This document shows positions 1 to 64,000 of a stretch of 64,000 bases of DNA, in pieces. The DNA is from Frondihabitans peucedani (GTDB taxonomy: Bacteria; Actinomycetota; Actinomycetes; Actinomycetales; Microbacteriaceae), in NCBI RefSeq assembly GCF_039537585.1, contig NZ_BAABAU010000001.1, positions 868,001 through 932,000 on the forward strand. Direction: 5' to 3'. Position 1 is the stretch's first letter; each line of letters starts with the position of its first letter. The notes under the pieces were generated by a model. It searched no databases, was not told where the DNA came from, and saw nothing but the letters and a program-made list of their open reading frames with translations. A program made the translations under genes and the position numbers.

Positions 1-452
1 GCTGGGTGGCCGACAGCGCCGTCAGCCTCGTCGTGGGCGGCGACGAGACGCCGGCCGACCGCACGCTCATCGACACGGTCGAGAAGGCTCTCGCCCGCGG
101 CATCGCGGCGGCGCAGCCGGGCGGCAGGATGGGCGACATCTCCGCGGCCATCGGCGAGACCGCGCACGCGGCGGGCTACTCGGTCAACCTGCAGTTCGGC
201 GGCCATGGCGTGGGCACCGAGATGCACGGCGACCCGCACGTGGCGAACGACGGCCGAGCCGGACGCGGGTTCCCGCTGAAGCCCGGCCTCGTCATCGCCA
301 TCGAGCCCTGGCTGATGGCCGGGACCGACCAGATCTACACCGACGACGACGGCTGGACGATCCGCAGCGCCGACGGCTCACGCTCCGCCCACGCGGAGCA
401 CACCATAGCCATCACGGCCGACGGGCCGGTCGTGCTGACCGCTCGCGGCTGA
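1..452 (+). CDS. map: Methionine aminopeptidase type I, C-terminal part (5' end outside window)
   Basis: Metal-dependent enzyme that removes the initiator methionine from nascent proteins in the cytosol. The frame is open from the left edge (Trp codon at 3-5), so the true start lies upstream. About 149 C-terminal residues are present. Visible family features are the GGHGVG segment with the conserved metal-ligand His, the following MHGDPHV stretch, the IAIEPW segment with a metal-ligand Glu, and a final SAHAEHTIAI segment with the last Glu ligand. It ends 2 nt before the stop of convergent trmD. Family assignment is firm; which paralogue it is cannot be judged from the fragment. Confidence 0.93.
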   Translation, partial: WVADSAVSLVVGGDETPADRTLIDTVEKALARGIAAAQPGGRMGDISAAIGETAHAAGYSVNLQFGGHGVGTEMHGDPHVANDGRAGRGFPLKPGLVIAIEPWLMAGTDQIYTDDDGWTIRSADGSRSAHAEHTIAITADGPVVLTARG

Positions 453-454
453 GC

Positions 455-1159
455 TCAGTCGGTCGCGGGCGGCAGCAGATCGGGCCGCACGCGGCGGGTG
501 CGCTCCAGCTGCTGCTCGCGGCGCCACGCCTCGATCGCGCCGTGATTGCCGGAGAGCAGGATCGGCGGAACCTCGTGCTCCCGCCACACGCTCGGCTTGG
601 TGTAGCTCGGGTACTCGAGCAGGCCGTCCTCGTGGCTCTCCTCGGTCAGGCTCTCGGGGTTGCCGACGACGCCGGGCACGAGTCGCCCGACCGCCTCGAT
701 CATCGCCATCGCGGCGACCTCGCCGCCGTTCAGGACGTAGTCGCCGAGGCTGACCTCGCGGACCTCCACACCGGGGCGGGTCGCCGCGTGATCGATGACC
801 CGCTGGTCGATGCCCTCGTAGCGGCCGCAGGTGAAGACGAGCCGCGGGGCGAGGGCCAGGTCGCGGGCCTCGCGCTGCGTGAACGGCCGACCGGCCGGAG
901 ACGGGACGACCATCACGGTGCCCTCCGGAGTGCCGTCGAGGATCGCGTCGAGCGCCTCGCCCCACGGCTCCGGCTTCATGACCATGCCCGCTCCCCCGCC
1001 GTACGGGGTGTCGTCGACGGTGCGGTGCCGGTCGTGGGTGAAGTCACGCAGGTCGTGCACCTCGACGTCGAGGAGGCGCTGCTGCCGCGCCCGGCCGAGG
1101 AGCGACACGTCGAGCACCGAGAAGAACTCGGGGAAGATCGTGACGATGTCGATGCGCAC
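455..1159 (-). CDS. trmD: tRNA (guanine-N1)-methyltransferase TrmD
   Basis: SAM-dependent methylation of G37 next to the anticodon, which prevents +1 frameshifting. The 234-residue length is normal for the family. The N-terminus [13 protein letters not shown], the [15 protein letters not shown] loop, the knot segment [12 protein letters not shown] and the [10 protein letters not shown] segment are diagnostic of the SPOUT trefoil-knot fold. It is the last gene of the rpsP-khpA-rimM-trmD operon, 8 nt after rimM, and runs convergently into map. Confidence 0.97.
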
Positions 1160-1167
1160 GGGCGCGC

Positions 1168-1881
1168 TCAGGGCTCGGGGGTCGGCGCAGGATCCGCGGG
1201 ATCCTGCTCGCCCTCGGTCTCGCGCGCATCGGCGTCGTCGTCGTCGGCGCCGCTGTCGGCCGTCTCGCTCGCGCCGCTGTCGGCCGTCTCGCTCGCGTCG
1301 TCGTCGTCCTCGGGGATCTCCTCGAAGAGGCCCATCGGCGGCGTGACTGTGACGACGCCCGCGTCGAGGTCGACGGAGGGCACGATGGCCGAGACGAACG
1401 GCACGAGCACTTCGCCGGACGGAGTGTCGACGGCGAGCAGGTCTTGCGCGGGGAGGTGGTCGAGCCGGGAGATCGTGCCGACCTCGACTCCGTCGCGGAC
1501 GACGGAGAGGCCCACGAGCTGGTGGTCGAACCAGGCGTCGGGCTCGTCGCTGACCTCGACGCCCTCGTGCTCGACCCAGAGGATCGCCTTCACGAGGGTC
1601 TCGGCCGCGGTGCGGTCGTCGATGCCGCGGAAGAAGCCGACGGGGTGCGAGTTGTACCAGCGGAGCTCGGCGAGCTCGATGGTCTTGCCGTGCCAGGCCG
1701 ACTCGGTGGGCACCTGGAGCGAGAAGACGGCCCCGGGCACGAAGCGCTTCTCGGGAGCGTCGGTGAAGAGCTCGAGCTTGAGCGCGCCCTTCAGGCCGTG
1801 AGCCTTCGTGAGGCGGCCCACGCGGAGTCGCGTGGTGCCCTGCTCGGGGCTGTCGGCGGGGGTCTGTGCTGTGTCGGACAC
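1168..1881 (-). CDS. rimM: 16S rRNA processing/ribosome maturation factor RimM
   Basis: Assists 30S head assembly by binding S19. The N-terminal RimM domain (about residues 20-110, [23 protein letters not shown]) is followed by a PRC-barrel domain (about 115-185, ending [17 protein letters not shown]). At 237 residues it exceeds the usual 165-180: the last 45 or so are an acidic Asp/Glu/Ala/Pro tail holding a perfect 8-residue tandem repeat (ASETADSG twice). The tail is probably disordered. It lies 4 nt downstream of khpA and 8 nt upstream of trmD. Confidence 0.95.
1247..1294. repeat. Perfect 24-bp tandem duplication in rimM
   Basis: Two identical 24-bp units (1247-1270 and 1271-1294), in frame within the acidic tail of rimM, encode the duplicated ASETADSG octapeptide. 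It is a recent in-frame duplication, probably variable between strains. Confidence 0.9.
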
Positions 1882-1885
1882 CGAA

Positions 1886-2122
1886 TCAGAAATCGGTGTC
1901 GACGACGTCGACGCGGACGCGCTTGCCGTCGGCGAGAGCCGAGACGAGCGTGCGCAGCGCCTTGGCGGTGCGCCCGGCGCGTCCGATGACGCGGCCGAGG
2001 TCTTCGGGGTGGACGCGGACCTCGAGCACGTCGCCGCGCGGGGAGGTCTTGGCGACCACCTGCACCTCGTCCGGGTGATCGACGATCCCCCGGACGAGGT
2101 GGGTGAGTGCAGGTGCGAGCAC
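1886..2122 (-). CDS. khpA: KH-domain RNA-binding protein KhpA (YlqC family)
   Basis: Small (78 aa) single-KH-domain RNA-binding protein that in other Gram-positives partners with KhpB and affects cell elongation and RNA fate. The GxxG RNA-binding loop is visible in GRVIGRAGRTAKALR (about residues 43-57). Its place between rpsP and rimM is the family's conserved position; spacing is 3 nt to rpsP and 4 nt to rimM, so translation is probably coupled. Confidence 0.95.
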   Translation of the reverse strand: MLAPALTHLVRGIVDHPDEVQVVAKTSPRGDVLEVRVHPEDLGRVIGRAGRTAKALRTLVSALADGKRVRVDVVDTDF

Positions 2123-2125
2123 TGA

Positions 2126-2551
2126 CTACGCCTCGGTGCTGTCGGCCGACTCGTCGGTCGCGGCGTCTTCGGCGGGTGCTTCGGTCTTGGCAGGAGCCTT
2201 CTCGGTCTTGGGGACCAGGACGGGCTTCTTCTTCTCGTCAGCGACGTAGGCCTCTTTCGCGGCCTTGGTCTTGACGGTGCTCACAGCGTTGGCGTCACCC
2301 TTGAAGGTGCCCCAGTCGCCGGTGAGCTTGAGGATCGCGGCGACCTGCTCGGTCGGCTGCGCGCCGACGCCGAGCCAGTACTGCGCACGCTCGGAGTCGA
2401 CCTCGATGAACGAGGGCTCCTCGGTGGGGTGGTACTTGCCGATCTCCTCGATGACACGACCATCGCGCTTGGTGCGCGAGTCGGCGACGACGATGCGGTA
2501 GTACGGGGCGCGAATCTTACCGAGACGCTTAAGACGGATCTTGACAGCCAC
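2126..2551 (-). CDS. rpsP: 30S ribosomal protein S16
   Basis: Structural protein of the 30S subunit. I choose the GTG at 2551 because it gives the canonical N-terminus [20 protein letters not shown] and has AGGAG five nt upstream; the frame is open further upstream but without family similarity. The protein is 141 aa. The S16 core is about residues 1-85, followed by an Ala/Glu/Lys/Asp-rich tail common in actinobacterial S16. First gene of the rpsP-khpA-rimM-trmD operon. Confidence 0.96.
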
Positions 2552-2764
2552 AATTCTCCTGTAGGCATTTATTCGGTGCGAGTTGCTAGCCGTGAGCGTG
2601 GGGTGCACACTCGGCTCGAAAGCTCTAAGGGGTCTGACGGTGCTGAATCAGCACCTCGGCCACCTGATTAGAGGGTCGGGCGGCCGCAGACTCGACCTCT
2701 CATTGTGTCAGACGCGACGCGATAGGTCGAATCTCCGGGCGCGCCGTGTCGCGGGGTGTCGGCT

Positions 2765-2828
2765 GAACCCTCGCTTCCGGCTGTCGCGGTGGTCCTAGGA
2801 CCACCGCGGAGGCCGAAAGCGAGGGTTC
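2765..2828. repeat. 64-bp imperfect palindrome
   Basis: The arms are about 31 bp each around the perfect centre GGTCCTAGGACC (2791-2802), and the outer ends GAACCCTCGCTT/AAGCGAGGGTTC match, with a few mismatches between. It lies 3' of the four-gene CoA-ester operon and 5' of rpsP. It could be a strong bidirectional hairpin (operon terminator), a REP/MITE-like element or an insertion scar. No T-run follows on either strand. Confidence 0.75.
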
Positions 2829-2857
2829 GAGCCCCGGGGGCGAGGCGGGAGCGCGGC

Positions 2858-2891
2858 GGGGCGGGGACGGGCGGGGCGGGGCGGGGCGGGG
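2858..2891 (+). repeat. G-run tract with quadruplex-forming potential
   Basis: Seven runs of three or four G separated by one or two bases (GGGGC/GGGGA units) lie on the plus strand just after the stop of the flavoenzyme gene. The pattern satisfies the usual four-run G-quadruplex rule several times over. On the minus-strand transcript it would be a C-rich tail. Confidence 0.6.
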
Positions 2892-2895
2892 ACGG

Positions 2896-5025
2896 TCAGG
2901 GCGAGACGCGTCGCGACGCCTCGAGGCCCTCGGCCGTGGCCCGCACGGCGTCGACCGAGCGGGCGTCGAGCGCACCGCCGACGAGGTCGAACGGGATGCC
3001 GCGGTCGGCGAGGGAGGCGGCCAGCCCGGCGACGGGCTCCTGGCCGGCGCAGACGATCACGACGTCGGCGGGGATGCGCAGGATCGCGCCCTCGGCATCC
3101 TCGACCTCGAGTGCGCCGGGCACGATCCTCCGGTAGCCCACCTTCTCGACGAAGTGCACGCCCGCCGAGCGGAGCCGGCCCACGGCGACCCAGCGGGACG
3201 AGGGGCCGATGCCGGACCCGAAGCGCCCCGAGCGGCTGACGACGGTGACGTCCGAGCCGGGGCGGACCGGGTGGGGGCGCAGGATGCTCTCGCGCTGAGG
3301 CCTCGACGAGGCGAGGACCCCGTCGCGGGGCAGACCGTGCTCGCTCACGAAGGCCTCGGCCCGGACCGACTCGCGGCCCGACTCCACGAGGTACCCGGCG
3401 GTGTCGATCCCGATCCCGCCGGAGCCGATGATCGCGACGGTTCCCGCTGGCACCCCCTCCCGGAGCGCGCGCTCGTAGCTGAGGACGTGCGGAAGCTCGA
3501 TGCCGGGCACGTCGATCTCGCGCGGCTCGACTCCCGTCGCGACCACGACGTGGTCGAAGCCCTCGAGATCGGCGGCCTCGACGCGCCTGCCGGTCGTGAT
3601 GGAGGCTCCGAGGAGCTCGAGCTCGGCGCGCTGCGACCGGACGGGCGCCGCGTAGTCCTCCTTGCCCGGGATCGCGGCGGCGAGCTCGAACTGGCCGCCG
3701 AGCGACTCGCGGGCCTCGAAGACGCTGACGTCGTTGCCACGCCTCGCGAGGTCGACGGCGGCGGCCAGGCCCGCCGGCCCCGCCCCGACGACCGCGACGC
3801 GGCGGGAGGAGCGCGACGGCACGAGAGGGAACTCGAGCTCGCGCCCGGCCCTGGGGTTGACGAGGCACGAGACCGGCCGGCCGAAGAGCGACCTGTCGAT
3901 GCAGGCCTGGTTGCAGCCGATGCAGGTCGTGACGAGGTCGAACCGCCCCGAGGTGCTCTTGGCGACGATCGCAGGATCGGCGAGGAACGGCCGGGCGAGC
4001 GCGACAGCGTCGACCGCGCCCCGGGCGAGGACGTCCTCGGCATCACGGAGGTCGGTGAGGCGGTTGCTCGCGATGACGGCGACCTCGGGACGGGAAGTCG
4101 CGCGGACGACGCCGGCGATCCGCTCGGCCAGAGGCGCCCAGACGGCGTGAGGGACGGCGGCCTGCACCGTCGGCACGCGCGACTCGTGCCAGCCGACGCC
4201 CACGCTGATCCCGTCGACGCCCGCGGCGACCAGCGCCTCCACCAGCGCGTCGACGTCGTCGGGGGTCGACGATCCGGGCATGAGGTCGTCGCCCGAGATC
4301 CGGACACTCACCGGGAAGCCGTCCGAGACCGCGTCGCGGACGGCGCCCACGACGGCGAGCGCGAAGCGGCGCCGGCGCGACGCCGATCCGCCCCACTCGT
4401 CGTGCCGGAGGTTCGTGATCGGCGAGCAGAACTGGTTGATCAGGTAGCCCTCGGACGCCATGACCTCGACCGCGTCGAACCCGGCGGCCTCGGCAGCGCG
4501 GGCGGCGCGCCCGAAGTCGGCTATCGTCCGCAGGATGTCGTCGTGGCTCAGCTCTCGGGGGACGGCTCCCCTCGCGCCGCGCCACGGCACCGGTGACGGG
4601 GCGACCGCCTGCTCTGGCACTCCGGAGGCGTCCACGAGGCCGTCCGTGAGGGCGTAGCGGCCCGCGTGGAACAGCTGTGCGGCGATCGCTCCCCCGGCGT
4701 CGTGCACCTCGCCGACCGCCCGGCGGACGCGGGCATCCGTCGCAGGATCGCCGAGCACTGCGTAGTCGGCGCCGCCTCGCGCCTCGGAGTTGACGGCCAG
4801 GCCGCCCGTGATGACGAGGTCGGCCCCGCCCTCGACGCGCTCGCGGTAGAACTGCGCGAGCGCGGCCCCGCCGTCGTCCACGACCTCGAGCCCGGTGTGC
4901 ATGCTGCCGACGACGACCCGGTGCGACAGCCGGAGCGAGCCGAGCGCCCAGGGCGTCCGCGTCAGAGCGAGAGCGTCGACCGGCGCCGCCGCGCGGACCG
5001 CCGGGTCAGGAGGCGTCGGAGCCAC
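2896..5025 (-). CDS. 2,4-dienoyl-CoA reductase-like FMN/FAD/4Fe-4S oxidoreductase
   Basis: 709-residue flavoenzyme of the FadH/old-yellow-enzyme class that reduces conjugated dienoyl-CoA esters with NADPH. The N-terminal TIM barrel (about 20-360) keeps the FadH catalytic Tyr194 (SEGYLINQF) and His280 (GVGWHESR). The iron-sulphur motif is exactly CX2CX3CX11C (Cys368, 371, 375, 387). The C-terminal half starts with the FAD-binding GAGPAG (about 414). The GTG start at 5025 overlaps the preceding SDR gene by 20 nt. In this operon it could reduce a cyclohexadienecarbonyl-CoA intermediate, like the FadH-type enzyme of Streptomyces cyclohexanecarboxyl-CoA clusters; a fatty-acid beta-oxidation role is the alternative. 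Confidence 0.85.
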   Translation of the reverse strand: MAPTPPDPAVRAAAPVDALALTRTPWALGSLRLSHRVVVGSMHTGLEVVDDGGAALAQFYRERVEGGADLVITGGLAVNSEARGGADYAVLGDPATDARVRRAVGEVHDAGGAIAAQLFHAGRYALTDGLVDASGVPEQAVAPSPVPWRGARGAVPRELSHDDILRTIADFGRAARAAEAAGFDAVEVMASEGYLINQFCSPITNLRHDEWGGSASRRRRFALAVVGAVRDAVSDGFPVSVRISGDDLMPGSSTPDDVDALVEALVAAGVDGISVGVGWHESRVPTVQAAVPHAVWAPLAERIAGVVRATSRPEVAVIASNRLTDLRDAEDVLARGAVDAVALARPFLADPAIVAKSTSGRFDLVTTCIGCNQACIDRSLFGRPVSCLVNPRAGRELEFPLVPSRSSRRVAVVGAGPAGLAAAVDLARRGNDVSVFEARESLGGQFELAAAIPGKEDYAAPVRSQRAELELLGASITTGRRVEAADLEGFDHVVVATGVEPREIDVPGIELPHVLSYERALREGVPAGTVAIIGSGGIGIDTAGYLVESGRESVRAEAFVSEHGLPRDGVLASSRPQRESILRPHPVRPGSDVTVVSRSGRFGSGIGPSSRWVAVGRLRSAGVHFVEKVGYRRIVPGALEVEDAEGAILRIPADVVIVCAGQEPVAGLAASLADRGIPFDLVGGALDARSVDAVRATAEGLEASRRVSP

Positions 5026-5839
5026 CGAAGACCGCTTCGCGGAGCGGGCTCGTCGTGTCGGCCCAGAAGGGCGGCGCGACGACCGTGAGTCCGCCGTCGA
5101 CCGAGAGCGTCTGGCCGGTGATGTAGCCGGCCTTCTCGGAGAGCAGGAAGTCGACCGCGTCGGCCACCTCGTCGGCCGTCCCCTTCCGCTGCAGCGGGAT
5201 CTTCTCGAGGACGCTCTGCATGGGAGCCATGCCGGGCACGGAGTCGTAGAAGTAGTCGAGCGAGTCGGTGTCGATGAGGCCGCCGTTCACGGCGTTCACC
5301 GTGATGCCGCGCGGGCCGAACTCCGTGGCCATGAACTTGACGTAGGCCTCGTTGGCCGCCTTCGCCGCACCGAGCGAGGCGTAGGTGGGGAACGCGCGGA
5401 GGCTGCCGTAGCTGGTGATGGCGACGATCCTGCCCCCGTCGGGCATGATCTCGGCCGCCGCCTGCGCGCCCAGCACGAAGGAGCGGATGTTGGTCGCGTA
5501 GTTGCGGTCGAGGTGGTGGAGCTTCAGCTGCGACACGGGCTTGAAGGCCGAGGCGGCCGCCGACGCGATGAACATGTCGAGCTTGCCGTAGGTCTCGCGG
5601 ACCGTCGCGAAGACCGCGTCGATCGACTCCGGCTGCTCGACGTCGAGCTGGACGGCGATGCCGTCGGCGCCTGCGGCACGGACCTCGCGAAGAGTCTCGT
5701 CGGCCATCTCGGCGTTCTTCTTGTAGGTGACGACGACGTCGACACCCCGGTTCGCGAGCTTCAACGCCAGCACCTTGCCGATGCCGCGAGAGGCACCGGT
5801 GATGAGAGCGAGGGGGCGGGCGGTGGTGTCGGGAGCCAA
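5006..5839 (-). CDS. SDR-family enoyl reductase (FabL/ChcA-like)
   Basis: 277-residue short-chain dehydrogenase/reductase. The NADP(H)-binding TGASRGIG is at 14-21. The catalytic pair is Tyr153-X6-Lys160 (YASLGAAK), the spacing seen in enoyl reductases such as FabL and FabI rather than the YX3K of ordinary SDRs. The C-terminal ITGQTLSVDGG segment is typical of enoyl/ketoacyl reductases. In the proposed pathway it fits ChcA, the SDR 1-cyclohexenylcarbonyl-CoA reductase that makes cyclohexanecarboxyl-CoA. A FabL-like role in fatty-acid elongation is possible. It follows the acyl-CoA dehydrogenase gene after 58 nt and overlaps the next gene. Confidence 0.8.
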   Translation of the reverse strand: MAPDTTARPLALITGASRGIGKVLALKLANRGVDVVVTYKKNAEMADETLREVRAAGADGIAVQLDVEQPESIDAVFATVRETYGKLDMFIASAAASAFKPVSQLKLHHLDRNYATNIRSFVLGAQAAAEIMPDGGRIVAITSYGSLRAFPTYASLGAAKAANEAYVKFMATEFGPRGITVNAVNGGLIDTDSLDYFYDSVPGMAPMQSVLEKIPLQRKGTADEVADAVDFLLSEKAGYITGQTLSVDGGLTVVAPPFWADTTSPLREAVFGGSDAS

Positions 5840-5897
5840 GTGGGGCCTTTCGTCAGGCGGTGACGCGGTGGGAGGAGGAGAGCCGGGGCGCGGCGGA

Positions 5898-7082
5898 TCA
5901 GTAGTCGACGGCGCCGGTGACGACGGCGCGACCGACGACGAGCTTCTGGATCTCGTTCGTGCCCTCTTCGAAGCGCTGAGCGCGGGCGTCGCGGTAGACG
6001 CGCTCGATCTTGTTGCGCTTCCAGTAGCCCTGACCGCCGTGCACCTGCAGGGCCTTGTCGGTCACCCGGGCGAGCATGTCGACGGCCACCATCTTCGAGG
6101 CGCTCGACAGCACGCCGGCGTCGGGGCGGTCTTCCTCGTAGGCGCGAGCCGCCTCGATCACGAGGGCGCGGGCGGCGGCTATGTCGGCGTAGTTCTCGGC
6201 GAGGTAGAACTGGATCGCCTGGCGGGTCGAGAGCTTCTTGCCGAAGGTCTCGCGGGTGTTGGCGTACTCGACGGCGAGCTGCTGAGCGCGCTCGGCGAGG
6301 CCGACCGCGCTCATCGCGACCGACACCCGGCTCGGCAGCAGGAAGCCGCCGAGGGCGACCTTCAGGCCGTCGCCCTGCTCGCCGAGGAGAGCGGAGGCGG
6401 GCACCGGCGTCTCGGTGAAGCGCAGGATCGCGTGGTCGGTGCCGCGGATCCCCATCGTCTCGGAGTCGTCGATCACCTCGGCGCCCGGCAGACCGGTGTT
6501 CGGCATCAGGAACGCGACGAACCCGTCGGGGGCCGTCGAGCCCTCGATGCGCGCGGCCAGGAGCCAGTAGTCGCACTTCACGCCGAACGTGATCATGTGC
6601 TTCTCGCCGTTGACGTACCAGGTGTCGCCCTCGAGGCGGGCCGTGGTGTGGAGATCCTGCCCCGTCCCGGCAGTCGCCTCGGTGAGGGTGAAGGCCACCA
6701 GCTTCGTCCCGGCGATGGAGGGCTTGACGACCTCCTCGAGCTGCTCGGGGGTCGCGAAGGGGACCATCGCGCGCCAGGTGCCGTTGATCACGTGCACCAG
6801 CATGCGGACCGACGCGTGCGAGCGGGACACGATCTCCATGAGCTCGAGGTAGCGCGAGAACGGGATGCCGCGGCCGCCGAGCTCCACCGGGGCGGCGAGG
6901 CTGAGATATCCGCGGTCGCGGAGCTCGGGGAGGAGGCGGTCGGGGACCTTGCCGGTCGCCTCGATCTCGTCGGCGTAGGCCTCGCCCGGACCCTCGACCC
7001 AGGCGGTGAGGTCGGCCTTGATCGCCTGGAACCCGGCCTCGTCGAACTCGGCGGACACGGTGGGGGCGAGCGTGGTGGTCAT
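5898..7082 (-). CDS. Acyl-CoA dehydrogenase family protein
   Basis: 394-residue FAD enzyme that introduces an alpha,beta double bond into an acyl-CoA. The FAD/substrate region reads AFTLTEATAGTGQDLHTTA (about 150-170), and the C-terminal helical domain carries QVHGGQGY and the catalytic-Glu segment FEEGTNEIQ (Glu373 in the position of the general base). It starts 2 nt after the fusion gene, so it is translationally coupled. Streptomyces cyclohexanecarboxyl-CoA clusters contain one acyl-CoA dehydrogenase homologue; here it would act on a ring-bearing CoA ester. Straight- or branched-chain acyl-CoA degradation cannot be excluded from sequence alone. Confidence 0.88.
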   Translation of the reverse strand: MTTTLAPTVSAEFDEAGFQAIKADLTAWVEGPGEAYADEIEATGKVPDRLLPELRDRGYLSLAAPVELGGRGIPFSRYLELMEIVSRSHASVRMLVHVINGTWRAMVPFATPEQLEEVVKPSIAGTKLVAFTLTEATAGTGQDLHTTARLEGDTWYVNGEKHMITFGVKCDYWLLAARIEGSTAPDGFVAFLMPNTGLPGAEVIDDSETMGIRGTDHAILRFTETPVPASALLGEQGDGLKVALGGFLLPSRVSVAMSAVGLAERAQQLAVEYANTRETFGKKLSTRQAIQFYLAENYADIAAARALVIEAARAYEEDRPDAGVLSSASKMVAVDMLARVTDKALQVHGGQGYWKRNKIERVYRDARAQRFEEGTNEIQKLVVGRAVVTGAVDY

Positions 7083-7084
7083 GA

Positions 7085-10000
7085 TCAGTTCTCCTTGACT
7101 GCGGTGGCCGACGCTGCCACGAGCACGGCGGCCCGCTCGCGCAGCACGTTCTTCTGGACCTTGCCCACGACGTTCCGCGGGATCTCGTCGATGAACTCCA
7201 GCCGCTCGGGCCAGTAGTACTTCGACACCCCCGCGTCGCCGAGGTACTTCTGCATCGCGGCGAACTCGAGGTGGGCGCCGTCTCTCGCCGGCACGACGAA
7301 CGCGCAGGCGCGCTCACCGAGACGAGGATCGGGCATGGCAACGATAGCCGCGTCGGACACCATCGGGTGCTGGTAGAGGAGGTTCTCGATCTCGACGACC
7401 GGGATCTTCTCGCCGCCGCGGTTGATGACGTCCTTCACCCGCCCGGTGATGTGCAGGAAGCCCTTGTCGTCGATCGTCGCGAGGTCGCCGGTCCGGTACC
7501 AGCCGTCGGACGTGAAGACGTCGTCGGTGAGGTCGGGGCGGTCGAGGTACCCGCCGAACATCGTCGGCGAGTTCAGCTCGTAGTTGCCCTCGGTGCCGGG
7601 GGCGACCTCGACGCCCTCGTCGTCGACGATCCTGAGCCGGATTCCGGGCAGCGGCTTGCCGTCGCTCCCCCAGGCGTCTTCGGGGGCGTCGCTCGGGGTC
7701 GAGAGCGCTCCGAGGCAGGTCTCGGACGTCCCGAAGGCGCCGAGCACGCTCGTCTGCAGGACCGCCGTGGCCTTCTGCGCGAGGGCGCGCGGGACCGCGG
7801 CGCCGGTCGCGACGAAGATGCGGAGGCTCTCGGGGACGGGGAGGCCGTGCTCGACCTCCGCCACGAGGTCGGTGAGGAACGGGGTCGCGCACTGCACGAA
7901 CGAGGCCCTCGACGCCTGGAAGGCCTGGGTGAGCGAGACCTGAGGGTCCCACACCGGCTGGATGACGCTGGCCACGCCGAGACGCCACGACAGGAGCATC
8001 CCGTAGAGGAAGCCCGTCTGGTGCGCCAGGGGCGACGGCACGTAGACCCGGTCGTCGGAGGTGAGCCCGAGGTGAGCGACCTCCATCGCGGTCGCGAGGC
8101 CGAGGGTGCGGTGCGCGTGCTGCACGCCCTTCGGCTCGCCCGTGGTGCCGGACGTGAACAGGAGCTGGCAGATGTCGTCGGGCGACGGCGCGAGCTGCCG
8201 GATCCGCTCGTGATCGGGCGTGACGGCCGCGAGAGCGATGTCGTAGTAGCGCCAGTTCCACTCGGAGGCCTCGACGGCCCGGGCGGCGTCGGCCGGAATC
8301 GGTGTCACGTCGCTGTGCGAGGTGACGTCGCCGCGGCTCTCGGAGCGCAGGACGACGACGTGCTCGAGCGACAGCCGCCGCTTCTGCGCGCGCGCCTCGT
8401 CGATCACCTCGAGCAGCTCGATCGCGGGACGACGCCTGCGGAACACGTTGGGGAGGAACACGACGCGGGCCTTCGACCTCGACAGGGTCATCGTCGTCTC
8501 GCGCGGGCCGAACACGGGCATGATCGGCGTCGCGACGGCCCCGATCTGGACGGTCCCGAGCGTGATCGCCACGAACTCCTTCCAGTTCGGCAGCTGCATC
8601 GCGACCGACTCGCCCTTCTGCACGCCGAGCTCGATCAGCAGCTGCGAGACCCGGTCCGCCTCGTCCTGGAGCTCGCGCCAGGTCGTGGTCACCGGCTCGA
8701 CGCCGCCGACCTCGATCACGGCGGGCTCGTCGGGGTGGGACTCGCTCATCGCGCGGACCCTGTCGCTGAGGACCAGCGGATCGGCGTCGACGCCCTGGAG
8801 CTCGAGCGGCTCCGCCTCGAGACCCGCGTCTTCAGACACGTCGTCGCGCTCGAAGTCGACGTTCTCGGCGCTCTCGAGCGACTTCGGGTCTCCCATGTCG
8901 AGGTCGAGGCCGATCGACGTCATCGCCTCGAGGAAGGTCGGATAGGAGATCCGGTAGGCGCGCGGGTAGGTGAGGCTGGTGGCGCCCTCGGCCCTGGTGG
9001 CCGCGATGGCGAGCGACATGAGGACCCGGTGGTCGTTGAACGACGACAGCGGCGCCCCGTGGAGCGGCCCGCGCGCACCGGTCACGCGGAGCTCGTCGTG
9101 CGTCTGCTCGGCCGACCCGCCGAGGTTGTTGAGCTGCAGCATCGCCGAGACGCGGTCGCTCTCCTTCAACCGGATGTGGCCGACGTTCCGGAAGGTCGAG
9201 GTGCCCTCGGCGAAGGTCGCCATCGTCGACAGGATCGGCAGCAGGTCGGGGATCGGCTGGCAGTCGATGTCGATCGCGCGGAGGGTGCCGCCGGGGTTAG
9301 TGATGCGGACGAACCCGGTCTCGTCGTCGATCGAGAACGGCACGCCCATCGACGTCGCCAGGTCGAGGAACTCGGACTCCGGGTGGTCGGTCTCGTCGGT
9401 GCGGAACGTCGACAGCCCGCGGAACAGCACGTCGGACGGGTGGATCGCCGCGGCCGCGATGCCGAAGGCCGCCGAGCCGATGTCGGCGGGGATGACGTAG
9501 TCGTGCGGCGTGGCCGTCTGGCCGGCCGGGATGCGGAAGGTCAGCCAGTCGTCGTCGTGCTCGACCACGAGACCCCAGAGACGCATCATCCGGATCGTGA
9601 GGTCGACGTAGGGCTGCTCGTTCAGCGTGCCGCCGGTGACGTGGATGACCGTGTCCTCCTCGGCGAAGGGGGCCAGGAGGAGGAGGCCCGAGATCCACTG
9701 CGACAGGGTGCCCGCGATGGAGACCTCGCCGCCCCTGGGCCGGACCGGCTGGACGTGGACGGGAGGGCGATCCTGGTCGGCCTCGAGCTGGACGCCCATC
9801 TGCTGGAGCGAGTCGAGGAGCGCCTTGATGGGACGCCTCCGGAAGTACTTCATGCCCGTCAGGGTCATCGGCCGGTCGGCGAGCGACGCGAGCCCCACCA
9901 TGAAGTAGAGCGTGGTGCCCGAGGAGCCCATGTTGAGGAGCCCGTCGGCCCCGCGCGAGCCGTGGTCGACGACGTCGGTCGCCCGGTACGGGCCCCCCTC

Positions 10001-10219
10001 GACGATGTACGTGTCGTCTCTGATCGTGATCTTCGTGCCGAGGGCGCGGAGGGTGCCGACCGTCCACTCGACCTGACGCGTCGTCGAGACCCCGGTGATC
10101 ACGCTCCGCCCCGGGGCGAGCGAGGCGAGGACGAGGGCTCGGTGCGCGTGGTACTTCGACACCGGGACGTCGAGGGCGCCTTCGAGATGGGTGGATGTTC
10201 CGCGCACGACCAGCTGCAT
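7085..10219 (-). CDS. EPSP synthase-like domain fused to an acyl-CoA ligase
   Basis: 1044-residue bifunctional protein. Residues 1-445 are an enolpyruvyl-transferase fold: shikimate-site residues are kept (Lys22, Arg27, Gln174, Asp325, Lys352-Glu353, Arg356, NDHR398), but PEP-contact positions are changed by my alignment to E. coli AroA (Arg124 to Tyr125, Lys411 to Ile424, Arg100 to Tyr105), and Ser23 is Tyr23. After a linker, 475-1044 is an ANL-family ligase with LLFTSGTTGEPKG (686-698), GRVKDVINRGGEK and Lys1020. The ATG at 10219 has AGGAGG about 9 nt upstream. I recall the same fusion as PlmJK of the phoslactomycin cluster, where it starts conversion of shikimate to cyclohexanecarboxyl-CoA. 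Likely role: shikimate dehydration plus CoA activation, not aromatic amino-acid synthesis. Confidence 0.85.
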   Translation of the reverse strand: MQLVVRGTSTHLEGALDVPVSKYHAHRALVLASLAPGRSVITGVSTTRQVEWTVGTLRALGTKITIRDDTYIVEGGPYRATDVVDHGSRGADGLLNMGSSGTTLYFMVGLASLADRPMTLTGMKYFRRRPIKALLDSLQQMGVQLEADQDRPPVHVQPVRPRGGEVSIAGTLSQWISGLLLLAPFAEEDTVIHVTGGTLNEQPYVDLTIRMMRLWGLVVEHDDDWLTFRIPAGQTATPHDYVIPADIGSAAFGIAAAAIHPSDVLFRGLSTFRTDETDHPESEFLDLATSMGVPFSIDDETGFVRITNPGGTLRAIDIDCQPIPDLLPILSTMATFAEGTSTFRNVGHIRLKESDRVSAMLQLNNLGGSAEQTHDELRVTGARGPLHGAPLSSFNDHRVLMSLAIAATRAEGATSLTYPRAYRISYPTFLEAMTSIGLDLDMGDPKSLESAENVDFERDDVSEDAGLEAEPLELQGVDADPLVLSDRVRAMSESHPDEPAVIEVGGVEPVTTTWRELQDEADRVSQLLIELGVQKGESVAMQLPNWKEFVAITLGTVQIGAVATPIMPVFGPRETTMTLSRSKARVVFLPNVFRRRRPAIELLEVIDEARAQKRRLSLEHVVVLRSESRGDVTSHSDVTPIPADAARAVEASEWNWRYYDIALAAVTPDHERIRQLAPSPDDICQLLFTSGTTGEPKGVQHAHRTLGLATAMEVAHLGLTSDDRVYVPSPLAHQTGFLYGMLLSWRLGVASVIQPVWDPQVSLTQAFQASRASFVQCATPFLTDLVAEVEHGLPVPESLRIFVATGAAVPRALAQKATAVLQTSVLGAFGTSETCLGALSTPSDAPEDAWGSDGKPLPGIRLRIVDDEGVEVAPGTEGNYELNSPTMFGGYLDRPDLTDDVFTSDGWYRTGDLATIDDKGFLHITGRVKDVINRGGEKIPVVEIENLLYQHPMVSDAAIVAMPDPRLGERACAFVVPARDGAHLEFAAMQKYLGDAGVSKYYWPERLEFIDEIPRNVVGKVQKNVLRERAAVLVAASATAVKEN

Positions 10220-10456
10220 CGTCTCTCTCCTCCTGTTGCCTGCCTCGGGGCACGACATTGTGAGGGCGAAAACCCTACCCAGCGCAGGTCCCGACGATTC
10301 ACGTTAGCCCACGGGACCTTCCCAGCGAGGGTGTGGGACCGTCTCAGCCTCGTCTCTTGCCATTTCGGTGCAGACCCTGCAAAAATGTCGACCCATCTTC
10401 GGAGGATGCCGACTTGCACGGCCTCGCCCGCCCGTCCTCCTGGCAGGATGACCGGC

Positions 10457-11611
10457 ATGGAACCCGCGCAGCCGATCCCGTTCACGCACTCGAAGCGGTC
10501 GACCCTCGGGCTCGAGTGGGAGCTCGCCCTCGTCGACCGCTCGAGCGGAGAGCTCGCGCCGCACGCACCCGCGATCCTGCCCGCCCTCCACCACCTGAAC
10601 CAGGACGGCGACCGGGTGACCAAGGAGCTGCTGACGAACACCGTCGAGGTCGTGACCGGCGTGCACACGCGGGTCGCCGACGCCGTGGCCGACCTCTCGT
10701 CGACCATCGACCTCGTGCGCGAGGAGGCCGAGATCCTGGGCGCCGATCTGATGTGCGCCGGGACGCACCCGTTCAGCCAGTGGTTCCAGCAGGAGGTCAC
10801 GCCCGGCAGCGAGCGCTACGAGACGCTCATCGACCGCACCCGCTGGTGGGGGCGCCAGATGATGATCTGGGGAGTTCACGCCCACGTCGGGATCGACGAC
10901 CACCGCAAGGTCGTCCCCATCCTGAACGCGCTGCTCACCTACCTGCCGCACTTCCAGGTGCTGACCGCGTCGAGCCCGTTCTGGGTCGGCGAGGCCACCG
11001 GCTACGCGTCGAACCGGGCGATGATGTTCCAGCAGCTGCCGACCGCCGGACTGCCGCCGCTGTTCGACAGCTACGCCGAGTACGAGGCGATGGTGCGCGA
11101 CATGACCCACACCGGGGTCATCGACGACCACTCCGAGCTCCGCTGGGACGTCCGGCCGTCGCCGAAGTGGGGCACCCTCGAGGTCCGCGTCTTCGACGGC
11201 ATCTCGAGCGTCGCCGAGGTCGGCTCGATGGCGGCCCTCGTGCAGTGCCTCGTCGACGACTTCTCGGAGCGGCTCGACCGCGGCGAGGAGCTTCCCCGCA
11301 TGCAGCCGTGGTTCGTCCGCGAGAACAAGTGGCGCGCCGCCCGCTACGGCATGGACGCGATCATCATCCAGAACGCCGACGGCGACGAGCGCCTCGTGAC
11401 GGACGACACGCAGGATCTCCTGACCCGGCTCGAGCCCGCAGCCGACCGTCTCGGCTGCCTCCCCGAGCTCTTCGGGGTGCAGACGATCCTCAGCGGGGGT
11501 GCCAGCTACCAGCGGCAGCTCGCCGTGGCCGCCCGCAACGACGGGAGCCTCAAGGCCGTCGTGGCGTCGCTGGTCGCGGAGCTCCGCGACGGCGTGACGA
11601 CGGTCGCCTAG
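10457..11611 (+). CDS. Carboxylate-amine ligase, YbdK/GCS2 family
   Basis: 384-residue ATP-dependent carboxylate-amine ligase of the glutamate-cysteine ligase 2 family; weak gamma-glutamylcysteine synthesis is known for the E. coli homologue, but the physiological substrate is unsettled. The N-terminus STLGLEWELALVD, the KELLTNTVEVVTG segment and the HAHVGIDD and ELRWDVRPS segments are family signatures. The ATG at 10457 is chosen because AGGA lies 8 nt upstream; an in-frame ATG at 10448 is possible. It is divergent from the CoA-ester operon (237 bp shared) and overlaps the end of ffh by 4 nt. Confidence 0.88.
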   Translation: MEPAQPIPFTHSKRSTLGLEWELALVDRSSGELAPHAPAILPALHHLNQDGDRVTKELLTNTVEVVTGVHTRVADAVADLSSTIDLVREEAEILGADLMCAGTHPFSQWFQQEVTPGSERYETLIDRTRWWGRQMMIWGVHAHVGIDDHRKVVPILNALLTYLPHFQVLTASSPFWVGEATGYASNRAMMFQQLPTAGLPPLFDSYAEYEAMVRDMTHTGVIDDHSELRWDVRPSPKWGTLEVRVFDGISSVAEVGSMAALVQCLVDDFSERLDRGEELPRMQPWFVRENKWRAARYGMDAIIIQNADGDERLVTDDTQDLLTRLEPAADRLGCLPELFGVQTILSGGASYQRQLAVAARNDGSLKAVVASLVAELRDGVTTVA

Positions 11612-13167
11612 CGGCCCAGGAACTTCTGCAGGCTCGCCAGCTCCTCCTCGGTGGGAGCTGCCTGCCCCTTGCCGCCGCCGAGGCCGAAGCCTCCGCCGGT
11701 CGGAGCCGAGGGGGCCTTCTCGCCCGTCGCGAGACGCGCGTTCTCGGCGGCCCGCTTGGCGGGGTTGCCGGCCTTCGAGCCCTTTTTCTTCGCCGCCTGC
11801 TTGCGACCGCCCGCGAAGCCGGCACCCGGTATCGGACCCATGCCCGGCACCTGCGGGACACCACCCTTGGCGACGGTCTTCATCATCTTGGCGGCCTGCT
11901 CGAAGCGGTTGACGAGCTGGTTGACGTCGGTGACGGTCATGCCGGAGCCCTTGGCGATCCGGAGGCGGCGGGAGCCGTTGAGGAGCTTCGAGTTGGCGCG
12001 CTCGGCCTTGGTCATCGACTGGATGATGGCCTCGGTGCGGACGATCTCGCGCTCGTCGAAGTTGTCGAGCTGCTCGCGCATGCCCTTCGCGCCCGGGAGC
12101 ATCCCGAGCATGCCCTTGATGGAGCCCATGTTGCGGAGCTGCTGCATCTGCTTCAGGAAGTCGTCGAGGGTGAAGGTGTCGGTCGCGAACTTCTCCGCGA
12201 TCTTCATCGCCTCTTCTTCGTCGAACGCGCCCTGCGCCTGCTCGATCAGAGTGAGGATGTCGCCGAGGTCGAGGATGCGGCTCGCCATGCGGTCGGGGTG
12301 GAAGGGCTCGAAGTCGTCGAGGCTCTCGCCGGTGGAGGCGAACATGATCGGCCGGCCGGTGACCGACGCGACGCTCAGCGCCGCACCACCGCGGGCGTCG
12401 CCATCGAGCTTGGTGAGGACGACGCCCGTGAAGTCGACGCCCTCCTGGAAGGCCTTCGCCGTGGCGACCGCATCTTGACCGATCATCGCGTCGATGACGA
12501 AGAGGACCTCGTCGGGGTCGACGGCCTTCCGGATGTTCGCGGCCTGCTTCATCATGTCGGCGTCCACGCCGAGACGGCCGGCGGTGTCGACGATGACGGT
12601 GTCGTAGAGCTTGTCGGCGGCGAACTTCACGCCGTTCTTCGCGACCTTGACCGGGTCGCCGACGCCGTTGCCGGGCTCCGGCGCGAAGACGGGCACGCCG
12701 GCCTGCTCGCCGACGACCTGCAGCTGGGTGACGGCGTTCGGGCGCTGGAGGTCGGAGGCGACGAGGACGGGCGTGTGCCCCTCCTTCTTCAGCCACTTCG
12801 CGAGCTTGCCGGCCAGGGTCGTCTTGCCGGCGCCCTGGAGGCCGGCGAGCATGATGACCGTCGGCGGGCGCTTCGAGAACTCGAGGCGGCGCTGCTGACC
12901 GCCCAGGATGCCGACGAGCTCCTCGTTGACGATCTGCACGACCTGCTGAGCGGGGTTCAGAGCCTTGTTGACCTCGTCGCCGAGGGCCCGCTCGCGGACG
13001 GACGCGGTGAACGCCTTGACGACGTCGAGGGCGACGTCGGCGTCGAGGAGGGCGCGACGGATCTCGCGGACGGTGCCGTCGACGTCGGCCGGGCTGAGCT
13101 TGCCCTTGCCGCGGAGGTTCTTGAGTGTTTCCGCGAGGCGGTCGGAGAGAGACGCAAAAGTGGCCAT
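11608..13167 (-). CDS. ffh: Signal recognition particle GTPase Ffh
   Basis: SRP54 homologue that binds signal sequences of nascent membrane proteins and delivers ribosomes to FtsY. The helical N domain (1-95) is followed by the G domain with GLQGAGKTT (about 110), DTAGR and TKLDGDARGG, then a methionine-rich M domain (about 320-450) with the RRLRIAKGSG RNA-contact segment. 519 aa with a Gly/Pro/Lys-rich C-terminal tail. It is followed (minus direction) by ybdK and the CoA-ester operon instead of rpsP, its usual neighbour. Confidence 0.97.
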   Translation of the reverse strand: MATFASLSDRLAETLKNLRGKGKLSPADVDGTVREIRRALLDADVALDVVKAFTASVRERALGDEVNKALNPAQQVVQIVNEELVGILGGQQRRLEFSKRPPTVIMLAGLQGAGKTTLAGKLAKWLKKEGHTPVLVASDLQRPNAVTQLQVVGEQAGVPVFAPEPGNGVGDPVKVAKNGVKFAADKLYDTVIVDTAGRLGVDADMMKQAANIRKAVDPDEVLFVIDAMIGQDAVATAKAFQEGVDFTGVVLTKLDGDARGGAALSVASVTGRPIMFASTGESLDDFEPFHPDRMASRILDLGDILTLIEQAQGAFDEEEAMKIAEKFATDTFTLDDFLKQMQQLRNMGSIKGMLGMLPGAKGMREQLDNFDEREIVRTEAIIQSMTKAERANSKLLNGSRRLRIAKGSGMTVTDVNQLVNRFEQAAKMMKTVAKGGVPQVPGMGPIPGAGFAGGRKQAAKKKGSKAGNPAKRAAENARLATGEKAPSAPTGGGFGLGGGKGQAAPTEEELASLQKFLGR

Positions 13168-13219
13168 GGTCCGACCATCTTAACCGCTCGCCCCTGCGTG
13201 GTCAGACGCCGCCGGGCGG

Positions 13220-14089
13220 TCAGCCGATGAGGTTCTGCACGAACACGTGCGGGGTGAAACCGGTCAGGTCGCCGATCCGCTCCCCCTGGCCGACCAGCTT
13301 GATCGGGATGCCGGTCTGCTCCTGCACGGCGAGGACGAAGCCGCCGCGCGCCGACCCGTCGAGCTTCGTCAGCACCAGGCCGGTGACGCCGGCGTGCTCG
13401 ATGAAGGCCTGCGCCTGCGCGAGTCCGTTCTGCCCCGTCGTCGCGTCGAGCACCAGCAGGACCTCGGCGATCTCGGTCTGCTTCTCGACGACGCGCTTGA
13501 TCTTGCCGAGCTCGTCCATCAGCCCGGCCTTGGTCTGGAGGCGACCGGCCGTGTCGATGATGACGATCTCGATGCCCTCGCGCATGGCCTTCTCGACGGT
13601 CTGGAAGGCGACGGACGCAGGATCCTGCCCCTGCTGCTGGGGCTTCACGATCTGCACGCCCGCGCGCTCGGCCCAGGTGCCGAGCTGCTCGACGGCGGCC
13701 GCACGGAAGGTGTCGGCTGCCCCGACGACGACCGACCGGTCGAAGTTGCGGAGGAACTTGGCGAACTTGCCGATCGTGGTGGTCTTGCCGACGCCGTTCA
13801 CGCCGACGACGAGCACGACGGCGGGCCGGTTGCTCAGCTTCAGCGTCGAGTCGAGCTTCGACAGGCGCTCCTCCAGCGTCTCGCGCAGCATGCGCTTGAG
13901 GTCGGCGGGGTCGGTCGTGTTGTAGCGCTGGACCTTCTCGCGGAGGTCGTCGGTGATCTGCTCGGTGACGTCCGGCCCGAAGTCGGCCCCGATCAGGGCC
14001 GTCTCGAGGTCGTCCCACGTCGTGTCGTCGATGGTCTTCCGACCGAACATGCCGCGGAGTGCGCCCGAGAGGGACCAGGGATTTGCCAT
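13220..14089 (-). CDS. ftsY: SRP receptor FtsY
   Basis: Membrane-associated GTPase that docks SRP-ribosome complexes. At 289 aa it consists of NG domains only, without the long acidic A domain of E. coli FtsY, as in many Gram-positives. It shows GVNGVGKTTTIGK (about 95-107), AADTFRAAAVEQL, DTAGRLQ and TKLDGSARGG. The short N-terminal helix (ANPWSLSGALRGMFG) probably gives membrane binding. It lies 52 nt upstream of ffh in the same direction. Confidence 0.97.
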   Translation of the reverse strand: MANPWSLSGALRGMFGRKTIDDTTWDDLETALIGADFGPDVTEQITDDLREKVQRYNTTDPADLKRMLRETLEERLSKLDSTLKLSNRPAVVLVVGVNGVGKTTTIGKFAKFLRNFDRSVVVGAADTFRAAAVEQLGTWAERAGVQIVKPQQQGQDPASVAFQTVEKAMREGIEIVIIDTAGRLQTKAGLMDELGKIKRVVEKQTEIAEVLLVLDATTGQNGLAQAQAFIEHAGVTGLVLTKLDGSARGGFVLAVQEQTGIPIKLVGQGERIGDLTGFTPHVFVQNLIG

Positions 14090-14151
14090 GCCTGCAACTT
14101 TAGCCGGGAGCTTGCCACCCGCGATCGAGGGTCTGTACCGTGGAGATCGTT

Positions 14152-14254
14152 GAAGGGGAGTATTCCCAACGCGGCGGTGTCGTCAATACGGCTCAGAAAG
14201 ATCTGGGCCCGTACCGTCGGTCCTGAGATTCGTCTCGGGGCGTTAGAGACCTTC
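14152..14254 (+). promoter_or_regulatory. yybP-ykoY manganese riboswitch aptamer
   Basis: The leader before terC contains the family's conserved pieces in order: P1 5' strand GAAGG followed by GGGAGTA (14152-14162), the GTCGTCAATACGGC segment (14179-14192), a GGTCCTGAGA region and the closing GAGACCTTC (14246-14254). P1 is GAAGG (14152-14156) with CCTTC (14250-14254). The family senses Mn2+ and turns on exporters; TerC/Alx-type genes are classic targets. Confidence 0.88.
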
Positions 14255-14304
14255 AGTACATAGCGCTGCCTGGAACCCGTGAGACGGTCAATGCAGCAGT
14301 ACTG
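14253..14304 (+). promoter_or_regulatory. Putative expression platform between riboswitch and terC
   Basis: CAGTAC (14253-14258) can pair with GTACTG (14299-14304), enclosing GCTGC/GCAGC pairing. This stem shares bases with the P1 3' strand and ends 2 nt before the ATG at 14307. It could therefore hide the translation start when the aptamer is not stabilised by Mn2+. No T-run follows, so translational control is more likely than termination. The mechanism is inferred from pairing only. Confidence 0.5.
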
Positions 14305-14306
14305 AA

Positions 14307-15314
14307 ATGAGTCCTTCCATGGAAACCTCTCTGCTCGTCTGGGTGATCACGATCGCCGGCATCCTCGGCCTTCTGATCTTCGACTTCTACAGTCACGTGC
14401 GGACGCCGCACGAACCGACGATCCGCGAATCGGCGACCTGGTCGATCGTCTACATCGCGATCGCCATCCTCTTCGGTGTCGGAGTCGGCGTCTTCTCCGG
14501 GTGGGTGCCCGGCGGCGAGTACTTCGCCGGCTACATCACCGAGAAGGCGCTCAGCGTCGACAACCTGTTCGTCTTCCTGATCATCATGACGAGCTTCGCG
14601 GTCCCTCGGATGTACCAGCAGAAGGTGCTCCTGGTCGGCATCGCCATCGCCCTGCTCTCGCGCGGCCTCTTCATCGCGCTGGGCGTGACGATCATCGAGA
14701 ACTTCTCCTGGGTCTTCTACCTGTTCGGCATCCTGCTGTTCTGGCTCGCCTACAGCCAGGTCAAGTCGTCGCACGGCGAAGAGAAGGACGAGGCCGACAG
14801 CCGCCTCATCCGCACGCTCCGCCGCATCGTCCCGACCTCCGACGACTACGTCGAAGACCGCCTCACCACCCGCGTCAACGGCAAGCGCCTCTTCACGCCG
14901 CTGTTCCTGGTCATGCTCGCGATCGGCCTCACCGACGTGCTCTTCGCCCTCGACTCGATCCCGGCGATCTTCGGCCTCACGCAAGACCCGTACATCGTCT
15001 TCACCGCCAACGCGTTCTCGCTCCTCGGCCTCCGCCAGCTGTACTTCCTGATCTCGGGTCTCCTCGAGCGCCTGGTGTACCTCGCTCAGGGCCTCGCCGT
15101 GATCCTGGCGTTCATCGGAGTAAAACTCGTCTTCCACGCGTTGCACGTGAACGAAGTACCCTTTATCAATGGTGGTCGGTCCATCGACTGGATCCCGGAG
15201 ATCCCCATCTGGTTCTCTCTCGGGTTCATCGTCCTCACGATCCTCGTCGCCACCGTGCTCAGTCTCCGCAAATCCGGTCAAGACGCGAAGCGCGACGAGC
15301 TCGCCGCGTCGTAG
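14307..15314 (+). CDS. TerC/Alx-family integral membrane protein, probable Mn2+ exporter
   Basis: 335-residue polytopic membrane protein with eight to nine hydrophobic segments. Conserved acidic membrane motifs are present: LIFDFYSHVR, TEKALSVDNLFVF and LTDVLFALDSIPAIF. TerC/Alx proteins export or buffer Mn2+ and are often under yybP-ykoY control, as here. The start is uncertain: ATG 14307 or ATG 14319 (METSLLVW); neither has a good ribosome binding site, which fits structural control of translation. It is not part of a ter operon, so tellurite resistance is unlikely to be its role. Confidence 0.9.
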   Translation: MSPSMETSLLVWVITIAGILGLLIFDFYSHVRTPHEPTIRESATWSIVYIAIAILFGVGVGVFSGWVPGGEYFAGYITEKALSVDNLFVFLIIMTSFAVPRMYQQKVLLVGIAIALLSRGLFIALGVTIIENFSWVFYLFGILLFWLAYSQVKSSHGEEKDEADSRLIRTLRRIVPTSDDYVEDRLTTRVNGKRLFTPLFLVMLAIGLTDVLFALDSIPAIFGLTQDPYIVFTANAFSLLGLRQLYFLISGLLERLVYLAQGLAVILAFIGVKLVFHALHVNEVPFINGGRSIDWIPEIPIWFSLGFIVLTILVATVLSLRKSGQDAKRDELAAS

Positions 15315-15422
15315 AACCGCGGCGCGTGCGCCGGCCCCACATCCACAGACGGATCCGAGGGCCTGGCGGCTCTCCTCCCCCGCGCCCTCGGGCCCGGGTC
15401 ACCGACACGAAACACGGAGAAC

Positions 15423-16001
15423 ATGCGCCTCGAACTGATCCGACACGGACAGACCGACTGGAACCTCAACGACCAGCTCCAGGGGTCGTCCGACATCCCG
15501 CTCAACGAGACGGGCCGCGAGCAGGCGCACCAGGCTGCGCAGCTGCTCGCGCCCTACCGCTGGAGCGCCATCGTCTCGTCGCCGCTCATGCGGGCGCGCG
15601 AGACGGCCCAGATCATCGCCGACCAGCTCGGCATCGAGCTCGGTGCCGCCTACCCGGAGCTCATCGAGCGCGACTACGCGTCGCGCGAGGGCACCGTGTC
15701 GACGACGAGGATCCCCGACGAGCCGGACGCCGAGTACCCCGACATCGAGCCCCGCGACTCCGTCGCCGCCCGCGGCATGGCCGCCCTGGAGGACATCCGC
15801 GACACGCGGCTCCCCCTGGACGGCGACGACGCGAACATCGTCGTCGTCTGCCACGGCACGATCATCCGCTTCCTGCTCTCGGCCCTCATCGGGCGCGAGG
15901 TCGGGCACATCGACAACGCGGCGGCCAACACGATCGAGTGGGCGGACGGCCAGTGGCGCGTGCTGACGATCAACAACGAGCCGGTGGCCGAGGCCGCGTA
16001 G
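15423..16001 (+). CDS. Histidine phosphatase family protein (phosphoglycerate mutase-like)
   Basis: 192-residue branch-1 histidine phosphatase. The catalytic LIRHGQTDWN (residues 5-14) with nucleophile His8 is followed by the QGSSDIPLNETGREQA loop and the second catalytic His in VVCHGTIIRFLL (about 141). It has GGAG just before the ATG. The substrate cannot be deduced; family members dephosphorylate sugar phosphates, phosphoglycerate or cofactor precursors. It stands alone between terC and a pair of hairpin repeats. Confidence 0.88.
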   Translation: MRLELIRHGQTDWNLNDQLQGSSDIPLNETGREQAHQAAQLLAPYRWSAIVSSPLMRARETAQIIADQLGIELGAAYPELIERDYASREGTVSTTRIPDEPDAEYPDIEPRDSVAARGMAALEDIRDTRLPLDGDDANIVVVCHGTIIRFLLSALIGREVGHIDNAAANTIEWADGQWRVLTINNEPVAEAA

Positions 16002-16025
16002 GTCGCTGCTGGTCGGGCTCGTCTC

Positions 16026-16169
16026 GCCGAGATCGCAGTTGGACAGGCTCGGGCGCTCGCTCGGGCTGTCGAACTGCGATCTCGGCGGTGCTCTGCGGTG
16101 GGGCGCGCTGCGTGAGATCGCAGTAGACGTCGCCCGCGGGTGGCTCGAGGCGACGCCTACTGCGATCTC
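16026..16169. repeat. Two consecutive hairpins sharing the GAGATCGCAGT stem
   Basis: Hairpin 1 pairs 16026-16046 with 16066-16086 (21-nt arms, one mismatch). Hairpin 2 pairs 16114-16134 with 16149-16169 (21-nt arms, one mismatch). Both stems contain GAGATCGCAGT. They fill the space between convergent genes, so they may terminate both, but the shared sequence suggests a repeated REP-like element. Confidence 0.75.
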
Positions 16170-16184
16170 GGCGGGAGAGCGACG

Positions 16185-17414
16185 TCAGACGCGCGTGTGC
16201 GACGCAGGCGGCGGCCACGCCGCCTCGGCCGGGGACTCGGGGCCCTCGGACGACCCGGGCACGCGAGTAGGCGGCGGCGCGAGACCCGGCGCGCTCGGCG
16301 CGGAACCGGGCGCGGCATCGTGTGCCCGCGGGTCTGGCCACGCGCGGAGGGGCGGCGCCGAGGCGGGCCCCGACGGCGGCAGGACGGGTCGCCCGGACGG
16401 CGGCGCGAACGCCGTGAGCACGTGCGCGGGCGGGGCGGCGGCGAGCCCGGCAGCGGGAGGCACGGCCGCCGGAGCACCGACGGGCGGCGGCGCGAGCCAC
16501 CAGAGCACCCGCGTGTGGAACCGGTAGCGCGCCCGCCGTGCGACCTTGATCCAGATGAGGCCGGTCGCCGTGATCACGCCTGGATACACGATCAGGACCA
16601 CGAGCGGCGCCAGCGCGACCTGCAGCGGACCCTTGACGAGCTGGAGGACGCCCGCCGAGCCGTCCCAGATGCCGTGGGCGAGGGCGACGCCGAGGTAGGC
16701 CAGGACCACCCGCCAGGTGATCCTGAACCGGCCCCCGCGCGTGGCGGAGAAGAGCGCGGCAGCGAGCAGGGCCGTGTAGATCGGGTGGAGCAGCGGGGTC
16801 AGGATCGCCCGCGTCGGGGTCAGGACGAGCGCCGCCATCAGGTGCGTCAGGTGCAGCTGCGCCGGCGGGTTCTCGTAGAAGTTGACGGCGTAGGCGAGGT
16901 CTTCGAGGGCCGCGAAGCCGAGACCGACCGCCCCGCCGAGGAACAGCCCGTTCCGCATGCTCTTGTCGGCGAGCTTCCGGGAGACGAGGACGACCGCGAG
17001 GATCTTGGCGAGCTCCTCGGAGATGCCGGCGAGGCACAGGACGACGAGGCTGGGCGTCGATCCTGCGCCGGGAGCGGCTTTCGAGAGGAGCGAGTCGAAC
17101 GTCGACCCGACGGTGACCGAGACGAGACCGCCGAGACCGAACGCGATCAGGAGCCGCGAGAGGCCCAGGGTGTCTCGCGGGCCGATCCGGTAGGCCATCG
17201 TGTAGATGAAGGCACCGGCGACGGTGACCGAGCCGACGAGCAGGCCGACGGTGACCGCGGCGCCGTTGTGCAGGAGGAGCCCGCCGACGAGCAGCAGGAA
17301 CAGGAAGAAGAACACTCCTGCGGCCGAGATCCAGAGGCCGCCGAAGCGCCCGAGCCACTTGCGGGCGGGGCGCTCCCACGCCAGCCAGATCGGCGGGGGC
17401 CAGTTCGCGCGCAT
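16185..17414 (-). CDS. PrsW-family intramembrane metalloprotease
   Basis: 409-residue polytopic membrane protein. The PrsW/CPBP motifs are visible: GISEELAKIL (EExxK, about 137), FAALEDLAYAVNFYE (ExxxY) and LLHPIYTALL plus VALAHGIWDGSAG with the metal-ligand histidines. In Bacillus PrsW cleaves an anti-sigma factor; no such partner is adjacent here. Eight or nine transmembrane segments span about residues 25-310, and the last 100 or so residues are a Pro/Ala-rich cytoplasmic tail. Confidence 0.87.
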   Translation of the reverse strand: MRANWPPPIWLAWERPARKWLGRFGGLWISAAGVFFFLFLLLVGGLLLHNGAAVTVGLLVGSVTVAGAFIYTMAYRIGPRDTLGLSRLLIAFGLGGLVSVTVGSTFDSLLSKAAPGAGSTPSLVVLCLAGISEELAKILAVVLVSRKLADKSMRNGLFLGGAVGLGFAALEDLAYAVNFYENPPAQLHLTHLMAALVLTPTRAILTPLLHPIYTALLAAALFSATRGGRFRITWRVVLAYLGVALAHGIWDGSAGVLQLVKGPLQVALAPLVVLIVYPGVITATGLIWIKVARRARYRFHTRVLWWLAPPPVGAPAAVPPAAGLAAAPPAHVLTAFAPPSGRPVLPPSGPASAPPLRAWPDPRAHDAAPGSAPSAPGLAPPPTRVPGSSEGPESPAEAAWPPPASHTRV

Positions 17415-17510
17415 TCGGCCAGGCTACCTTCGGCCCCTGTCAGCCGCCCGTCCCCCTTCGGGGCTGCGGGCCGGGACGAGCACACTCGAGCAGGCCAGTC
17501 ATGCGCAGGA

Positions 17511-20500
17511 TCAGGCGGTCGGCTGCTCCGCCTTCGTCACGACGCGCTGCCCGACCACGGCCGACACGCCGTCCTGCCGCATCGAGACACCGTAGAGGGC
17601 GTCGGCGATCTCCATCGTGCGCTTCTGGTGGGTGATGACGATGAGCTGCGAGGACTCGCGCAGGTCTTGGAAGATCGTCAGGAGCCGCCCGAGGTTGGCG
17701 TCGTCGAGGGCAGCCTCGACCTCGTCCATGATGTAGAAGGGCGAGGGCCGCGCCTTGAAGATCGCGATCAGCAGCGCCACGGCGGCCAGCGACCTCTCGC
17801 CTCCCGAGAGCAGCGAGAGCCGCTCGATCTTCTTGCCGGCCGGCTTCACGGTCACCTCGATCCCCGTCTCGAGGAGGTTCTCCGGGTCGGTGAGGTGGAT
17901 GCTGCCCGAGCCGCCGGGGAACAGGACGGGGAACACCTGGTTGAAGGCGTCGCGCGTGTCGTCGAAGGCTCCCTTGAAGATGGTCTGCATCTTCTCGTCG
18001 ATCTCCTCGATGATCGTGAGGAGGTCTTTGCGGGTGGAGGTCAGGTCGGTCAGCTGGTCGGTCAGGAACTTGTGGCGCTGCTCGAGGGCGGAGAACTCCT
18101 CGAGGGCCAGGGGATTCACCCGTCCGAGCTGCGCGAGCGTCCGCTCGGCCCCCGCCAGGCGCTTCTTCTGCTCCTCGCGGTCGAACGGCCTCGGGTCGTC
18201 GTCTTCGGTCGCGCCCGGGATCGGGACCTCAGGCCCGTACTCGTCGACCAGGACGCTCTCGACCAGGCCGAGCTCCGATCCTGCGCGTTCCAGGAGGCTC
18301 GACAGGTGCAGCTTCTTCTCGTAGATCTCCATCTCGAGACCGTGGACGCTCTCGGTGACAGCGTGGAGCCGCTCGCGGAGCTGCCGCTCCTCGCGGCGGA
18401 GGGCGGCGAGCTCCTCGTTCTGCTGCGACCGCTCGCCCTCGCGCTGCGCGAGGACCGCCCGTGCCTCGGCGACGGATCTGTCGACGGCGTCGAGGACCGC
18501 GGGCAGCGCCTCGAGGACCCGCGAGGTCGCCGCCATCTGCCGCTGCCGGAGGACCGTCTGCCGAGCGTGCTCCTCGGCGGCTGCCCGCTGCTCCTCGAGG
18601 CGGCGCTGCAGGTCTAGGGCCCTTCCGACCTCCGCTCGGACCCGCTCGCGAATCGTCTCGAGCTGGATGCGCTTCTCGATCTCGACTCCGCGGGCGTTCT
18701 CGACCTCGGCCAGGACGCCGTCGCGCGCGGAGACGTCGAGAATGGGCCTCGGTCTCGACCCGTACTCCTCGTGCGCGGCGACGGCCTGCGCCACGACGCG
18801 CTCGGCCTGGTGGACGGTCTCGGCGGAGGCCGCGAGGGAGGCTCCGAGGCGCTCGGCCTCGGCCTCGGCGGCTTCGAGCTGGGCGCGGAGGCGTCCGGCG
18901 CGCTGCCCGTGGGCGGCGAGGCGCGCCTCATGCTCTCGGGCGGCGGTGGCGGCCTCCTTCGCCGTGGTCCGCGCCTCGGACAGGTTCTGGCGGGCCGTGT
19001 CGAGCTCCGCCGAGACACGCTCGATCTGGACGCTGACGCCGGTGAGGGACTCGGCCGCCGAGTCGCGGTCGGCGATGAGCTCGAGCCGCGACCTGCCGCC
19101 CGTCGAGCCGCCGCGCACCGAGAAGTCGGTCACGACCTCGCCGGAGCGCGTGATCGCGGTCAGTCCGCCCGACGAGCTCTCGACGACTCTGCGGGCGAGG
19201 GCGAGGTCGTCGGTGATGACGGTGTCGGCGAGGAATCCCAGGATCCCGTCGGGTGCCGTGACCACGCTCCTCGCCGCGACCGCTCCGGCGGGCAGCTCCG
19301 CCGGCGTTGGGCCGACGGGGTTCCGCGGCGACGCCGCGACCACCTCGACGCGGCCCAGCTCTTCGGACGTGACGTGCGCGACGGCGTCGAAGGCGGCGTC
19401 GACACCGTCGGCCAGGACCGCGTCGGCCAGCGATCCGAGGGCCGCCGCGACAGCGACCTCGTAGCCGGGCTCGACCTGCACGTGCTCGGCCACCAGGCCG
19501 CGGACGCCGTCGAGACCCGCCGCGACCAGAGCGCTCGACGCGTCGTTCTGGTCGAGGGCGAGGGAGAGCGCACCGGCGCGAGCGGCCAGGGAGTCGCGCT
19601 CGCGCTCCAGCGCGTGCAGGCGGTCGCGGAGGGTGTCGACCGAGCTCTGGGCCGTCACGACGCGCTCCTCGGCACCTTGCTGTGCCCCGGCATGATCGAT
19701 CTGCCCGTCGACCTCGGCGTCGGGAGCCTCGCGCTCGAGGCTGGCGAACTCGGCCCGGCTCGTCTCGCGTCGGGCGACGGCCGCCTCGAGGGCGTTCGTC
19801 TGCCTCAGCTGCTCGCCCCTGACGGCCGCGAGCTTCGAGCGGGCGACCTCCACGGCGCTCGCCAGCCGCGCCATCTCGAGGTCGTGCTCGCTCACGAGCG
19901 CGCTCTGAGCGGAGATCTCCTCGTCGAGGGAGTCGAGGGAGGCCCGCGTGGTGGCGACCTCGGCGGCGGCCTGCGCGACCGCGAGCTCGGCGTCGGCGAC
20001 GCCCTCCTGCAGCCGCTCGGCCTCGTCCCGAGCGTCGGCGACCATGCCCGCGGTGACGCTGGTCGTCACGCCGGGCGAGTCGGCCTGCTGGGCCAGGAGC
20101 GTGAGCTTCTGGTTCGCGAGGCTCGACAGGCTCCGGAGCCGCTCCTGGACGGACTCGAGCCCGAAGGTCACCCGGCGGGCGTCGTCGACGGCGTCGCCGA
20201 CCATCGCCTGCTCGAGCCGCTGCTCCCGCAGCTTGTTCTGGTCGAACTGCTCCTGCAGCACGATCCGCTCGCTCTTGCGCTCGTTCTCGCTCCGCGACTG
20301 GTCGGTCAGGACCGTCCGGAGGCCGACGACCTCGTCGGCCAGCAGCCGCGCTCTCGCGTCGCGGACGACGGCGGCGATGCCCTGGGCCTCGCGAGCGATC
20401 TCGGCCTGCCGCCCCAGCGGCTTCAGCTGCCGCCGGATCTCGCCGGCGAGGTCGCTCAGGCGGGTCAGATTGGTCTGCATCGCATCGAGCTTGCGGAGCG

Positions 20501-21029
20501 TCTTCTCTTTGCGCCGCCGGTGCTTGAGGATGCCGGCGGCCTCCTCGATGAACCCGCGTCGCTCCTCCGGGGTGGCGCGGAGCACGGCGTCGAGCTGCCC
20601 CTGCCCGACGATGACGTGCATCTCGCGGCCGAGGCCCGAGTCGCTGAGGAGCTCCTGCACGTCGAGCAGCCGGCAGTTGTCGCCGTTGATCGCGTACTCG
20701 CTGCCGCCGTTCCGGAAGAGGGTGCGGCTGATCGTGACCTCGGTGTAGTCGATCGGCAGCGCGCCGTCGGAGTTGTCGATGGTCAGGATCACCTGCGCCC
20801 GGCCGAGCGGGCCACGAGTCGAGGTCCCGGCGAAGATGACGTCCTCCATCTTGCCGCCGCGGAGCGTCTTGACGCCCTGCTCTCCCATCACCCAGGCGAG
20901 CGCGTCGACGACGTTGCTCTTCCCGGAGCCGTTGGGCCCGACGACGCAGGTGACACCGGTCTCGAAGGCGAAGGTGGTCGGCTGCGCGAACGACTTGAAG
21001 CCCTTGAGGGTGAGGCTCTTGAGGTACAC
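17511..21029 (-). CDS. smc: Chromosome segregation protein SMC
   Basis: Condensin ATPase that organises and segregates chromosomes with ScpA/ScpB. GTG at 21029 gives the canonical VYLKSLTLKGFKSF start with GGAGG about 9 nt upstream, and 1172 aa, normal for the family. Walker A is GPNGSGKSN (about 32-40), long coiled coils flank a hinge (about 480-640, with LGSLADAVLADGVDAAF), and the C-terminal head has LSGGERSL and Walker B YIMDEVEAALDD. ScpA/ScpB are not in the window. It sits between mutM/rnc and ftsY/ffh, the usual actinobacterial context. Confidence 0.97.
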   Translation of the reverse strand: MYLKSLTLKGFKSFAQPTTFAFETGVTCVVGPNGSGKSNVVDALAWVMGEQGVKTLRGGKMEDVIFAGTSTRGPLGRAQVILTIDNSDGALPIDYTEVTISRTLFRNGGSEYAINGDNCRLLDVQELLSDSGLGREMHVIVGQGQLDAVLRATPEERRGFIEEAAGILKHRRRKEKTLRKLDAMQTNLTRLSDLAGEIRRQLKPLGRQAEIAREAQGIAAVVRDARARLLADEVVGLRTVLTDQSRSENERKSERIVLQEQFDQNKLREQRLEQAMVGDAVDDARRVTFGLESVQERLRSLSSLANQKLTLLAQQADSPGVTTSVTAGMVADARDEAERLQEGVADAELAVAQAAAEVATTRASLDSLDEEISAQSALVSEHDLEMARLASAVEVARSKLAAVRGEQLRQTNALEAAVARRETSRAEFASLEREAPDAEVDGQIDHAGAQQGAEERVVTAQSSVDTLRDRLHALERERDSLAARAGALSLALDQNDASSALVAAGLDGVRGLVAEHVQVEPGYEVAVAAALGSLADAVLADGVDAAFDAVAHVTSEELGRVEVVAASPRNPVGPTPAELPAGAVAARSVVTAPDGILGFLADTVITDDLALARRVVESSSGGLTAITRSGEVVTDFSVRGGSTGGRSRLELIADRDSAAESLTGVSVQIERVSAELDTARQNLSEARTTAKEAATAAREHEARLAAHGQRAGRLRAQLEAAEAEAERLGASLAASAETVHQAERVVAQAVAAHEEYGSRPRPILDVSARDGVLAEVENARGVEIEKRIQLETIRERVRAEVGRALDLQRRLEEQRAAAEEHARQTVLRQRQMAATSRVLEALPAVLDAVDRSVAEARAVLAQREGERSQQNEELAALRREERQLRERLHAVTESVHGLEMEIYEKKLHLSSLLERAGSELGLVESVLVDEYGPEVPIPGATEDDDPRPFDREEQKKRLAGAERTLAQLGRVNPLALEEFSALEQRHKFLTDQLTDLTSTRKDLLTIIEEIDEKMQTIFKGAFDDTRDAFNQVFPVLFPGGSGSIHLTDPENLLETGIEVTVKPAGKKIERLSLLSGGERSLAAVALLIAIFKARPSPFYIMDEVEAALDDANLGRLLTIFQDLRESSQLIVITHQKRTMEIADALYGVSMRQDGVSAVVGQRVVTKAEQPTA

Positions 21030-21181
21030 GGCCTCGGCCTCCCTCGCGGTCGCGCCGCGGCCCTGCGCCGCGTCACGCCCAGGATACCGGCGTGTCGCGC
21101 GTCGGCCGCGCGCCGCGCTGCGGGTCCCTCGCGCCGCATCGGCGCCGTAGGACGGCAGCCGCACCCCGCCGCGGCGCGGCG

Positions 21182-22159
21182 TCACGGCCGACCCGCGACG
21201 CCTGAGCGACGAACGCCCGCGGCGAGGAGGCGGGCCGCCAGGACGTCGGGCCGCCTGGACGTCGCGTAGTCCCACCGCACGACTCGCCTCACGCGCGGGT
21301 GCAGCTCGAGGCGCGCCTGCCGGCGCTTCTCCTCGCGGATGACGTCGACCGCCGCCCGGCCGCGGAGGAACCGCTCGTCGGAGTACTTCCAGTCGCCGTC
21401 GAACTCCCCCACGACGCCGGATGCCGACCACCAGAAGTCCACCCTGCCGATCAGACCGGCATCGTCGGAGAACTCCTCCTGGAGGGCCGGTGCCGCGAGA
21501 CCGCCCACGGCGATCGACATGCGGCTGAACGACTCTCCGGGCGACTCCCCGTCGGGCGAGGCGAACTCGACGGCCGCCTCCGCGGCGCGGAAGCGCTTCG
21601 CCCCCTCTCGCTCTCTGACCAGCGCGACGAGCGTGTCTGTCGTGAAGAGTCCCGCGTGGAGCCCGTGGTCGATCAGGAGGACGCCCGTCTCGAAGCCGTC
21701 GGCGAGGGCGAGGTCGACGGCGGTGCGCGCGGGTCTCGTGATCCTGCGCCCCTCCCAGCTGGTCGTGTCGGCGGCCGGAAGCGGCCCCGCCCGGCGGAGG
21801 AGCGTCGCGGACGAGTTGGTGCGGGATCTCGCCGCGTCGACGACCTCCAGCCGGTCAGGCCACCGCTCCCGGACCGGGAAGCCCCAGACGGCCGCGGCGG
21901 ACCAGTGCGAGGCGACGACGCCGGGAGGCAGGTCGAGGAGCTGCGCGTGGCAGCGGGCGACGTACTGCTCCCGCTCCGACAGAGCCTCCCAGTGGTCTCG
22001 ATCGGTGTAGGTGCCAGGGACGAGGCGGACGAGGCTGCCCCGCTCGGCTCGACGACGGAGGGCGCGGTCGCCGGCGCCGAGCCGCACGACGTCGCGGGTG
22101 CGGAGGGGTGCGGGTGCCGGGGAGGAGAGGGAGGGAGTCGAGGCGGAGGCGGCGTTCAT
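21182..22159 (-). CDS. AbiEi-like winged-helix/PD-(D/E)XK-like protein
   Basis: 325-residue protein. The N-terminal part (VRLGAGDRALRRRAERGSLVRLVPGTY) resembles the winged-helix domain of AbiEi antitoxins. The C-terminal part has the spaced acidic pattern of the DUF559/Vsr-like nuclease fold: Glu in GESFSRM, Asp in RVDFWW and EFDGDWK. The start is taken as ATG 22159; the frame is open further upstream but that part looks non-coding. No partner toxin is adjacent. It interrupts the common mutM-smc order. Function unknown; homologues are frequent solitary genes in Microbacteriaceae. Confidence 0.72.
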   Translation of the reverse strand: MNAASASTPSLSSPAPAPLRTRDVVRLGAGDRALRRRAERGSLVRLVPGTYTDRDHWEALSEREQYVARCHAQLLDLPPGVVASHWSAAAVWGFPVRERWPDRLEVVDAARSRTNSSATLLRRAGPLPAADTTSWEGRRITRPARTAVDLALADGFETGVLLIDHGLHAGLFTTDTLVALVREREGAKRFRAAEAAVEFASPDGESPGESFSRMSIAVGGLAAPALQEEFSDDAGLIGRVDFWWSASGVVGEFDGDWKYSDERFLRGRAAVDVIREEKRRQARLELHPRVRRVVRWDYATSRRPDVLAARLLAAGVRRSGVAGRP

Positions 22160-22336
22160 CCGGTCAGTGTGGGGGCCCGCCGGCTCCGTCGGGCGGTGAG
22201 CGGCGCCTCCTGTGGAGAGATCGGCAGCAGCGCAGCCTGTGGACAGCGAGGTGGCGCCGCAGGACGGCAGCGGCACCGCGCCGCGGACAGGTGGGGGCGC
22301 CGGCGTGACCCGCCGGAGCGGGAGGGAAGGGCTGAG

Positions 22337-23353
22337 CTACCCGCGCAACCGCTGACACCTCGGGCAGAAGTGACTCCCGCGGTTCATGAAGCTCACGCGC
22401 TCGATGAGGGTGCCGCAGCGCGGGCACGGCCTGCCCTGCTGCCCGTACGCGTTGAGGCTGTGCGAGAAGTAGCCCGACTGCCCGTTCACGTTGACGTACT
22501 GCTGGTCGAAGCTCGTGCCGCCCTCGCCGAGCGCCTTCAGGAGCACGGCCCGGATCTCGACGAGCAGGAGCGCGGCCTTCCGACGGCTGAGCGACGACGA
22601 CGGCTGGTCGAAGTGGAGCTTCGAGGCCCAGAGCGACTCGTCGGCGTAGATGTTGCCGATGCCGGAGATCAGCTCCTGGTCGAGCAGAGCCCGCTTGATG
22701 CCGGAGCGGCGTGCCGCGAGCCTGGAGAAGAAGAGCGCCTCGTCGAAGGCGGGATCGAGCGGGTCGCGCGCGATGTGGGCGACCTGGTGCGGGATCGACA
22801 GAGCCCAGGCGGGCGGGCGACCCCCGGGGCCGCCGGGCCCGGCATCGACGCGCGCAGGATCGACGAGCGCAGGATCACCAGGCTCCGAGTGGCCGAGGAG
22901 CCCCGCTCCCGAGAACCCGGCCTCGGCCCCGTCGGCGGTCGGCTCGGTGACGTCGAGCGCCATCGACCCGAAGATGCGCTGGTCGACGAAGGCCAGCCGC
23001 ACGTCGCCGTGGTCGGGGTGGACCAGGTCGAGTCGGATGCGGAGCAGCCGGTCGTCGGGCTGCTCGCGGTCGCGGAGCAGGACCTGCCCGCTCATCCCGA
23101 GGTGGGCGACGAGCGCGAGCGACCGGTCGCCCGGCGCGACGCGCTCGGGCACGAACGGGAACCAGAGGAACTTGCCGCGCCGGACGGCCGAAAGCAGGGT
23201 CGCTCCGGTGAGGCGGTCGACGAAGTCCTCCGCGGGGCCGTCGTGTCGACGGAGCGACCGCGGCTCGAGGATCGCCACGTGAGAGACGACGGCGCCGGTG
23301 ACCGCAGGATGCAGACCCGCGCGGACGACCTCGACCTCGGGGAGCTCGGGCAC
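22337..23353 (-). CDS. mutM: Formamidopyrimidine-DNA glycosylase MutM (Fpg)
   Basis: Removes 8-oxoguanine and other oxidised bases and nicks the DNA backbone. PELPEVEVV at the N-terminus holds catalytic Pro/Glu. The helix-two-turn-helix (KRALLDQELISGIGNIYADESLW) and C-terminal zinc finger (CPRCGTLIE...HFCPRCQR) are intact. The 338 aa exceed the usual 270-290 because of an insertion of about 45 Gly/Pro/Asp-rich residues at roughly 140-190. The GTG start abuts the rnc stop directly. Confidence 0.95.
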   Translation of the reverse strand: MPELPEVEVVRAGLHPAVTGAVVSHVAILEPRSLRRHDGPAEDFVDRLTGATLLSAVRRGKFLWFPFVPERVAPGDRSLALVAHLGMSGQVLLRDREQPDDRLLRIRLDLVHPDHGDVRLAFVDQRIFGSMALDVTEPTADGAEAGFSGAGLLGHSEPGDPALVDPARVDAGPGGPGGRPPAWALSIPHQVAHIARDPLDPAFDEALFFSRLAARRSGIKRALLDQELISGIGNIYADESLWASKLHFDQPSSSLSRRKAALLLVEIRAVLLKALGEGGTSFDQQYVNVNGQSGYFSHSLNAYGQQGRPCPRCGTLIERVSFMNRGSHFCPRCQRLRG

Positions 23354-24142
23354 CTAGCGCTGCTCGGCGGCGGGAGCGTCGGCGCCGGAAGCATCAGGAG
23401 CGGCAGGAGCGTCAGGAGCGGCGGCGGGCGGAGCCGCAGCCTCGGCCGTCAGCCTGGTCCACGCCTCGAGGGCCGCTGCCATCTCGGCCATCTTCTTGCT
23501 GCTGCCGATGCCGGTGGCGATGTCGTCGCGGCCGAGCCGGACGATGGCGTGGAACCGCTTGTCGTGGTCGGGCCCGGAGTCGCTGACGACGTAGGTCGGC
23601 ATGCCTCGGCCCTGGGCGCTCGAGAGCTCCTGGAGGCTCGTCTTCGGGTCCATCGCGGCGCCGAACCGGTCGGGGTCGTTGAGGAGGGGCTCGATGAGGC
23701 GCATGACGAGGCCGGTGGCGGCCGCCTGACCCGCATCGAGGAACGTCGCGCCGATGATGGCCTCGACGGTGTCGGCGAGGATGGAGTGCTTGTCTCGCCC
23801 GCCGGTCAGCTCTTCGCCGCGACCGAGGCGGATGTAGCGGCCGAGGCCGATGTGCCGGGCGATCTCGGCGAGGGCGACCGTGCTGACGAGGCTCGCCCGG
23901 CGCTTGGCCAGGTCGCCCTCGTCGAGGTCGGGGTTCTCGCGGAAGAGCATGACCGTCACGGCCTGCCCCAGGATCGAGTCGCCGAGGAACTCGAGGCGCT
24001 CGTTGTTGCCGATGCCGCCGTGCTCGTAGGCGAACGAGCGGTGCGTCAGCGCGAGCTCGAGGAGCTCGGGCGTGACGTCGACATCGAGGTAGGAGACGAG
24101 ATCAGCCCGGTCAGAAACGGGTTCTGACGCGGGCTGACTCAT
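23354..24142 (-). CDS. rnc: Ribonuclease III
   Basis: Double-strand-specific endoribonuclease for rRNA precursor processing. The catalytic signature NERLEFLGDSILG is at about 46-58, with later acidic residues in DTVEAIIGATFLDAG. A double-stranded-RNA-binding domain follows (about 155-225), and the last 30 or so residues are an Ala/Pro tail. 262 aa. It sits between rpmF and mutM, the conserved order. Confidence 0.96.
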   Translation of the reverse strand: MSQPASEPVSDRADLVSYLDVDVTPELLELALTHRSFAYEHGGIGNNERLEFLGDSILGQAVTVMLFRENPDLDEGDLAKRRASLVSTVALAEIARHIGLGRYIRLGRGEELTGGRDKHSILADTVEAIIGATFLDAGQAAATGLVMRLIEPLLNDPDRFGAAMDPKTSLQELSSAQGRGMPTYVVSDSGPDHDKRFHAIVRLGRDDIATGIGSSKKMAEMAAALEAWTRLTAEAAAPPAAAPDAPAAPDASGADAPAAEQR

Positions 24143-24183
24143 GATGCATAGACCTTACTGCGCACGAATGCTACTGATACCGA

Positions 24184-24245
24184 ACGGGACGCGAAGCGCC
24201 CCCCTTCAGCCGCGTGACTCGCTTGCGAGTCGCGCTTGCAGCGGC
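24184..24245 (-). terminator. Hairpin pair downstream of rpmF
   Basis: Between the rpmF stop and rnc there are two short stems: GACTCG/CGAGTC with a 4-nt loop (24216-24231), inside GCCGC/GCGGC pairing, and a 7-bp GC-rich stem near 24185-24203. They could end or attenuate rpmF transcription before rnc. No clear U-run follows. Confidence 0.4.
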
Positions 24246-24246
24246 A

Positions 24247-24450
24247 CTAGACGTCGGCGACCTTGCGGCCCTTGTACTCCATGTACAGGGCGGTGCCGGC
24301 GGAGTCCTCGACGACCTTGGCGCGGTGGGGAAGGCTGTAGACGGTCTTGCCACCCTCGATGCTCTTGACGAGCGTGACGGGCGTGGCCTTCCACTGCGAA
24401 CGGCGAGCGTGCGTGTTGGAGCGCGACTGCTTCCTCTTGGGAACGGCCAT
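24247..24450 (-). CDS. rpmF: 50S ribosomal protein L32
   Basis: 67-residue L32 of the large subunit. The ATG at 24450 gives the canonical [21 protein letters not shown] start. It lacks the Cys pairs of zinc-binding L32 forms (no cysteine is visible), so it is a C-minus type. It lies 58 nt after yceD, the usual yceD-rpmF pair. Confidence 0.97.
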
Positions 24451-24508
24451 GACTATCTCATTTCTGTGTTGTCTGGATTGTGGAGCTGCGCAGGCCGGAT
24501 GGCCTGGC

Positions 24509-25066
24509 TCAATCGGTGGGCTTGGTGTCCGTCTCGCCGACCCGGTCGTTGTCGGACACAAGCTGGCTCAGCGCCGACCAGCGCGGGTCGATCACTTCAC
24601 GGGGCTGGTAGTCGTCCAGATCTTCGATGCGCTCGCCCGTTTCGGGGTCGAGACCAGGGCAATCTGGCCGGCAGACCGGTTGGAAGGGCAGCGAGAGAAC
24701 CACTGCATCTCTGACAACCGGTTCAAGATCCACGTGATCGTCTTGAACCTGGTAGTCGAAAGCTTCGTCGATAGAGTACGCGAAAACCTCGGCGAAATCG
24801 ACTTCGACACTCTCGGTGATGGGTTTGAGGCAGCGGCTGCACTCGCCCGCGGCCTCGGCCGAGACGTGCGCGGAGACGAGCAGCCCGTCATGCAGGCTCT
24901 CGATGCGGAGGTCGATGCCGATCGGTGCACCCTCCTGGACGGCGACGAGGCCCTCCCCGAGCTTGGCGGGGGCAGCGACCTCGAGCACGCTCTCGCGCAT
25001 CTCGCCGGGACGGTGCATCAGATCGAACACGGGGACCGTGTAGGGGGTCTTTTCGAAGTGAGGCAC
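24509..25066 (-). CDS. YceD/DUF177 family protein
   Basis: 185-residue DUF177 protein, linked in bacteria and plastids to accumulation of 23S rRNA/large subunits and almost always next to rpmF, as here. Conserved [10 protein letters not shown] and VCRPDCPGL Cys pairs and [10 protein letters not shown] near the C-terminus are typical. Start: GTG 25066 ([16 protein letters not shown]) keeps the conserved N-terminal strand; ATG 25018 is an alternative. A stretch around 24660-24840 has clearly lower GC (a 60-nt block at 24721-24780 is near 48%) than the flanking genes. Confidence 0.9.
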
Positions 25067-25077
25067 GAGCGACGAGT

Positions 25078-27363
25078 TTACGCCTCCGCGGGGCGTCGTG
25101 GGCGACCGTCGGCGAAGAGGCTCCGGGGGGCGAGTGCGGCCGTGATCCTGCGCGCGGGTCGGCTCTCGGCCCGGAGGCCCCGGATCACCTCGCGGGCGCT
25201 CGTCTGCACGGCGTCTTCTGCGGGCAGGCCGCCGAACCGCTCGCGCTCGGTCGCCGCCAGGAGTTCGCTGAGAGCACTCGCGCCGGCCGCGTCGACGTGC
25301 CGCGCGAGGAGGCCTGCCGTCAGCTGCGGCGTCGCACCCGTGTCGACCGGGATGCCGAGGTCGCGCGCGGTGTCGACGACCTCGCGCCAGGCCCAGAGAG
25401 CCGTGTCGGGGGGATCCTGCCCCAGCCTCCTCCTCCGTCTCGAGGCCCGGAGCCCCGCCGGCAGGAGCGCCAGGATCACGAGGAGGCCCGCTCCGACGAG
25501 CGCCACCGGCAGCCCGGAGACCCCGCCCGACGAGGTGCCGGCCGACGCGGCGGCAGACGAGGCCACCGAGGTGGGCGTCGCCGCGGTCGGCGTCGGTGCC
25601 GCGCGGGTGGCCTGGGGCTGGTCGGTCGCCGAGGGCGACGTCGTGGGGGCGGCGGACGGCGAGGCCTCCGTGCCGGTCTGCTGGAGGTAGCTCGACGTCG
25701 TGCCCTGCCCGACCGTCGGCTCGAAGGGGACCCAGCCGAGCCCCTGGAAGTACAGCTCGGGCCAGGTGTGGAGGTCGTTGCTCGTGACGGTCCAGCTGTT
25801 GGTCGAGCCCTCCTGGGTCCCCGGGAGGAACCCGACCGCGATCCTCGACGGGATGCCCAGGGTGCGCGCCATGACCGCCATGGCCGAGGCGAAGTGGACG
25901 CAGTACCCGCTCTTCCGCTGGAGGAACGTCTCGACCATGTCGAGCCCGGAGCCGTCGTAGCCCTCCTGCACCGGGGTCTCCTCGGAGTACGAGAAGTCGC
26001 CGTTCCGGAAGTACTCCTGGAGGTCGACGGCCGCGTCGAACGGGTTCGCGGCGCCCGCCGTGACCTTCTTCGCGAGACGCGTGATCGAGGCGGGGACGCC
26101 GGAGACGCTCTGGTAGGCGTCGAGCGACGCGGGCGTCTGGGCGAGCGACCGGATGATCTGCTGGCGGGTCGGATCGACGGGCTTCGAGGTGACGCGGTAG
26201 TCGAGGCCCTGCGAGCCCTCGGACGTGCTGCGGACGGTCACTCCCGACGAGTCGACGTACTTCCACTTGGAGTCGATGCCCGTGATGGCCGTCGGCGGCA
26301 CCGGGATCGGCAGGTACGGGCTCCTCAGGAGGTTGACGCTGACGTCGGTGGTGACCGTGTCTCGCCGGGTGGACTTCGCGATGCCCGGGGCCGCCGGCAG
26401 CGCGTCGACGGTGTTCTTCGCGTCGAGCCGCACCGAGGCCGGGCTCCAGCGCGTGCCGGAGAAGTCGACCAGGTCGACGAGCTTCAGGTACTGCCCCTCC
26501 GAGGACGAGGTCGTGTAGTTCAGGACGGTGACGGGCGTGCCTCGGCGGAGGTCGTTGCCGAGGTTGATGACCGGGTTGACGCCGGTCGAGATGCCGGTTC
26601 CGGTGCCGAGGTTCGCCAGCGGCGACGCGATCGAGACCGGCAGGAGGCTCGTCACGATGCCGGCCACCGCGACGGCGACGACGCCGGTCACGATGCTCCC
26701 CCGCGACGGCCTCCGACCCGTCGACACGACGAGGACGGCGACGTAGCCGAGGACCGTGAGCACCACCCAGACCCAGCTGGGATCGACGTCGGGGACGAAC
26801 GACGGCACCACGAGGACGACGGCGAAGACGACACCGGTGAGCCCCGGCATCCTGCTCACCCGCGAGAGGAGGTCGACGAGGAGTGCGGCCGCCGCGACCG
26901 ACACCACGATGACCCCGAGCATGGCGTCGCCCACCGGCACCGGTGCCTGCTGGCTCACGATCGCGTCGCGGGCCTGATCGGTGAGGAGCCGGACCCGGTC
27001 GATCGTGTCGGCGGTGGGGATCACCCCGAGGAGAGCGGTGCCGCCCGAGACGAACGCGGTCGTGCCGAGCGCGCCGACGACCAGCCCCGCAGCCGACGCA
27101 GCGACCGAGGGCCAGTGCGCCGCCCGCGCCGCCGCGGCGGCGGCCAGCACGAGGCCGGCGACGACGGCTGCGGCGAACCACCAGCCTCCGCCCTGGAACA
27201 GCGGGTGGAGGCTGCCGATCGCCGCGACGAGCGTGAGCCAGAGGAGCCCGGTCTGGAGCCAGCGGGCGTTGCCGGCGGAGAAGCGGCCGTCGTCGTCCTC
27301 GAGCGTGGAGGACTCGCGGGTGGACGGCGGACGCACGTCGGCCGGCGGCCGGAGGTCAACCAC
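25078..27363 (-). CDS. Membrane-anchored transglutaminase-like protein (DUF3488/TgpA type)
   Basis: 761-residue protein. An N-terminal block of six or so transmembrane segments (about 35-220) precedes an extracytoplasmic region, then a transglutaminase core with KSGYCVHFASAMAVMARTLGIPSR (Cys nucleophile) and DLHTWPELYFQGLGWVPFEPT (catalytic His). A Thr/Ala/Pro linker, one more transmembrane helix (LPVALVGAGLLVILALL) and a C-terminal DUF4129-like cytoplasmic part follow. GTG 27363 overlaps the end of the DUF58 gene by 8 nt. With DUF58 and MoxR genes upstream it forms a widespread three-gene module of unknown envelope function. Confidence 0.87.
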   Translation of the reverse strand: MVDLRPPADVRPPSTRESSTLEDDDGRFSAGNARWLQTGLLWLTLVAAIGSLHPLFQGGGWWFAAAVVAGLVLAAAAAARAAHWPSVAASAAGLVVGALGTTAFVSGGTALLGVIPTADTIDRVRLLTDQARDAIVSQQAPVPVGDAMLGVIVVSVAAAALLVDLLSRVSRMPGLTGVVFAVVLVVPSFVPDVDPSWVWVVLTVLGYVAVLVVSTGRRPSRGSIVTGVVAVAVAGIVTSLLPVSIASPLANLGTGTGISTGVNPVINLGNDLRRGTPVTVLNYTTSSSEGQYLKLVDLVDFSGTRWSPASVRLDAKNTVDALPAAPGIAKSTRRDTVTTDVSVNLLRSPYLPIPVPPTAITGIDSKWKYVDSSGVTVRSTSEGSQGLDYRVTSKPVDPTRQQIIRSLAQTPASLDAYQSVSGVPASITRLAKKVTAGAANPFDAAVDLQEYFRNGDFSYSEETPVQEGYDGSGLDMVETFLQRKSGYCVHFASAMAVMARTLGIPSRIAVGFLPGTQEGSTNSWTVTSNDLHTWPELYFQGLGWVPFEPTVGQGTTSSYLQQTGTEASPSAAPTTSPSATDQPQATRAAPTPTAATPTSVASSAAASAGTSSGGVSGLPVALVGAGLLVILALLPAGLRASRRRRRLGQDPPDTALWAWREVVDTARDLGIPVDTGATPQLTAGLLARHVDAAGASALSELLAATERERFGGLPAEDAVQTSAREVIRGLRAESRPARRITAALAPRSLFADGRPRRPAEA

Positions 27364-28624
27364 CGAGCACCCCGTCCATGAGGAGCACCCTGGCGCGGTC
27401 GGCCGAGGAGTCGCTCTCGATGACGCGCCAGCCCGACTGGCGGAGGGCTGCGGCGACCTCGCGGGGCGAGTCTCGGGCGACGTCGTCGGGGGTGAGCGGG
27501 TCGGTGTCGAGGTGCACGACGATCGCCACTCCCCCGACACCCGGGCCCCGGGAGCGCCCGAGCTCGTCGAGCTCCGCGGGCGCGAGACTCGACACGAGGG
27601 CGATCACCGGTTCGCGCGGCGTGGGCTCGGGGCTCCGCTCGTCGACCACGTCGTCGAGGGCGATGTCGGAGAGGAGCTCGAGGAACAGCGGCGTCGTCGA
27701 CGGGTCGTGGAGGGCGATCGTGTCGCCCTCGAGGCTCGTGACGCGCGTCTGCGATCCGGCGAGGCCGTACTCGATCGCGATCGAGGCCGCCATCGAGACC
27801 GCCCACTCGAAGCCGTCGCTGACCGGCAGGCCGGAACCGAGCGCAGGATGCGCGTCGCGCCAGTTCGCGCGGGTCACGGGCAGCACCACCCGCGCGCTGG
27901 GGAGACCGTGCTGCTCCTCCTGCCGCACCATCAGCTCGCCCTGGCGGGCCGTCGCACGCCAGTGGACGCGGCGCATGGCGTCGCCCTGCCGGTACTCGCG
28001 GGTGATCGGGTCGTCCTGGCCGCCGGCGAGGCTGTGGTCGCGGCGCTGACGGGCACCGTCGCCGAGGGAGCGGGACTCCCGGCCGTGGCCGACCGCGACG
28101 ACCTCGGGGAAGACGACGAGCTCGCTGCGCCCCTCGATCTGGACGCTCCGACGCGCGAGGCCGAACGACTCGACGACGTCGACGCGCGCGGGGCCGATCC
28201 GGTGTCTCCCGCGCGGCAGGTCGTCGTGGTCGAAGACGACGCGCGCGCCGCCTCCGGGCGGGATGGTGGCGACGACGGCCTCGTCGTCGGCCATGACGCG
28301 CCAGGCCACGGTCTCGCGGACCCGGACGGCGACGGGGCTCGACGACGCGGGGGCGCTGATCACGAGCGACTCGACGACCGACCAGCCGGCGACCGCTCGG
28401 TCGGGCGAGAAGCGCCGGGCGATGGTCAGGGCGGGGACCCGGATGCCGACGGCGACGACGGAGGCCGCGACGAGCACGACGAGGGCCACGCCGGCGAAGA
28501 CGAGCGGCAGGGAGGTGAGGAGGTAGCCGGTCACGGCGACGATCACCCCCGCGGCGGCGGCGGCCACGCCGCGGCGGGTCGGGCGCGGCCACCGCTGCAG
28601 CGCCCGGGTGAGAGCGGGAGGCAC
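27356..28624 (-). CDS. DUF58 domain protein
   Basis: 422-residue protein with two N-terminal transmembrane helices (about 20-60) and a DUF58 domain. The signature YRQGDAMRRVHWRATARQGELMVRQ lies around residues 215-240, and the rest resembles a von Willebrand A-like fold (AVSMAASIAIEYGL). GTG 28624 follows the MoxR stop by 2 nt. Such proteins are the usual partners of MoxR ATPases; the substrate is unknown. Confidence 0.88.
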   Translation of the reverse strand: MPPALTRALQRWPRPTRRGVAAAAAGVIVAVTGYLLTSLPLVFAGVALVVLVAASVVAVGIRVPALTIARRFSPDRAVAGWSVVESLVISAPASSSPVAVRVRETVAWRVMADDEAVVATIPPGGGARVVFDHDDLPRGRHRIGPARVDVVESFGLARRSVQIEGRSELVVFPEVVAVGHGRESRSLGDGARQRRDHSLAGGQDDPITREYRQGDAMRRVHWRATARQGELMVRQEEQHGLPSARVVLPVTRANWRDAHPALGSGLPVSDGFEWAVSMAASIAIEYGLAGSQTRVTSLEGDTIALHDPSTTPLFLELLSDIALDDVVDERSPEPTPREPVIALVSSLAPAELDELGRSRGPGVGGVAIVVHLDTDPLTPDDVARDSPREVAAALRQSGWRVIESDSSADRARVLLMDGVLGG

Positions 28625-28626
28625 GG

Positions 28627-29628
28627 TCAGCGGACGGACTCGTCGAGCGGCACGGGGGTGGCAGCGACCACCGACTCGACGATGTCGTAGGCGGCCGAGA
28701 CGGCGCCGGCGCCGCTCCGGCCGGCCAGGATCAGACGGTGGCCGAGGACCGGCCCGCTCAGGGCGTCGACGTCGTCGGGGATGACGAAGCGGCGGCCGTT
28801 GAGCGCCGCCCACGACTTCGCAGCCCGCATCAGCTGGAGGGTGGCCCGGGGGCTCGCTCCGAGACGCAGGTCGGGGTGGACCCGCGTGGCCTGGACGATG
28901 TCGACGGCGTAGCGCTCGACGACCGACGCGACGTAGATGCCGCGGACGGCCGCGATCATGCGGCGGAGCTCCGAGACGGACACCAGCGGTTCGAGGCGGT
29001 CGAGAGGGCTCTGGGTCTCGCGCTGGCGGAGCATCCTGAGCTCGCTCTCGGCGTCGGGGTAGCCGAGGGAGATGCGCGCCATGAAGCGGTCGCGCTGGGC
29101 CTCGGGCAGCGAGTAGGTGCCCTCCATCTCGACCGGGTTCTGGGTCGCGACGACGAGGAACGGGTCGGGCAGCGGGTGCGAGAAGCCGTCGACGGTGACC
29201 TGGCGCTCCTCGAGGCTCTCGAGGAGGGCCGACTGCGTCTTCGGCGACGCGCGGTTGATCTCGTCGCCGATCACGATGTTGGCGAAGACGGGCCCGGGCT
29301 TGAACTCGAACTCGTTCGACTGGCGGTCGAAGATCGAGACGCCGGTGATGTCGCTCGGCAGGAGGTCGGGCGTGAACTGGATGCGGCTGACGGAGGCGCC
29401 GAACGCCTTCGCGAGGGCCCTCGCGAGCTGCGTCTTGCCGACGCCCGGGACGTCTTCGATCAGGAGGTGGCCCTCGGCCAGGAGGACGGTCAGCGCGGTC
29501 GAGATCGCTCCGGGCTTGCCGTCGATCACGGTGGCGACCGCCTCGAGCACGCGCCGGGCGTGCTGCTGGACCTCGGCCAGCTCCATGGGTGCCAGGCCGG
29601 TGCTGGTGGTCTCTGTCGTCGTCGTCAT
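28627..29628 (-). CDS. MoxR-family AAA ATPase
   Basis: 333-residue AAA+ chaperone-like ATPase. Walker A GVGKTQLA (about 61-68), Walker B region [18 protein letters not shown] (about 122-139) and the sensor-1 segment [22 protein letters not shown] are all present. It is the head of the MoxR-DUF58-transglutaminase operon and overlaps the coaD stop by 4 nt. It probably remodels or activates the DUF58 protein or a shared client. Confidence 0.93.
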
Positions 29629-30191
29629 CGTGACTCGGTGTTCGCTGCGGACGCGTGCGGCGCTTGGTCGGAGGTGCGGTCGTGGGGGCTCTGACGCCTC
29701 TGGCGCAGATAGTCGGCGACCTCGCGCGGCACGTACGGGTCGACGTCGCCGCCGAGCCCGGCCACCTGGCGGACCAGCGAGCTCGAGACGAGTGCGTGGG
29801 CGGGGTCGGGCAGGAGGAACACCGTCTCGACGCCCGCGAGGCTGCGGTTCATGATGGCCATCGGCGTCTCGTACGCCACGTCGACCTGCGAGCGGATGCC
29901 CTTGACCAGGACGCTCGCTCCGACCCGCGTGCAGTAGTCGACGAGGAGCCCCTCGCTCCAGCTCGTCACCACGACGTTGTCGAGCGGCTTCGCCTGGTCG
30001 ACCTCGGCATCGGCGACGGCGTGCTCGATGAACTCGACCCGCTGCTCGACGGGGATGAGGGCCGTCTTGCCGGGGTTGTGGACGACGAGCACGTGGAGCT
30101 CGTCGAACAGGCCGGCGGCCCGGACGATGACGTCGAGATGCCCGAGAGTCACCGGGTCGAACGACCCGGGGACGACGGCGATCGTGCTCAT
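29625..30191 (-). CDS. coaD: Phosphopantetheine adenylyltransferase CoaD
   Basis: Fourth step of CoA synthesis: 4'-phosphopantetheine + ATP to dephospho-CoA. The nucleotidyltransferase motif [15 protein letters not shown] (about 8-22), [12 protein letters not shown] and the SSSLVRQVA segment are diagnostic. 188 aa with a roughly 25-residue polar C-terminal extension. ATG 30191 is preferred over the in-frame GTG 30197 because it gives the standard [12 protein letters not shown] start and AGGG lies upstream. Ends with a 4-nt overlap with moxR. Confidence 0.95.
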
Positions 30192-30287
30192 TTTCACACC
30201 CTACTTCGGAACGGTGACCGGCTGCTGAACGAACGGGGCGCAGAGGCCGACAGCCGTCGCCCGTGGTCTCGCGGGCGTCGCCCGGGA

Positions 30288-32513
30288 TCAGTTCTTGGCC
30301 AGGAAGGTCCGGCTCGCCTCGTCGAGCCGCCGGTCGAGGGCTGCCGCGAGCGCGGGGTGCGATTCGAGCGCAGGATCGGCCTCGAGCACCTCGGCCGCGT
30401 GCTCCCGCGCGAGCGCGATGACGTCCCCGTCGTGCGCGACCCGCAGCAGCCGGAGCGACGAGCGCCCGCCCGACTGCACGCTGCCGAGCACGTCGCCCTC
30501 ACGCCGGAGGTCGAGGTCGATCTGGGCCAGCTCGAAGCCGTCGGTCGTGGAGGCCACCGCGTCGACCCGCTGCCGGGCGAGCGAACCCTCCTCCGACGAG
30601 GTCACCAGGAGGCAGAGCCCCGGGTGCCCGCCTCGGCCGACCCGCCCTCGGAGCTGGTGCAGCTGCGACACGCCGAACCGCTCGGCGTCGAGGACCACCA
30701 TCGTCGACGCGTTGGGCACGTCGACGCCCACCTCGATGACCGTGGTGGCGACCAGGACGTCGATCTCGCCGCGGGCGAACTCCTGCATCACGGCGTCCTT
30801 CTCGGCGGAGGGCATCCGCCCGTGCAGCGGCTCGATGCGGCGGCCGCCGAGGGCCGGGGCCGCGCGGAGGGAGGCGAGGACGTCTTCCACGCTCGCGATC
30901 GGGTGTGCCGCTGCGGCGCGCTCCCCGGACCCCTCCCCGTCGTCACCGGCAGCGCCCTCGGCCACGTCGTCGGGCGGATCGGCGGTCTCGACCGTGGCGG
31001 CGTCGATCGCCGGGCACACCACGAAGACCTGGCGTCCGCGGGCGATCTCCTCGGCGCTCCGCTCCCACACCCGGGAGATCCAGCCCGGGCGGTCGACGAG
31101 CGGCACGACGAACGACTCGATCGGCTGGCGCCCCTTCGGCAGCTCGGCGATGGTCGAGATGTCGAGGTCGCCGAAGACGGTCATGGCGACGGTGCGCGGG
31201 ATCGGGGTCGCGGTCAGGACGAGCACGTGCGGCGGCACGGCGCCCTTCCGGCGGAGGGCCTCCCGCTGCTCCACCCCGAAGCGGTGCTGCTCGTCGACCA
31301 CGATCAGGCCGAGGTCGTAGAACTCGACGTTGTCGCTGATGAGCGCGTGCGTGCCCACGACGATGTGCGCCTGCCCGCTCACGATGGCGAGGGTCGCGCG
31401 GCGACGCTCGGCGAGCGGCATCTGCCCGGTCAGGAGGACGGGACGGAGGCGGGCTGCGAGATCGGGGCCGAGAGTGCGGACGATCGAGCGGAGGTGCTGG
31501 GCCGCCAGGACCTCGGTCGGCGCGAGGAGGGCCGACTGCCCGCCGCTCTCGGCCACCGCGAGCATGGCCCGAAGGGCCACGAGCGTCTTGCCGGAGCCGA
31601 CCTCGCCCTGCACGAGCCGGTTCATCGGGATGTCGGCCGCGAGGTCGCGCGCGATCTCGTCGCCGACGAGCGCCTGGTCGCCGGTCAGCGAGAACGGCAG
31701 ATCGGCGTCGAACGTCTCGAGGAGGCCGCCCCGGCTGCTCCGCCTCGAGGTGGCCGCGGCGTGCCGCAGGGCCGCGCGCTGCTGGAGCAGCGCGGCCTGG
31801 AGCACGAAGGCCTCGTCGAACTTCAGGGTGTCGCGGGCCTGGAGGTGGTCGCGGTCGGTCTCGGGCCGGTGGATCTTCTCGAAGGCCTCGCGGAGCGGCA
31901 TCAGCTGAAGCTCGCGCCGGACGCTCTCGGGCACCGAGTCGGGAAGCGGCGGCAGGGTGTCGAGGGCGACCTCGATCGACTTCGCCACCTGCCACGACGC
32001 GACCGACGCGCTGGCCGGGTAGATCGGGATCGGCTGCTTCGCCCACTTCTGCGCGGTCACGTCGCCGGCCTCGGCCGCGCGCTCGTCGCCGGCCTCGAAC
32101 AGCTCGTAGTCGGGGTGCGCGAGCTGCCGGTTGCCGCGGTAGTCGCCGACCTTGCCGGCGAAGATGCCCCGCACGCCCGGTGCGAGGTCTTTCGCCCGCC
32201 AGGCCTGGTTGAAGAAGGTGAGCGTCAGGATGCCCTGGCCGTCGCTGATCCGGACCTCCAGGATCGAGCCCCGCCTCGCCCGCATCGTCCGCTCGCGCAC
32301 ATCGAGGATCTCGGCCACGATCGTCACGCTCTCGCCGATCGCCAGCTCGGACAGCGCCGTCAGCTCGCCCCGACGCGCGTAGCGCCTCGGGTAGTGGGTC
32401 AGCAGGTCGCCGACCGTCTCGTGGCCGAAGGCCCGCCTCAGCGCCTGCGCGGTGCGCCCGCCGAGGGCGTTCGTCAGCGTGGTGTCGAGGGGCGACAGGG
32501 CGGAGGTGACCAC
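30288..32513 (-). CDS. recG: ATP-dependent DNA helicase RecG
   Basis: Branch-migrating helicase that rescues stalled replication forks. 741 aa. The N-terminal wedge/OB domain (about 40-170) is followed by helicase motifs GEVGSGKTLVAL (Walker A), VVDEQHRFGVEQ (DEQH), TATPIPRT, and the C-terminal IEVGVDVPNA and QLRGRVGRGG. An Asp/Glu/Ala-rich insertion near residues 510-540 (DPPDDVAEGAAGDDGEG) is unusual but lies between helicase motifs. Followed by coaD 97 nt downstream. Confidence 0.96.
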   Translation of the reverse strand: MVTSALSPLDTTLTNALGGRTAQALRRAFGHETVGDLLTHYPRRYARRGELTALSELAIGESVTIVAEILDVRERTMRARRGSILEVRISDGQGILTLTFFNQAWRAKDLAPGVRGIFAGKVGDYRGNRQLAHPDYELFEAGDERAAEAGDVTAQKWAKQPIPIYPASASVASWQVAKSIEVALDTLPPLPDSVPESVRRELQLMPLREAFEKIHRPETDRDHLQARDTLKFDEAFVLQAALLQQRAALRHAAATSRRSSRGGLLETFDADLPFSLTGDQALVGDEIARDLAADIPMNRLVQGEVGSGKTLVALRAMLAVAESGGQSALLAPTEVLAAQHLRSIVRTLGPDLAARLRPVLLTGQMPLAERRRATLAIVSGQAHIVVGTHALISDNVEFYDLGLIVVDEQHRFGVEQREALRRKGAVPPHVLVLTATPIPRTVAMTVFGDLDISTIAELPKGRQPIESFVVPLVDRPGWISRVWERSAEEIARGRQVFVVCPAIDAATVETADPPDDVAEGAAGDDGEGSGERAAAAHPIASVEDVLASLRAAPALGGRRIEPLHGRMPSAEKDAVMQEFARGEIDVLVATTVIEVGVDVPNASTMVVLDAERFGVSQLHQLRGRVGRGGHPGLCLLVTSSEEGSLARQRVDAVASTTDGFELAQIDLDLRREGDVLGSVQSGGRSSLRLLRVAHDGDVIALAREHAAEVLEADPALESHPALAAALDRRLDEASRTFLAKN

Positions 32514-32587
32514 CAGGCAACGGTACCGGGCGCGACCGACAGTGGCCGCGTGATCCTGCGGGGCCCTCCGGCTGTCAGGATGGTGGG

Positions 32588-33172
32588 GTGACTCGCATCA
32601 TCGCCGGATTCGCCGGCTCCACCGCGCTCGGCGTCCCGAAGTCGGGCACCCGCCCAACGAGCGACCGTGTCCGCGAGGCGCTGTTCTCGGCGCTCGAGGC
32701 GCGCGACGAGATCGCCGGGCTGCGGGTGGCCGACCTGTACGCCGGCACCGGGGCGCTCGGCCTCGAGGCCGCCTCCCGGGGCGCCTCGGCAGTGACCCTC
32801 GTCGAGCTCGGCGCGCAGGCCGCCCGCGTCTGCCGGAGCAACGCCGCGCTGGTGACGGCTCGGGCTCCGCGAGGCAGCGGGCCCAGGATCGACGTCGTGG
32901 CCGGCAGCGTCCGCTCGTACGTCTCCCACCTCGCCACGCGCTCCCTCGACGTCGTGTTCATCGACCCGCCGTACGAGCTCCCCGAAGACGAGCTGCGGCT
33001 CGACCTCGAGGCGCTGGAGCCCGGGCTCGACGCCGACGCGCTCGTCGTCGTCGAGAGGCGCGCCCGGAGCGGAGAGCCCGCGTGGCCCGCGGGCCTCGCG
33101 CTCGAGACGCGGAAGGCCTACGGCGACACCGTGCTCTGGTGGGCGCGGGCCGCTTCTGCCCCAGCGGAGTAG
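32588..33172 (+). CDS. rsmD: 16S rRNA (guanine(966)-N2)-methyltransferase RsmD
   Basis: SAM-dependent methylation of G966 in 16S rRNA. The start TRIIAGFAGSTALGVPKSGTRPTSDRVREALF, the SAM motif VADLYAGTGALGLEA (about 48-62) and the catalytic FIDPPYELPE are all present. 194 aa, from a GTG. It is divergent from recG (74 bp between starts), the usual actinobacterial neighbour. Confidence 0.96.
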   Translation: MTRIIAGFAGSTALGVPKSGTRPTSDRVREALFSALEARDEIAGLRVADLYAGTGALGLEAASRGASAVTLVELGAQAARVCRSNAALVTARAPRGSGPRIDVVAGSVRSYVSHLATRSLDVVFIDPPYELPEDELRLDLEALEPGLDADALVVVERRARSGEPAWPAGLALETRKAYGDTVLWWARAASAPAE

Positions 33173-33204
33173 CCGCCGGGGCGCCGAACCCCGCTCCGGC
33201 TGTT

Positions 33205-34239
33205 CTAGCCGGCGGCGCCGCTCCAGCGCGCGTACGGGTCCCAGCCGGTCGCGTCCACGAGCTCGCGCCCGTCGAGCGTGACCCGGGCCGGCCCGCCGTC
33301 CGCGGCCGCGACGACGCCGATCGCGCGGAAGCCGCCGGGCAGCGTCGCGCCGGCCGGGAACGTCGCGAGGAGCGAGTGGTCCTCGCCGCCGGCGAGGGCG
33401 GCTCGTGGATCGGGGCCGAGCGCTCCCGCGTGTAGGTCGACGACGACGCCGGAGGCGCGGGCCACCCGGCCGGCGTCGAGGGCGAGGCCGTCCGAGAGGT
33501 CGAGCATGCTCGTGGCGCCGCCGAGGGCGGCCAGGACGCCGTCGGCGATCGGGGGCGTCGGCGCCAGGTGCCAGCCGACATCGGAGTCGCGGGCCCGGAG
33601 CTCGGCCGCGAGGGCGGCGTCGGGTGCGCCGGCATGGTCGACGCCGAGGGCGAAGAGGAGGTCGAGGCCGCGGCCCGACCTCCCGAGGGCGCCGGACACG
33701 GCCACGACGTCTCCCGCCCTGGCGCCGTCGCGCCGGACCGGGGCCCTGCCGCCCAGGTCGCCGAACGCGGTGATCGCGATCGTCGCGGTCGGCGAGACGG
33801 ACATGTCTCCCCCGACGACCCCGCACCCGGGCGCCATCGCCTCGCAGCCCTCCCGGAGTCCGTCGGCGAACGCCTCGAGGAAGCCGACCTCGGTGTCGCC
33901 CGGCACGGCGAGAGCCACGACGAGGGCGGTGGGCTCAGCGCCCATGGCCGCGACATCCGACAGGTTGGAGGCGGCGGCCTTCCAGCCGAGGTCGTGCGGC
34001 GTCGACCAGGCGAGCCGGAAGTCGGGCCCGTGCACCATGAGGTCGGTCGTGACCACGAAGCGGCCGTCGGGCGCGGCCACCACGGCGGCGTCGTCGCCGG
34101 GGCCGACGAGGGTCGATGCGCCGTCCGGCAGACGGGGCAGGATGCGCGCCAGAGTCGCCAGCTCGCCCAGGCTCTCGACGGTGTCGCGCCGGCTCCGGGC
34201 GGTGTCGCGCCGGGTCCGGGCGGTGTCAGGCTCGGTCAT
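33205..34239 (-). CDS. thiL: Thiamine-monophosphate kinase ThiL
   Basis: Phosphorylates thiamine monophosphate to the active diphosphate. Motifs: GPGDDAAVV with metal-binding Asp pair (about 40-48), TTDLMVHGPDF, GGDMSVSP and DLSDGLALDAGR. 344 aa from ATG 34239; GTG 34248 is a possible start and neither has a well-spaced ribosome binding site. The extreme N-terminus has a short Asp-Thr-Ala-Arg repeat encoded by 21-bp tandem DNA repeats. Only 18 bp separate the start from the divergent DUF3515 gene. Confidence 0.94.
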   Translation of the reverse strand: MTEPDTARTRRDTARSRRDTVESLGELATLARILPRLPDGASTLVGPGDDAAVVAAPDGRFVVTTDLMVHGPDFRLAWSTPHDLGWKAAASNLSDVAAMGAEPTALVVALAVPGDTEVGFLEAFADGLREGCEAMAPGCGVVGGDMSVSPTATIAITAFGDLGGRAPVRRDGARAGDVVAVSGALGRSGRGLDLLFALGVDHAGAPDAALAAELRARDSDVGWHLAPTPPIADGVLAALGGATSMLDLSDGLALDAGRVARASGVVVDLHAGALGPDPRAALAGGEDHSLLATFPAGATLPGGFRAIGVVAAADGGPARVTLDGRELVDATGWDPYARWSGAAG

Positions 34240-34257
34240 GCCTCTCACGGTAGCGTG

Positions 34258-34773
34258 ATGGCGATGTCCCGCCCGCCTCTCCGCCGCACCGCGATCGCAC
34301 TCGCGCTCGTCGCCGTCGCACTGCCCCTCGCGGCCTGCACGTCGACGGTGGCGCTCGATCCTGCGCCCCGGGCCGACACCGTGGGCTGCGCGGACGTCGT
34401 GGTGCGGCTCCCCTCGACGCTCGAGTCGCTGTCACGACACGACACGAACGCGCAGGGCACCGGCGCGTGGGGCTCCCCCGCCTCGATCGTGCTCACCTGC
34501 GGAGTCACGACGCCGAGGGTGTCCGATCAGAACTGCTACCCCGTCGAGGGCGTCGACTGGCTGATCGACTACCGGGGCGACGAGGCCGTCTACACGACCT
34601 ACGGCCGGAACCCGGGCGTGCAGGTGGTCGTCGACACGAAGGCCGTGCCCGCAGCCACCAACGTGCTCTTCGACCTGTCGTCGGCCGTCGGCACGCTGCC
34701 TCAGAACCGCACGTGTCAGGGCCCCTCCGACATCCCCGGGTCGCCGACGCCCACCGCCACGCCGGCCCCCTGA
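34258..34773 (+). CDS. DUF3515 family lipoprotein
   Basis: 171-residue predicted lipoprotein. A basic N-terminus (RPPLRRT) and hydrophobic stretch end in the lipobox LPLAAC. The rest matches DUF3515, an actinobacterial family of unknown function: conserved CADVVVRLPSTL, LTCGV and VDWLIDYRGDEAVYTTYGRNPGVQV segments and paired cysteines. ATG 34258 or 34264 may be the start. It lies between divergent thiL and convergent ddl, a conserved place for this family. Confidence 0.85.
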   Translation: MAMSRPPLRRTAIALALVAVALPLAACTSTVALDPAPRADTVGCADVVVRLPSTLESLSRHDTNAQGTGAWGSPASIVLTCGVTTPRVSDQNCYPVEGVDWLIDYRGDEAVYTTYGRNPGVQVVVDTKAVPAATNVLFDLSSAVGTLPQNRTCQGPSDIPGSPTPTATPAP

Positions 34774-34806
34774 CGGGCGCCTCCGCGGAGGTCGGGACGG
34801 CCGGAG

Positions 34807-35916
34807 TCAGCGAACGGTCTCGACGCCGAGCGCGATCAGCTCGTCGAGGAGCGCCGGGTAGCTGAGCCCGGAGGCGAGCCAGCACGCGGGGAACATCGAG
34901 ATCGGCGTGAAGCCGGGCATCGTGTTCAGCTCGTTCACGACGAAGCCGTCAGCGGTCAGGAAGACGTCGACGCGTGCGAGCCCGGCACCGCCGATCGCCT
35001 CGAAGGCGCGGGCAGCCAGGTCTTGGAACTCGGCGAGCTCGGCATCGGTCAGGTCGGCCGGGCAGACGAGGTCGGCCCCGGGCGCCCCGAGGTACTTCGA
35101 CTCGAAGTCGTAGAACTTGTCGGCGCCGAGCACGATCTCGCCGGCCACCGAGACGCGGGGCGCACCGCCGTCGCGGCCGCCGAGCACGGCCGCCTCGAGC
35201 TCGCGGCCCGTGACGGCCGCCTCGATCAGCACCTTCGAGTCCTCCGCCAGGGCGACCTGCATGGCCGCCTTCAGGTCGGACAGCGACGACGCCTTCGACA
35301 CGCCGACGCTCGATCCTGCCCGGGCGGGCTTGACGAAGACCGGCCAGCCGAGCTCCTCGGCGTGCTCCTCGACGACGGCGCGGCGGTCGGCCCACTCGCG
35401 AGCGGTGACGGTCACCCAGGGAGCGACGGCGATGCCCGCGTGCTGGAGGACGGTCTTCGAGAAGTGCTTGTCCATGCCGACCGCCGAGGCCAGGATCCCG
35501 GCCCCGACGTAGGGCAGGCCGACCAGCTCGAGCAGGCCCTGGACCGTGCCGTCTTCCCCGCCCGGCCCGTGCAGGATCGGGAAGACCACGTCGATCTCGC
35601 CGAGAGACGACACGGTGCCCGCCTGGTCGACGACGGTCATCTCGCGGGTCGCTGCCGACTCGGGCCAGCGCACCCGGCTGCCGTTGTCGGTGACCTCGGG
35701 GAGCTTCTCGGGGTCGAGGGCGAAGTGCGCCGCGTCGTCGGGCTGGAGGGTGAACGCGCCCTCCCGGGTGATGCCGACCGGGACGACGTCGTACTTGTCG
35801 CGATCGAGGGCCGCGAGGACGCCGCCGGCGGTGGCGCAGCTGATGGAGTGCTCGCTCGAGCGGCCTCCGAAGAGGAGGACGACGCGGAGGCGTGCGGGTG
35901 CGGGGGAATCGGTCAC
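34807..35916 (-). CDS. ddl: D-alanine--D-alanine ligase
   Basis: ATP-dependent formation of the D-Ala-D-Ala end of peptidoglycan stem peptides. The ATP-grasp fold shows VVLLFGGRSSEHSIS (about 11-25), LHGPGGEDGTVQG, VKPARAGSSVGVSK and the C-terminal NELNTMPGFTPISMFP. 369 aa, normal length. It is followed convergently by the DUF3515 gene and lies 31 nt downstream of gpsA. Confidence 0.96.
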   Translation of the reverse strand: MTDSPAPARLRVVLLFGGRSSEHSISCATAGGVLAALDRDKYDVVPVGITREGAFTLQPDDAAHFALDPEKLPEVTDNGSRVRWPESAATREMTVVDQAGTVSSLGEIDVVFPILHGPGGEDGTVQGLLELVGLPYVGAGILASAVGMDKHFSKTVLQHAGIAVAPWVTVTAREWADRRAVVEEHAEELGWPVFVKPARAGSSVGVSKASSLSDLKAAMQVALAEDSKVLIEAAVTGRELEAAVLGGRDGGAPRVSVAGEIVLGADKFYDFESKYLGAPGADLVCPADLTDAELAEFQDLAARAFEAIGGAGLARVDVFLTADGFVVNELNTMPGFTPISMFPACWLASGLSYPALLDELIALGVETVR

Positions 35917-35947
35917 GAGGGGCGCCTTTCGACAGGAGCGTCGAGAA

Positions 35948-37096
35948 CTACTCGCCCTGCGGCTCGTCGGTCTCGGTGAGGTGCGGCGCGATGTCGCGCG
36001 GATCCAGCGTACCGGCGAGCACCTCGGCGACCTGCTGCACGATGGGCATGTCGACCCCGCGCGACTTCGCCAGCTCGAGGATCGGCGCCACCGACGCCAG
36101 CCCCTCGGCGGTCTGGTTCATCTGCCGGACAACGTCGTCGAAGCGGTAGCCCTGCCCGAGGAGGCGGCCGGCCGTGTTGTTGCGCGACAGCGGCGACTGG
36201 CAGGTGGCGATGAGGTCGCCGAGCCCGGCGAGGCCCGCGAGCGTCTCGGGCTTCGCGCCGAACGACACCGCGAAGCTCGTCATCTCGGCGAGGCCGCGGG
36301 TGAGGATCGAGGCCTTCGTGTTCTCGCCGTAGCCGACGCCGTCGACGATGCCGATGGCGACCGCGATGAGGTTCTTCAGGACCCCGCCGAACTCGGTGCC
36401 GATGACGTCGGTGTTGACGAAGGAGCGGAAGTACGGGTTCGTGGCCGTGGCCGCGACGAGCGTCGCGGTCTCGAGGCTCTCGGACGACACCACGGCCGCG
36501 GTGGGCTGGCGCTTCGCGATCTCGAGGGCGAGGTTCGGCCCGGAGGCCACCGCGACGAGCGCCGGGTCGATGCCGAGCTCCTGGACGATGACCTCGCTCA
36601 TCCGGAGGCCGGTGCCCTTCTCGACGCCCTTCATGAGAGAGACCACCGGGACGCCGGCGGGCAGGATCGGACGCAGGTCGGCCAGGTTCTGCCGGAGCGT
36701 CTGGCTCGGGACCGACACGTAGATCTGCTCGGCACCGTCGAGCACCTGCTCGATGCGCGACGACGAGGTGAGCGAGATCGGCAGGTTGATGCCGGGCAGG
36801 TAGTCGCTGTTGCGGTGGGTCTCGGTGACCTCGCGGGCGATCTCGGGGCGCCGCGCCCAGAGGGAGACGTCGGCCCCGCCCTCGGCCAGCACCTTGGCGA
36901 ACGTGGTGCCCCAGCTGCCGGCGCCGAGGACCGCGACGCGGCGCTCGAGCGAGGCCGCCTGGACGATGGTGATCGCCTCGGTGGTGACCGACCCGCGGCC
37001 GAGGCGCTCGAGGAGCCCGGCGATGCCGGAGGCTCTCGCGGCCTTGGCGGTGCCGTCGCCGGTGGGAGCGGGTTCGCGACTACTTCTCTTGCTCAA
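35948..37096 (-). CDS. gpsA: NAD(P)-dependent glycerol-3-phosphate dehydrogenase GpsA
   Basis: Makes sn-glycerol-3-phosphate from dihydroxyacetone phosphate for phospholipid synthesis. The Rossmann motif VAVLGAGSWGTTFAKVLAEGG, the GVEKGTG segment, GPNLALEIAKRQPTA and the catalytic-Lys region EFGGVLKNLIAVAIGI are clear. The start is odd: no ATG or GTG lies between the plsC stop and the Rossmann motif, so TTG 37096 (17-nt overlap with plsC) is the most plausible, giving 382 aa and about 50 extra N-terminal residues. Its place next to plsC links it to phosphatidate synthesis. Confidence 0.9.
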   Translation of the reverse strand: MSKRSSREPAPTGDGTAKAARASGIAGLLERLGRGSVTTEAITIVQAASLERRVAVLGAGSWGTTFAKVLAEGGADVSLWARRPEIAREVTETHRNSDYLPGINLPISLTSSSRIEQVLDGAEQIYVSVPSQTLRQNLADLRPILPAGVPVVSLMKGVEKGTGLRMSEVIVQELGIDPALVAVASGPNLALEIAKRQPTAAVVSSESLETATLVAATATNPYFRSFVNTDVIGTEFGGVLKNLIAVAIGIVDGVGYGENTKASILTRGLAEMTSFAVSFGAKPETLAGLAGLGDLIATCQSPLSRNNTAGRLLGQGYRFDDVVRQMNQTAEGLASVAPILELAKSRGVDMPIVQQVAEVLAGTLDPRDIAPHLTETDEPQGE

Positions 37097-37859
37097 AACG
37101 GCCGATCTCGGTCTGGTTGTGCTGCGCGGGGTCGTACCGGACGGCGGGGGGCGTGCCTCCGCGGATGCCGACGAGGAGCTCGGTGATGGAGGCCATGACG
37201 AGCTCGGTGGCCTCGTTGAGGGTGTGGTTGTCGAGGTGGCGGCCGCGGTAGGCCGAGAGGTCGACGGGGTCGCCGATGACGAGGGTGAGGTGCGTGCGCG
37301 GGAAGAAGCGGATGCCCTTCGAGTAGCGGCCCATGATGCGGTCGGCACCCCAGTGCGCCATCGGGATGAGCGGCACGCCGGCCTCGATCGCGAGCCGCAC
37401 GGCACCGCTCTTGCCGCGCATCGGCCAGAGGTCGGGCTCGCGCGTCAGGCTGCCCTCGGGGTAGACGATCACGCCCTCGCCGCGCTCGACGGCCCGGCGG
37501 CCGGCCGCGACGGGGTCGGAGCCCCGGGTGCGGCCGGTCCGGTCGACCGGCACCTGCCCGGTCGAGCGCATGACCCAGCCGAGGAACGGCACCTTCCAGA
37601 GCGACGACTTCGCCAGGAAGCGCGGCACGCGGCCGAGCCGCCAGACGGTGAAGCCGACGATCAGCGGGTCGTAGTTGCTGAAGTGGTTCGGCGACAGGAC
37701 GAAGCCGCCCGTCTTCGGCAGCTTCTCGCCGCCGCGGACGTCGTAGCGGGCCTGGAGCACCAGGAGCGGGAAGACGAGCCGACCGAAGAAGCCGAACACG
37801 GCGTTGGGCTCCCGGGGCCGGTTCTTCGACGGCGGGAGCGGAGCGTCGGGGTCAGTCAC
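37080..37859 (-). CDS. plsC: 1-acyl-sn-glycerol-3-phosphate acyltransferase
   Basis: Adds the second acyl chain to lysophosphatidate. The catalytic HX4D motif is NHFSNYD (about 56-62), with the downstream phosphate-binding YPEGSLTREPD. 259 aa, with a hydrophobic N-terminal segment (FFGRLVFPLLVLQARY) that probably inserts in the membrane. It lies between murA and gpsA, 39 nt after murA. Confidence 0.93.
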   Translation of the reverse strand: MTDPDAPLPPSKNRPREPNAVFGFFGRLVFPLLVLQARYDVRGGEKLPKTGGFVLSPNHFSNYDPLIVGFTVWRLGRVPRFLAKSSLWKVPFLGWVMRSTGQVPVDRTGRTRGSDPVAAGRRAVERGEGVIVYPEGSLTREPDLWPMRGKSGAVRLAIEAGVPLIPMAHWGADRIMGRYSKGIRFFPRTHLTLVIGDPVDLSAYRGRHLDNHTLNEATELVMASITELLVGIRGGTPPAVRYDPAQHNQTEIGRFEQEK

Positions 37860-37898
37860 GGTGCGTGGTCGTCGTCGACGTGCGCAGGATCGCCTCGG

Positions 37899-39266
37899 TC
37901 ACCCGGCGAAGTCGAAGTCCGCGCCCAGCTTGCGCAGCTTCGCCACGAAGTGCTCGTAGCCGCGGGCGATGATGCCGACGTTGGTGATCTTCGACTCCCC
38001 CTCGGCCGTCAGCGCCGCGATGAGGTGGCTGAAGCCGCCGCGGAGGTCGGGCACGCGGATGTCGGCGCCGTGGAGGTCGGTCGGACCGGTGATGACGGCC
38101 GCCTGCTCGAAGTCGCGTCGCGCGACGCGGCGCTCGACGTTCTTGAGGCCGTCTTTGTGCACGACGATCTTCGCGCCCATGTCGTTGAGCGCCTCGGTGA
38201 ACTGGAAGCGGTTCTCGTAGACCGTCTCGTGCACGATCGAGACGCCGTGCGCCTGCGTGAGCGCCACGACGAGCGGCTGCTGCCAGTCGGTCATGAAGCC
38301 GGGGTGCACGTCGGTCTCGATGACGACCGGCTTGAGCTCGCCGCCCGGGTGGTAGAAGCGGATGCCGTCTTCGTGGACGTCGAACTCGCCGCCGACCTTG
38401 CGGAAGACGTTGAGGAAGGTCATGAGGTCTTGCTGCTTGGCGCCCTCGACGAAGATGTCGCCCTTGGTGGCCAGCGCGGCGGAGGCCCAGGACGCGGCCT
38501 CGTTGCGGTCGTTGATCGCGCGGTGGGTGTAGCCGCGGAGCGACTTGACACCCTCGATGAAGATGACGCGGTTCGGCTCGACGTTCACGATCGCGCCCAT
38601 CTTCTGCAGGATCGCGATGAGGTCCATGATCTCGGGCTCGATGGCGGCGTTCCGGAGCTCGGTGACGCCCTCGGCCAGCACGGCCGTGAGGAGCACCTGC
38701 TCGGTCGCGCCGACGCTCGGGTAGGGCAGCTCGATGTCGGCGCCCTTGAGGCCGTTGGGGGCCGTCAGGTGGATGCCGTTGTACGACTTGTCGACGATGG
38801 CACCGAACGCGCGGAGGGCGTCCATGTGGAAGTCGATCGGACGGTCGCCGATGCGGCACCCGCCGAGGTCGGGGATGAACGCCTCGCCGAGGCGGTGCAG
38901 GAGCGGACCGCAGAACAGGATCGGGATGCGGCTCGAGCCGGCGTGAGCGTCGATCTCGGCGAAGTGCGCGCCCTCGACGTTCGACGGGTCGAGGATCATC
39001 TCGCCGCGAGCCGGGTCGGTGATGCGGACGCCGTGGATCGAGAGGAGCCCGCGCACGACGTTGACGTCGGAGATGTCGGGGACGTCTTTCAGGATGCTCG
39101 GGGTGTCGCCGAGCAGGGACGCCACCATCGCCTTGGTGGCGAGGTTCTTGGCGCCGCGGACCTCGATGCGGCCGATCAGCGGCTTGCCGCCTCGGATGAC
39201 GATCTCGTCGGACTTCAGGCCCACGCGGGCCCCCGCTGCTGCTGCATCCTGGACAAGGGAGTTCAC
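37899..39266 (-). CDS. murA: UDP-N-acetylglucosamine 1-carboxyvinyltransferase MurA
   Basis: First committed step of peptidoglycan precursor synthesis. GTG 39266 is chosen: GGTGAA lies upstream and the G-T-G shares one base with the leuD stop (TAGTG). 455 aa. Lys40-Asn41 (RGAKN) and the PEP-reactive Cys137 (LGGCRIGDRPID) are intact, so fosfomycin sensitivity at the target is expected. It is a second enolpyruvyl-transferase fold in the window, unrelated in role to the fusion at 7.1-10.2 kb. Confidence 0.94.
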   Translation of the reverse strand: MNSLVQDAAAAGARVGLKSDEIVIRGGKPLIGRIEVRGAKNLATKAMVASLLGDTPSILKDVPDISDVNVVRGLLSIHGVRITDPARGEMILDPSNVEGAHFAEIDAHAGSSRIPILFCGPLLHRLGEAFIPDLGGCRIGDRPIDFHMDALRAFGAIVDKSYNGIHLTAPNGLKGADIELPYPSVGATEQVLLTAVLAEGVTELRNAAIEPEIMDLIAILQKMGAIVNVEPNRVIFIEGVKSLRGYTHRAINDRNEAASWASAALATKGDIFVEGAKQQDLMTFLNVFRKVGGEFDVHEDGIRFYHPGGELKPVVIETDVHPGFMTDWQQPLVVALTQAHGVSIVHETVYENRFQFTEALNDMGAKIVVHKDGLKNVERRVARRDFEQAAVITGPTDLHGADIRVPDLRGGFSHLIAALTAEGESKITNVGIIARGYEHFVAKLRKLGADFDFAG

Positions 39267-39892
39267 TACTTCACCGGCAATGTCTTGGGCCGCCAGTTGG
39301 CGCGGCGTGATTCGAATTCTGTGATCGCGGCCTCGTCGCGGAGGGTCAGGGCGATGTCGTCCAGCCCCTCGAGGAGACGCCACTTAGTGTAAGCATCGAC
39401 CTCGAACGAAACCGTGAGGCCGCCGCCCGTGGCGCTTTTCACCTGGACGGTCTGCTCGGGCAGGTCAACCGTGATCTCGGGCGAACCCTTCCCGGCGGCG
39501 ACGCTCTCGTCGATGACGGCCCAGATCCGCTCGATGTCGGCCTCGTCGACGACGGCTGCGAGGAGGCCCTGCTTGCCGGAGTTGCCACGGAAGATGTCGC
39601 CGAAGCGGGGGCTCAGGACGACCTCGAAACCGAAGTCGCGGAGTGCCCAGACGGCGTGCTCGCGGCTCGAGCCGGTGCCGAAGTCGGGACCGGCGACGAG
39701 GATCTTGGCGCCCTGGTACTCGGGCTGGTTGAGGACGAAGTCGGGGTCCTGACGCCAGGCGTGGAACAGCGCGTCGTCGAACCCGGTCTTCGTGACCCGC
39801 TTGAGGAAGACCGCCGGGATGATCTGGTCGGTGTCGACGTTCGAGCGCTTCAGAGGCGCGGCCGTGCCGGTGACGATGGTCGTCTTGTGCAT
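39266..39892 (-). CDS. leuD: 3-isopropylmalate dehydratase small subunit
   Basis: With LeuC isomerises 2-isopropylmalate to 3-isopropylmalate in leucine synthesis. 208 aa. [15 protein letters not shown] near the N-terminus and the [17 protein letters not shown] swivel-domain motif are diagnostic. ATG overlaps the leuC stop by one base (TAATG), and its stop overlaps the murA start. Confidence 0.97.
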
Positions 39893-41370
39893 TACAGCGC
39901 GCCTTCCAGGGTCGACTCGACGGAGTCGCTCGCCTCACGGGAGACGGCGTCGGCCTCGAGGTCCCACGGGCTCGAGAGGGTGCCGCGGATCGCGGTGGCG
40001 GCGGCGACGAGGGGCGATACGAGGTGGGTGCGGCCGCCCTTGCCCTGCCGGCCCTCGAAGTTGCGGTTCGAGGTGGAGGCGCAGCGCTCCCCCGGCGCGA
40101 GCTGGTCGGGGTTCATGCCGAGGCACATGGAGCAGCCGGCGAAGCGCCACTCGGCGCCGAAGTCGGTGAACACCCGGTCGAGGCCCTCGGCCTCGGCCTC
40201 GAGCCGCACGCGGGCGGAGCCCGGCACGACCATGACGCGGACGCCGTCGGCCTTCTTCTGGCCGCGGACGATCGACGCGAAGGCACGGAGGTCTTCGATC
40301 CGGGAGTTGGTGCAGGAGCCCATGAACACGGCGTCGACCGCGATCTCCTTCATCGGGGTGCCCGCTTCGAGGTCCATGTACTCGAGCGCGCGCTCGGCGG
40401 CCTTGCGCTCGTTGAGGTCGGAGACGGCCGCAGGATCGGGGACGCTCTCGGAAAGCGAGACGCCCTGCCCCGGGTTGGTGCCCCACGTCACGAACGGCTC
40501 GAGGGCGGACGCGTCGAGGTAGACCTCGGCGTCGAACACGGCGTCGTCGTCGGTCGCAAGGGTGTCCCAGTACGCGACGGCCTCCGCCCAGTCGTCGCCC
40601 CGGGGGGCGTGCGGCCGGCCCTCGAGGTACTCGTAGGTCGTCTGGTCGGGCGCGACCATGCCGGCCCGCGCGCCGGCCTCGATCGACATGTTGCAGATGG
40701 TCATGCGCCCCTCCATCGAGAGGGAGCGGATGGCGCTGCCGCGGTACTCGAGCACGTAGCCCTGGCCGCCGCCGGTGCCGATCTTCGCGATGACGGCGAG
40801 GATGATGTCTTTGGCGGTGACGCCCGGGCGGAGCTCGCCCTCGACGGTGATCGCCATGGTCTTGAACGGCTTGAGCGGCAGCGTCTGCGTGGCCAGGACG
40901 TGCTCGACCTCGCTGGTGCCGATCCCGAACGCCATGGCGCCGAAGGCGCCGTGGGTCGAGGTGTGCGAGTCGCCGCAGACGACGGTGACGCCCGGCATCG
41001 TCAGGCCGAGCTGCGGGCCGACGACGTGCACGATGCCCTGCTCGGCGTCGCCGAGCGAGTGCAGCCGGACGCCGAACTCGGCGGCGTTCGACCGGAGCGT
41101 GTCGATCTGGGTGCGGCTCGTGAGGTCGGCGATGGGCCGGTCGATCGCGAGCGTCGGGGTGTTGTGGTCTTCGGTCGCGATCGTGAGGTCGAGGCGGCGC
41201 ACCGGGCGGTCGGCCTGGCGGAGGCCGTCGAAGGCCTGCGGGCTGGTAACCTCGTGGACGAGGTGGAGGTCGATGTAGAGAAGGTCGGGGGCGCCGTCGG
41301 CACCCTTGACGACCACGTGGTCGTCCCAGACTTTTTCGGCCAGAGTTCGGCCCCTCGAGGATTCAGGCAC
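39892..41370 (-). CDS. leuC: 3-isopropylmalate dehydratase large subunit
   Basis: Aconitase-superfamily 4Fe-4S subunit of isopropylmalate isomerase. Key segments: [28 protein letters not shown], the cluster ligand Cys in [15 protein letters not shown] and the ligand pair in [16 protein letters not shown] 41370 is chosen because GGGAAGG lies just upstream; ATG 41385 lacks a ribosome binding site. 492 aa. Head of a leuC-leuD-murA-plsC-gpsA-ddl gene string with overlaps or short gaps. Confidence 0.96.
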
Positions 41371-41515
41371 AGGCCTTCCCTTCATCGATGGTGAGCGGAT
41401 CGAACGAGTCTACCGCCGTGTTACGGCATTGTTTCCCGGCGCGTCGGGTGTCTGTGGAGAGTGCGGAATAGCATGACCGGTGGCCCGACCGGTGGGCTCC
41501 GAGGGCGAGGTGGGC

Positions 41516-43087
41516 ATGGCCGAGTGGTCACCGGCCCGGCCGCAGCGGGGCGCCTCCTCCTGGGGAGGGGCCTCCCCCGTCGGGCCCCCGCAGCAGGCGG
41601 GCGCGCCGGGCGAGGCGACGGGTCGGCCGAGGGCGGATCCTGCGCCCCGGCCACCGCGAGCGCGCAGGGCGCCGGTGTGGCGCCGGAGACCCCGGCTCGC
41701 GGTGCTCGCCGGCTTCGCCGCCCTCGCCCTGGCGACCGTCGCGATCACGGGCTTCGGCGCCACGCTGACGCCCGAGTACGGCAGCCTCGCCCCGTACCGT
41801 CAGAGCGCTGCGGTGGACCTCCGGCAGCCGCCGCACGCCCGCGGCTGGACGACGGACCTGGCTCGGAGCATCCTGCCCGGCGTCCCGGTCCGGTGCGTCT
41901 CGTTCGCCTCCTCACCGTCGAGCGGACGGTACGTGCTGCTCACGGGCGCGGGGCAGCCGCTCGGGTCGAGCACAGGCTGCTCGTCGTTGACCACCGCCCA
42001 GGTGGAGTCCACGCTGGCGCTCGTCGACGGGAAGACGGGACGGGTGCGCTGGACGGTCGACCTCCGGCAGGTGTTCCCGTCGAGCAGGGACGACCTCACC
42101 GTCCAGCAGCTCTCGTTCGTGCCGGAGGCCGCGCGCGTGCTCGTCCTGGCCAGTGTCGGCGGCGGATTCCGACTGGCGACCCTGTCGCTCGCGACCGGGA
42201 GGGTCACCGCGTCGGTCGATCTCGAGCGGGACGCCGTCGGCCAGGCCCCCGAGACAGCCGGGACGCTGGTCCTCTACTCGAGCAGCAGCTCCCGGGAGGG
42301 CTCGGCCGTCTGGACCCTCGTCGACGCGCGCCGCCTCGACGACCCCCTCTGGACGGCCGTCCTGCCCGACGCCGTGACGCCCTGGCTGACGCGGAGCGCC
42401 GTCTTCACGACCCTCGACGGCCGCTCGGTCCGGATCGACGGCGAGACCGGCCGGATCACCGACTTCGGCGGCGGCGACGTCTCGCTCACCACCGCGGCGG
42501 CGGACGACGACGGCCTCTACACCACGCGCGTCCTGACCAGCGGGGAGATCCTCACCGCCTGGAGCGCGTCGGGGCGCCGGCTGTGGTCGCGGAGCGGGAT
42601 CGGCGACATCTCCGGGATCTCCCGCGACTGCGTCGTCGCATCGCTCCCCGGGACGACGAAGCTGACCTGCCTCGACCGCTCCGACGGCCGGACGCGGTGG
42701 ACGACCGACGTCGGCTCGCTCGCCTACGCCTACTACCTGCCCGGCCAGACGACAGACGACGTTCCCGTGTACCGGAGCAGCCGCAACCAGATCGAGGTCC
42801 TGATGCTCGACGGCGCGACCGGTCGGCACGAGTACGCGCTGCGGCTGCCCGCGCAGTCGCAGATCGTCGCCGTCTCGCGCACCACGGGCTACCTCCGGAC
42901 CTCGAGCGAGACCGGGACGGCCACCGGGATCACCGCATTCGACATGCGCACCGGCCGGACCCTCTGGGCCCGCACGGCCGAGGCCGACGGCGACACGGAG
43001 CTCTGGGGCGGCCAGCTCGTGAGCGTCGGGAAGGACCAGGTCGCCCGGCAGCTCGGCGGGCATCCGCCTCTCGTGCTCGGCGACTAG
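41516..43087 (+). CDS. Membrane-anchored PQQ-like beta-propeller protein (paralogue 1)
   Basis: 523-residue protein of unknown function. A Pro/Ala/Arg-rich cytoplasmic N-terminus (about 1-55) is followed by one transmembrane helix (about 60-82, AVLAGFAALALATVAITGF) and a large extracytoplasmic region of repeated beta-strand units with the PQQ/Trp-propeller flavour (LVDGKTGRVRWTVDL, CLDRSDGRTRWTTDV, FDMRTGRTLWART). ATG 41516 has AGGTG about 6 nt upstream. It is followed after 53 nt by a diverged paralogue in the same direction. Sensing, scaffolding or envelope-assembly roles are all possible. Confidence 0.75.
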   Translation: MAEWSPARPQRGASSWGGASPVGPPQQAGAPGEATGRPRADPAPRPPRARRAPVWRRRPRLAVLAGFAALALATVAITGFGATLTPEYGSLAPYRQSAAVDLRQPPHARGWTTDLARSILPGVPVRCVSFASSPSSGRYVLLTGAGQPLGSSTGCSSLTTAQVESTLALVDGKTGRVRWTVDLRQVFPSSRDDLTVQQLSFVPEAARVLVLASVGGGFRLATLSLATGRVTASVDLERDAVGQAPETAGTLVLYSSSSSREGSAVWTLVDARRLDDPLWTAVLPDAVTPWLTRSAVFTTLDGRSVRIDGETGRITDFGGGDVSLTTAAADDDGLYTTRVLTSGEILTAWSASGRRLWSRSGIGDISGISRDCVVASLPGTTKLTCLDRSDGRTRWTTDVGSLAYAYYLPGQTTDDVPVYRSSRNQIEVLMLDGATGRHEYALRLPAQSQIVAVSRTTGYLRTSSETGTATGITAFDMRTGRTLWARTAEADGDTELWGGQLVSVGKDQVARQLGGHPPLVLGD

Positions 43088-43140
43088 GATCCGCGGTACC
43101 GGCAGCCGTCGGCACCGCTCCCGTCGCGCGAGGAGGCTCG

Positions 43141-44775
43141 ATGGACGAGGTCCCGCCGCCCGTCGATCCGGAGTGGTCTCCCCCGCGGCCGCCCGCCCCC
43201 GCCTCCGTCTGGGCGGCCGCGGCGGGGCGCGACAGGGTGGAGCGGGGCAGAGCGGAGCACGACAGGGCCGAGCGCGCGCCCGAGCCCGACGGCGACGACC
43301 TGCCGACCTTCACCGCAGGCGGCCGACGGCCACCTCCGACCGGCAGCAGGACCCGCGGCTCCCTCCGCCGCCTCTGGGCGAGGATCGGACGCGGGAGGCG
43401 CATCCTGCTCTCGTATGCCGGCCTCGCAGCGCTGATCGTCGCGGTCACCGCCGTCGGGGCAGCCCTTCAGCCGAGCTACGGGGCCCTCCCGGGCTGGCAG
43501 GGCATCCGCGTCGACGACCTCCGCAGCGCTCCCAGGACGAGCCCCTGGGCGGTCGACCTCGCCTCGACCCTCGCTCCCGGCTCGCCGCCGGAGTGCCTCC
43601 GCTTCACCGGCGTCGACGTCGGACAGGATCTCGTCGCCGTCCGGGCCGACTCCCCCTCCGACACCGGGTCGGTCGACGACCCGGTGTGCTCGATGGTGCC
43701 GGAGGGCTTCCGCTCGCGGGTCGCCCTCCTCGACACGGCGACGGGCGACGTCCGGTGGGTCCACGATGTGGCCGCCGACCTCAGCGCGTCCGGCGGGGTC
43801 GCGGTCTCATCCACCTCCGTGGTCGACGACGGGTCCCGCCTCCTGATCCGCGCGGGCACGTCGTCGCAGGCGGTCGTCGAGAGCCTCTCGCTCGGGACCG
43901 GGCAGGTGCTCGAGAGCACCGGCGCGATGCCCTGGTCGCAGGAGGACCGCTTCACCGCCGGCGGCCGCGTGGTGGCGACGGGCCGCCTCAGCCCGGACGG
44001 CCTGAGCTACGTCTACGAGCTCCGCGACGTCGACGACCTCTCGCACGTCGTCTGGACGGGCCCGGGCAACGAGACGGCGACCATGATCGCGCTCAGCGAC
44101 CGGCTGCTCCTCGGCGACACCGCCACCGTGCAGATCCCCCTGGCGACGGGCGTGCCGAGGGCCTGGGGCGCGCCGGTCGACACCACCCTCGGCTACGCGG
44201 TCCGCGACGACGTCGTCTACTCCCCTCACACCACCGGGAGCGGGGTCACGACCACGCCGTCCGGCGGCTTCTCGGCCATCGACCGCGACGGCCGCGTCCT
44301 CTGGTCGTCCGACCTCGGCCTCCGCGGCAGCTACTCGCTCACGCGATCCTGCCTGGCGGTCACGAACCGGGCCGCCGACCGGCTGAGCTGCCTCGACTAC
44401 CGCACCGGGGCCGTCCGGTGGACGACCGGCGTCTCGACCTTCTCGTACGCCGGGAGCGCCGTCGGCCAGCGCACCGACGACGTCTTCACCGCGTCGACCA
44501 CCGACCGGGCCAGGGTCGTCGCGCTCTCCGGCAGCACCGGGCACCAGCGCTTCTCGGCGGACGTTCCCGTGGGCTCGTACGTCGTCGCCGCAGGCCACAC
44601 CGTCGTCTACGCCCTCGCGTACGGCATCGCAGGATCGCGCTCCACCGTCATCGCCCTCGACGCCTCGAGCGGCGCCCGCCTCTGGACGCACGACTCGGGA
44701 CTCCAGGTGTCGGTCTGGGGAGGACACCTGATCGACGTGGGCCGAGACGGGCTGGCGCGGCGGCTCGACGGGTGA
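43141..44775 (+). CDS. Membrane-anchored PQQ-like beta-propeller protein (paralogue 2)
   Basis: 544-residue paralogue of the upstream gene with the same plan: charged Pro-rich cytoplasmic segment (about 1-95), one transmembrane helix (about 98-118, LSYAGLAALIVAVTAVGAAL), the shared juxtamembrane pattern around LQPSYGALP, and propeller repeats (LLDTATGDVRWVHDV, CLDYRTGAVRWTTGV, LDASSGARLWTHDS). GAGGAGG precedes the ATG. The two genes look like an old tandem duplication and are probably co-transcribed. Confidence 0.75.
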   Translation: MDEVPPPVDPEWSPPRPPAPASVWAAAAGRDRVERGRAEHDRAERAPEPDGDDLPTFTAGGRRPPPTGSRTRGSLRRLWARIGRGRRILLSYAGLAALIVAVTAVGAALQPSYGALPGWQGIRVDDLRSAPRTSPWAVDLASTLAPGSPPECLRFTGVDVGQDLVAVRADSPSDTGSVDDPVCSMVPEGFRSRVALLDTATGDVRWVHDVAADLSASGGVAVSSTSVVDDGSRLLIRAGTSSQAVVESLSLGTGQVLESTGAMPWSQEDRFTAGGRVVATGRLSPDGLSYVYELRDVDDLSHVVWTGPGNETATMIALSDRLLLGDTATVQIPLATGVPRAWGAPVDTTLGYAVRDDVVYSPHTTGSGVTTTPSGGFSAIDRDGRVLWSSDLGLRGSYSLTRSCLAVTNRAADRLSCLDYRTGAVRWTTGVSTFSYAGSAVGQRTDDVFTASTTDRARVVALSGSTGHQRFSADVPVGSYVVAAGHTVVYALAYGIAGSRSTVIALDASSGARLWTHDSGLQVSVWGGHLIDVGRDGLARRLDG

Positions 44776-44812
44776 GCGGGCGGCTGCTCGGGGCCGCGGG
44801 TAGGTTCGCGGC

Positions 44813-45253
44813 ATGAGCGAACGACCCGACAGCGACCACGTCCGTCCCGAAGGCGTCGACGACGCCACCGTCGAGGCCCTCGGCAAACTCAGCGAGGCCT
44901 TCGAGGTGGTCGAGAACGCGCGGGGCTTCCTGTACGGCTTCCACCGGATGACCGGCCAGGCCGACCTGGCGCTCGGCGAGGCCGTCGACCTGTTCCGGAG
45001 CGCCGGGCACACCGAGCTGGCGGACCGCCTCGAGCGGGACATCGTCGGCCGGAACGTCATCGAGGGGCGCTGGACGTTCCAGATCGTGGAGGACTTCGAC
45101 GCCTCGTACTACGGCCCGTTCCGCGAGGCGGAGCAGGCGGCGCGCGACGAGCTCGTCGGCGGGCGGCGGCACATCTTCGAGTCGGAGATGAAGGAGGCCC
45201 GGCGCACCCGCGGTGCTCGGCACCACGAGTCGCGGCCGGAGCCCGGCGTCTGA
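44813..45253 (+). CDS. Small conserved protein of unknown function
   Basis: 146 residues, soluble, no transmembrane segment. Predicted mostly helical, with an acidic N-terminus and a basic C-terminus (EMKEARRTRGARHH). The segment LGEAVDLFRSAGHTELADRLERDIVGRNVI is its most regular part. I do not recognise a characterised family. It follows the second propeller gene by 37 nt and precedes the tRNA terminator. Confidence 0.7.
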   Translation: MSERPDSDHVRPEGVDDATVEALGKLSEAFEVVENARGFLYGFHRMTGQADLALGEAVDLFRSAGHTELADRLERDIVGRNVIEGRWTFQIVEDFDASYYGPFREAEQAARDELVGGRRHIFESEMKEARRTRGARHHESRPEPGV

Positions 45254-45301
45254 GGCCGGCGTCCGAGGCGACCAGCGCACATCGGCGCGAGCCCGGAAAT
45301 G

Positions 45302-45333
45302 CGGAACGGCCCTCCCGAAGGAGAGCCGTTCCG
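45302..45333 (-). terminator. Hairpin terminator after tRNA-Glu
   Basis: 14-nt arms CGGAACGGCCCTCC (45302-45315) and GGAGAGCCGTTCCG (45320-45333) around a 4-nt loop. The single mismatch is a G-U pair on the minus-strand RNA but an A-C clash on the plus strand, so the hairpin is better for the minus-strand tRNA transcript. It may also stop the convergent upstream gene. Confidence 0.75.
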
Positions 45334-45338
45334 TATCG

Positions 45339-45411
45339 TGACCCCAACCGGATTCGAACCGGTGTTACCGCCGTGAGAGGGCAGCGTACTAGGCCGCTAT
45401 ACGATGGGGCC
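45339..45411 (-). tRNA. tRNA-Glu (anticodon CUC)
   Basis: 73-nt cloverleaf on the minus strand. Acceptor GGCCCCA pairs with TGGGGTC (one G-U), discriminator A. The anticodon stem CTGCC/GGCGG encloses loop CTCTCAC, giving anticodon CUC for GAG codons. The T arm is CCGGT-TCGAATC-CGGTT-like. The 3' CCA is not encoded. It reads GAG, the favoured Glu codon at this GC content. Confidence 0.95.
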
Positions 45412-45542
45412 GTTTTTGCGACTCGTCGAGTATGCCACACGGGACGAGGCGCTACAAATCGAGCGACGCTCGTGTCTTGCCAGACCGTCAGGAGGCCCGC
45501 CCAGCCGGGAGCGCGGAGCCTCGCCGCGCGTAGTCTGAGCCC

Positions 45543-46184
45543 ATGCGAGTCACCAAATACGAGCACGCCGCCCTCGTCGTCGACGAGGCCGGACGCCGCC
45601 TCATCATCGATCCCGGGAGCTTCACGCGCTCCCTCGCCGACACCACCGACGTCGACGCCGTCGTCGTCACCCACGCGCACGCCGACCACTGGACGCCCGA
45701 GCAGCTGAAGGGCATCCTGCAGACGAATCCCGACGCCGTCGTGCTCGGCCCGTCGGGAGTCGTCGCGGCGCTGTCCGAGGAGAGCATCGAGGCGACCACC
45801 GTCGCCGACGGCGACACCGTCGAGGTCGGGCCCTTCACACTCCGCTTCGCCGGGACCACCCACGCGGTCATCCACTCCAGCATCCCGGTGATCGACAACA
45901 CGGGCGTCCTCGTCAACGGCAGCCTGTTCTACCCGGGCGACGCCTTCACCGTGCCGACCTTCCCGGTGGAGGTCCTCGCCGCACCCGTCGGCGCCCCCTG
46001 GCTGAAGATCGGCGAGGCGATCGACTACGTCGCCGAGGTCAAGCCGGCCCGGAGCTTCCCGGTCCACGAGAAGACCCTCTCGGAGCCCGGCTTCGCGATG
46101 CACGCCGACCGCATCAAGGCCGCGACCGAGAGCGTCTCCGGCACGTCCGTCGTCCTGCAGCCCGGCGAGTCGCTCGACGTCTGA
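45543..46184 (+). CDS. Metallo-beta-lactamase-fold hydrolase
   Basis: 213-residue MBL-fold protein of the UlaG/L-ascorbate-6-phosphate-lactonase-like group. The metal motif is THAHADHW (about 41-48), with later ligand-type residues in GTTHAVIH and YPGDAF and the C-terminal PVHEKTLSEPGFAMHADRIK. The substrate is unknown; related proteins hydrolyse sugar lactones or phosphoesters. It stands alone between tRNA-Glu and convergent ilvE. Confidence 0.85.
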   Translation: MRVTKYEHAALVVDEAGRRLIIDPGSFTRSLADTTDVDAVVVTHAHADHWTPEQLKGILQTNPDAVVLGPSGVVAALSEESIEATTVADGDTVEVGPFTLRFAGTTHAVIHSSIPVIDNTGVLVNGSLFYPGDAFTVPTFPVEVLAAPVGAPWLKIGEAIDYVAEVKPARSFPVHEKTLSEPGFAMHADRIKAATESVSGTSVVLQPGESLDV

Positions 46185-46213
46185 GTCGCCCTTCATCTGA
46201 GTCGCTCTTCATC
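46182..46213 (+). repeat. 16-bp tandem repeat at the end of the MBL gene
   Basis: TGAGTCGCCCTTCATC and TGAGTCGCTCTTCATC follow directly from the stop codon (its TGA opens the first unit), with a partial third unit at 46214. One base differs between the two full copies. Confidence 0.8.
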
Positions 46214-46255
46214 TGAGCCGCCCGAGCCGGGCGCCTGCCCCGGTGGGAGCAGCGA

Positions 46256-46284
46256 GGCCCCCGATCCTGCGCGGATCGGGGGCC
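46256..46284. terminator. Bidirectional terminator between MBL gene and ilvE
   Basis: A perfect 12-bp stem, GGCCCCCGATCC (46256-46267) with GGATCGGGGGCC (46273-46284), loop TGCGC, followed by TTCT on the plus strand. It lies between convergent genes. The loop and stem edge contain the iterated octamer GATCCTGC. Confidence 0.85.
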
Positions 46285-46310
46285 TTCTGCGTCGGTGACG
46301 AGCGGGATGC

Positions 46311-47417
46311 TCAGGCGTCGAGGCGCGTGAGCCAGCCGTGCGGGTCGGGGCGACGGCCGTACTGGATGTCGGTGAGCTCGGCGCGGAGCGACAGCGTCAG
46401 CGAGTCGGGCCCGGCGACCGGCGACACGATGGAGAGACCGTCGCCCTTGAGCTCGGCGATCGGCACGACCACGGCCGCCGTGCCGCAGGCGAACACCTCG
46501 ACGATCTCGCCCGAGGCGACGCCCTCGCGCCACTCCTCGAGACTCACGCGGCGACGCTCGACCCGGTGGCCCCGGTCTTCGGCGAGCTGCAGGATCGAGT
46601 CGCGCGTGATGCCCTCGAGGATCGAGTCGGACGCCGGAGTGACCAGCGTGCCGTCGCGCTTCACGAAGACGACGTTCATGCCGCCGAGCTCCTCGATGTA
46701 GGTCGTGTCGACCGAGTCGAGGAACAGCACCTGCGAGCAGCCGTTGGCGTACGCCTCCTCTTGCGGGAGGAGCGACGCGGCGTAGTTGCCGCCGGTCTTC
46801 GCAGCCCCCGTGCCGCCCTTGCCGGCGCGCGAGTACTGGGTCGACAGCCAGATCGAGACGGGCTCGACGCCGCCCGGGAAGTAGGCGCCCGCGGGGCTCG
46901 CGATGACGTAGTAGCCGACGCGGTGAGCGGCGCGGACCCCGAGGAACGACTCGGTCGCGATCATGAAGGGCCGGAGGTACAGGCTCGTCTCGGGCGCGCT
47001 GGGCACCCAGTCGCGGTCGACGCTGACGAGCTGCTTGAGCGACTCGACGAAGTCGTCGACGCTGAGCTCGGGCAGCGCGAGGCGGGCGGCCGACCGCTGG
47101 AGGCGGCGTCCGTTGGCATCGGCGCGGAAGGTCCAGATCGACGAGTCGGCGTGGCGGTACGCCTTGATGCCCTCGAAGATCTCCTGCGCGTAGTGGAAGA
47201 CGGAGGCCGCCGGGTCGAGGACGAGGGGGCCGTACGGGACGACCTTCGCGTCGTGCCAGCCCTCCTCGGTGGTCCACTCGATCGACACCATGTGGTCGGT
47301 GAAGTGCCTGCCGAAGCCGGGGTCGGCGAGGACGGCCTCGCGCTCGGCGTCGGCGCGGGCGGCGGCCGAGGGGGTGAAGTCGAAGTGGAGGGGGAACGTG
47401 TCGTTCGTCGTGGTCAT
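46311..47417 (-). CDS. ilvE: Branched-chain amino acid aminotransferase
   Basis: PLP enzyme making valine, leucine and isoleucine from their keto acids. Fold-type IV class II form, 368 aa. The catalytic Lys lies in AAKTGGNYAASL, with EIFEGIKAYRH near the N-terminus and ITRDSILQLAEDRG further on. It lies 9 nt downstream of leuB, so the two are co-transcribed. Confidence 0.95.
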   Translation of the reverse strand: MTTTNDTFPLHFDFTPSAAARADAEREAVLADPGFGRHFTDHMVSIEWTTEEGWHDAKVVPYGPLVLDPAASVFHYAQEIFEGIKAYRHADSSIWTFRADANGRRLQRSAARLALPELSVDDFVESLKQLVSVDRDWVPSAPETSLYLRPFMIATESFLGVRAAHRVGYYVIASPAGAYFPGGVEPVSIWLSTQYSRAGKGGTGAAKTGGNYAASLLPQEEAYANGCSQVLFLDSVDTTYIEELGGMNVVFVKRDGTLVTPASDSILEGITRDSILQLAEDRGHRVERRRVSLEEWREGVASGEIVEVFACGTAAVVVPIAELKGDGLSIVSPVAGPDSLTLSLRAELTDIQYGRRPDPHGWLTRLDA

Positions 47418-47426
47418 CAGAGCGTC

Positions 47427-48539
47427 CTATCGAGAAGAGGTGGCGAGACTCGAGGCGGCCGCGGCGATCGCGTCGCCGATCTCGGTCGTCGTCCTGGCCC
47501 GGCCTGCCGGGTTCGCCGCGCCGGCGTCCGACGAGCCGGCCGAGGCGCGACCCTCAATATCGACCTCCACGGCCCTCGTCACCCTGGCCGCCTCGTCGGG
47601 GAGACCGAGGTGGTCGAGGAGGAGCGCCGTCGAGAGGATCGCCGCCGTCGGATCGGCCTTCTGCTGGCCGGCGATGTCGGGAGCGGAGCCGTGCACCGGT
47701 TCGAACATGCTGGGGAAGGCGCCGTCGGGGTTGATGTTGCCCGAGGCTGCCAGTCCGATGCCGCCGCTGATCGCGCCGGCCAGATCGGTGAGGATGTCGC
47801 CGAAGAGGTTGTCCGTGACGATGACGTCGAACCTAGCAGGATCGGCGACCAGGTGGATGGTCGCGGCGTCGACGTGCTGGTAGTCGACCGCGACCTCGGG
47901 GTACTCCGCGGCGACCGCGTCGACGGTCCGCTGCCAGAGGGACCCGGCGAAGACGAGGACGTTCGTCTTGTGCACGAGCGTCAGGCGGTGCGCCGGGCGC
48001 TTCTGCGCGAGCTCGAACGCGTAGCGGACCACGCGCTCGACGCCGAACGCCGTGTTGACGCTGACCTCGTTGGCGATCTCGTGGGGCGTGCCGGTGCGGA
48101 GCGAGCCGCCGTTGCCGACGTACGGGCCCTCGGTGCCCTCGCGGACGACGACGAAGTCGACGGCGCCCGGGTCGGACAGCGGCGACGCGACGCCCGGGTA
48201 CACCTTCGTCGGGCGGAGGTTGACGTAGTGGTCGAGCGCGAACCGGAGCTTCAGGAGGAGCCCCCGCTCGATGATGCCGCCCTTGAGCGCAGGATCGCGC
48301 GGATCGCCGCCGACCGCCCCCAGGAGGATCGCGTCGTGCGACGAGATCGCCTCGAGGTCGCTCTCGGTCAGGATGTCGCCGGTCGCCGTGAAGCGCGCCG
48401 CGCCGAGCGAGAACTCGGTGACGTCGAAGGCGACGTCGCTGCCGTCGGTGACGGCGCGGAGCACCTTGAGAGCCTCGGCCACGACCTCGGGCCCGATCCC
48501 GTCGCCCGGGATGCTGGCGAGTCTGATCGTGCGGCTCAT
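47427..48539 (-). CDS. leuB: 3-isopropylmalate dehydrogenase
   Basis: NAD-dependent oxidative decarboxylation in leucine synthesis. ATG 48539 with AAGGAG six nt upstream gives [23 protein letters not shown]. 370 aa. Mg/isopropylmalate site [20 protein letters not shown] and NAD-binding [13 protein letters not shown] are intact. An Ala/Gly/Ser-rich insertion lies near the C-terminus (about 326-350) compared with typical LeuB. Confidence 0.95.
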
Positions 48540-48654
48540 GAAGGCTCCTTCAACGTGGCTTCGTGAGGACAAGCCTAGCGGCGTGATCCTGCGCCAGGAG
48601 GCTCGCCCCGGACGGGGGTCGGCCGCAGCACCGGAACAGGGCTACGGTTCAGGC

Positions 48655-48903
48655 ATGAGTATCGGATCCGGAATCGCCCTGTTCGTCATCGGCGCCATCC
48701 TCGCCTTCGCCCTGCAGTTCCAGGTCGGGGGGATCGACATCCACCTGATCGGGTACATCCTCATGGGTGCCGGTGTCGTGGTGTTCATCCTGGGCCTCGC
48801 GTTCACGCTGCGCCGCCGGTCGACGACGTCGACCTCCGCCACCTCCATCGACCCCGAGTCGGGCCAGCGCGTCACGCGCCGCCGCACCGACAGCGACATC
48901 TGA
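48655..48903 (+). CDS. DUF6458 small membrane protein
   Basis: 82 residues. Two transmembrane helices (about 5-23, IALFVIGAILAFALQF, and 29-50, IGYILMGAGVVVFILGLAF), then a basic RRR and a polar Ser/Thr-rich cytoplasmic tail. The MSIGSGIALFVIGAILAFAL start and the DIHLIGYILMGAG segment are typical of DUF6458, common in actinobacteria and of unknown function. Divergent from leuB and followed by a strong terminator. Confidence 0.85.
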   Translation: MSIGSGIALFVIGAILAFALQFQVGGIDIHLIGYILMGAGVVVFILGLAFTLRRRSTTSTSATSIDPESGQRVTRRRTDSDI

Positions 48904-48920
48904 GTCACCTCCCCCGACCG

Positions 48921-48968
48921 CGAAGACGGCTCCCGACCACGATCACTCGTGGTCGGGAGCCGTCTTTC
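48921..48968. terminator. Strong bidirectional terminator
   Basis: Arms AAGACGGCTCCCGACCAC (48923-48940) and GTGGTCGGGAGCCGTCTT (48949-48966) are perfect and extend by two inner pairs to a TCAC loop. T-runs flank on the plus strand (TCTTTCT) and A-rich on the other. It separates convergent DUF6458 and serA genes. Confidence 0.92.
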
Positions 48969-48997
48969 TGGTCGGGAGCCGGAGCGGGCCGCGTTCG

Positions 48998-50587
48998 CTA
49001 GAGCGTGACGTCGATCTCCTGCATGACGTCGGCGTCGATCGAGCGGCGCACCTTCTCGAGCAGGCCCTCGGGCGCGGGGCTGTCGATGGTGAGGACGCTG
49101 AGCGCCGTGCCGCCGGCGGCGGTCCGGGCGATCTGCATTCCGGCGATGTTGATGCCGGCCTCGCCGAACTCCTTGCCGTAGACGGCCACGATGCCGGGGC
49201 GGTCGGTGTAGAGCATCACGATGTGGTGCTTCGCGAGCGGCACCTCGACGTCGTACCCGTTGATCTCGACGATCTTCTCGACCTGCTTCTGGCCGGTCAG
49301 GGTGCCCGAGACCGAGATGCGGCGACCGTCGGCCAGAGCCCCACGGATCGTGATGATGTTGCGGTACTCGTCGGAGACGGCGTCGGTCAGCAGGCGCACC
49401 GTGACGCCGCGCTGCTCCGCCAGGATCGGCGCGTTGACGTAGCTCACGGTCTCCTGCACGGCGTCGGAGAACACGCCCTTGAGGGCCGCCAGCTTGTAGA
49501 CGCTGACGTCGTACTCGGTCAGGTCGCCGTGCACCTCGACGTCGATCGTCGTGAGCGGGCTGTCGGCGAGGCCCGCGAAGACCTGGCCGAGCTTCTCGAC
49601 GAGCGCGATGCCCGGGCGGACGTACTCGTCGATGACGCCGCCGGCGACGTTCACCGCGTCGGGCACCAGCTCGCCGCCGAGGGCGAGGCGCACCGACTTC
49701 GCGACCGAGACGCCGGCCTTCTCCTGGGCCTCGTCGGTCGACGCGCCGAGGTGCGGGGTGACGACGACGTTCGGGAGCGCGAGGAGGTCGACGTTCGTGG
49801 GCGGCTCGGACACGAACACGTCGAGACCGGCGCCGGCGATGACGTCGTTCGAGAGGGCGTGGAGCAGGGCGTCCTCGTCGATCAGGCCGCCGCGGGCGAC
49901 GTTGACGATGAACGCGGTCGGCTTCATCCGGGCGAGCTGCTCGGTCGAGATCATCCCGGTGGTCTCCGGGGTCTTGGGCATGTGGATCGTGATGAAGTCG
50001 GAGGTCTCGAGGAGCTCGTCGAGGCTCAGGAGCGTCACGCCGAGCTGCTGGGCGCGAGCCGGGGTGACGTAGGGGTCGAAGGCGACGATGTTCATGCCGA
50101 AGGCCTGCAGGCGCGCGGTGATGAGGGCGCCGATCCTGCCCAGCCCGATGATGCCGACGGTCTTCTCGTACAGCTCGACGCCGGTGTACTTCGAGCGCTT
50201 CCACTGCCCCTGCGCGAGGGCGCTGTGGGCGGCGGGGATGTGCCGGGCGAGGCTCAGGATGTGCCCGACGGTCAGCTCCGCCGCCGAGATGATGTTCGAG
50301 GTGGGCGCGTTCACGACCATGACGCCCGCGTTCGTCGCGGCCTTGATGTCGACGTTGTCGAGGCCGACGCCGGCCCGGGCGATCACCTGGAGGTCGGGCG
50401 CTGCCGCGATGGCCTCGGCATCGACCTTCGTCGCCGAGCGGACCAGGATAGCGTTCGCGTCGCCGAGGGCTGCCAGCAGCGCCTCGCGGTCGGTGCCGTC
50501 GACGTTCCGGACGTCGAAGTCGGGCCCCAGGGCGTCGACGGTGGCGGGTGAGAGTTCTTCGGCGATCAACACGATCGGCTTGGCCAC
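48998..50587 (-). CDS. serA: D-3-phosphoglycerate dehydrogenase
   Basis: First step of serine synthesis. 529 aa, the long form: catalytic and NAD domains (about 1-310, with VGIIGLGRIGALI and the Arg/Glu/His catalytic region including NVVVTPHLGASTDEAQ), an intervening allosteric substrate-binding domain and a C-terminal ACT domain (from about 455, KHHIVMLYTDRPGIVAVYG) that binds serine. Feedback inhibition by serine is expected. 245 bp follow upstream, where its promoter should lie. Confidence 0.96.
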   Translation of the reverse strand: MAKPIVLIAEELSPATVDALGPDFDVRNVDGTDREALLAALGDANAILVRSATKVDAEAIAAAPDLQVIARAGVGLDNVDIKAATNAGVMVVNAPTSNIISAAELTVGHILSLARHIPAAHSALAQGQWKRSKYTGVELYEKTVGIIGLGRIGALITARLQAFGMNIVAFDPYVTPARAQQLGVTLLSLDELLETSDFITIHMPKTPETTGMISTEQLARMKPTAFIVNVARGGLIDEDALLHALSNDVIAGAGLDVFVSEPPTNVDLLALPNVVVTPHLGASTDEAQEKAGVSVAKSVRLALGGELVPDAVNVAGGVIDEYVRPGIALVEKLGQVFAGLADSPLTTIDVEVHGDLTEYDVSVYKLAALKGVFSDAVQETVSYVNAPILAEQRGVTVRLLTDAVSDEYRNIITIRGALADGRRISVSGTLTGQKQVEKIVEINGYDVEVPLAKHHIVMLYTDRPGIVAVYGKEFGEAGINIAGMQIARTAAGGTALSVLTIDSPAPEGLLEKVRRSIDADVMQEIDVTL

Positions 50588-50796
50588 GGTGGTCCTAACT
50601 CTGGTGCGGGCTGGGAGGGGCCCGCGAGCAGAGCGCGGGCACGCGTTTCACCCTAGTTGCGGCCGCGGTCCTCCCCCGGGCCGCAGACCCTCGAGGAGGC
50701 CCGAACCTGGGAATCCGCAGTGCATGCCCAGGCGAGCCGGACCATATTGCCGGAGCCACGCCGCCGGGCCGCGCTGGCCGCCGATCTGCTCAAGCG

Positions 50797-50824
50797 ACGA
50801 CGGCTGGAGCCACGACGGCTGGAG
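50797..50824 (-). repeat. 15-bp tandem repeat upstream of serA
   Basis: ACGACGGCTGGAG occurs at 50797-50809 and 50812-50824, with a partial third start after it. It lies in the spacer between serA and the upstream membrane-protein gene; nothing else is visible in this 245-bp spacer. Confidence 0.65.
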
Positions 50825-50832
50825 TGACGACG

Positions 50833-51216
50833 CTAGAGAGACGACACCTGGAACACGTACGCCGTGAGACTCACGGTCAGGGCACTGACGGCGGCCCAGG
50901 CGATGACGAAGAGGAGGACGCGCTGGGCGAGGCCGCGGCGTCGACCGAGGCGCCAGGCCACGAGCCACCCGATGACCGGGACGACGAGGGTCGCGACGAG
51001 GGCGGCCCACGGCACGCCCTTCGCAAGCTCGGGCGCCCCGCCCTTCGTGACGAAGTCGCGGTAGGCCTCGAACTGGGCGGGGACCTGGACGAGGTTGCCG
51101 ACGGCCGCGTAGACGCTCCAGGCGAAGACCAGCCCGGACACGATCCACAGCGCGAGCGATGCAGCCAGGCGCGGCGGCGTCTCGACGGGTGGCTTCTCGA
51201 TCTCGGCGGTGGTCAC
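50833..51216 (-). CDS. Small membrane protein of unknown function
   Basis: 127 residues from GTG 51216, overlapping the upstream membrane-protein gene by 4 nt. Three transmembrane helices (about 20-40, 65-88, 100-122). A short Pro/Glu N-terminal segment precedes them and a basic WRLGRRRGLAQR loop lies between helices 2 and 3. I do not recognise the family. It is the last gene of the mtlD operon. Confidence 0.72.
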   Translation of the reverse strand: MTTAEIEKPPVETPPRLAASLALWIVSGLVFAWSVYAAVGNLVQVPAQFEAYRDFVTKGGAPELAKGVPWAALVATLVVPVIGWLVAWRLGRRRGLAQRVLLFVIAWAAVSALTVSLTAYVFQVSSL

Positions 51217-51671
51217 GACAGGACTCCGATCAGGAAGGGCCACGGCACCAGGACGACGACGCCGATCACGAACGACACGACCCGCGCTCGTGACGACGTC
51301 GTCAGCAGGATCGTGCCGACGAACCAGATCGCAGGACCGGCCACGGCCAGCCAGGTGCCGAGGGTCCACATCGCGGAGGCCAGCCCCGAGTCGAACGACG
51401 GCGCGACGTTGCCGATCGACTTGAGCCAGGCGATCGTGAAGAGCAGCAGGATCGCGCCGAACACGCCGTGGACGACGAGCATGGTCGAGCTCATGACCCC
51501 CTCGGGCAGCTCGTCGTCGTCGTCAGAGTCGGACGCGGCGGCCGGCGTGTCGTCGACCGGCGTCTCGAGGTAGCTCGTGTCGCTGCCGACCGGCCCCCAG
51601 CTGAGCGCCTCCTCGTCGGAGTCGTCGTGGGTCGTCGCGCGGGAGTCGTCGCCTCGGGCGTCGCGGGTCAC
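51213..51671 (-). CDS. Small membrane protein with acidic N-terminus, unknown function
   Basis: 152 residues. GTG 51671 overlaps the mtlD stop by 4 nt (GTGA), so translation is coupled. The N-terminal 60 residues are acidic and probably disordered (DSDDDDELPEG); three transmembrane helices follow (about 62-82, 98-122, 130-150). No recognised family. Its place between mtlD and another small membrane protein suggests a common transcript but not a common function. Confidence 0.72.
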   Translation of the reverse strand: MTRDARGDDSRATTHDDSDEEALSWGPVGSDTSYLETPVDDTPAAASDSDDDDELPEGVMSSTMLVVHGVFGAILLLFTIAWLKSIGNVAPSFDSGLASAMWTLGTWLAVAGPAIWFVGTILLTTSSRARVVSFVIGVVVLVPWPFLIGVLS

Positions 51672-52858
51672 GCCGCGACCCGGCAGGAGCGCACCTTCTC
51701 GCCGATCACGGCGACGAGGCGCGGGAAGAGCGGGTGCCCGGGGAACACCCCGGTGAGCGTCTCGGTGAGGAGCTCGTCGCCGGCTCCCGCGCGGAGGAGC
51801 GACTGGAGCTCCCGGCTCTCGACGTCGTCGGGCACGTCGAAGTCGAGCGCCGCGCGGACGGCGCGCACCAGGGCGTCGGCGGGGAGACCGCGCTCGGCGA
51901 GCTGCGAGGCGGGGCCGACGAGGCGCTCGTGGCGGCTGAGCTTGCTGAGCGGGTTGCGCCCGACGCGGCCGGTGGTGTCGGGGAGGTGCGGATTGGCGAT
52001 GCGCTCGAGGTTCTTCTCGATGTACGCCTGCTGCTCGTCGGGGTCGATGCCGTACTTGGCGACGAGGAGGGCCTTCGTCTCGGCCAGGACCGCGAGGACC
52101 TCGGCGTGGACGAAGGGCTCGGCGAGGGCCTCGCGGACGCTGCCGATGCCCCGCGACCAGCCGTAGTACGCGGCCGTGGCGTGAGCGGTGTTGACGGTGA
52201 AGAGCTTCCGGTCGATGAACGGCGCGAGGTCGTCGACCCAGGTGACCCCGTCGATCGAGGGGCGCACGGCGTCTTCGCGGGACCGGAACGGGCCGGTCTC
52301 GATGATCCACTCGGCGAACGACTCGATGGTGACGTCGAGGTCCGACGACTGCTCCGGCACGATGCGGTCGATCTCGCAGTTGGCGAAGACCGCGCGGGCG
52401 AAGGCGTCGTCGTCGTCGAGGCTCTGGCGGACGAAGCCGGCCAGGGTGGTCGAGGCGCCGATGGCGGTCTCGCACGCGATGACCACGAGGGGTGGGAGGT
52501 CGGCGCGGCGCTGCGAGAGCCCGCGGGCGATGGTCGAGGCGAGGGACGGCAGGATCCGGGGCCCGACGGAGGTGGTGACGACGTCGGCCGTCGCGATCTC
52601 GCGCACCACCTCGTCGACCTGCAGGCGGTTGTCGACCGCGCGGTAGCCGGTGACCGTCGTGACGCGGTCGAGCGTGCCGGGCTGAGCGCCCCCGACCTCG
52701 TGGACCTGGTACGACGGCCGCTCGCGGAGAGCGCTGATCAGAGCGGCGTCGACGTCGGCGAACACGACCTCGAGACCGCTGGCGTGGAGGAACTGGCCGA
52801 CGAACCCGCGCCCGATGTTTCCGGCGCCGAAATGCACTGCCTTCTTGCTCAAAGCCAT
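51668..52858 (-). CDS. mtlD: Mannitol-1-phosphate 5-dehydrogenase
   Basis: Interconverts mannitol-1-phosphate and fructose-6-phosphate with NAD. The start KKAVHFGAGNIGRGFVGQFLHASGLEVVFADVD is the family's NAD-binding signature; the KLFTVNTAHATAAYYGW segment carries the conserved Lys/Asn/His active-site pattern. 396 aa, normal. No mannitol PTS genes are nearby. Confidence 0.93.
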   Translation of the reverse strand: MALSKKAVHFGAGNIGRGFVGQFLHASGLEVVFADVDAALISALRERPSYQVHEVGGAQPGTLDRVTTVTGYRAVDNRLQVDEVVREIATADVVTTSVGPRILPSLASTIARGLSQRRADLPPLVVIACETAIGASTTLAGFVRQSLDDDDAFARAVFANCEIDRIVPEQSSDLDVTIESFAEWIIETGPFRSREDAVRPSIDGVTWVDDLAPFIDRKLFTVNTAHATAAYYGWSRGIGSVREALAEPFVHAEVLAVLAETKALLVAKYGIDPDEQQAYIEKNLERIANPHLPDTTGRVGRNPLSKLSRHERLVGPASQLAERGLPADALVRAVRAALDFDVPDDVESRELQSLLRAGAGDELLTETLTGVFPGHPLFPRLVAVIGEKVRSCRVAA

Positions 52859-52898
52859 CCTCCGATCATGCCAGACCCTCTCGTTCGGCTCGACACGG

Positions 52899-52930
52899 AG
52901 AAGGGCCCCACGGCAAAGTGAGGCCCTTCT
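52899..52930 (-). terminator. Terminator after ilvC
   Basis: AGAAGGGCC (52899-52907) and GGCCCTTCT (52922-52930) form a 9-bp stem with a 14-nt loop just below the ilvC stop, in front of mtlD. It should end the ilvB-ilvH-ilvC transcript. Confidence 0.7.
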
Positions 52931-52969
52931 GTGACGTTCGCCGGCCAGCGGCGCACGTGTGTGCAGAGG

Positions 52970-54529
<1,560 letters not shown>

Positions 54530-54533
<4 letters not shown>

Positions 54534-56392
54534 GCGTGTTCTCCGGTCATGTCGCCGTCGCGGGTGGTGTCGGTGGCGCTCGTGCCCGGCGCCTCGTCGT
54601 CCCACTCGGGAGCGAGCTCGCGCGCGTGCTGGATCAGGGAGTTCGAGACCCCCTGGGGCACCATCGGCCAGACCATGGCGTCGCGGCTGACGACGAAGTC
54701 GATGACGACCGGGCGGTCGTTCGTCTCGAGCGCGAGCTTGATCGCCGCGTCGACCTCGTCTTCGCGACGCACCCGGATGCCGAGGGCTCCGTACGCGTCG
54801 GCGAGCTTGACGAAGTCGGGGACCATCCGGGTCTCGTGACCGGTGTTGAGGTCGGTGAAGGAGTGACGGCCCTCGTAGAACAGGGTCTGCCACTGGCGCA
54901 CCATGCCGAGCGACGAGTTGTTGATGATCGCGACCTTGATCGGGATGTCGTTGATGACGCAGGTCGCGAGCTCCTGGTTGGTCATCTGGAAGCAGCCGTC
55001 GCCGTCGATCGCCCAGACCACGCGGTCGGGCTGCGACACCTTCGCCCCCATGGCGGCGGGCACGGAGTAGCCCATGGTGCCGGCGCCGCCGGAGTTCAGC
55101 CAGGAGTTGGGGCGCTCGTACTCGATGAACTGCGCGGCCCACATCTGGTGCTGGCCCACGCCCGAGGCGTAGACGGCCTCCGGGCCGGTCAGCTGACCGA
55201 TGCGCTGGATGACCTTCTGCGGCGAGAGCAGGCCGTCGTCGGGCTCGGCGTAGCCGAGCGGGAACTCGGCGCGGAGCGAGTCGAGGCGCTCCCACCAGGC
55301 CGTCAGGTCGGGCCTGCCGCCGCCTGCGACGTCGGCGAAGGCGGCGGTCAGGTCGAGGATGACCTCGCGGGCGTCGCCCACGATCGGCACGTCGGCGATC
55401 CTGATCTTGGAGATCTCGGCCGGATCGATGTCGACGTGCACGACCTTGGCGTCGGGCGCGAAGAGCTCCGCCTTGCCGGTCACCCGGTCGTCGAAGCGGG
55501 CTCCGAGGGCGACGATCAGGTCGCTCTCCTGGAGGCCGAGGACGGCGGGGACGGTGCCGTGCATGCCCGGCATGCCGAGGTGCTGGCGGTGGGAGTCGGG
55601 GAACGCGCCGCGGGCGGTGAGCGTGGTGACGACCGGGGCGCCCGTGGCCTCGGCCAGGCGGAGGAGCTCGCGCGAGGCCTCTGAGCGGATGACGCCGCCG
55701 CCGACGTAGAAGATCGGCCGCTCGGCGTCGGCCAGGAGCTGCGCGGCCGCGGTGATCTGCTTGCCGTGCGCCTTGGTGATGGGGCGGTAGCCGGGCAGGT
55801 CGACGGTCTCGGGCCAGACGAACGGGGCGGAGTTCTGCTGGGCGTCTTTGGTGATGTCGACGAGCACGGGGCCGGGACGACCCGTGGAGGCGATCTGGTA
55901 GGCCGCGGCGAGCGTGGCCGGGATGTCTTCGGGCTTCGTGACCAGGAAGGAGTGCTTCGTGATCGGCATCGTGATGCCGACGATGTCGGCCTCCTGGAAC
56001 GCGTCGGTGCCCATCAGCGTCGAGAAGACCTGGCCGGTGATGGCGAGCAGCGGGACGCTGTCCATGTAGGCGTCGGCGATCGCGGTGACGAGGTTCGTCG
56101 CGCCGGGCCCGGAGGTGGCGATGGCGACGCCGACCCGGCCGGACGCCGCGGCGTAGCCCTCGGCCGCGTGGCCGGCGCCCTGCTCGTGGCGGACCAGGAT
56201 GTGGCGGATCGTCTTCGACGCCATCAGCTCGTCGTAGAACGGGATGATCGCGCCGCCGGGAAGCCCGAAGACGTCGGTGACGCCGAGCTTCTCGAGGGAC
56301 CGCAGGATCGCGCCGGATCCGGTCAGCACCTCGGGTGTCGTCTGGCGGGCGCGCGCGGGCGCCATGGGCAGGGGGCTTGCTTCTGGAGGCAT
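54530..56392 (-). CDS. ilvB: Acetolactate synthase large (catalytic) subunit
   Basis: ThDP-, FAD- and Mg2+-dependent condensation of pyruvate to acetolactate or acetohydroxybutyrate. 620 aa. [16 protein letters not shown] near the N-terminus, the catalytic Glu in [16 protein letters not shown], and the ThDP motif [29 protein letters not shown] are intact. It is 53 nt downstream of ilvD. Confidence 0.97.
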
Positions 56393-56445
56393 CGGTGCCG
56401 ATTCCCTTGTAGCTGGTGGTGAACGAGTGGACCGCTCGCGGTGCG

Positions 56446-58221
56446 TCAGTACGTGACGGCACCTTCCGCGGCGGAGCGGACCTGCCGGGCGTACTTGGCG
56501 AGGACTCCGCGGGTGTACACGGGCGGGAGAGGTGCCCAGCCGTCACGGCGAGCGTCAAGCTCAGCCTCGTCGACGAGTAGGTCGAGTGAGCGAGCAGCGA
56601 TATCGACCCGAATCAGATCACCATCGCGCACGAAGGCGATCGGACCTGCGTCGACCGCTTCGGGTGCTATGTGGCCGATGCACAGGCCGGTTGTGCCGCC
56701 TGAGAATCGTCCGTCCGTCAAGAGTAGTACATCTCGACCGAGACCCGCGCCCTTGATGGCCGCCGTGATGGCGAGCATCTCGCGCATGCCGGGGCCGCCC
56801 TTCGGGCCCTCGTAGCGGATGACCACCACGTCGCCCTTCGAGATTCGGCCCTCGGTGAGGGCGTCCATGGCGGCGCGCTCGCGCTCGAACACTCGGGCGG
56901 GGCCCTCGAAGACGTCGGCGTCGAAGCCGGCCGTCTTGACGACGGCACCCTCGGGAGCGAAGGAGCCGCTGAGGACGGTCAGGCCGCCGGTCGGGTGGAT
57001 CGGGTTGTCGAGCGTGCGGAGGACGGTGCCGTCGAGGGCCTTCGGCTTGATCTCGGCGAGGTTCTCGGCGACGGTCTTGCCGGTGACGGTGAGGCAGTCG
57101 CCGTGCAGGAGGCCCGCGTCGAGCAGCGCCTTCATGACGACGGGCACGCCGCCGTGGCGGTCGACGTCGTTCATCACGTACTCGCCGAACGGCTTGAGGT
57201 CGCCGATGTGCGGGACCTTGTCGCCGATCCGGTTGAAGTCGTCGATGGTCAGGTCGACCTCGGCCTCGTAGGCGATGGCCAGGAGGTGCAGCACCACGTT
57301 CGTCGAGCCGCCGAAGGCCATCGCGACGGCGATGGCGTTCTCGAAGGCCTCCTTGGTCAGGATGTCGCGGGCGGTGATGCCGAGGCGCAGCATGTTCACG
57401 ACGGCCTCGCCGGAGCGGTGGGCGAAGTAGTCGCGGCGGCGGTCGGCGGAGGGCGGCGACGCGGAGCCGGGGAGGCTCATGCCGAGGGCCTCGGCGACGG
57501 AGGCCATCGTGTTGGCGGTGTACATGCCGCCGCAGGCGCCCTCGCCCGGGACGATCGCGCACTCGATGGCGTGGAGGTCTTCCGCGGAGATGGTGCCGGC
57601 CTTCGCCGCGCCCACCGCCTCGAACGAGTCGATGATGGTGACGTTCTTCTCGGTGCCGTCGCTCAGCTTCACCCAGCCCGGCGCGACCGAACCGGCGTAG
57701 AGGAACACGCTGGCCAGGTCGAGGCGGGCGGCTGCCATCAGCATGCCCGGGAGCGACTTGTCGCAGCCGGCCAGCAGGACGGAGCCGTCGAGGCGCTCGG
57801 CCATCATGACGGTCTCGACGCTGTCGGCGATGACCTCGCGCGAGACGAGCGAGAAGTGCATGCCCTCGTGGCCCATCGCGATGCCGTCGGAGACCGAGAC
57901 GGTGCCGAACTGCAGCGGGTAGCCGCCGCCCGAGTGAACGCCCTCCTTGGCGCCCTGCGCGAGGCGGTTGAGCGACAGGTTGCAGGGGGTGATCTCGTTC
58001 CAGGACGAGGCGATGCCGATCTGCGGCTTGTCCCAGTCCTCGTCGCCCATGCCGACGGCGCGGAGCATGCCGCGCGACGTGGTCGCCTCGACGCCGTCGG
58101 TGACGTCGCGGCTGCGGGGTTTGATGTCGATCGGCACAGCGTCGATGGGCCGAGCGTCGATGGTCGTCGCCTCGGTGGTCGCGGCGTCGGCGCCGGACGG
58201 GGTGCGCTCTTCTGCAGGCAT
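56446..58221 (-). CDS. ilvD: Dihydroxy-acid dehydratase
   Basis: Iron-sulphur enzyme dehydrating dihydroxy acids in valine and isoleucine synthesis. 591 aa. Cluster cysteines are visible in [30 protein letters not shown] and [14 protein letters not shown]. The N-terminal 40 residues carry a degenerate [12 protein letters not shown] repeat. The 3' end (about 56530-56750) has lower GC (blocks near 58%) and more A/T-ending codons than the rest. It heads the ilvD-ilvB-ilvH-ilvC group. Confidence 0.96.
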
Positions 58222-58273
58222 GGCGCCAGTTTAGGGCGTCGGTGTCGCCGTTCCGGACACCGCGCACCCGCCG

Positions 58274-59104
58274 TCAGGGTGCCGGCGTCGCCACCGGAGG
58301 AGGCGTGATGGAGTCGGTGGTGTCGCTGGCCGGGAACGGCGACAGCTCGAGGAGCCCGGCCGCGAGGTTCCAGGTCGCCGTGATCGAGCCGCCGCCCGCG
58401 GTCACGAGGTCGAGCCTCACGCCGGTCGCCGCCGCGTCCTTCAGGGGCGTGCACGAGCTGGCGCCGCGAGTCGAGCCGACGCTCATGATGAGGCAGAACG
58501 AGTGGTCGCGGCCGCGCGCCACCCAGACGCCCGCCTCGCCGTCCTGCTGGCCCCACTGGGCCAGGACGCGCCTCGTCGTCGACGGGTCGATCGCGGGCAG
58601 GACGACGTCGGGCCGGTCGCCGGGCGACTGGGGCTGATCGAAGTACTCCTCCCCCAGGGCGTCGGCGACGGCGCCCGACGTGATGCCGGTGGCCGGAGAC
58701 GAGGCGCCCCTGGTCGGCACCGGCGTCTCCTCGCCCGCACCCGACCCGGCGCGGGCCCCGGCTGCTGCGATGCTCGCCGAGACGCCGGCTCCGGCGAGCC
58801 CGGCGACCACGACGGCCACTGCGGCCGCCGCCAGCCACGCCCGCCCCGGCCGGAAGCGCACCGGCTCGGCCACGGCTCGGGTCGGCTCGGCGTCGGAGAG
58901 GTCCGAGTCGTCCAAGAGGTCCGGCGCAGGATCCGCCCCACGCTCGAAGGACCCGGACGTCCGCGGCGCCACGAGGCTCCGCAGCTCGGCCAGCTCCTCG
59001 GAGGTGACCGGCTCTCCTCCGTACAGCCGCGCCTCGAGCGCGCGCCGCCGGTCGTCCCGCGCAGCGCTGCCGCGCGGGCTGCTCGCACCGGTGAGGCCGC
59101 CCAT
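58274..59104 (-). CDS. Single-pass membrane protein of unknown function
   Basis: 276 residues. A cytoplasmic N-terminal region with SEELAELRSLV, one transmembrane helix (about 89-111, AWLAAAAVAVVVAGLAGAGVSASI), then an extracytoplasmic domain with two cysteines (SFCLIM and SSCTPL) that may form a disulphide, and a Pro/Thr-rich end. The plan resembles anti-sigma-like or sensor proteins but I cannot place it. It lies between the ABC operon terminator and ilvD. Confidence 0.68.
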   Translation of the reverse strand: MGGLTGASSPRGSAARDDRRRALEARLYGGEPVTSEELAELRSLVAPRTSGSFERGADPAPDLLDDSDLSDAEPTRAVAEPVRFRPGRAWLAAAAVAVVVAGLAGAGVSASIAAAGARAGSGAGEETPVPTRGASSPATGITSGAVADALGEEYFDQPQSPGDRPDVVLPAIDPSTTRRVLAQWGQQDGEAGVWVARGRDHSFCLIMSVGSTRGASSCTPLKDAAATGVRLDLVTAGGGSITATWNLAAGLLELSPFPASDTTDSITPPPVATPAP

Positions 59105-59135
59105 GCCGCAACCCTAGGCCGCTGCAGAAGAAGCC

Positions 59136-59195
59136 GCACCCCCTCGCGGCGTGGGAACCCCGGTGTGATGGGGATCCTGCGCCGCGAGGGGGTGC
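59136..59195 (-). terminator. Terminator of the sugar ABC operon
   Basis: 16-nt perfect arms GCACCCCCTCGCGGCG (59136-59151) and CGCCGCGAGGGGGTGC (59180-59195) with a 28-nt loop, just downstream of the permease stop; GGCTTCTTCTG follows on the minus-strand RNA. The loop/stem edge contains GATCCTGC. Confidence 0.75.
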
Positions 59196-59219
59196 GAGGA
59201 GGTGCGGTGCTGGATGCCG

Positions 59220-60441
59220 CTACTTGACCGAGCTGGCCGCGCGACGCTTGTTGAACACGTCGAACGCGACGGCCGCGAGGAGCACGAGGCCCTTGATCAG
59301 CGACTGGTACTCGGTGCCGACGCCGAGGATCGACATGCCGTTGTTCAGGATGCCGATGATCAGACCACCGACGATGGCGCCGGGGACGGTGCCGATGCCG
59401 CCGGTGACGGCAGCGCCACCGATGAAGACCGCGGCGATGGCGTCGAGCTCGAAGCCGTTTCCGGCACTCGGGCTGGCGAGGTTCAGCTGGCCGGTGAACA
59501 CGAGGCCGGCGAGAGCGGAGATGACGCCCATGTTGACGAAGAGCAGGAAGGTGACCCGCTTCGTCTTCACGCCCGACAGCGACGCCGCCTGCAGGTTGCC
59601 GCCGATCGCATAGACGTGACGGCCGAACACCGAGTTGCGCATGACCGACGCGTAGATGACGACGAGCGCACCGAGCACGACGAGGACGATCGGCGTGCCG
59701 CTGTAGCTGGCCAGCAGGAACGCGACGTAGACGACGAGCGCGACGGTGAAGGCCATCTTGACGATGAACCAGGCGAAGGGCTCGTCCTCCAGCTCGTACT
59801 TGCGGCGCACGGCGCGGCCGCGGAAGCCGCTCAGCACGATCGCGATCGCGGCGACGGCGCCGATGACCAGGGTCAGCGGCTCGTAGCCCGAGGTGCCGAA
59901 GGTCGGCAGGAAGCCGGAGCCGAGCGCGCGGAACGGCGCCGGGAACGGCGAGATCTGCTGGTTCTGCAGGGCGATCTGAGCCGCACCGCGGAACGCGAGC
60001 ATGCCCGCGAGCGTGACGATGAACGCCGGGATGCCGAAGTAGGCGATCCAGAAGCCCTGCCACGCACCGACGAGCGCGCCGAGGATGAGGCACAGGATGA
60101 TGGCCGCCCACCAGGGCAGGCCCCACTGCGTGATCATCACGCCCGACATGGCGCCGATGAAGGCGACGACCGAGCCGACCGACAGGTCGATGTGACCGGC
60201 GATGATGATCATCACCATGCCGATCGCGAGGATCAGGATGTAGCTGTTCTGGATGACCAGGTTCGACACGTTGATCGGCGCGAGGGTGATGCCCTTCGTC
60301 GTGATCTGGAAGAACAGCACGATCACGATCAGGGCGATGAAGAGCCCGATCTGGCGCAGCTGGCCGGTCAGGTACCTGGCGGCAGTGCCGAGGGCACCCG
60401 GCTGCTTGCCCGGGACGAGGTCCTGACGGGGCGATTTGAGG

Positions 60442-60458
<17 letters not shown>
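59220..60458 (-). CDS. mmsB: Sugar ABC transporter permease (MmsB/GguB/XylH type)
   Basis: 412-residue integral membrane permease of the monosaccharide (CUT2) ABC family. About ten transmembrane segments; the [17 protein letters not shown] segment and the [29 protein letters not shown] segment are family signatures. It is long because of an extra loop (about 190-240), as in GguB/MmsB. It overlaps the ATPase gene by 17 nt and is the last gene of the operon. Confidence 0.92.
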
Positions 60459-61995
<1,537 letters not shown>

Positions 61996-62031
61996 GTGTG
62001 TCTCCTCTTTCGTGGGAGTGGACAGGGAAGA

Positions 62032-62061
62032 CGGGGCGGCGGCCGATCGGCCGCCGCCCCG
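62032..62061. terminator. 30-bp perfect palindrome between chvE and mmsA
   Basis: A perfect palindrome (14-15-bp half-sites) centred on CGATCG sits in the 79-bp gap between the binding-protein and ATPase genes. On the transcript it would form a very stable hairpin with no real U-run after it. It is probably a partial terminator or 3' stabiliser giving more binding protein than transporter. Confidence 0.7.
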
Positions 62062-62074
62062 CCGACGAGGGGAC

Positions 62075-63208
62075 CTACTTGAGGTCGGCCTCGGTGTAGT
62101 AGCCGGAGTCGATCAGGACGCTCTTGTAGTTGTCCTTCGTGACGACGGTCGGCTGGAACAGGTAGGTCGGGACGACCTTGACCTTGTTGTCGTAGCTCTT
62201 GGTGTCGTTGACCTCGGGCTTCTTGCCGTTCAGCAGGTCGTCGGCCATCGACACGGACTCGGTCGCGAGCTTGCGGGTGTCCTTGTAGATGGTGGAGTAC
62301 TGCTCACCGGCGACGATCGACTTGACCGAGGCGGCCTCGGCGTCCTGGCCGGTGATGGTCGGCAGGGGCTTCGAGCCGGTGCCGTAGCCGGCGCCCTGGA
62401 GCGCCGAGATGATGCCGATCGACATGCCGTCGTAGGGCGACAGGACGCCGTTCAGCGTGGCGCCGTTCGAATACGACTTCGCGACGAGGTTCTGCATGCG
62501 GGCCTTGGCGGTCGCCGGGTCCCACTGCAGGGTCGCGGCCTGGGTGAAGCCGGTCTGACCGGAGAGCACCTTGAGGGTGCCGTCGGCGATGTAGGGCTTC
62601 AGGGTCGCCATGGCGCCGTTGAAGAAGAACGTCGCGTTGTTGTCGTCGGGGCTCCCGGCGAAGAGCTCGATGTTGAGGCCCTTCTTGCTGCCGGTCTTCT
62701 TGCCGTCCTTGTCGAGGACGCCGAGGCCGGTCAGGAGGCTGTTCGCCTGGTCGACGCCGACCTTGTAGTTGTCGAACGAGACGTAGTAGTCGACGTTCTT
62801 GTCGCCGGTGAGGAGACGGTCGTACGAGATGACCTTGATGCCGGCCTTCGCCGCCGCGTCGAGCTGGTCGCTGAGCGAGCCGCCGTCGATCGAGGCGATG
62901 ATCAGGACCTTGGCGCCCTTGGTGATCATGTTGCTGACCTGCTGGGTCTGCGTGGGGATCTTGTTGTCGGCGTACTCGAGGTCGACCTTGTAGCCCTTGG
63001 CCTCGAGGTCCTTCTTGACCGCGTTGCCGTCCTTGATCCACCGCTCGGAGACCTTGGTGGGCATCGCGACGCCGACGAGGGCGCCCTTGTTCGAGCCGGC
63101 GGCGTCGGAGCCGGAGCCGGACGTCGCGCCTCGGCCGCCGGAGCAGGCTGCGAGCGACAGGGCGAGGCCGATGGCGGCCGCCCCGACGAAGAACTTCTTT
63201 GTCTTCAT
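62075..63208 (-). CDS. chvE: Multiple-monosaccharide ABC transporter substrate-binding lipoprotein (ChvE type)
   Basis: 377-residue periplasmic-binding-protein-fold lipoprotein: signal peptide with lipobox LSLAAC (Cys22), then a Gly/Ser linker and a type I PBP domain. [36 protein letters not shown] and the SYDRLL and [12 protein letters not shown] segments match ChvE/MmsE-type binders of aldoses (arabinose, galactose, xylose, glucose). First gene of chvE-mmsA-mmsB. Confidence 0.92.
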
Positions 63209-63304
63209 GGTGTTCCTTTACGTCTTTGTGATCGTGATCGTGGTCGGGTTGCTCAGAACGAACCGGACGTCGAAATCGACACCGTCGTCATCCTGGCGTT
63301 CAGG

Positions 63305-63318
63305 TGTGAGCGCTCACA
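63305..63318. promoter_or_regulatory. LacI-family operator upstream of chvE
   Basis: TGTGAGCGCTCACA is a perfect 14-bp palindrome with the central CG typical of LacI/GalR operators. It lies about 97 bp upstream of the chvE start and 10 bp downstream of a putative -10, so a bound repressor would block transcription. The regulator gene is not in this window. Confidence 0.8.
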
Positions 63319-63328
63319 ACCTCGCACA

Positions 63329-63334
63329 ACTATA
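63329..63334 (-). promoter_or_regulatory. Putative -10 of the chvE promoter
   Basis: TATAGT on the minus strand, next to the operator and about 120 bp upstream of chvE. No good -35 is seen 17 bp away, so the promoter may depend on an activator or an extended -10. Confidence 0.45.
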
Positions 63335-63369
63335 AGGGGCGTCCGGAGACTCCCCCGTCGCCGCTGATT

Positions 63370-63861
63370 TCAGTTCGGTAACGACCGGGAGTTCCGGCGG
63401 ACGTCGTCCGGCCGGAACTTCGGCACGGCGCGGGCGACCGCCGCCTCCAGGGCCTCGAGGAAGGCGTCCCACTCCGACTCCGGCGTCAGCGGGCTCCGCG
63501 TCAGCGACGTCTCCGAGAAGAGGCTCGGCCGGGCCCTGCTCCCGCCCCGCGCGCCGACGAGCACGACGTCGAAGGCGCTCCCCCGACGCGACACCACGAT
63601 GCGCTCGACCGTGTGGAGGTCGATCCGCTGGAGCGGCGGCCGGTCGCGCTTCGACCGGTAGAGCAGGATCGAGCCCTCGATCTCGGCGAAGCCGGTGACG
63701 CCGCGGGCGACCAGGACGGCCGGGGCAGGCGACGTGTCGTCGCGATCCTGCTGCTCGCGGGTCTCTTCTGTCCACTGGTCGCCGTCCCAGCGGCGCTCCC
63801 GCCCGGCGACGCCGTCGGGGTACCAGCCGGCGGGGGTGCGGGGCGGAGGGAGGTCGGTCAT
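63370..63861 (-). CDS. DUF2510 domain protein
   Basis: 163-residue protein. The N-terminus PAGWYPDGVAGRERRWDGDQWTEET (residues 10-34) is the DUF2510 motif, common in actinobacterial membrane and secreted proteins. The rest looks like a PH-like or beta-rich domain (VARGVTGFAEIEGSILLYRS, IDLHTVERIVVSRRG). No transmembrane segment is visible. Function unknown. Confidence 0.78.
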   Translation of the reverse strand: MTDLPPPRTPAGWYPDGVAGRERRWDGDQWTEETREQQDRDDTSPAPAVLVARGVTGFAEIEGSILLYRSKRDRPPLQRIDLHTVERIVVSRRGSAFDVVLVGARGGSRARPSLFSETSLTRSPLTPESEWDAFLEALEAAVARAVPKFRPDDVRRNSRSLPN

Positions 63862-63907
63862 GGCTGGTGTCGTCGTGCGCGGATCGGAGCGGGTGGCCAG
63901 GCGGCGG

Positions 63908-64000
63908 CTACGAGCGCCCGAGGTGGGCGCGGAGCTCGGCGAGGTCTTCGAGGAGGTGCGCCACCTCGGCGGGGCCTGCCACCCGGTAGGCGGCCGCCGT
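63908..64000 (-). CDS. C-terminal tail of an unidentified gene (5' part outside window)
   Basis: An open frame enters from the right edge and ends with TAG at 63908-63910, giving about 30 residues ending AAYRVAGPAEVAHLLEDLAEL plus a short tail. Codon use is GC-rich as for real genes here. A trehalose-phosphatase-like C-terminus is a weak guess only. Confidence 0.5.
   Translation of the reverse strand, partial: TAAAYRVAGPAEVAHLLEDLAELRAHLGRS

Follow-up and report, generated by a model that had tools for sequence, protein, structure and literature searches.

A packed operon between ffh and rpsP

The window, that is, the whole stretch of 64,000 nucleotides of Frondihabitans peucedani DNA analysed here, carries a run of tightly packed genes on its minus strand (10219 to 2896). 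The earlier note had described these as a four-gene operon, and all four open reading frames were recovered where it had placed them, with the domain types it had named. The features are the following.

10229..10234, minus strand: Shine-Dalgarno-like AGGAGG of the fusion gene, read from the sequence (start at 10219)
8894..10219, minus strand: EPSP-synthase-like domain of the fusion, hereafter AroL (residues 1-442, counted from the start Met at 10219; Pfam EPSP_synthase, TIGR01356)
7085..8893, minus strand: acyl-CoA ligase part of the fusion (AMP-binding and AMP-binding_C; linker and stop codon lie within this span)
5898..7082, minus strand: acyl-CoA dehydrogenase, ACAD (Pfam; EGTNEIQ at residue 373)
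5006..5839, minus strand: SDR with the spacing of an enoyl reductase, resembling ChcA in position and class (best NCBIfam model and PDB relative of enoyl-reductase, FabL type; Y-x6-K)
2896..5025, minus strand: FadH-like flavoenzyme of the 2,4-dienoyl-CoA reductase type (1ps9; CxxCxxxC-x11-C, 4Fe-4S-type, at residue 367)

The fusion gene occupies 7085-10219 (-). Its reading frame is open as far as an ATG at 10258; the start was assigned to the ATG at 10219, the methionine of which is common to 19 aligned sequences (invariant M1). Only 2 bp separate the fusion from the ACAD gene and 58 bp lie between the ACAD and SDR genes, and the SDR and FadH genes overlap by 20 bp. The operon is flanked by ffh and rpsP, housekeeping neighbours that are conserved across several genera. 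No fab gene was found adjoining it. The dN/dS ratios of AroL, ACAD, SDR and FadH lay at 0.09-0.27 in comparisons with two congeners and at 0.20-0.42 with a genome from another genus. Because these values stay well below 1 and the identical gene order recurs in many other genomes, the operon is not a chance arrangement.

The EPSP-synthase-like domain and its partners

AroL belongs to the same protein family as EPSP synthase (Pfam EPSP_synthase, 265.8 bits) and exceeds the cut-off of the NCBI aroA equivalog, TIGR01356 (302.3 bits versus 287.25). Equivalents of K22, R27, R124, S170, Q171 and D313 are retained, as are those of K340, E341, R344, H385 and R386. Three positions differ, however, from the AroA encoded in the same genome. 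Serines 23, 169 and 197 of the E. coli enzyme, which we take to be S3P-binding residues, are also serines in the own-genome AroA, whereas AroL carries Y, L and E. The replacement S23Y is present in 106/106 readable relatives, S169L and S197E in 107/107, and K411I in 104/107 (E. coli numbering). Judged by its S3P-binding serines, the domain therefore falls outside the EPSP synthases. A literature search on EPSPS residue roles returned little or nothing.

The score above the aroA cut-off would suit a second AroA joined to an unrelated fatty-acid ligase, the other three genes being ordinary beta-oxidation enzymes. The conserved replacements argue against this, as does the canonical AroA (L001) already present in the genome and 32% identical to AroL; in addition, every domain resembles the operon counterparts of other phyla more closely than the paralogues fetched from its own genome. 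We consider such an assembly highly improbable. Since S23Y, S169L and S197E are kept in relatives and a separate AroA exists, the EPSPS-like part is, on sequence grounds, not a housekeeping AroA. Passing the curated AroA cut-off while lacking the phosphate-site serines of a true AroA, it is probably misannotated. A third PF00275 gene (window 37899-39224) was identified as MurA, TIGR01072 being over its cut-off. A tblastn search of a plasmid collection with AroL gave a single match, 30% identical, in an Ilyobacter record annotated aroA. The AroL tree was built from 93 of 108 rows (15 were dropped, mostly near-duplicates, the contig-cut L064 included), with an outgroup too distant for rooting, and none of the conclusions here depends on it.

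The ligase part of the fusion matches AMP-binding (229.5 bits, Pfam). Its best NCBIfam model is TIGR03208, cyclohexanecarboxylate-CoA ligase, at 431.4 bits, under the cut-off of 792.3. The ACAD (Acyl-CoA_dh_1, 138.6 bits, Pfam) bears the EGTNEIQ motif that presumably carries the catalytic Glu, and scores 179.6 (cut-off 650) and 108.7 (cut-off 575.35) against cyclohexane-carbonyl-CoA dehydrogenase models, both under. These sub-cut-off matches are compatible with a catabolic or salvage pathway, in which shikimate or cyclohexanecarboxylate would be degraded via CoA esters. However, no hydratase, thiolase or ring-cleavage gene was found within the window operon, the reductive pair of SDR and FadH accompanies the operon in 69/106 stretches, and homologues are found with AHBA, ketosynthase, KASIII and ACP-sized genes. 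Degradation is thus an improbable function.

The SDR (adh_short_C2, 208.6 bits, Pfam; Y-x6-K at residue 153) has the enoyl-ACP reductase FabL as best NCBIfam model, at 234.9 bits, under the cut-off of 328, and an enoyl-ACP reductase, 3oic, as nearest solved structure. The FadH-like protein combines Oxidored_FMN (201.3 bits) and Pyr_redox_2 (87.6 bits, Pfam), and is nearest to the 2,4-dienoyl-CoA reductase 1ps9 (498 bits). The motifs of both reductases are intact.

As a surrogate for an ansatrienin-type operon we used L136, from Streptomyces sp. MMG1121; identities were therefore measured to a surrogate linked to AHBA (ansamycin) genes rather than to named ans, plm or asu proteins. The surroundings of L136 encode a DHQ dehydratase, an NRPS adenylation protein and an AHBA-associated protein that exceeds its cut-off, together with DAHP-synthase-like and PLP-aminotransferase-like proteins below their cut-offs. 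Identity to L136 was 57% for AroL, 55% for the ligase, 61% for ACAD, 61% for SDR and 50% for FadH, as compared to 32, 28, 29, 31 and 31%, respectively, for the best own-genome paralogues among those fetched. A beta-oxidation origin was rejected on these values, ACAD and FadH reaching at most 29% and 31% with the presumed beta-oxidation paralogues fetched from the genome.

All five parts required in an ans/plm-type CHC-CoA (cyclohexanecarboxyl-CoA) operon are encoded together in the window, and the proteins are nearer to an operon in a ring-antibiotic setting than to the housekeeping or presumed beta-oxidation paralogues fetched from the genome. The set presumably corresponds to ansJ/K/L/M plus chcA of ansatrienin-type clusters, with plm counterparts in the phoslactomycin producer. 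A literature search for the asukamycin genes returned little or nothing. Because the five domains are far nearer to same-operon counterparts elsewhere than to the own dehydrogenase, SDR, ligase and OYE paralogues compared, the shikimate-to-cyclohexanecarboxyl-CoA gene set proposed earlier is well supported, and we infer on good grounds that the operon catalyses CHC-CoA synthesis.

Distribution and ketosynthase context

Of the 106 stretches examined, 69 contain all five parts together, and these span at least three phyla. AroL is present in 7/7 genus genomes examined, all of which keep the operon, and in 42/398 family genomes, and the operon lies near rpsP/rimM in 13 of the 25 family loci fetched. 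The survey of named carriers covered, out of 255 relatives, the 80 that ranked best against a distant lead sequence, which was selected to give a wide taxonomic spread. In the family of Alicyclobacillus, AroL was detected at E<=1e-70 in only 5/41 genomes, whose completeness is not stated. AroL without an operon partner found was seen in Streptomyces endocoffeicus (L078), S. rugosispiralis (L119) and Lentzea (L089).

In a number of carriers SDR or FadH was not found near AroL, and an LLM-class oxidoreductase gene is linked in several. Herbiconiux oxytropis CPCC 203407 has neither SDR nor FadH beside its partial operon. Such carriers could point to a partly reduced, cyclohexenyl acyl-CoA, or to a product that varies with the reductases available. 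Against this, neither reductase is missing from the window operon and both keep their motifs, and we give this alternative little chance.

A genome-wide search with PF00109 returned only two ketosynthases, free-standing open frames of 423 and 426 aa. A modular PKS at another site in the genome was rejected on this result, which bears out, at the level of PF00109, the earlier statement that a polyketide cluster is absent. A FabH-type gene adjoins one of the two. At the Pfam level, type II fatty-acid synthase genes (FabH- and FabF-type) are present in trans, with no modular PKS competing.

A ketosynthase gene occurs in 33/106 stretches with AroL, directly after fadH in the Microbacteriaceae L055 and L061. 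When three single ketosynthases were compared with the curated fabF cut-off, those of L055 and L137 passed and that of L083, an Eremiobacterota MAG, fell under it (376.3 versus 493.75). Six carrier genomes (Alicyclobacillaceae, 2; Herbiconiux, 2; Sinomonas; Microlunatus) have no ketosynthase-matching frame above 649 aa. The Streptomyces carriers L075 and L081 carry a tandem ketosynthase pair, i.e. type II PKS-like genes, to which L075 adds two KASIII genes and an 84-aa ACP-sized gene.

These Streptomyces loci, together with the AHBA and NRPS genes at L136, tie close homologues to secondary metabolism. CHC-CoA might accordingly be made for a small molecule, such as an N-acyl compound, a non-modular polyketide or another acylated product; its pool could feed any acyltransferase, and two additional KASIII-family matches and 15 additional AMP-binding matches occur in the genome. 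However, the window operon sits among housekeeping genes that are kept as its neighbours in several genera, the genome has no modular PKS, and presence in all 7 genus genomes examined would be unusual for secondary metabolism. A small-molecule use is unlikely, though it deserves consideration.

Predicted end use and comparison with known systems

Omega-cyclohexyl fatty acids are a classic thermoacidophile trait and a biomarker in food work. Their reported producers include Alicyclobacillus, Sulfobacillus, Curtobacterium pusillum, Propionibacterium cyclohexanicum and Herbiconiux. Omega-alicyclic acids are described as characteristic of several Alicyclobacillus species and as the basis for erecting that genus. 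Genes for omega-cyclohexyl fatty acids are stated as identified in Sulfobacillus, their names not being given, and the excerpts found on these lipids contain no named genes. Searches for cyclohexyl lipids in Microbacteriaceae or Humibacter returned little or nothing; an Agrococcus paper (PMC9323897) concerns a different compound. The genus description of Herbiconiux reads 'Cyclohexyl-C17:0 may be present' (PMC10011130), and H. oxytropis is reported to have anteiso/iso acids as its major ones.

We think it probable that the operon makes cyclohexanecarboxyl-CoA from shikimate and that this product primes fatty-acid synthase for omega-cyclohexyl membrane lipids. Because the S3P phosphate-site serines are replaced, the pocket suggests that AroL would take unphosphorylated shikimate, or a closely related compound, as its substrate, a hydroxyl being activated or removed. 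The fused ligase would form the CoA ester, and ACAD, the dienoyl reductase (FadH-like) and the enoyl reductase (SDR) would alternate in removing the remaining hydroxyls and reducing the ring, in an order that we assume from the ansatrienin/phoslactomycin pathway. CHC-CoA would then prime the type II fatty-acid synthase through FabH-type, then FabF-type enzymes encoded elsewhere, yielding omega-cyclohexyl fatty acids, e.g. 11-cyclohexylundecanoate, for the membrane. Observed here are gene identity, conservation, S3P-site replacement, no modular PKS, and FabH- and FabF-type genes in trans (Pfam); each reaction, their order and the lipid end use are inferred.

A membrane-lipid role, as the earlier note had suggested, is the best reading of the predicted end use. 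Its support is indirect and comes from the missing modular PKS, the 7/7 genus genomes, the position shared across genera, the ketosynthases near the operon elsewhere and the mention of cyclohexyl-C17:0 in the description of Herbiconiux. Carriage of the operon by Herbiconiux fits that genus description; the 5/41 of the Alicyclobacillus family is not the clean match expected. Species that typically make these acids may therefore rely on different or more divergent genes. Further points against a lipid role are the lack of a fab gene adjoining the window operon, the sub-cut-off ketosynthase of L083, the tandem ketosynthase pairs of L075 and L081, and the anteiso/iso acids reported as major in H. 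oxytropis.

Should the lipid role hold, the omega-cyclohexyl trait would be predictable from genomes, ring-tipped lipids would be commoner among mesophiles than chemistry suggests, and their function would gain a genetic handle. The Herbiconiux genome in which the operon has neither SDR nor FadH alongside offers a natural test. More tentatively, the operon could serve bacteria in general as a locus for cyclohexyl lipids made from shikimate, a long-kept module coupled to fatty-acid synthase in Actinomycetota, Eremiobacterota/Vulcanimicrobiota, Bacillota and perhaps further phyla, in many cases accompanied by a ketosynthase of its own. The Streptomyces polyketide versions would then be offshoots, and the EPSPS-like enzyme a distinct shikimate-processing family hidden as AroA.

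Among known systems, Herbiconiux resembles the window in carrying the operon. The five carriers of the Alicyclobacillus family also have all five genes, but these are unfused, with FadH and SDR divergently oriented. L075 and L081, which we take to be asukamycin-like, share with the window the AroL-ligase fusion, ACAD and SDR in matching order; they differ by the tandem ketosynthase pair alongside in both, and FadH was not found in either stretch. The genome of MMG1121 contains ketosynthase-matching frames of up to 5185 aa, in contrast to the window genome with no modular PKS. Its L136 operon matches the window in its five domains, their order and the AroL-ligase fusion, at 50-61% identity per domain, yet it lies beside AHBA and NRPS genes whereas the window operon lies between ffh and rpsP.

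Gene content and active-site residues

The four genes that the earlier note had placed on one strand at 2896-10219 are real and correctly positioned; they run on the minus strand, from 10219 to 2896. The start of the fusion was taken as the ATG at 10219, preceded by AGGAGG.

Genes of the window operon
Starts at 10219, minus strand: AroL-ligase fusion, EPSP-synthase domain (AroL) plus AMP-forming acyl-CoA ligase, 1044 aa
Second gene, minus strand: ACAD, acyl-CoA dehydrogenase, 394 aa
Third gene, minus strand: SDR, 277 aa
Last gene, ends at 2896, minus strand: FadH-like flavoenzyme, 709 aa

The closest solved structures were an enoyl-ACP reductase, the 2,4-dienoyl-CoA reductase 1ps9, acyl-CoA dehydrogenases, EPSP synthase and AMP ligases. 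The SDR carries Y-x6-K, as do 74 of the 94 proteins of its neighbourhood cluster. CxxCxxxC-x11-C is found in FadH (a motif of such form occurs in 72/76 FadH-cluster proteins) and EGTNEIQ in ACAD (form found in 83/95 ACAD-cluster proteins). For AroL, ACAD, SDR and FadH, dN/dS was 0.09-0.27 when two congeners were compared and rose to 0.20-0.42 with one genome of another genus. The operon is flanked on one side by rpsP, rimM and trmD (named by eye) and on the other by a glutamate-cysteine-ligase-family gene (family search) with ffh and ftsY (named by eye); no fab gene adjoins it.

The fusion scores above the curated AroA cut-off (302.3 vs 287.25), and a separate canonical AroA is encoded elsewhere in the genome. 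The third PF00275 gene (window 37899-39224, minus strand) is MurA, over the TIGR01072 cut-off. Residues were surveyed in 107 AroL sequences, from 106 stretches plus the window. S169 is replaced by Leu and S197 by Glu in all 107, S23 by Tyr in 106 (the remaining row is cut at that site) and K411 by Ile in 104; the genome's own AroA retains S, S, S and K at 23, 169, 197 and 411. K22, R27, R124, S170, Q171, D313, K340, E341, R344, H385 and R386 are retained in every readable AroL row, with the own AroA itself deviating or misaligned at D313 and K340. N336H is non-diagnostic, since the own AroA likewise has His. In EPSP synthase, serines 23, 169 and 197 belong to the site that holds the 3-phosphate group of shikimate-3-phosphate. 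Combined with these roles, S23Y, S169L and S197E point to a changed pocket for that substrate. Judged from sequence, the 3-phosphate pocket of AroL would be altered and negatively charged, which would fit a substrate such as shikimate itself.

Distribution and variants of the operon

Within Microbacteriaceae, AroL was detected at E<=1e-90 in 42/398 genomes and 14/85 genera, and it was present in 7/7 genomes examined from the window's genus. A phylum-wide sample of 396 genomes gave five matches at E<=1e-75, the window's genome included. AroL, ligase, ACAD, SDR and FadH were all seen, at a coverage of 40% or more, in each of the 25 Microbacteriaceae stretches fetched around AroL. Thirteen of these also contain rpsP and rimM, and the location near rpsP/rimM is a chromosomal position common to several genera. 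In two genomes of the window's genus, frame breaks or partial coverage affect the fusion and FadH (L040) or FadH (L063); these are either assembly errors or decay.

Relatives of AroL across named genomes numbered 255. Carriers among the best 80 of these 255 belong to Streptomyces, Lentzea, Actinoplanes, Sinomonas, Herbiconiux and Conexibacter, and include Candidatus Eremiobacterota and Alicyclobacillaceae MAGs, whose taxonomic assignment may be affected by misbinned contigs. In Herbiconiux, Alicyclobacillaceae and others, the two parts of the fusion, AroL and ligase, are encoded by separate genes. The complete five-part set was found in 69 of 106 distinct AroL stretches (28 fetched, 78 named); a number of the others end at contig ends. 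Three of the 106 contain AroL alone: no operon-type ligase, ACAD, SDR or FadH was found in the stretches from Streptomyces endocoffeicus (L078), S. rugosispiralis (L119) and Lentzea sp. NBRC 105346 (L089). Their AroL-family genes bear Glu197/Leu169 and possibly serve another shikimate-derived product.

Some carriers without SDR and/or FadH near AroL have a linked LLM-class oxidoreductase gene, as if this enzyme replaced a ring reductase. Such a gene lies near AroL in L058, L093, L096, L102, L104, L107, L108, L109, L113, L122, L131 and L144, the class being assigned by family search in L058 only (4277-5293; TIGR03617, F420-dependent LLM class, 421.5 vs 278.15). SDR and/or FadH were not found in 11 of these 12 stretches, L104 and L109 being short contigs; L122 has both. 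Another type of partial operon was observed in Herbiconiux.

Partial operon of Herbiconiux oxytropis and the stretch compared with it
L135:9998-15020: partial, H. oxytropis CPCC 203407; AroL, ligase, ACAD, then the gene sited after SDR and FadH in L118
L118:9998-18329: SDR and FadH present before that gene

SDR and FadH are missing exactly between ACAD and the common flanking gene, apparently through natural loss, and stretch L135 contains neither an SDR match nor a full match to FadH. Anteiso and iso acids are listed as major for H. oxytropis CPCC 203407 in the main text of its description (PMC10011130).

Evidence on a proposed lipid role

The earlier note had described the operon as lacking a polyketide cluster and had suggested that it primes omega-cyclohexyl membrane fatty acids. 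The first point was borne out: a whole-genome PF00109 search found only two KS, of about 425 aa, and no modular PKS. A FabH-type gene adjoins one of them. No KS-matching frame above 649 aa was found in six carriers (Sinomonas, Microlunatus, two Herbiconiux, two Alicyclobacillaceae). After the operon's own genes, the KS family is the commonest neighbour (33/106 stretches, counting the type II PKS-like L075 and L081, and L089 with AroL alone). In Eremiobacterota MAGs the KS lies upstream of the operon, whereas its place is downstream in Streptomyces, Streptosporangiales, Acidothermus and the Microbacteriaceae stretches L055 and L061. Of three single KS tested, those of L055 (494.5) and L137 (502.1) exceed the curated fabF cut-off of 493.75 and that of L083 (376.3) falls under it; the first KS of the L075 pair (311.5) also falls under it.

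Curtobacterium pusillum belongs to the same family as the window's organism. A cyclohexyl fatty acid is reported for this species (PMC3426160, PMC5023266). The operon is present in Herbiconiux, whose genus description states that 'Cyclohexyl-C17:0 may be present' (PMC10011130). Several species of Alicyclobacillus are characterized by omega-alicyclic acids (PMC3035248, PMC5023266). The survey of the Alicyclobacillus family was expected to give the strongest support for a lipid role and did not: AroL was detected at E<=1e-70 in only 5/41 genomes, each of which has all the genes of the set. Divergent genes may have been missed at this cut-off, or else most producers follow a different route. This count and the lack of an adjoining fab gene weigh against the proposed lipid role, and the pathway could end in a small molecule; the lack of a modular PKS, the KS genes near the operon in other genomes and the possible presence of cyclohexyl-C17:0 in Herbiconiux favour lipids. 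The proposal stands in part, and we regard the full lipid explanation of the window operon as fairly probable.

Proteins resembling IlvE, LeuB, IlvC, IlvN/B and IlvD by eye are encoded at 46311-48539 and 52970-58221 (minus strand) of the window; they would be a source of branched FAS primers, in competition with a ring primer. Elsewhere in the genome (L149, C7:46807), a KASIII-type protein exceeds NF006720, '3-oxoacyl-ACP synthase III' (436.8 vs 285), with an AMP-binding domain about 1.5 kb away. We take this to resemble an OleA-type head-to-head olefin pair.

Relation to CHC-CoA operons of antibiotic producers

The CHC-CoA gene set is known from antibiotic clusters. Identity between the window and L136, an AHBA-linked stretch of Streptomyces sp. 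MMG1121, is 57% for AroL, 55% for ligase, 61% for ACAD, 61% for SDR and 50% for FadH, whereas the best own-genome paralogues among those compared reach 32% (AroA), 28% (ligase), 29% (ACAD), 31% (SDR) and 31% (OYE). The comparison covered all listed paralogues for PF00275 (2 others), ligase (15), ACAD (4) and OYE (2); for SDR it took in 29 of the 63 further hits. These values argue that the operon enzymes are not recent recruits from their own genome. They also support the assignment to shikimate-to-CHC-CoA synthesis, and the window operon is very probably a CHC-CoA set.

Neighbours in L136 include an 'AHBA synthesis associated protein' (TIGR01454, 345.1 bits, cut-off 246.65), a type II dehydroquinate dehydratase (172.8 bits, cut-off 130) and an NRPS-type adenylation protein (423.5 bits, cut-off 317.4); a class II DAHP-synthase-like protein and a sugar-aminotransferase-like PLP protein score under their cut-offs. 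The MMG1121 genome gave 45 KS matches, the longest frame being 5185 aa. AHBA genes beside the operon are what we would expect of an ansatrienin-type cluster. In L075 and L081 (Streptomyces), the operon lies near a tandem KS pair, thus type II PKS-like, and L075 additionally has two KASIII and a gene of ACP size (84 aa). The use of a cyclohexylcarbonyl-CoA gene cluster for doramectin is cited in PMC6693128, and omega-alicyclic genes are reported, without gene names, in Sulfobacillus (PMC4378227). Overall, the window operon is a known gene set in a non-polyketide setting.
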